26,024 nucleotides of DNA, taken from the NCBI GenBank assembly GCA_947259235.1, contig CAMYLL010000001.1, forward strand, positions 1 to 26,024, given 5' to 3'. Origin of the DNA: an uncultured Pseudodesulfovibrio sp. GTDB lineage: Bacteria; Desulfobacterota; Desulfovibrionia; Desulfovibrionales; Desulfovibrionaceae. The notes beneath the pieces were generated by a model. That model did not search any database, had not been told where the DNA came from, and saw only the letters and a list, made by a program, of their open reading frames with translations. The translations under genes and the position numbers were made by a program. This document shows, one piece after another, positions 1 to 26,024 of this stretch (position 1 is its first letter; each line of letters starts with the position of its first letter).

Positions 1-99
1 GCCGGAGAGGTCGGCAGGTGTTGCGCCCCTTGTCCCGGGAGGGTATTCTGCACGCAAATAAATCCGTCAGCGCCAGCCGCACAACGTCGAGGAGCCGCC

Positions 100-912
100 A
101 TGACAGCCACGTTTTTCCCCGCACCAGCGCCGGGAGCGCCCCTGCTCCTTGTGCGGGACATTGCGAAATCACGCAGTTTTTATGAAAAAGCCCTTGGGTA
201 TGCGCCGTCGGGCGAAACGCTCCTGACGGGGCCTTTCGGTCAGGGCCTTCGCCTCATGGCCGTGGCTGACGGGCCAACGGGCGGCTGTCTTGTGCTGTGC
301 GTGCGCGTGGCCGACCGCGACCGCGCGGCCCGGGCCGTCATGGAGCATGGCGGAGGGCGCGGCGAAAACTGGCTCGACGGCACGCCGCTTTATGTGGGGC
401 CGGACGGCGAGCTGATCCTCCTTGAGGAGCGCGGCCTGCCCGGCGTGGAGCGGGTTCGGCTCGTGGTCTATGACTTTGACGGAGTGATGACCGACAACCG
501 CGTCTTCGTGGACCAGGACGGGCGCGAGGCCGTGGCCGCCAACCGCAGCGACGGGCTGGGCGTTGGCATCATAGCCCGGCTGGGCATCGACCAGTGCATC
601 CTGAGCACCGAGACCAACCCCGTGGTGGCGGCCCGGGCCGCCAAGCTCGGGCTCGACGCCGAGAGCGGGGTGGCAGACAAGCCCGCGGCGCTCGCGGCGC
701 TGGCCGCCCGGCGCGGCGTGGCCCTCGCCGACATCCTGTACGTGGGCAACGACGTCAACGACGCCGAAGCCATGGCCCTGGCGGGGTTCCGGGTGGCCCC
801 GGCCGACGCCCATCCCTCCATCCTGGCCCTGGCGGGGTATGTGACCAATGCCCGGGGCGGCCACGGCGTCATCCGCGAGCTGGCCGATCTCCTGACCGCT
901 TCCCGCTGCTGA
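100..912 (+). CDS. VOC-like domain fused to KdsC/NeuA-type HAD phosphatase
   Basis: The 270-residue protein has two parts. Residues 12-110 resemble a single VOC (glyoxalase/bleomycin-resistance) module: an LLLVRDI strand, a SRSFYEKALGY helix and a terminal DGELILLEE strand. Residues 118-266 are a compact HAD phosphatase of the KdsC/NeuA C-terminal type. It has motif I DFDGVMTD (Asp125 nucleophile, Asp127), a Ser/Thr at 169-170 for motif II, Lys194 for motif III and GNDVNDAEAM (Asp218, Asp221) for motif IV, with no large cap. Such domains dephosphorylate phospho-sugar acids (KDO-8-P, Neu-9-P type). The substrate here is unknown, and the VOC part is the less certain assignment. The ATG at 100 is preceded by GAGGAG at 89-94. 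No partner gene for surface-sugar synthesis is visible nearby except a glycosyltransferase 7 kb away. A weak promoter-like pair (TTGCGC, 17 bp, TATTCT) lies upstream within 1-99. The protein is predicted cytoplasmic. Confidence 0.85.
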   Translation: MTATFFPAPAPGAPLLLVRDIAKSRSFYEKALGYAPSGETLLTGPFGQGLRLMAVADGPTGGCLVLCVRVADRDRAARAVMEHGGGRGENWLDGTPLYVGPDGELILLEERGLPGVERVRLVVYDFDGVMTDNRVFVDQDGREAVAANRSDGLGVGIIARLGIDQCILSTETNPVVAARAAKLGLDAESGVADKPAALAALAARRGVALADILYVGNDVNDAEAMALAGFRVAPADAHPSILALAGYVTNARGGHGVIRELADLLTASRC

Positions 913-992
913 AGACAGAGGCTTTTTCGGGCCGATTTTTCAGAGCGCGCCCTGTCGAAGCGTTGGCGGAAGCCACATGAGAGGAACCTGAA

Positions 993-1068
993 AGACTTTG
1001 TGAAAGTCTGGACATTGTCTTTGCTTTCAGCCTAAATCAAGGAAGCATCGTGCCCAACGGCGGGCATG
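993..1068 (+). promoter_or_regulatory. Candidate promoter and two hairpins ahead of the DAC-like gene
   Basis: A perfect 7-bp inverted repeat (AGACTTT, GTG, AAAGTCT) spans 993-1009 and could end transcription of the upstream gene, although it lacks a T-tract. It overlaps a -35-like TGGACA (1009-1014), which is followed after 17 bp by a poor -10-like CTAAAT (1032-1037). A second dyad (TGCCC 1051-1055, GGGCA 1062-1066, extendable by two pairs) would fall in the 5' untranslated region. The ribosome site GGAGA is at 1081-1085. All of this was read by eye; the -35 is good and the -10 is weak. Confidence 0.3.
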
Positions 1069-1090
1069 ACACTTTGTTTCGGAGACAGGT

Positions 1091-2515
1091 ATGAGCGAAG
1101 CATCGTTTGAAAATATTTGCATATTTCATATAATGGACGGTCTGCGTGACGGGCTGTCCCATTTTTCGCTGCCCAGCCGCGTCGCGCTCATCTATGCCGC
1201 CACCCCGGACGCGCCGCCGCGCATCTGCGACCCGCAGGGGCTGCTGGTCGGACACGAACCCAAGCTGCGCGACTACTATCTTTATTCCAACGCCTGGCGC
1301 AACGGCTGCGCGGCCGACGGGCAGATGGTGTTTATCGAATCGGACGAGTCCAAGCTGGACCTGGCGGGAACCATCGCCTTGGGCGCCCGCTCCCAGTCCG
1401 TCAGCTACCAGATGTGGTTCACGGACGAGCACCCGGGGATGTGCTCCGTGGGACCGACCAAACGCTGGCTCGAATACGCCGCAGGCCTTCTCTCCCAGAA
1501 TTTCGCCACCAGGGAGGTCATGAACCTCGACACGGCCGGGTTCGTGCTCCAGCACTGCGCCACCCATGCCGTGCGCGACTACATTGTGGACGAGCGCAGC
1601 CGTCTGGGATGGCTGGACACCCATGTCAGGATTTATCCCTTCCTCGATGCGGTGCTCGGCGTGTCCGGGACCCAGGAGGAGGGCGCGTGGCCCAGGGGGC
1701 GCATGGTGGTGGTGGAGCCGAACCAGCTGGATCAGGTGCGCTTCATCTGCCGGTTTCCGGCCACGGAACAGCCCATGATGGCCGACTGCAAGCATGTGCG
1801 CAAGCTGCTCCAGGCCGTGGAGGAATCGGGCCGGGTGCTCGTTTCCGACGGCATCAGGGTGCTCGGCATCGCCATCGGCCCCATGCCCGGCGCCTATCTG
1901 GCGGCCCAGTTCAGCGGAACCCACGGCTTCCTGTGGCTCAAGGACGAGCTGGTCTGCAGCTTCTTCGACGGCGGGTTCCACTCCTCCAACATGCGGGCCA
2001 ATCTCGTCCAGCTGGAGGAACAGCTCCTTGAGACGGACATGAGCATGGAGGACCAGCACACCCTGCTCCAGATAGCCTCCCTCATGGTCAACAGGGTGCG
2101 TGACCGCAAGCACGGATGCACCCTGGTCATCGACACCGGCAAGGAGCGCCTGCGCATGTCCGGCCAGCACTTCGAGCGCCCGCTGGACCTCATGGACAGC
2201 GGCCAGCTCAAGCTCGCCTGCTCCCTGGCCAAGCTCGACGGCGCGGTCCACCTCGGGCGCGACCTCAAGCTCCACGGGTTCGCCTGTCTCATGGACGGCC
2301 GCTCCGTGCCCGGAGAGAACAGGGCGCGCGGGGCGCGGTTCAACTCCGCCCTGCGCTTCACTGCGGAGCACGATGACATCCTGGTTGTGGTCGTCTCCTC
2401 CGACAGGCCGGTCTCCATCATCAAGAGCGGCGTGGAGCTGACGGCCCTGTGCCATTTCCGCATCGTGGCGGGCCTGTCCCGGCCGCCGCTGCTGGCCGAA
2501 TGGATCATGCATTGA
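1091..2515 (+). CDS. Diadenylate-cyclase (DisA_N/DAC)-like protein with sensor N-terminus
   Basis: This is a soluble protein of 474 residues. The C-terminal ~150 residues (about 335-455) match the DAC fold that makes c-di-AMP from two ATP. The features are the HGCTLVID strand (341-348), LDGAVHLGRDLKLHGFACLM with the DGA motif at 383-385, and the terminal VVVVSSDRPVSIIKSG segment. The second canonical motif, usually GTRHRAA, reads GARFNSA (Arg416, Phe417, Asn418), so His and the second Arg of RHR are replaced. Activity is therefore uncertain. Residues 1-330 belong to no family I can name with confidence; DAC-fused N-terminal sensor domains (the DACNx group) have been described and are the first comparison to make. 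There is no signal peptide and no transmembrane segment. The start has GGAGA 5 bases upstream. The next two genes follow on the same strand at 37 and 63 bp. Confidence 0.72.
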   Translation: MSEASFENICIFHIMDGLRDGLSHFSLPSRVALIYAATPDAPPRICDPQGLLVGHEPKLRDYYLYSNAWRNGCAADGQMVFIESDESKLDLAGTIALGARSQSVSYQMWFTDEHPGMCSVGPTKRWLEYAAGLLSQNFATREVMNLDTAGFVLQHCATHAVRDYIVDERSRLGWLDTHVRIYPFLDAVLGVSGTQEEGAWPRGRMVVVEPNQLDQVRFICRFPATEQPMMADCKHVRKLLQAVEESGRVLVSDGIRVLGIAIGPMPGAYLAAQFSGTHGFLWLKDELVCSFFDGGFHSSNMRANLVQLEEQLLETDMSMEDQHTLLQIASLMVNRVRDRKHGCTLVIDTGKERLRMSGQHFERPLDLMDSGQLKLACSLAKLDGAVHLGRDLKLHGFACLMDGRSVPGENRARGARFNSALRFTAEHDDILVVVVSSDRPVSIIKSGVELTALCHFRIVAGLSRPPLLAEWIMH

Positions 2516-2552
2516 CGACGCCGCGGGGTGCGGCGGAGGTGGGCGTGACCGC

Positions 2553-2777
2553 GTGACCGGCCAGTGGATGACGGACCCGCTCTTCTGGCTGGCGGCGCTG
2601 CCGGCCCTGGCCGCTTCAGGCCTGCTTTTCCAGATGATTCTCAGCCTTTTCACCTGTTGCGGAACCTTTCGCCTGCGGGGACGCACCGTGCGCCTCACGT
2701 GGTGGATGATCCCGGTCACCGGGGGCGTCTGCGGTCTGTTGTGGACGGTTGCGGTCGGCTATGCGCTCCTTGGCTGA
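2553..2777 (+). CDS. Small two-helix membrane protein
   Basis: A GTG-started reading frame of 74 residues. Two hydrophobic segments (about 8-34 and 50-72) are separated by a short basic loop (RLRGRTVRLTW, 40-50), so a helical hairpin in the inner membrane is likely. GGAGG at 2535-2539 precedes the GTG by 13 bases, which is long. An in-frame ATG at 2568 lacks a ribosome site. It lies 37 bp after the DAC-like gene and 63 bp before the degenerate HD-GYP gene, all on one strand, which suggests co-transcription. I recognise no family. A membrane anchor or partner for either neighbour is a guess. Reality as a gene rests on frame, hydrophobicity and position. Confidence 0.55.
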   Translation: MTGQWMTDPLFWLAALPALAASGLLFQMILSLFTCCGTFRLRGRTVRLTWWMIPVTGGVCGLLWTVAVGYALLG

Positions 2778-2840
2778 GACAGGGACTCGACGAAATGTCT
2801 TTTCAGGGATATAGCAGAAGCTCTTTCCCCGACAACAAGC

Positions 2841-3884
2841 ATGGGCTTCACGAATATGGCGAGCAAGCAAAACGTCCTGGGCATCGGCAAGACCGAGAGC
2901 GGCGAAGGCCCTAACATCGAGGAATACAACCAGATAGACCCGTGTATTCTGGAATGTTTCCCCAAGACCCGCTTTCCTGTGGACCTCTATCACTGGCGCG
3001 AGGAAATACAGACCCTCACTCCGGTCTATCGCGCCGGGCGCGAGGTGGACAGACGGCTGCGCACCACGGTTATGGGGCTGAGCGAACAGGGCGTGCTCTT
3101 CTTTACCCGCAACCAGATCAAGGATTATACGGCCTGCGTTGCCTGCAATCTGAACGCGGCCCTGGACGATCCCAACCTGACCTGGGACGAGAAGGCCGGG
3201 GTCTTCATCGGCGAGCTGGGCCGCAGGCAGGACGCCTTCTTCAGTCACCCCATGGCCCAGGAGCTCGATGATCTGGACAAGGCCCTGGCCTCCTTGTGCG
3301 TCTATCTGGTGGAGGACAGCCGCCGCATGAACAAGGTCGTCCACGACGTGCATTGCTGTCTGGCCCCGGAACGTCGGCGGATCAACGCCTCGCTTCTGGC
3401 CCTGGCCGTGTACATGGAGATGCACCGGGGCGACATCACCCTGGAGCGGCTCGAAACCGTGGCCCTGGGCTTTTTTCTCTACGATATCGGGATGACCCGT
3501 GTCTCGCCCATGATGATCGCCCGGCCGCAGCAGCTCACGCCCAGCGAACAGCGGACCATGCGCGAGCATCCCAAGATGGGCCTTGAGATTCTGAGCAGGC
3601 TCAACCTGACCCGGCCGGAAATCTCGGAGCCGACCATCCAGCACCACGAGCGCCTCAACGGCAGCGGCTATCCCAACAAGCTCGCGGGGGACCGCATCGG
3701 GCACTTCGGCCGCATAGCGGCCGTGGCCGACTCCTACTGCGCCATGGTCACGGACAAGCCGGCGCGCAAGGGGCTGGCCCCCATCGCCGCCGCCGCCGAG
3801 CTGGTGACCAACGACCGTCAATATGATCAGGCCGTCTGCCGCACCCTGGTCCGGTTCCTCCAGACAGTCCCTTCCTCTCTCTAA
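2841..3884 (+). CDS. Degenerate HD-GYP domain protein, probably not catalytic
   Basis: The protein has 347 residues. The N-terminal ~140 residues align by eye with the same region of the HD-GYP protein at 6563-7555 (FPVDLYHWREE against FPEVLGDFSVY), so the two are distant paralogues. The C-terminal half keeps HD-GYP landmarks: EHPKMG (His243), QHHERLNGSGYP (His268-His269, GYP at 276-278) and AVADSY (Asp297). The HD pair itself reads Tyr214-Asp215 (LYDIGM in place of LHDVGK), and the first metal His of the family appears to be Asn182 or absent. HD-GYP enzymes hydrolyse c-di-GMP at a bi- or trinuclear iron site; losing these ligands should remove activity. A role as a c-di-GMP receptor or scaffold is possible. 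The start is uncertain: ATG 2841 and ATG 2856 both lack a strong ribosome site. No membrane segment is seen. Confidence 0.8.
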   Translation: MGFTNMASKQNVLGIGKTESGEGPNIEEYNQIDPCILECFPKTRFPVDLYHWREEIQTLTPVYRAGREVDRRLRTTVMGLSEQGVLFFTRNQIKDYTACVACNLNAALDDPNLTWDEKAGVFIGELGRRQDAFFSHPMAQELDDLDKALASLCVYLVEDSRRMNKVVHDVHCCLAPERRRINASLLALAVYMEMHRGDITLERLETVALGFFLYDIGMTRVSPMMIARPQQLTPSEQRTMREHPKMGLEILSRLNLTRPEISEPTIQHHERLNGSGYPNKLAGDRIGHFGRIAAVADSYCAMVTDKPARKGLAPIAAAAELVTNDRQYDQAVCRTLVRFLQTVPSSL

Positions 3885-3886
3885 GC

Positions 3887-3974
3887 CTGCCGCCGGCAGC
3901 GTGACGGAAACGTCGCCAAAGCGTGCGCGCGCCGTCATGGGCGCGTCACAAAACCGGTCGCTGTTTTTCGCGAC
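3887..3974 (+). repeat. Cluster of short inverted repeats after the degenerate HD-GYP gene
   Basis: Three small dyads follow the stop codon. A perfect CTGCCG/CGGCAG pair around one base spans 3887-3899. A GAAA-tetraloop hairpin has stems at 3901-3906 and 3911-3916 with one wobble pair. A GTCGC/GCGAC pair around a T-rich loop spans 3957-3974. None is followed by a clear T-tract, so a factor-independent terminator cannot be claimed. They may act as mRNA 3'-end structures. Confidence 0.3.
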
Positions 3975-4038
3975 GGGCCTATGCTTCCACGTGCGATCCG
4001 GGCCCGAAACGGGCGCGGAAGAAACGCGGGAGGGCGTC

Positions 4039-4212
4039 ATGATCTGGTTCAGTCACGGGAAATACACGGCGGAATATGTTTCAGGGCAGTTTGCGCAGAT
4101 ATGCGACACGATGCGGCGGGAGACCCGGCGCATGGTCTATGTGGCCATGGCGGCAGTGGGCCTGATGGTCGTGGTTCAGGCTACCTGTCTTTACGGCCTG
4201 CTCGGCGTCTGA
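4039..4212 (+). CDS. Small single-pass membrane protein (57 residues)
   Basis: ATG at 4039 is preceded by a strong GGGAGGG (4028-4034) at good spacing. The product has a soluble N-terminal ~32 residues with a basic stretch (MRRETRRM), then one hydrophobic helix at about 33-55 (MVYVAMAAVGLMVVVQATCLYGLLG) broken only by Gln47. The last 32 bases overlap convergently with the end of the minus-strand sensor gene. No family is recognised. The ribosome site and clean topology support it; its short length leaves doubt. A longer upstream start in the same frame (3823) would run through the HD-GYP gene and is not needed. Confidence 0.5.
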   Translation: MIWFSHGKYTAEYVSGQFAQICDTMRRETRRMVYVAMAAVGLMVVVQATCLYGLLGV

Positions 4213-5311
4213 GCAGCAGATAGGCCCCGGCGAGGACGCCTGCCAGGGCCAGGGCGGCAAAACCCGTTGGGGCGGCTCCTGCGGGTTCCTGCGGGCGGTT
4301 GGGCTCGTTGAGGACCAGGGCATCGGCCGGGACCAGTTCGCGGGCAACGCCGAACCGGGCCAGCACGGTCATGTCCACCACCGGCCGCGGCGTGACCGGC
4401 TCGGGCAACATTTCTCCGGCCGGTTCTCCGGCCATGATCCGCAGGACCAGGGCGCCGATGGCCGCGCCCAGCTCGTGCCCCGGGACCATGACGCCGCCCG
4501 CCACGCCCGTCCCCATCCAACGGTCCGAGACCGCGAAGATCGGCCCCACGCTCCGCTCGGCCAGCTGGCGGACAGCCTCGTCCTCGTTCCCCGCCTTCTC
4601 TCCCACCAGGTTCGGAAAGCCGAGAAAAAGCACGGCCCCGGCGCGGGGCACGCTGGCGGCCACGGCCTTGAGCTCAGCCATGTCCAGTCCGGCCTCATCC
4701 CCTGGTTCGTGGCCGGGAAAGAGCATCCGGGCCTGACCGAGGCCTTGCTCCCTTATGGCTTCCATGGCTTGTTCCGAGACGCGCCTGAAGGTGTCCGTCT
4801 CGGGCGAGTCGTCCATTATTCCCACGATCAATTTGGTCTGCGGGCGCAGGGTGAAGAGCAGCTCCAGGGTGGCGGCCGGGTCCGCCGTTTCGGGCAGGCC
4901 CGTGCAGTCGCCGCACTGGCGCAGGTACTGCGGGTCCGGCGCGGGCATGGAGCAGTAGATTACCGGGGAGCCGACAAAGAGGTCCTCGCGATACTTGCGG
5001 ACAAAGGCGAAGGCCGCCTCGCCGTCGGCCACCACCACGGCAGGGGAGACGTCCCCGAAGTCCCGTCGCAGGGCCTCGAAGCGGCTGTCGAAAAAATCAT
5101 CCCCGCGCTCCCGGCGGCCGAGCAGCACCGGGACCACGGCGGCCCGTCCGGCCAGGGTATCGGTCAACCCCCGGCCCAGGGCGCGGGTGCGCGCATCGTC
5201 GCGGTCTGTGGAGTGGAGCAGGACGACCTCCGGCCCGCCTGCCCGGGCGGGTGCGCAGGCCAGGATGCCAAGAAGCATCAGGAAAAAAGTGAGCTTGATT
5301 CGATAATCCAT
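4181..5311 (-). CDS. Membrane-anchored periplasmic ABC-substrate-binding-like sensor without effector domain
   Basis: This 376-residue protein has an N-terminal signal sequence (about 1-24). It could be cut after Ala-Arg-Ala at 24, or at Cys19 as a lipoprotein (ILAC). Residues 27-335 resemble the type I periplasmic-binding fold of the TrpX/COG2984-like group. The same fold forms the sensor of the large kinase at 15515-19078: compare PVVDMTVLARFGVARELVP here with [20 protein letters not shown] there. A C-terminal helix (350-367) and a basic RRRAGRKDR tail would anchor it in the inner membrane, and nothing follows. It therefore looks like the input half of a receptor with no kinase or cyclase of its own. 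It is encoded 54 bp after a diguanylate cyclase on the same strand, a plausible signalling partner. The start ATG has no strong ribosome site. The ligand is unknown. Confidence 0.78.
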   Translation of the reverse strand: MDYRIKLTFFLMLLGILACAPARAGGPEVVLLHSTDRDDARTRALGRGLTDTLAGRAAVVPVLLGRRERGDDFFDSRFEALRRDFGDVSPAVVVADGEAAFAFVRKYREDLFVGSPVIYCSMPAPDPQYLRQCGDCTGLPETADPAATLELLFTLRPQTKLIVGIMDDSPETDTFRRVSEQAMEAIREQGLGQARMLFPGHEPGDEAGLDMAELKAVAASVPRAGAVLFLGFPNLVGEKAGNEDEAVRQLAERSVGPIFAVSDRWMGTGVAGGVMVPGHELGAAIGALVLRIMAGEPAGEMLPEPVTPRPVVDMTVLARFGVARELVPADALVLNEPNRPQEPAGAAPTGFAALALAGVLAGAYLLLRRRAGRKDR

Positions 5312-5365
5312 TGTATGAAATAAAAGAGATTCTTACAGGTTCGTCAGTTACCGGAAGGTCTGCGA

Positions 5366-6424
5366 TTATGACGACTTTCTGTGGCTGATGACCCGGTTGC
5401 GCCCGCGACTCTTGGCGTCATACATGGCCGTGTCTGCCGCGCTCAGGAGGGTTCCCGCGTCCCAGCCCGGCTGCCACTGGGCCACGCCGATGGACACGGT
5501 GAACTGCACCGGATGGTCGTCCAGGCGGCCCTGGGTGCGGACGCGGAAGTCGTAGCGCTCAACGTCCAGGCGAATGGCCTCCGCCTTGAGCTCGGCCTCA
5601 TGAAGGCTCATGTTCTTGGCCACCACCACCAGCTCCTCGCCGCCATAGCGGGCAGCAAAGCCGTGGAACTGGATGGCGTGGGCGTTGATGATCCGGGCCA
5701 GGGCGTGCAGCACGTCGTCGCCCGCCTGGTGTCCGTAGGTGTCGTTGACCCGTTTGAAGTGGTCCACGTCGATCATCATCAGGCAGAGTGCTCCGCGATT
5801 GTCCTTGCGCAGGCCCAGGACCGAGGCCTGGACATAGGCGTCCAGGGCGCGACGGTTGTGCAGCTCCGTGAGCAGGGGGTCGAAGTTGGCCGAGTGCTCC
5901 AGCATCCTGGCGCGCTCCTCCAGCTCCCTGGCCTCCTCCTTGAACTCGATGATGAGTTCCTGAAACATCTCGCGCACCTTGGACACGATGAACGAGCGGT
6001 TTTTGCCGGACCGGATGACCCCTACGGTGTGCTCCTTGAAGGCGTCGAGCTTGCGGTTCTGGCGTTCGCCGTGGCCCTGCATGGAGTCGATGATGGCGTC
6101 CATCTCGTTGACCAGCTGGACGGCCGACCGCTTCTCCTGGGTCAGGGCGTCCTCCAGCTCCAGGGCGCCGATGGTCTGCATGATGTACATGTCGAGCATG
6201 GCGGTGACCTCGTCGAGGCGGGCCGGTGACAGATCGCCTTTCGACATCTCGTCGAGGACCTCGCGCTGTATCTCCGCCTTTTTCTCGTCCGAGTAAATGG
6301 AAAGGCGCGTCAGCAGGTTGCGCACGAAGAGCACCACGGCGATCCAGTCCGGGTCGTCGGCCACGCCGAAGCGCGACAGGACCGTCGCCAATTCATCCAT
6401 GGTTCTGCATGTCTTTTTCTTCAT
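5366..6424 (-). CDS. Diguanylate cyclase (GGDEF) with helical N-terminal domain
   Basis: This 352-residue cytoplasmic protein would make c-di-GMP from two GTP. Residues 1-175 are nearly all helical and charged, with a likely coiled coil at about 155-178, and contain no named sensor. The GGDEF domain (about 180-350) has NFDPLLTELHNRRAL, the metal ligand Asp219 in MIDVDHFKRVND, GHQAGDDVL, the signature GGEEL at 261-265 and SIGVAQ. The active-site residues look complete. The inhibitory I-site RxxD, expected five residues before GGEEL, reads Gln252 and Gly255, so product inhibition by that route is unlikely. The ribosome site AGGGAAAGG lies just upstream. It lies in a minus-strand run between an HD-GYP phosphodiesterase and the effector-less periplasmic sensor. 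Confidence 0.93.
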   Translation of the reverse strand: MKKKTCRTMDELATVLSRFGVADDPDWIAVVLFVRNLLTRLSIYSDEKKAEIQREVLDEMSKGDLSPARLDEVTAMLDMYIMQTIGALELEDALTQEKRSAVQLVNEMDAIIDSMQGHGERQNRKLDAFKEHTVGVIRSGKNRSFIVSKVREMFQELIIEFKEEARELEERARMLEHSANFDPLLTELHNRRALDAYVQASVLGLRKDNRGALCLMMIDVDHFKRVNDTYGHQAGDDVLHALARIINAHAIQFHGFAARYGGEELVVVAKNMSLHEAELKAEAIRLDVERYDFRVRTQGRLDDHPVQFTVSIGVAQWQPGWDAGTLLSAADTAMYDAKSRGRNRVISHRKSS

Positions 6425-6461
6425 GCCCTTTCCCTGCCTGTGTCTGATGAATCTGTATCCA

Positions 6462-6538
6462 TACTCGACCTTACGGTAGAAAATTGTGAACGGTAAAGAA
6501 TAAATGATCGAAACAGGCCATGTATTCGACCTTCACGG
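6462..6538. repeat. Imperfect direct repeats upstream of the diguanylate cyclase gene
   Basis: TACTCGACCTTACGG (6462-6476) recurs as TATTCGACCTTCACGG (6523-6538), a near copy about 61 bp away. Within the AT-rich stretch between them ACGGTA occurs twice (6473-6478 and 6490-6495), 17 bp apart. The segment is the only AT-rich part of the 138-bp gap before the GGDEF gene, so it may hold a promoter and operator. No convincing -35/-10 pair could be fixed. Confidence 0.3.
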
Positions 6539-6562
6539 AGGAGGGGAGCGACGGGGCGCGGC

Positions 6563-7555
6563 TCAGATCATGTCGGCGCCGCTGAGCACCGCCACGAACC
6601 GTTTGAAGATGGTCATGTCCACCTCTTCGCGCATCTCGTGGCGGATGAGGGTCAGGGCCTCGTATGGGGGCATGGCCTCGGCATAGGGCCGGGCCGTGGT
6701 CAGGGCGTCGTAGATGTCCGCCATGGAGATGATCCGCACGGGCAGGGGAATGGTGTCGCCCTTGAGCCCGGCGGGATAGCCCGTGCCGTCCAGCTTCTCG
6801 TGGTGAAAGAGGATGCAGTTGATGGTATTCTGGGTCATTGGCAGGTGGGCGCACATGGACACGCCGTGGACCGGGTGTTCCTTGATCACCTCGCGCTCGG
6901 ACTGCGTCAGCGAGCCGCGCTTGTTGAGGATGCGCCGGGGAACCTTGGCCTTGCCCACGTCATGGAGCAGCGCCCCCAGGCCGCATTCGAAGGTCTCCGT
7001 GTCGTTCATCCCGCTGGCCTGGAAGACGGCCACGGAGTAGATGAACACGTGCATGCAGTGGGTATAGGTCTTGTAGTCGTGGGAGATGAAGGGCGCCACT
7101 GCGGCCAGGGATTTCTCCGCAGCCAGGAACCGTATGGAATTCTTGACTATTTCGGCAACGCGGCTGAAGTGCTTGGCGCGGATGGCGCTTGGCAGCTTGT
7201 GGTCGAAGATGTCCTGCATGACCACGTTGGACGCCTCGTAGAAGACCTGGGAGCGGACGTCGATGGGCAGGGTTTCATCCAGGAGGATGGTGCCGAGGTT
7301 GCGCTCGACGTACAGCTCGTACAGGGCCTTTTCCGAGCTCTGGACATACACTTCCTTGACGCCGTTGGCGTGCAGGACCTGACGGTGTCTGGCGGTGAAT
7401 TTCTGGCCCGATTTGGTGTAGAGGACGAAGTCCCCTCCCTGCCAGAGGTAGACGGAAAAATCCCCCAGGACTTCCGGAAAAAGCATGACCGGGGACACGG
7501 GGAAGTAGGATACCGGGCGTGCGGCGTGGGTACTGATTCCCATTTGGGGCAACAT
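6563..7555 (-). CDS. HD-GYP cyclic-di-GMP phosphodiesterase
   Basis: This 330-residue cytoplasmic protein has a DUF3391-like N-terminal region (about 17-125), then a complete HD-GYP domain. Metal-binding and signature residues are all present: His166 (THCMHV), His198-Asp199 (LLHDVGK), Lys202, His227 (KEHPVHG), His251-His252 (FHHEKLDGTGYP, GYP at 259-261) and Asp280 (MADIYDAL). The family hydrolyses c-di-GMP to pGpG or GMP. Its paralogue at 2841-3884 has lost the HD pair, so the two can be compared directly. It lies 65 bp after the glycosyltransferase gene and 138 bp before the GGDEF gene, so synthesis and breakdown of c-di-GMP are encoded next to each other. The start is uncertain (ATG 7555 or the in-frame ATG four codons later); neither has a clear ribosome site. 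Confidence 0.93.
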   Translation of the reverse strand: MLPQMGISTHAARPVSYFPVSPVMLFPEVLGDFSVYLWQGGDFVLYTKSGQKFTARHRQVLHANGVKEVYVQSSEKALYELYVERNLGTILLDETLPIDVRSQVFYEASNVVMQDIFDHKLPSAIRAKHFSRVAEIVKNSIRFLAAEKSLAAVAPFISHDYKTYTHCMHVFIYSVAVFQASGMNDTETFECGLGALLHDVGKAKVPRRILNKRGSLTQSEREVIKEHPVHGVSMCAHLPMTQNTINCILFHHEKLDGTGYPAGLKGDTIPLPVRIISMADIYDALTTARPYAEAMPPYEALTLIRHEMREEVDMTIFKRFVAVLSGADMI

Positions 7556-7620
7556 ATACCAAGCGTGTGCGGAAGGCTAGCGGAAATCGTGTGATAAACT
7601 AACGCGATAGGTTGGAATTA

Positions 7621-8453
7621 TTATCGAATACCCGTTTTCGCAGCCGCCGTGCGTTCGAGAAGGGCGGTCACGATGGGGCGGGTGGGGATGATGCCGCGCG
7701 GCCCGGGGGCGGCCCAGGCGGCTCCGGCCATGAGTTCTGCGGCCCAGTGGCGCACGGCCGCCGGGAAGAAGCCGGGGGTGTTCAGGACGATGGCCGCCTT
7801 GGCCCGGCCGTCGTCGCGCCGGGCGGAAAAGGAGAAGTTGGAACCGTGCATGAGATGGGCGAAGCGGGCTCCGGCGATACGGACAAGGCCGAAGCCCCCG
7901 GCGGCGGCCTGGACCCAGAAGTCCCAGTCCTCGTAGGCGGTGTTGTCCCTGTACCCCTGGGACGCTTCCCAGACCCGGCGGCGGATGACAGCGGCCGGGG
8001 GCAGGATGTTCTGGGTGCGCAGCAGGTCGGGATCAAAGTCCGGCAGGGCGATGTCCGTGGCCGTGCTTTCCTCCACGTGGGTATAGTCGGTATAGGCCAG
8101 GTGCGCCTCGGGCATACGGTCCAGGGCGGTGATGCAGGCGGCCAGATAATCGTCCCCGGGAAAGTCGTCCGGGTCCAGACACAGGATCAGCTCGCCCCGC
8201 GCATGGGCAAAGCCGGCGTTGCGCACCGGGCCCGGGCGGCCGCAGTGGTCCAGCCAGAGCGCCGTGTACCCGGCCAGGGGGAGCGCCTCAAGGCTGGCGG
8301 CGGCCTGCCGGGAGTCGTCGGTCGAGCCGTCGTCCACCAGGATCAGCTCTGCCGCGCCCAGGCCCCAGGTCTGGTTGGCCAGGCTGGCGGCGAGCCTGGG
8401 GAGATAGCGTCCGTAGTTGTGGTTGGGGACGATGATGGAAAGGATCGGGCTGG

Positions 8454-8457
<4 letters not shown>
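7621..8457 (-). CDS. Family 2 (GT-A) glycosyltransferase
   Basis: A 278-residue cytoplasmic enzyme that transfers a sugar from a nucleotide donor to an unknown acceptor. Typical GT2 features are the N-terminal [22 protein letters not shown] at 41-49 (Asp42, Asp43), the metal-binding region CLDPDDF (Asp95-Asp98) and the acceptor-side AYEDWDFWV with Glu176-Asp177. No transmembrane segment is visible, so it is not a processive synthase. Its ATG overlaps the stop codon of the preceding hybrid kinase gene (ATGA at 8457-8454), which implies translational coupling. Likely jobs are decoration of a surface glycan or of flagellin. The context of a kinase and c-di-GMP enzymes fits a regulated surface trait, but this is inference. 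Confidence 0.92.
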
Positions 8458-11738
<3,281 letters not shown>

Positions 11739-11778
11739 TGCGCGGCCCTCCTGGCAGTCGTGCCTTCCATATATCCCA

Positions 11779-11838
11779 TTGTTCGGCAAACAGGAAGAAA
11801 GATATGATAATGTGCGTGACCCGCCTGTTCGGGGGTCA
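11779..11838 (+). promoter_or_regulatory. Weak promoter candidate and leader dyad before the broken SBP gene
   Basis: TTGTTC (11779-11784) and TATGAT (11803-11808) are 18 bp apart and point toward the plus-strand pseudogene. A TGACCC/GGGTCA dyad (11817-11838, 10-base loop) would fall at the start of the transcript. The match is modest. Confidence 0.25.
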
Positions 11839-11901
11839 TTGTGTCCGGGGGGCGTTTGGGGTAGATGAAACGGATAACCCTTACCCTCCGGGAGTCATCT
11901 G

Positions 11902-12622
11902 ATGCGATCCTTTCTCTTTGCCCTGGCCCTGGCCGTCCTCTTCATCGCCTCCCCGGTCCGGGCCCATGCTCTCCGAGGGCAAGGCCGTGGGCATCGACGT
12001 GGAAGCGGTGACCGAGGCCGCGCGCCGGTCCGGCCTGGACATCACGATCCTGCTCAGGCCATGGGGCGAGATGGTCTCCATGCTCAAGTCAGGCGAGTGC
12101 GACGGCGCGTTTTCCTTCTTCCGCGATCCCGAGCGGGAGCAGTATGCCACGTTCCTTGAGGCCGCGCCCATCCACTACAGCGATTACGTTTTCTTCACCA
12201 AGGTGGGCGACAAGTTCTCCTTCCGTTCCTACGACGACCTGGCCGGGAAGACCGTCGGCCGCGTCAAGGGGACGGCGCTGGGCGACGAGTTCGAGTCCGC
12301 GGTGACCGCAGGCACGATGACCCTGCGTGAATACCCGGACCGCGCCGCCGCCCTGGGGGGGCTCATCGGCGACGAGATCAGCGCCTTTGCGGACAACATA
12401 GACGCCACCTACAACCGGCTCAAGACCATGGGCATGACCAGCTCAATTGTCTACCTCCCCAAGAAGATCATCTCACAGAAACCGGCCTACGTCGTCCTTT
12501 CCCGCGCCTCCGCCCATCCCGGCAAGGCCGAGGCCGGGCAACGGATAGAGCGCGCCCTGGACCAGATGCGCAAGGACGGGACCTACAACGCCATAGCCCA
12601 CCGCTACCTCCTGCGCTTCTGA
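11902..12622 (+). pseudogene. Broken periplasmic solute-binding protein (SBP_bac_3 type)
   Basis: Two frames together make one interrupted gene. Frame one starts at ATG 11902 after GGGAG (11890-11894) and encodes a clean signal peptide (MRSFLFALALAVLFIASPVRA), then runs into arginine-rich nonsense. The second frame, open through 11966-12622, encodes the body of an amino-acid-type solute-binding protein: LSEGKAVGIDVEAVTEAARRSGL, MLKSGECDGAFSFF, YDDLAGKTVGRVKGTALGDEF, a core ending in DQMRKDGTYNAIAHRYL. The first beta strand and the usual PPF/PPY segment after the signal peptide are missing. An out-of-frame deletion of a few tens of bases near 11965 therefore explains both the shift and the gap. 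The body could be translated from ATG 11966 but would lack export. No ABC permease is nearby, so it was probably a lone sensor or periplasmic protein. An assembly error is the alternative. Confidence 0.8.
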
Positions 12623-12755
12623 TTGGCTCCGGCCTGGACGGCGCTGGCGGGACCGCGCGGGCGAGACGGTGCGTCTGGCCCGGCGCGTCGATGCGTCCGG
12701 TGTTCGGCGATGCGCGCTTGTGATGCGCGTTCTCCGGCGTGGATTGGGCCTTTCG

Positions 12756-14045
12756 TTATTCCGCAGGGGCAACGGGGAGGGTGAAGATGAATTTGCTGCC
12801 CTCGCCGGGGGTGCTTTCCACCCAGATGTAGCCCTTGTGGTCCTCGATGATCTGTTTGCAGATGGGCAGGCCCAGGCCCGTGCCCTTGGGCCGGTCCGCC
12901 AGGCTCAGCTGGCCCTGGGTGAACTTGTCGAAGATGGCGGCCTGCTGCTGCTCCGGGATGCCGATGCCGGTGTCCGTGACGCTGACGCGGATGTGCTCGC
13001 CGATCAATCTGGCGCGGCAGGTGACGCTGCCTTTTTCCGTAAATTTCGCGGCGTTTGAGAAGAGGTTGACCATGACCTGGATCAACCGGTCGCGGTCGCC
13101 CGTGATCTGGGGCAGGCCGGGGGCGACCTCGTCCAGGAGCATGATGTCCGTGGACTGGAACAGGGCGGACGAGGAATCCATGCCGGGCCGGATGAAGTCC
13201 TTGGGCGAGAGCCGTTCCATGCGGTAGTCCACCTTGTCCGCTTCGAGCTTGGCCAGGTCCAGGACGTCATTGATGAGTGAGGTCAGCCGTTCGCCTTCCG
13301 AGGCGATGATGTCGATGTTTTTCTTGATGCGGCTGATCTCCTTGAGCAGCTTCGGGTCGCTGTCGTGATTCACGGCCGGGAAAACCTTCTCCACCAGTTT
13401 CTTGCGGATGATCTTGGCAAAGCCGATGACCGAGGTCAGCGGTGTGCGCAGCTCATGGGAGACAATGGATAGGAACTCGGTCTTGGCGCGGTTGGCGCGG
13501 TCCAGCTCCCTGGTGCGCTCGCGGACCCTGATCTCCAGCTCGTCGTGGCTCTTCTTGAGGGCTTCCTCGTTGCGCTTCCTTTCTGATATGTCGCGGGCCA
13601 CGATGACGGCCTGGCGTTCGTCGTTGTGCTCGACGATGCGCAGGGTTATCTCCACGGGGACCGATGTGCCCCCGGTCGCGCCGGGCTGCCTGAATTCGGT
13701 CTCTATATTCAGTGTCTCGTTGGAGATGTTGAAGATATTGCTCGCGTAGCGGGCTATGTGCCCGGGCAGCAGCGCCTTGAAGGACAGTCCGTGAAGGTGT
13801 TCGGCCTGGCAGCCGAGCATGGCCAGGGTGGAGCCGGAAAAATCGATGATGATGCCGGTTTCGGCATTCACCACGAAGATGGCGTCGCTGACCCGGTCGA
13901 GCAGGGCGCGAAACCGTTCCAGCTCGTCCAGGCGGTTCCTCAGCTCCGGGTAGTAACTCTTGCTGAGGGACCGCTTGCCGAGGCCGATGAGCTTTTCCCG
14001 TTCCGCGTTCGGGTCCGGCGGAGGCCGGTCAGCACGCCTTTTCAT
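12756..14045 (-). CDS. PAS-domain sensor histidine kinase, paired with ErcA-like dehydrogenase
   Basis: From ATG 14045 the protein has 429 residues. A PAS domain spans about 42-155 and ends in the typical VARDISERKRNE. Then come a coiled coil (158-188), HisKA with His197 (SIVSHELRTPLTS) and an HATPase with N box Asn327-Asn331, DTGIGIP and GTGLGLPI. There is no receiver, signal or membrane segment, so it is a classical cytoplasmic transmitter whose response regulator is elsewhere. The frame is open up to 14102, but ATG 14045 gives only a 17-base overlap with the end of the dehydrogenase gene and a GAGG 12 bases upstream; coupling of the two genes is likely. ErcA-like dehydrogenases are commonly encoded next to such kinases (ErcS-type), which supports a shared sensory role. 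Confidence 0.88.
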   Translation of the reverse strand: MKRRADRPPPDPNAEREKLIGLGKRSLSKSYYPELRNRLDELERFRALLDRVSDAIFVVNAETGIIIDFSGSTLAMLGCQAEHLHGLSFKALLPGHIARYASNIFNISNETLNIETEFRQPGATGGTSVPVEITLRIVEHNDERQAVIVARDISERKRNEEALKKSHDELEIRVRERTRELDRANRAKTEFLSIVSHELRTPLTSVIGFAKIIRKKLVEKVFPAVNHDSDPKLLKEISRIKKNIDIIASEGERLTSLINDVLDLAKLEADKVDYRMERLSPKDFIRPGMDSSSALFQSTDIMLLDEVAPGLPQITGDRDRLIQVMVNLFSNAAKFTEKGSVTCRARLIGEHIRVSVTDTGIGIPEQQQAAIFDKFTQGQLSLADRPKGTGLGLPICKQIIEDHKGYIWVESTPGEGSKFIFTLPVAPAE

Positions 14046-15198
14046 AAATGCCGATGACCTCGCTGGCCGTTGGTTGCTTCGGGTTGGTGAGCATGCAGGC
14101 ATCGGCCAGGGCGTTTTCGGCCAGCAGGGGCAGGTCCGCCTTGGTCATGCCGAGCTCGCACAGGGTGTGGTGCACGCCTGCCTCGCGCTTGAGGCTGCGC
14201 ACGGCCTCCAGGGTCTGCTGGCGGATTTCGTCTTCTCCCGCCCCATAAGCTATATCGGCGCCCAGGGCGTTGCCCAGGAGCCGGAATTTCTCCGGGCAGG
14301 CATCCATGTTGAAGTCTACGACGTGGTCCAGGAGGATGGCGTTGCACAGGCCGTGAGGCAGGTCCAGAAGCCCGCCCAGGCTGTGGGCCATGGCGTGGAC
14401 CGCGCCCAGGATGGCGTTCGAGAAGGCGAGGCCCGCATAGGTCGAGGCGAGCATCATGCCGGTGCGCGCCTCCAGGTCGCCGGGGTCCGCAATGGCGCGG
14501 AGCAGGTGGCGGTGGATCAGGCGCACGGCCTCCAGGGCGTTGAGGTCGGTGATGGCCGAGCTGGCGTTGGAGACGTAGGCCTCCACGGCGTGGGTCAGGG
14601 CGTCCAGGCCGGTATGCGCCGTCAGTTCGGCGTCCATGGTCATGGTCATGGCCGGGTCGATGAGGGCCACGTCCGGGATCATGGTCTTGGAAACGATGGC
14701 GATCTTCACCTTGCGGCCGGTGTCGTTGACGATGCAGAACTGGGAGATGTCCGCGGCCGTGCCCGCCGTGGTGGGGATGCAGATGAGCGGCGGTCCGGGC
14801 CGGTCCACGTTGTCCACGCCCTCGAACTCGAGCACGTGGCGGTCATTGGTGCAGACGATGCCGATGGCCTTGGCGCAGTCCATGGGGCTGCCGCCGCCCA
14901 CGGCCACGATGGCGTCGCACCCTTCGCTGCGGTAGACCTCAGCCCCGGCCATGACTTCGGAGTCCCGGGGATTGGGCGTCACGTCGGAGTAAACGGCGCA
15001 GGCGACTCCCTCGGCCCGGAGGCTGTCCACCACCTGGCCGGAAAGCCCCAGGCGGTCGATGACCGGGCCGGCGACCACCAGGGCCTTCTTGACGGAAAAG
15101 TTCGCTGCATACTGGCCGATGAGCGCCGCCGCTCCGGGGCCGAAGACGAATTCCGGGGCAACGAATTTTCTGAGTTCGGCAAGGGATGGGTCGGGCAT
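14029..15198 (-). CDS. ercA: Iron-containing alcohol dehydrogenase, ErcA-like
   Basis: A 389-residue group III dehydrogenase, expected to be NAD(P)- and iron-dependent. It has the dinucleotide-binding GGGSPMDCAK at 101-110, TTAGTAAD at 143-150, and iron ligands Asp199, His203 (GLDALTHAVEAY), His268 (AVHAMAHSLG) and His282 (LPHG). The N-terminal LRKFVAPEFVFG and the EVMAGAEVYRSEGCDAIVAVGGG stretch resemble proteins called ErcA, which in Pseudomonas take part in control of alcohol oxidation together with ErcS kinases. That subfamily name is from memory and needs checking. The start at 15198 is preceded by AGGA 9 bases upstream; the frame stays open further but without coding character. Transcription probably starts from the promoter at 15294-15271, and the gene overlaps the kinase gene downstream. 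Confidence 0.88.
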   Translation of the reverse strand: MPDPSLAELRKFVAPEFVFGPGAAALIGQYAANFSVKKALVVAGPVIDRLGLSGQVVDSLRAEGVACAVYSDVTPNPRDSEVMAGAEVYRSEGCDAIVAVGGGSPMDCAKAIGIVCTNDRHVLEFEGVDNVDRPGPPLICIPTTAGTAADISQFCIVNDTGRKVKIAIVSKTMIPDVALIDPAMTMTMDAELTAHTGLDALTHAVEAYVSNASSAITDLNALEAVRLIHRHLLRAIADPGDLEARTGMMLASTYAGLAFSNAILGAVHAMAHSLGGLLDLPHGLCNAILLDHVVDFNMDACPEKFRLLGNALGADIAYGAGEDEIRQQTLEAVRSLKREAGVHHTLCELGMTKADLPLLAENALADACMLTNPKQPTASEVIGIYEKAC

Positions 15199-15243
15199 GA
15201 TGTTAATTCCTGTGACGTTCCAACACGGTTGGGTGCGCATGTG

Positions 15244-15257
15244 CTGACAAGTGTCAG
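15244..15257. promoter_or_regulatory. Perfect 14-bp dyad, possible operator of the ercA-like operon
   Basis: CTGACA and TGTCAG flank a central AG, giving a perfect palindrome apart from its centre. It lies about 7 to 20 bases downstream of the transcription start predicted from the promoter at 15271-15299, a place where a bound repressor would block transcription. The cognate regulator is unknown. Confidence 0.45.
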
Positions 15258-15270
15258 AATACTCTCTTTC

Positions 15271-15299
15271 TTCATACCGTATGGCAACGGTCATGTAAA
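15271..15299 (-). promoter_or_regulatory. Sigma-70-type promoter of the ercA-like operon
   Basis: On the minus strand TTTACA (15299-15294) and TATGAA (15276-15271) are separated by exactly 17 bases. Matches to consensus are 5/6 and 4/6. A start near 15264 would give a leader of about 66 bases before ATG 15198. Confidence 0.5.
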
Positions 15300-15373
15300 A
15301 CCCGTTATAAAGAAAGAATGTCGGGTTCCCGGGTTGGCGCGGTCGACGGCAGGCCTCCATGTGAGGACAGTAT

Positions 15374-15459
15374 TCGCCGAAGGCGAGAATGGGATTCCAA
15401 AGGGTTGCAACCCTTTGGCCGCCGGAGGCGAAATCACCTGACAAATCCGCCGAGGGCGG
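15374..15459. repeat. Hairpin-chain intergenic element with a perfect 22-bp palindrome
   Basis: Four stems follow one another: TCGCC/GGCGA with loop GAA (15374-15386); a perfect 22-base palindrome at 15397-15418 (half-site CCAAAGGGTTG); CGCC/GGCG with loop GGA (15420-15430); and CCGCC/GGCGG with loop GAG (15447-15459). On the plus strand the last is followed by TTT and then TTTT after four bases. From memory, similar arrangements of CCAAAGGG stems joined to GCCGCCGGAGGC recur between genes in Desulfovibrio-type genomes, so this is probably a dispersed element that doubles as a transcription end for the kinase gene. Copy number cannot be judged from this window. Confidence 0.55.
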
Positions 15460-15514
15460 TTTCCGCTTTTGATTGCAATACTTATAGAAAACGCCTTGGT
15501 CCCCGGGCGGGGGG

Positions 15515-18500
15515 TCAGGCTTGCGCCATGAGCAGGAGCAGCCCGTCCAGTTCGTCGGCCAGGGTCTTCAGGGCGGCCGCTGTCTCGCCTCTGCGGCCGC
15601 ATTCCGCCTCCATCCGGGCGGCGCTGCGCGCTGCGGCGGTTGCGCCGATGGAGGTGCAGACGGCGGCGATGGTGTGGGCCAGGACCGCGCCGTCCTCGCA
15701 GTTGCCCGAGGCGACCGCCTGGCTCAGCTCGCCATACATCAGGGTCAATTCGTTGCGCGCCGTTTCAAGGAACCCACGGCTCAGGGCTTCGTCCAGACCC
15801 AGGTGCTCGGTGGCCCGGGCCGGGGTCCAGGAGGGCTGCATGTCCCCTTCGGCCTTGGCTTTTTTGCGGGGAGCCGGGGCAAGGGGCGCTGCTTCGGGAG
15901 AAGTGTGTGCGCTCCTGGTTTGCGCTGCGCTTCCGGCGGGAGCGGCCCGTCCTGCCAGTCGGTTGATGATCAGGCCCAGCTCGGCGAAGTCCACGGGCTT
16001 TGAGACGTAGTCGTCCATGCCCGCCTCAAGGCTCATGTCCCTGAACTCCTTGAGGGCGTGGGCCGTCACCCCGACGATGGGGATGTTCGGATCGGGGATG
16101 GAGCCGCCCGGCTCGGCCAGGCGGATGGCCTTGGTGGTGGAGACGCCGTCGAGCACGGGCATCTCGATGTCCATGAGGATGAGGTCGAAGGGTTCCCGTT
16201 TGAGCATTTCGAGCACTTCAAGGCCCGTCTTGGCTACCGAAAAGGAGCAGCCCATCTCTTCGAGCCGCAGGGTGGTGATCATGATGTTGACGTCGTTGTC
16301 CTCGGCCACGAGGATGTGGAAGGGGCAGTTGGGTGTGGCGGACTGACCGGCCCGTGGCTCGGAAGGCGTGGGACAGGACACGCCCGGCTCGAACCAGACC
16401 GTGAAGGCGAAGGCGCTTCCCTTGCCCACGGCGCTGGTGACGGCTATGTCGCCGCCCATCAGCCCTATGAGCTGCTTGCAGATGGCCAGCCCCAGGCCTG
16501 TGCCGCCAAAGGCGCGGGTGGTCTGGGAGAAGCTCTGGAAGATGGTGTCCATGAAGCTCTCGGGGATGCCGATGCCGGTGTCCTCCACCTCGAAGCGGAC
16601 GCCCAGACTGCGTTGGTCCGCGTCGCGCTCCGGGTCGGGCGCGGCGGGGCCCATGCGGACAGTGACGCTCCCCTGGTGGGTGAACTTGATGGCGTTGCCC
16701 ACCAGGTTCATGAGCACCTGGCGCAGGGACAGGGGGTCGCCCTTGACGCAGGCGGGCGTGCCCGGGGCCAGGTCCATGACCAGGTCGAGGCCCTTCTGCC
16801 TGGCCTGCATCTCGAACCCCCGAACCGTGGTCCTGACGTGGAAGGGCAGGTCGAAGTCCACCCGGTCGAGGTGGAGCTTGCGCGCCTCGATCTTTGAGAG
16901 GTCGAGGATGTCGTTGATGATGTTGAGCAGATGCTGGGCCGAGTCCATGACTGTTTTCAGATAGTCGCGCTGTTCGTCATTCAGATCGGTCTGCAAGGTG
17001 ATGTCGGTCATGCCCACGATGGCGTTCATGGGGGTCCGTATCTCGTGGCTCATGGCGGCCAGGAACTCGCTTTTGGCGCGGTTGGCCGCCTCGGCGTCCT
17101 CGCGGGCGCGCATGAGGTCGTCCCGGGTCCGGCGCTGGGCCGTGATGTCGTCCCATGCCCAGATGACGCCCTTGTCCAGGCTGGAGCGGTCCACGGCCTT
17201 GGCATACATGCGGCACCAGACCGTGTTGCCCGTACTGTCGAGGAAGGCCTGCTCGGTGTTGAACTCGCCCGTTCGGGAGAGGGCTTCGCGGGCGGTGCGG
17301 GTGAAGTCGTTCAGCGCGTCGTCGGATGAAAGGAGCGTGGACAGCTCGCTCCCCACAAGCTCCTCGGGAGTGCGGCCGAAGATTTCCGCGCCGCGCTTGT
17401 TTATGGTCACCAGCCTGCTCCCCCGGGACATGGCGATGCCCATGAGGGAGTTTTCGAGGATCGCCTCGAACTTTGACAGGGACTGGCGGATCCTGTTCTC
17501 GGACTCCTTGCGCACGGTGATGTCGCGGACGTTGGCAAGGATGGCTTCCTGCCCGTGGAAGACGATGCGGTTGAGATAGACCTCGACGTCGAATTCCGTG
17601 CCGTCGTGGGGGCGTCTGGCCTTCCACTCGAAGTATTGCGGCTCGCCGTTGATGACCGATCGCCAGATGGACGAGAGGCGGTAGGTTGCGTTGTCGCGGC
17701 TTGAGATGTCGCGGGCGATGGATGTCTCGTCGAGCTCGCCCGGCGCGAGGTCGTACATCTTGAGCATGCGCGCGTTGGCTTCGAGGATGCGGCCCGTGGC
17801 GTCGTGGATGAAGATGGCGTCGTGGGAGGCGTCGAACACGGTGCGCAGGGCTTCCACGGTCTCCTTGACCTCGCCCGTGCGTTCGCGCACGCGGTCCTCC
17901 AGGGATTGGTGGGTCCGGCGCAGCTCCTTTTCCGCCCGTCTGCGCCGGGAGGTGCTGGCGGCCAGGGCAAAGATGATCACCATCTGGACCAGGGTGAAGA
18001 CCGTGCCGAACCAGACGAGGTCGGTATGCTCCGAGTAGAAGGAGCGTGGACGGTTGATGATCTCGCTGTTGTCCGGGAGCTTGTCCATGCTGACGCGGAA
18101 GGCGCGCAGCCGCGAGTAGTCGAACATGGGCTTTGACGCTATCTCGCGGACCACGGGGATGTCCTTCGGGTCGCGGCCCGCCAGGACGTGCAGGGCGATC
18201 TGGGCCATGATCTGGCCCTGGGTGTAGCCCGAGGTGAGCATGCCGCCCACGATGCCGTGGTCCAGGTCGAAGTCGAAGAGGCCGTAGATGGGCACGCTGG
18301 CCCGTGCGGCCACGGCCCTGAGGGCCTCCGCCGTGTCGTAGAACCGGCCGTCGGGGTCGCGGAAGAAGACGCTGTAGAGGATCAGCGTGTTGCGGGGGAG
18401 CGTCTCCACCCGGGTCAGGATATCGGAGAGGGTCAGCTCTGTCGGGGCCGTGACCTTCACCTCCGGGGCGAAGCTGCCCAGGTCTGACTTCACGGATTCG

Positions 18501-19078
18501 GCGATGACGCGGCCCGAGGGGGTGGAGTCGCTGACCACGAAGACCGACTCGGTGTCAGGGTGCAGATTGAGCGCCCACCACAGGGTTCCCCTGATGTCCA
18601 GGGTCTCGGCCACGCCGGTGAACAGGGGATGGTCGGCGATGAGATCGTCCCGGAAGAAGTTGACCCCGCTGAAAATGACCGGAATCCCGGGGAACAGCTC
18701 GTCGTGAAAGCGGCGCATGAAATCGAAGGCGTTGTTGTCCGTGACCATGATCAGGTCCAGCTTCGCGCCCCGGTATTTGTGGGCGAAGACGTCGCGCATC
18801 TGCAGGGCGAAGTGTTCCGTGAACTCCGTCCGCTTGGTGTCCATGTTCTCCACATGCAGGATGATGCCGGTCTCGTCCGGCCGGAGCACGTCCGTCAGTC
18901 CCCGGAAGATGTCCTCGTTCCAGACGAAGTTCTGGTGGTAGGAGTTGAGCAGCAGGATCTGCTTGCGCTTGATGGGCCGGGCGTCGGCCGTGGTTCCGGC
19001 GACCGGGGCGAGGAGCGCCAGCAGCAGGGCCGCGGTCAGGAGGCAACCCGGCAGATGGAGACGAAACAGACGAATCAT
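15515..19078 (-). CDS. Membrane hybrid histidine kinase with periplasmic SBP-like sensor (SBP-TM-PAS-PAS-HisKA-HATPase-REC-HPt)
   Basis: The 1187-residue protein starts with a signal sequence (1-33). A periplasmic substrate-binding-like domain follows (about 38-335: [52 protein letters not shown]). A transmembrane helix lies at about 354-375 and a coiled coil at 380-410. Then come PAS domains (408-522 and 532-648), HisKA with His678 ([13 protein letters not shown]), an ATPase (Asn795, [15 protein letters not shown]), a receiver with Asp970, a low-complexity Ala/Pro linker (1044-1080) and a C-terminal HPt domain with His1135. The HPt motif reads [12 protein letters not shown], lacking the usual Lys-Gly after the His. 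The design implies a full His-Asp-His relay that hands phosphate to an unseen regulator. The periplasmic domain is the same type as the stand-alone sensor at 4181-5311. It diverges from hcp. The ribosome site is weak. Confidence 0.92.
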
Positions 19079-19122
19079 TGTGATACCCGTAATCCCAGTT
19101 AGGGCATCCCTACCAAATACCG

Positions 19123-19142
19123 GGTACTTAATAAAGAGTACC
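19123..19142. repeat. Dyad upstream of the large kinase gene
   Basis: GGTACT (19123-19128) and AGTACC (19137-19142) form a perfect 6-bp inverted repeat around the AT-rich spacer TAATAAAG. Two further TACC copies lie just to the left. It sits 45-64 bases from the kinase start codon and could be an operator or leader hairpin. Confidence 0.3.
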
Positions 19143-19216
19143 GAGGCCCTCAGGGAGTGTTTCGGGGCGAATTCAGGTTATAAATCGTCGCCTGAGGCAC
19201 GTTTTTGTCCGTCGAT

Positions 19217-19230
19217 TTGACTCAAGTCAT
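19217..19230 (+). promoter_or_regulatory. HcpR-like operator upstream of hcp
   Basis: TTGACTCAAGTCAT fits the TTGAC-N4-GTCAA pattern described for HcpR, the CRP/FNR-family regulator of hcp in Desulfovibrio-type bacteria; only the last base differs. TGACT and AGTCA form perfect arms. The centre is 41.5 bases before a predicted start near 19265, the classical class II activator position, with a poor -10-like TATTCC at 19253-19258. The weak -10 and the lack of a good -35 fit activator dependence. Confidence 0.75.
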
Positions 19231-19301
19231 GTTTTTTTTGGTACTGGGGGGGTATTCCTTGTCTCGCCAACAGGAATCAACCAGCAAAAAGGAGGCGACT
19301 C

Positions 19302-20909
19302 ATGTTTTGTTATCAATGTGAACAGACGGCCAAAGGCGGCTGCACCAAGGCCGGAGTCTGCGGAAAGACCGACAGCACGGCAACCCTGCAGGACCTGCTC
19401 CTGTACCTGACCAAAGGACTCTCCCAGGTGGCCGTGGCCGCCCGCACGGCGGGCGTTACCGACTCCCGCGTCAACCGGTTCATCGTCGAGGCGGTCTTTT
19501 CCACCCTGACCAACGTCAATTTCGACGATGCCCGCTTCGTGACCCTCATTGAGGAATGCGTTGCCCTGCGCGACGGGCTCAAGGCCCGCGTGGCCGGGGT
19601 GACCTTTGACGGACCGGCCGTTCTGGTTCCTGCTTCCGGCCTCGACGCGCTGGTGGCCCAGGGCAAGCAGTTCGGCGTGGAGAACGACCCGGAGACCAAC
19701 CCGGACCTCAAGTCCCTCAAGCAGACGCTGACCTACGGCCTCAAGGGCGTGGCCGCCTATGCCGACCATGCCGCCATCCTGGGCCACGAGGACGAGGCGC
19801 TCCATGCCTCTATCCAGGAGCTGCTGGTGGCCACCCTGTCCACGGACCTAACTCTGGCCCAGTGCGTGGAGGCGGCCCTTGAGTGCGGCCGGGTCAACAT
19901 CCGCGCCATGGAGCTGCTCGACGCGGCCAACACCTCCACCTACGGCCACCCCGAACCCACCGAGGTCAAGCTCGGCGCCACCAAGGGCAAGGCCATCCTG
20001 GTCTCCGGCCATGACCTCAAGGACCTGGCAACCCTGCTGAAGCAGACCGAGGGCACGGGCATCAATGTCTATACCCACGGCGAGATGCTGCCCTGCACCG
20101 CCTATCCCGAGCTGAAGAAATACCCCCACCTGGCCGGTCATTACGGCACGGCCTGGCAGAACCAGAAAAAGGAATTCGCCGAGTTCCCCGGCGCCATCTT
20201 GATGACCACCAACTGCATCCAGAAGCCCACCACCTACATGGACGCCATCTTCACCACCGGACTGGTGGGCTGGCCCGGCGCGGTCCACGTTCCCAACGGC
20301 GACTTCACCCCGGTCATCGAGAAGGCCCTGTCCATGGACGGCTTCCCGGCCGATACGGACAAGGGGACGGTCATGACCGGTTTTGCCCGCAACGCGGTAA
20401 TGTCCGTGGCCGGAACGGTCATTGACGCGGTCAAGTCCGGGGCCATCAGGCACTTCTTCCTGGTGGGCGGCTGCGACGGCGCCAAGCCGGGCCGCAACTA
20501 CTACACCGAGTTCGTGGAAAAGACCCCCAATGACACCGTGGTCCTGACCTTGGCCTGCGGCAAGTTCCGCTTCTTCGACAAGAAGCTCGGAGACATCGGG
20601 GGCATCCCCCGCCTGCTCGACGTGGGCCAGTGCAACGACGCCTACTCCGCCGTGCAGATCGCCCTGGCCCTGGCCAAGGCCTTCGACTGCGGGGTCAACG
20701 AGCTGCCCCTGTCCCTGGTCCTGTCCTGGTACGAGCAGAAGGCCGTGGCCATCCTGCTCTCCCTGCTGGCCCTGGGCATCAAGGACATCCGCCTCGGACC
20801 CACCCTGCCCGCGTTCATCACCCCCAACGTCCTCAACTATCTGGTCGAGAACTACAACATCGCGCCCATCTCCACGCCCGACGAAGACCTCAAGGCCATC
20901 CTCGGCTAG
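19302..20909 (+). CDS. hcp: Hybrid-cluster protein (hydroxylamine reductase), class I
   Basis: The 535-residue cytoplasmic iron-sulphur protein shows all known cluster ligands. The N-terminal Cys3, Cys6, Cys14 and Cys20 (C-x2-C-x7-C-x5-C, class I spacing) bind the cubane cluster. His237 (SGHDLKD), Glu261 (HGEMLP), Cys305 (TTNCIQ), Cys391 (GGCDGA), Cys419 (LACGKF), Cys444 (VGQCNDA), Glu478 and Lys480 (WYEQKA) match the hybrid-cluster set. The family reduces hydroxylamine in vitro; nitric oxide reduction and protein S-nitrosylation are reported roles. Length and motifs match the strict-anaerobe (Desulfovibrio) type. The start has GGAGG at 19291-19295. An HcpR-like site lies upstream and a strong terminator follows, so it is a single-gene unit. 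No hcr reductase or electron-donor gene is adjacent. Confidence 0.98.
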   Translation: MFCYQCEQTAKGGCTKAGVCGKTDSTATLQDLLLYLTKGLSQVAVAARTAGVTDSRVNRFIVEAVFSTLTNVNFDDARFVTLIEECVALRDGLKARVAGVTFDGPAVLVPASGLDALVAQGKQFGVENDPETNPDLKSLKQTLTYGLKGVAAYADHAAILGHEDEALHASIQELLVATLSTDLTLAQCVEAALECGRVNIRAMELLDAANTSTYGHPEPTEVKLGATKGKAILVSGHDLKDLATLLKQTEGTGINVYTHGEMLPCTAYPELKKYPHLAGHYGTAWQNQKKEFAEFPGAILMTTNCIQKPTTYMDAIFTTGLVGWPGAVHVPNGDFTPVIEKALSMDGFPADTDKGTVMTGFARNAVMSVAGTVIDAVKSGAIRHFFLVGGCDGAKPGRNYYTEFVEKTPNDTVVLTLACGKFRFFDKKLGDIGGIPRLLDVGQCNDAYSAVQIALALAKAFDCGVNELPLSLVLSWYEQKAVAILLSLLALGIKDIRLGPTLPAFITPNVLNYLVENYNIAPISTPDEDLKAILG

Positions 20910-20932
20910 ACGCGCGAGAGCACGCATCACCG

Positions 20933-20970
20933 ACCGCCCGGTCCGGCTTCTGCCGGGCCGGGCGGTTTTT
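20933..20970 (+). terminator. Rho-independent terminator of hcp
   Basis: A 15-base-pair stem (20933-20947 with 20952-20966, one T-G wobble, loop TTCT) is followed at once by a T-run and TTTTTCTTG. It begins 24 bases after the hcp stop codon. Confidence 0.93.
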
Positions 20971-21046
20971 CTTGTGTCCGCTACGCGACAGACCGCAATG
21001 GCCTTGCTGTGTGAGCAATACATCTTAATTGTTGGGGAAAAGACGG

Positions 21047-22483
21047 TTATCGCGGTCTTTGAACACAGCCGACCGCAACGAGATACAGCAGGGAATGCCC
21101 CTCGGGCAGGGCCAGGAGCTGGGCGGCCTCCTGGTCGAAGAACGCGCCGATGCCGCATGCGCCGAGGTTTTTTGCCGTGGCCCCGAGATAGGCGAGGTGG
21201 CCCAGCCGACCCGCCTCCATGTGGGCGTGGCGGTAGGCGCGCGGCCCGCAGCGGTGCTCCAGGGTGGCGAGGTCGGCGGTGAAGACCATGTGCATTGCCG
21301 CGTTCTCCAGCCAGCCCTGGTCGAGGCAGACGCGGGCCGACCGGGTCAGGAGGGAACCGCCCGCCAGCCGTGCGGCGGTGCAGTGGGCGCGGTGCAGGGC
21401 GTGAAGCCCCGCGGGCAGGCCGCTGGCCGGGGCGGCCAGGAATCCCGTGTGCACGGCCCCGGTGCATTCCGGGGCGCGGTCGAGGCAGAGCAGGCCGAGG
21501 ATATCCACCAGGTCTCGCGTGGGTGCGTCGCGCGGCACAAAGTCCCGGCGCGAGCGGCGGGCCATGACCGTGGCCGCGGTGGAGGCGGGCAGCGACGGCG
21601 GGAGCAGGGGGGTGGCGTTGTCCCCGGGGGCGGGCCGCCGGTCCATGGGACAGCGGGCAAAACTTGCGGTGATGCGGTGGGCCTCCAGCAGTTCGGGCGG
21701 CGGCTCGGGCCGGGGTGCGCTCCGGCTGAAGTCCGGCAGGTCGTCCGCCGTGGCCTGTGGCGGCACTGCCCAGGCAGTGTCCGCAGTGCAGCCCAGGGCG
21801 TGGACCTGGACCAGGCTTCCCTCCAGCAGGGGGTCGACGGCGAGCATGTCGTCCAGGGCCGTGTCGTCAAAGTCGTAATCGAGAATCCCGCCCAGGCCAT
21901 GGATTCCGGCGGCCACCAGCAGGCTCTGGGCCATGTGCCCGGCGTCGAGCAGACAGTAGCGGTAGGCGCGCGGGCCATACTTCCATCCGCTGCGGTGAAA
22001 GACGGAGGTCAGGACGAACCGGGCCATGGGGCCGTCCCCCTCCCCCCGCTCAAAGACCGACCCCCGCCGCAGCAGGCTCATGGAATGGCTGAAAGGGGAA
22101 TAGTGATACAGTCCGTCATCCATTCCGATGACGTTTTGTACGGCAAGGTACAGCTCCGTGGGGTAGAGAGCCCCGGCGGAGGGCACGGTGCGGAAGTGGA
22201 AAACCGAGCCGTTTGCCAGGGTGTGCATACGGCTGATGCCCGCGGCCAGGCTGCAGGTGGCGGCCAGCAGACCGGCAAGGTCGGCCCGGTCTGGCGGGGT
22301 CCGTGGTTCTCTGGCCCGGTCGAGGGGGATGTCCGGCAGGTCCGTCTCCACCCCGGTGGTCACAACGGGCACGCCCCGATACAGCTTGAAGGGCATGGGC
22401 CTGTTGGCCTGGTTCGGGGGACGGCCCGTGATGCTGCCGCGCCGGTGCGAGGTCAGTTCGTGATAATCCAGTATCGACTGCAT
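21047..22483 (-). CDS. SagB/ThcOx-type FMN oxidoreductase, two tandem nitroreductase-like domains
   Basis: The 478-residue protein is built from two related halves. Residues 1-240 start with the typical YHELTSHRR and contain the flavin-binding FRTVPSAGALYPTELYL (97-113), KYGPRAYRYCLLDAGHMAQ (168-186) and GGILDYDFDD. Residues 300-478 repeat the pattern in weaker form: RRSRRDF (309-315), a degraded APASGLPAGLH, and RCGPRAYRHAHMEAGRLGH (411-429). The family uses FMN; SagB-type members oxidise azolines in thiazole/oxazole-modified peptides. No cyclodehydratase (YcaO), precursor peptide or transporter is nearby, so that role is not supported here. A general nitroreductase-like role remains open. 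The ATG at 22483 has GGGAGG 9-10 bases upstream. It is convergent with hcp, whose terminator separates them. Confidence 0.85.
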   Translation of the reverse strand: MQSILDYHELTSHRRGSITGRPPNQANRPMPFKLYRGVPVVTTGVETDLPDIPLDRAREPRTPPDRADLAGLLAATCSLAAGISRMHTLANGSVFHFRTVPSAGALYPTELYLAVQNVIGMDDGLYHYSPFSHSMSLLRRGSVFERGEGDGPMARFVLTSVFHRSGWKYGPRAYRYCLLDAGHMAQSLLVAAGIHGLGGILDYDFDDTALDDMLAVDPLLEGSLVQVHALGCTADTAWAVPPQATADDLPDFSRSAPRPEPPPELLEAHRITASFARCPMDRRPAPGDNATPLLPPSLPASTAATVMARRSRRDFVPRDAPTRDLVDILGLLCLDRAPECTGAVHTGFLAAPASGLPAGLHALHRAHCTAARLAGGSLLTRSARVCLDQGWLENAAMHMVFTADLATLEHRCGPRAYRHAHMEAGRLGHLAYLGATAKNLGACGIGAFFDQEAAQLLALPEGHSLLYLVAVGCVQRPR

Positions 22484-22644
22484 CGGGTCGCGCCTCCCCC
22501 GGTTCCTGCCTGTGCCTGTTGGGATGGGCCCACCCTAGCACAGCCAGCGCCGTTGGCAAGAGTCCATCGGAGCGCGTGCCCCGAGCGCATTGATTTTTCT
22601 GTTGGTTTGGGCGATATCAATTATTACAAAGCAGAGGTGAAGCC

Positions 22645-23880
22645 ATGCCCGACAACCAGTTCACGTGCGAAGACAGCGCCGTCCTGACGATTCTCAAGAC
22701 GAGCGACGAGGTCAACCAGCTCAAGGATGTCGACACCATTCTTGACAAGATTCTCTATGAATCCAGGCGATTCGCCAATGCCGATGCGGGTTCGATCTTC
22801 CTCGTGGACAAGGGGAACCTGATCTTCAGCTACGTGCAAAACGAAACCCTGTTCAAGGGGGAGTCGTCCAACGCCGCCCTGTATCACAACTTTGCCATTC
22901 CCATCAGCGAACAGTCCATCGTCGGCTATGCGGCCAAGACCCGCAAGGCACTGGTCATCGACGATGCCTACGAGCTGGACCCCACCCTGCCCTTTGCCTT
23001 CAACAAGTCCTTTGACGAGAAGTCCGGCTACCGGACAACGAGCATGCTGACCATCCCGCTCATTGCCCAGGAGAGCCGGCTGGTGGGGGTCATGCAGCTG
23101 ATCAACGCCCGCAACGACATGGGCAGGGTCGGTCCCTTCAGCGCCGACGCCCAGACCTATATCCCGCTCTTTTGCAACAATGCCTCGGTGGCCATCGAGC
23201 GCGGCATCATGAACCGCGAGCTGATCCTACGCATGATGCAGATGGCCGAGCTGCGCGACCCCACGGAGACCGGGGCCCACGTCCAGCGCGTGGGGGCCTA
23301 CTGCGCCGAGATATATGGAACATGGGCCGCCCGCAGGAAGCACTCCGCCAAGGAGATAAAACGGGCGCGGGACAACCTGCGCCTCGCCGCCATGCTCCAC
23401 GACGTGGGCAAGGTCGGCATCTCCGACAACATCCTCAAGAAACCGGGCAAGCTCACCGACGAGGAGTTTGACGCCATCAAGTGGCACACCATCAACGGGG
23501 CCAGGCTCTTCAAGAACCAGACCTCTGACCTGGACGCCATGAGCAGCGACATCGCCCTGTGCCACCACGAGAAATGGGCAGGCGGCGGCTATCCCGGAAA
23601 GGTCGTCCCGGGCCTGTGGTCGCCGGACGCCCGCATGGGAGAATCCCTGAGCGGTGAGGATATCCCGCTGGCGGCCCGCATCTGCGCCGTGGCGGACGTG
23701 TACGACGCCCTGTCATCCCCTCGGTCCTACAAGGACCCCTTTCCCGACGAAAAATGCCTGGCTATTCTGGAAAAGGACGCGGGAACCCTCTTCGATCCCG
23801 AGGTTGTCGAGATCTTCATCGAAATCTTCGACGTCATCAAGGCGATCCGGGACAAGTTCAAGGAAACAGTGAAAATATGA
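22645..23880 (+). CDS. GAF-HD-GYP cyclic-di-GMP phosphodiesterase
   Basis: This 411-residue cytoplasmic protein has an N-terminal GAF domain (about 25-187: DTILDKILYESRRFANADAGSIFLVD, IPLIAQESRLVGVMQLINA) and an HD-GYP domain (about 190-405). The key residues are complete: His212 (ETGAHVQRVG), His252-Asp253 (MLHDVGKVG), His281 (KWHTINGA), His307-His308 (CHHEKWAGGGYP, GYP at 315-317) and Asp351 (VADVYDAL). The domain carries an unusual insertion of about 18 residues after GYP (320-338) and has Ala-Gly in place of the usual Asp-Gly before GYP. The start follows AGAGGTGA. Its stop codon overlaps the next start (ATGA), so the two products are made together. A promoter in 22580-22640 is likely but could not be pinned down. 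Confidence 0.94.
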   Translation: MPDNQFTCEDSAVLTILKTSDEVNQLKDVDTILDKILYESRRFANADAGSIFLVDKGNLIFSYVQNETLFKGESSNAALYHNFAIPISEQSIVGYAAKTRKALVIDDAYELDPTLPFAFNKSFDEKSGYRTTSMLTIPLIAQESRLVGVMQLINARNDMGRVGPFSADAQTYIPLFCNNASVAIERGIMNRELILRMMQMAELRDPTETGAHVQRVGAYCAEIYGTWAARRKHSAKEIKRARDNLRLAAMLHDVGKVGISDNILKKPGKLTDEEFDAIKWHTINGARLFKNQTSDLDAMSSDIALCHHEKWAGGGYPGKVVPGLWSPDARMGESLSGEDIPLAARICAVADVYDALSSPRSYKDPFPDEKCLAILEKDAGTLFDPEVVEIFIEIFDVIKAIRDKFKETVKI

Positions 23881-24788
23881 CCAAGGCAAGCACAATACAG
23901 GCAGTCAAACTCTATGACATGATCGATCCGGCTGATGGCGAATGCGTCCTGCGCGAGACCGAGGACTGCCTTCGGGAGTTCTTCCCCGACTATGACGCCA
24001 CGCTGTTCGGCAAGGCCTTTGCCGACGTGCAGCAGCTTTTCTTCGGCCAATATCCCGGCTACCGCGGCAGCAACACCAAGTACCATGATTTCGAACATAC
24101 CTGCTCCGTGGTGCTGGCCCAGGCGCGGCTCATCTTCGGCGCCATGGCCGAGGGCGTGGTCTTCACGGAGCGCGAGGCGGTCAAGGGGCTCCTGGCCAGC
24201 CTGTATCACGATGTGGGGCTGATCCAGACCGAGGACGACACCACCGGGACCGGGGCCAAATACACCGTGGGCCACGAGGAGCGCTCCATCCAGTTCATGC
24301 GCCAGAACCTGAACGGCTCCCTGCCCTGCGAGGACATCGAGGACATAGCCGACTGCATCCGCTGCACTATCCTGGCCATGTCTCCGGCAAAGATATCCTT
24401 TCGTTGCGGTACAATGCGCATGATGGGCTGGTTCCTGGGCAGCGCGGATCTCCTGGCCCAGATAGCTGACCGCTATTACCTGGAGAAGCTCCTCATGCTC
24501 TTCGAGGAGTTCAAGGAAGCCCGGCTGCCCGGCTACGACACGGCCTTTGACCTGCTGCTCAAGACGCGCAACTTCTATCAGGATGTGGCCCGCAAGCGGC
24601 TGGATCACGACCTGGGTCAGGTGGACCGCTACATGCGCCCCTATTTCAAGCGGCGCTGGAACGTGGACCAGGACCTCTATGCCGCCGCCATCCACCGCAA
24701 TCTGGATTACCTGGACACCATCGTGGCCGGGTGCGACGACGACATCGACTGCTTCATGCGGGGGCTTCGGCGTAACGATCTTCTCTGA
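23877..24788 (+). CDS. HD-domain phosphodiesterase-like protein
   Basis: ATG 23877 overlaps the preceding stop codon and gives 303 residues. Metal-ligand-like residues occur in the order and context of the cyclic-nucleotide phosphodiesterase (PDEase/HD) superfamily: KYHDFEHTCSVV (His70, His74), LLASLYHDVGL (His111-Asp112), GHEERS (His133) and a later Asp191 in LGSADLLAQIADRYY. It is not an HD-GYP protein; GYP and the HH pair are absent. The second half is helical and rich in aromatic and charged residues. There is no membrane segment. Hydrolysis of a cyclic or linear nucleotide, for example pGpG released by its HD-GYP partner, is possible but unproven. Tight coupling to a GAF-HD-GYP gene is the best clue to function. 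Confidence 0.85.
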   Translation: MTKASTIQAVKLYDMIDPADGECVLRETEDCLREFFPDYDATLFGKAFADVQQLFFGQYPGYRGSNTKYHDFEHTCSVVLAQARLIFGAMAEGVVFTEREAVKGLLASLYHDVGLIQTEDDTTGTGAKYTVGHEERSIQFMRQNLNGSLPCEDIEDIADCIRCTILAMSPAKISFRCGTMRMMGWFLGSADLLAQIADRYYLEKLLMLFEEFKEARLPGYDTAFDLLLKTRNFYQDVARKRLDHDLGQVDRYMRPYFKRRWNVDQDLYAAAIHRNLDYLDTIVAGCDDDIDCFMRGLRRNDLL

Positions 24789-24829
24789 TCCGGCCGGGGC
24801 GCAGTCGGCACTGTCCGCGAGTGATAATC

Positions 24830-24859
24830 ATTTGATGGGCTGGGCGGGCATGGTATAGG
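24830..24859 (+). promoter_or_regulatory. Weak promoter candidate before the EAL-HDOD gene
   Basis: TTGATG (24832-24837) and TATAGG (24854-24859) are 16 bases apart, each with 4/6 matches to consensus. The implied start falls at or within the ribosome site (AGGAG 24866-24870), so the call is doubtful; read-through from the upstream pair is equally possible. Confidence 0.2.
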
Positions 24860-24878
24860 CACGAAAGGAGTTCCCCCC

Positions 24879-26024
24879 ATGGTAGCAGACAGTTCCCTTT
24901 ACGAATCCATCTTCGTGGCGCGACAGCCCGTGTTCGCCTCGGACGAGTCAATCTGGGGCTACGAGCTGTTGTTCCGTTCCGGCGAGGACAATGTGGCCGT
25001 CATCACCGACGAGTCCCAGGCAACGTCCTCCGTCATTGCGGACGGCATGGCCATGGCCATGGAAGGGATGCCCGCCGGAAGCCGGTTCCTGATCAATTTC
25101 CCCGAGCAGATGCTGCTGGACGGCGTGGGCTTTGCCCTGGCGCGCGAAAACTGCGTGGTTGAGATCCTGGAGAACGTCAGGCCGACCGGGGCGGTGCTCG
25201 CAGCCATCCGCAAGCTCAAGGATGCCGGGTATACCATCGCGGTGGACGACTACTTCGGCCAGCCCGAGTTGCGCGCCTTTCTCGAACTGGCGGACATAGT
25301 CAAGGTCGACATCCTCCAGCTCGGGGCCGACCCGGAGCGCATCCGCAGCACCGTGGCTGAGCTGAGCGGGACGGGCGTCACCCTGCTGGGCGAGAAAGTG
25401 GAGGACGACGAAACCTTCCGCACCCTCCGGGACATGGGATTTTCCCTGTTCCAGGGGTTTTTCTTCAGCAAACCGGTGATCATCCCCGGCAAGAAGCTGA
25501 CCTCATTCGAGACCACCAAGCTCCAGCTCCTGAGCGAGCTGGCAAAGCCGGAGTTCGAGCCCAGACGGCTGGCCGAGATTCTGCAATCCGACCCCAACCT
25601 CAGCTATCGCCTCTTCCGCTACATCAACTCCGTGGGGTTCGGCCTGCGGCAGAAGGTCACCTCGCTCAAGCGCGGCATCGACATGATGGGCATGATCCAG
25701 GCCAAGCAATGGCTCAGCGCCGTGGTTCTGGCCGACCTCAACCCGGCGCCGCGCGCGGGCGAGCTGGCGGTCATGGCCGTCCAGCGGGCCAAGTTCCTCG
25801 AAGCCATCTGCGTGGAAACGGGCCACTCCAAGACCTGCCAGCCGGACGCCCTGTTCATTTCCGGGCTGTTCTCGCTCCTGGACGCCATGCTCGGGGTGCG
25901 CATGGACGACATCCTCACCCGGCTTCCCCTGGACGAGAGCATCGTCAAGGGACTGACCGGCAAGGGCGACATCCATGACCTGCTCTCGCTGGCCCACAGC
26001 TACGAGCACGGCCACTGGGCCGAT
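24879..26024 (+). CDS. EAL-HDOD signalling protein (YuxH-like), 3' end outside window
   Basis: The frame is open from ATG 24879 to the window edge, giving 382 residues without a stop. AGGAG (24866-24870) lies 8 bases upstream. Residues 10-205 are an EAL domain: GYELLFR (Glu29), LINFPE (Asn73), VEILENV (Glu95), IAVDDYFG (Asp123-Asp124), IVKVD (Lys142), GEKVED (Glu172, Glu175) and FQGFFFSKP (Gln192). Most catalytic positions for c-di-GMP hydrolysis are present, although loop 6 (DDYFGQPELRAF) departs from DDFGTGYSS. Residues 207-382 are an HDOD domain (FEPRRLAEILQSDPNLSYRLFRYINS, SLKRGIDMMG). The combination is typical of the CdgJ/YuxH group, which often act in motility or surface signalling. 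Only a few dozen residues are likely missing. Confidence 0.9.
   Translation, partial: MVADSSLYESIFVARQPVFASDESIWGYELLFRSGEDNVAVITDESQATSSVIADGMAMAMEGMPAGSRFLINFPEQMLLDGVGFALARENCVVEILENVRPTGAVLAAIRKLKDAGYTIAVDDYFGQPELRAFLELADIVKVDILQLGADPERIRSTVAELSGTGVTLLGEKVEDDETFRTLRDMGFSLFQGFFFSKPVIIPGKKLTSFETTKLQLLSELAKPEFEPRRLAEILQSDPNLSYRLFRYINSVGFGLRQKVTSLKRGIDMMGMIQAKQWLSAVVLADLNPAPRAGELAVMAVQRAKFLEAICVETGHSKTCQPDALFISGLFSLLDAMLGVRMDDILTRLPLDESIVKGLTGKGDIHDLLSLAHSYEHGHWAD

Follow-up and report, generated by a model that had tools for sequence, protein, structure and literature searches.

A three-domain signalling protein of a multi-phylum diadenylate cyclase-like clade that carries R[FY]N in place of RHR

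The window analysed here is a 26,024-nucleotide stretch of DNA from an uncultured Pseudodesulfovibrio sp. At 1091..2515 on the forward strand it encodes a 474-residue protein in which Pfam recognises, in this order and all above the Pfam cut-off, a DACND domain (residues 5-174, 1103..1612, E 1.9e-69), a DACNH domain (residues 182-289, 1634..1957, E 7.7e-31) and a DAC domain (residues 333-447, 2087..2431, E 1.4e-12). Directly downstream lies an ORF with a GTG start for a hydrophobic, membrane-type product of 74 residues (2553..2777, forward strand), for which Pfam gave no match. Further downstream, an HD-GYP-type protein (2841..3884, forward strand; Pfam HD_5, 84.3 bits) reads YDIG for HDIG and keeps GYP. 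The upstream ORF (100-912, forward strand) combines a weakly glyoxalase-like N-terminus with a HAD phosphatase-like C-terminus that is KdsC-like by eye, and at one related locus (L092) the DAC gene has upstream of it a shorter version that consists of the HAD part alone. Cyclic di-GMP-type genes are abundant between 2841 and 23880, among them a GGDEF gene (5366-6424, reverse strand), an HD-GYP-type gene (6563-7555, reverse strand) and an HD-GYP-type gene with a GAF domain (22645-23880, forward strand).

The DAC gene is a core chromosomal gene of the genus: DACND occurs once per genome in all 36 genomes of the genus. Of 150 genomes of the order, 58 hold DACNH, as do 18 of the 297 examined from the phylum and none of the 14 controls, and the one related named locus is that of Pseudodesulfovibrio pelocollis. 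The same genome encodes a canonical CdaA elsewhere, with GTRHRA and VSEE. Neighbours were compared over 42 loci including the window, which amount to 41 distinct sequences because L034 and L094 are one locus. Homologues of the 74-residue ORF occupy the same place at 11 of these loci (10 distinct, window included), within the genus. The HD-GYP-type neighbour accompanies the gene at 8 loci (7 distinct, window included), in the same genus only, and is absent beside the DAC gene at genus loci L066, L067 and L095. The HD pair reads YD (YDIG or YDLG) in 8/8 of these neighbours, two of which are one locus, so that a second altered second-messenger domain is present in the same gene cluster. Across families, no neighbour was conserved among the genes listed by a home-made gene caller.

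The assignment of the C-terminal domain to the DAC family, proposed in the preliminary description of this DNA, is borne out by a PF02457 score of 47.7 bits against a curated cut-off of 27 and by structure comparison of the predicted model, which returned a DAC fold. Neither of the outcomes named there as counting against it, a missing DisA_N match or a different fold, was found. The N-terminus had been called unassigned, and this no longer holds, as Pfam places DACND and DACNH there; a sub-threshold DACNV match also falls at residues 184-250, inside DACNH. Fold matches to DACND were GAF-like and weak, and this domain is a probable ligand sensor. A sequence search found no solved structure for a member of the clade, and a viral structure library gave zero matches below E 0.001.

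According to PMC7288161, DGA and RHR are the usual recognition marks of DAC enzymes. The window protein has DGA at residues 383-385 (2237..2245) and RFN in place of RHR at residues 416-418 (2336..2344), both on the forward strand and both as first described. Asp402-Gly403 (2294..2299, forward strand) replaces the Pro and next residue that, in canonical DACs, usually come after the Leu in contact with adenine, a contact that CdaA makes through the main chain (PMC7288161). Ser436-Ser437-Asp438 (2396..2404, forward strand) stands where canonical enzymes have Ser-Glu-Glu, described in PMC7288161 as making phosphate and metal contacts. When the contact list of the same paper is carried over, the residue mapped to the adenine-contacting one of CdaA directly precedes Asp402.

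We then asked how far the altered motif is conserved, a comparison that the preliminary description had called for. The query and the best 120 of 1720 database matches read RFN (100) or RYN (21), and R[FY]N is present at all 42 loci, which were drawn from the genus, order and phylum. Among the best 120 of 1773 matches to a relative from Dyadobacter, one with an N-terminal DACNG domain and mostly Bacteroidota among its named matches, 115 were recognised by pattern (RYN 88, RFN 27) and the remaining five carry R[FY]N on reading the printed sequence. Pooling both sets of best matches with the loci and seven plasmid proteins gave 286 distinct sequences, a set in which distant members are under-sampled and one gene may be counted twice through two start choices; 285 of them read R[FY]N and one reads RLN.

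Other parts of the site are equally constant across this set. The residues corresponding to ribose (D383), phosphate (R416 and S436) and metal contacts (D438, Asp for Glu) by the PMC7288161 list are invariant in 286/286, as are G384, D402, G403, R413, G414 and N418, while A385 is kept in 231/286. The residue before R[FY]N, Thr in canonical enzymes, is Ala in 274 and Ser in 12, and the (V/I)SEE motif is absent from the clade, S-x-D standing in its place in all 286. By its sequence conservation, the site looks like one under selection with altered contents. A dead remnant or sequencing artefact is ruled out by the presence of the motif in 285 of 286 sequences together with the core-gene status of the window gene.

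The canonical DACs used for comparison came from the same phylum, as 68 stretches comprising the 29 best-scoring loci and 39 chosen by hand among the matches listed; scores at the listed places start at about 80 bits, and low-scoring divergent DACs are under-represented. Two stretches were left out of the alignment, L147 (GSRHIA, also RH) and L148 (wrong frame or not a DAC). In the 66 aligned, RH is kept in every one, whereas the third residue is Arg in only 49. The earlier statement that known DACs need RHR is not supported for the third residue, and because that Arg varies among the sampled canonical DACs, the change that counts is from His to Phe or Tyr. VSEE or ISEE occurs in 60 of the 66, so this motif is not absolute in canonical DACs either. 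In M. tuberculosis DisA, a mutant with AAA for RHR lost both ATP binding and cyclase activity (PMC3328451), so loss of the His is not a trivial change.

DACs beyond the canonical set were read as well. Of 17 DACNV places, 14 were read (L175-L188) and all 14 keep the His; of the others, L189 scored below the cut-off and shows no DAC domain, and L190 and L191 are DACNH proteins. The low-scoring DAC loci L169, L170 and L174 keep RH as well, and L171 and L172 are truncated. One divergent DAC of 47.2 bits (L173, a 587-residue frame ending in the locus, and the only DAC match in that genome of the phylum) shows, by eye, GSRKETA at the place of the expected GTRHRAA and has thus lost RH in another way. 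With no RH at that place in L173, loss of the His extends beyond the DACNH clade.

In a tree of 63 DAC domains, a branch supported at 100/99 sets apart all 34 rows of the clade, of which 33 read R[FY]N and one, from Phycisphaera, reads RLN. Within the same tree the DACND proteins form one group (96/95) and the DACNG and plasmid proteins another (90/67); the tool warns of long branches meeting, and two rows, P0121 and the Dyadobacter plasmid protein, are near-copies. The window protein is a signalling protein with three domains, and the distinct, multi-phylum DAC clade to which it belongs is referred to here as the R[FY]N clade or DACNH clade. Profile distances suggest that the His was lost inside a DACNV-like lineage. 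Clade DACs are also found on plasmids (L035, L036, L037 and L165-L168), in Priestia (three), Dyadobacter, Citrobacter, Gluconobacter and Phycisphaera (RLN).

Some of these plasmid proteins connect the clade to anti-phage defence. DS-2 is described in PMC13092281 as a system of a phospholipase, a cGAS and a DAC; mutation of either of two DAC residues predicted to be catalytic eliminated defence, and 15 of 30 homologues were located with a CBASS (PMC13092281). The family model NF053872 (DS2_3, cut-off 630) scored the Citrobacter plasmid relative at 803.8 bits and the Gluconobacter relative at 712.2 bits. These two plasmid proteins, both above the cut-off, read SRYNS and ARYNS, and it is from them that R[FY]N in DS2_3 was read. 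Their genes adjoin an annotated patatin-like phospholipase and nucleotidyltransferase. A nucleotidyltransferase is annotated beside the DAC gene at 3 of the 7 plasmid loci, and those of Citrobacter and Priestia match SMODS; at the other four no nucleotidyltransferase is annotated nearby. Five of the seven plasmid records are annotated simply as diadenylate cyclase. The motif first described from the window is real, and what had not been anticipated is that R[FY]N marks a multi-phylum clade with defence-linked DS2_3 members.

The window protein itself lies outside DS2_3 by score, the NF053872 match to residues 186-444 reaching 64.5 bits, and by CBASS context, its neighbours being HAD phosphatase-like and HD-GYP-type. 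A search of its genome, about 83% complete, found no SMODS, PADLOC gave no match, and a phage collection held no match to the window protein or to the Priestia relative. The idea of a mobile or defence-island gene was rejected on the phage-collection and PADLOC results and on neighbours that vary across families.

The DACNH domain offers a second departure from the preliminary description, which had treated the N-terminal region as sensor-like and had not foreseen a part that resembles a DAC domain. Taken alone, the modelled DACNH matches DAC domains when VIA-align re-ranks Foldseek's own candidates. The claim rests on VIA-align because Foldseek by itself gave only weak DAC matches (best E 1.2, rank 4). 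Sequence proof that DACNH descends from DAC was sought and failed, two comparisons falling short of significance; when three DACNH profiles were compared with five profiles of DAC by hhalign, the E values were 0.036-0.87. On the predicted model, then, DACNH is a DAC-like fold without a recognisable site, a pseudo-DAC. It does carry a constant element, Val-Arg-Lys at residues 236-238 (1796..1804, forward strand), in which R237 and K238 are found in 286/286. If DACNH does conceal a pseudo-DAC, what had been a 'probable sensor domain' would become a dimer partner open to testing.

Taken together, the sequence features indicate that the window protein is probably a variant, ligand-gated member of the DAC clade, and we favour a putative active cyclase over a receptor. 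The explanation we consider best overall, at a probability of about one half, is that DACND acts as a ligand gate, DACNH as a relay or partner, and the C-terminal DAC as the producer of a cyclic (di)nucleotide. DACND would bind a ligand, and DACNH would pass the signal on or serve as the dimer partner; canonical DACs act as homodimers and obtain this partner from a second subunit. Because D383, R416, S436 and D438 are kept, the C-terminal domain may still bind a nucleoside triphosphate and a divalent metal, and when activated it could make a cyclic (di)nucleotide, with c-di-AMP as the simplest case. In R[FY]N, the aromatic residue and the Asn would assume or modify the contacts to phosphate that Thr-Arg-His normally provides. 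Several points pull the other way: the His present in 66/66 aligned canonical DACs is found in 0/286 of the clade, the preceding Thr has given way to Ala (274) or Ser (12), and the AAA mutant of M. tuberculosis DisA lost ATP binding and activity (PMC3328451). A conserved pocket would be expected of a receptor too, and the DS-2 DAC mutants of PMC13092281 cannot tell binding from catalysis. A receptor built from a dead cyclase is a reading to which we give appreciable credence, though the odds are against it. Here the DAC domain would bind c-di-AMP made by CdaA, or another nucleotide, and signal via DACNH and DACND to a partner such as the genus's downstream HD-GYP-like protein. The His is lost in all 286 sequences, and that neighbour is likewise altered, with YD for HD. 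Since the genome has its own CdaA, and all 10 DACNH genomes checked for DAC contain two or three DAC matches, c-di-AMP is probably present. A pure receptor, however, would have no need of the fixed metal acid D438 and the fixed ribose contact D383, and the suggested HD-GYP-type partner is limited to 7 distinct genus loci and missing at L066, L067 and L095.

A more elaborate proposal, which we regard as rather unlikely though worth stating, covers the whole R[FY]N clade including DS2_3. The proteins may be built-in asymmetric pairs in which the DACNH pseudo-DAC, with its fixed Arg-Lys 237-238, sits face to face on the rewired DAC, so that chemistry would occur in one half only, or phosphate contacts from the pseudo-domain would replace the lost His; the ligand-gated product might then not be c-di-AMP. 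That the altered pocket (Asp402-Gly403, R[FY]N and S-x-D) gives a variant enzyme another substrate or product, whether GTP, a dinucleotide of mixed or linear type, or a nucleotidyl transfer of another kind, appears improbable. Several phosphate-side and base-side positions have indeed changed together and are now fixed, and Asp402 follows the residue mapped to the adenine-contacting one of CdaA, but an Asp is also found there in 5 of the 66 RH-keeping DACs of the phylum (LDA 4, LDT 1), which weakens Asp402 as a marker of guanine use. We give very little credence to an ordinary anti-phage, CBASS-linked cyclase that happens to be chromosomal. The nucleotidyltransferases at 3/7 plasmid loci, the two tested being SMODS, and the NF053872 match over residues 186-444 speak for it; set against these are the score of 64.5 against 630, the SMODS and PADLOC results, the four plasmid loci with no annotated nucleotidyltransferase nearby, and an occurrence of once in each of 36 genus genomes, unlike a patchy defence gene. 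Making c-di-AMP, making another messenger or only binding one decides how both DS-2 and this genus's core regulator work.

A search of titles and abstracts, outside which the Galperin 2023 survey lies, listed none on R[FY]N DACs or on a DAC-like DACNH fold, and no listed paper pairs RYN or RFN with 'diadenylate cyclase'. That survey, 'All DACs in a row', which PMC13092281 cites, is reportedly among the closest known work. The architecture is already catalogued: the window protein has the same domains in the identical order as the Pfam DACND-DACNH-DAC arrangement (PF21749, PF21750, PF02457), and the interest lies in an R[FY]N site that is fixed and also present in DS2_3, and in the resemblance of DACNH to a DAC domain. 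Compared with canonical CdaA and DisA, the window protein has RFN for RHR, Ala for the preceding Thr, SSD for SEE and MDG for LPL, along with the additional DACND and DACNH. The DAC profile of DACNV-DAC proteins is nearest to the R[FY]N clade (E 1.4e-14 versus 1.5e-9 for canonical) and a weak DACNV match falls within the window protein's DACNH, but DACNV-DAC proteins keep the His (14/14 read). In the two plasmid proteins above the DS2_3 cut-off, a DAC-type domain likewise comes after DACNH, and its site has R[FY]N together with the fixed D, R, N, S and D of the clade; the one from Citrobacter reads DGT and gave no match to the Pfam DAC model at E 0.01. DS2_3 proteins differ from the window protein in having an N-terminal DACNG rather than DACND and about 90 further residues behind the DAC domain, and their genes, unlike the window gene, adjoin phospholipase and nucleotidyltransferase genes.
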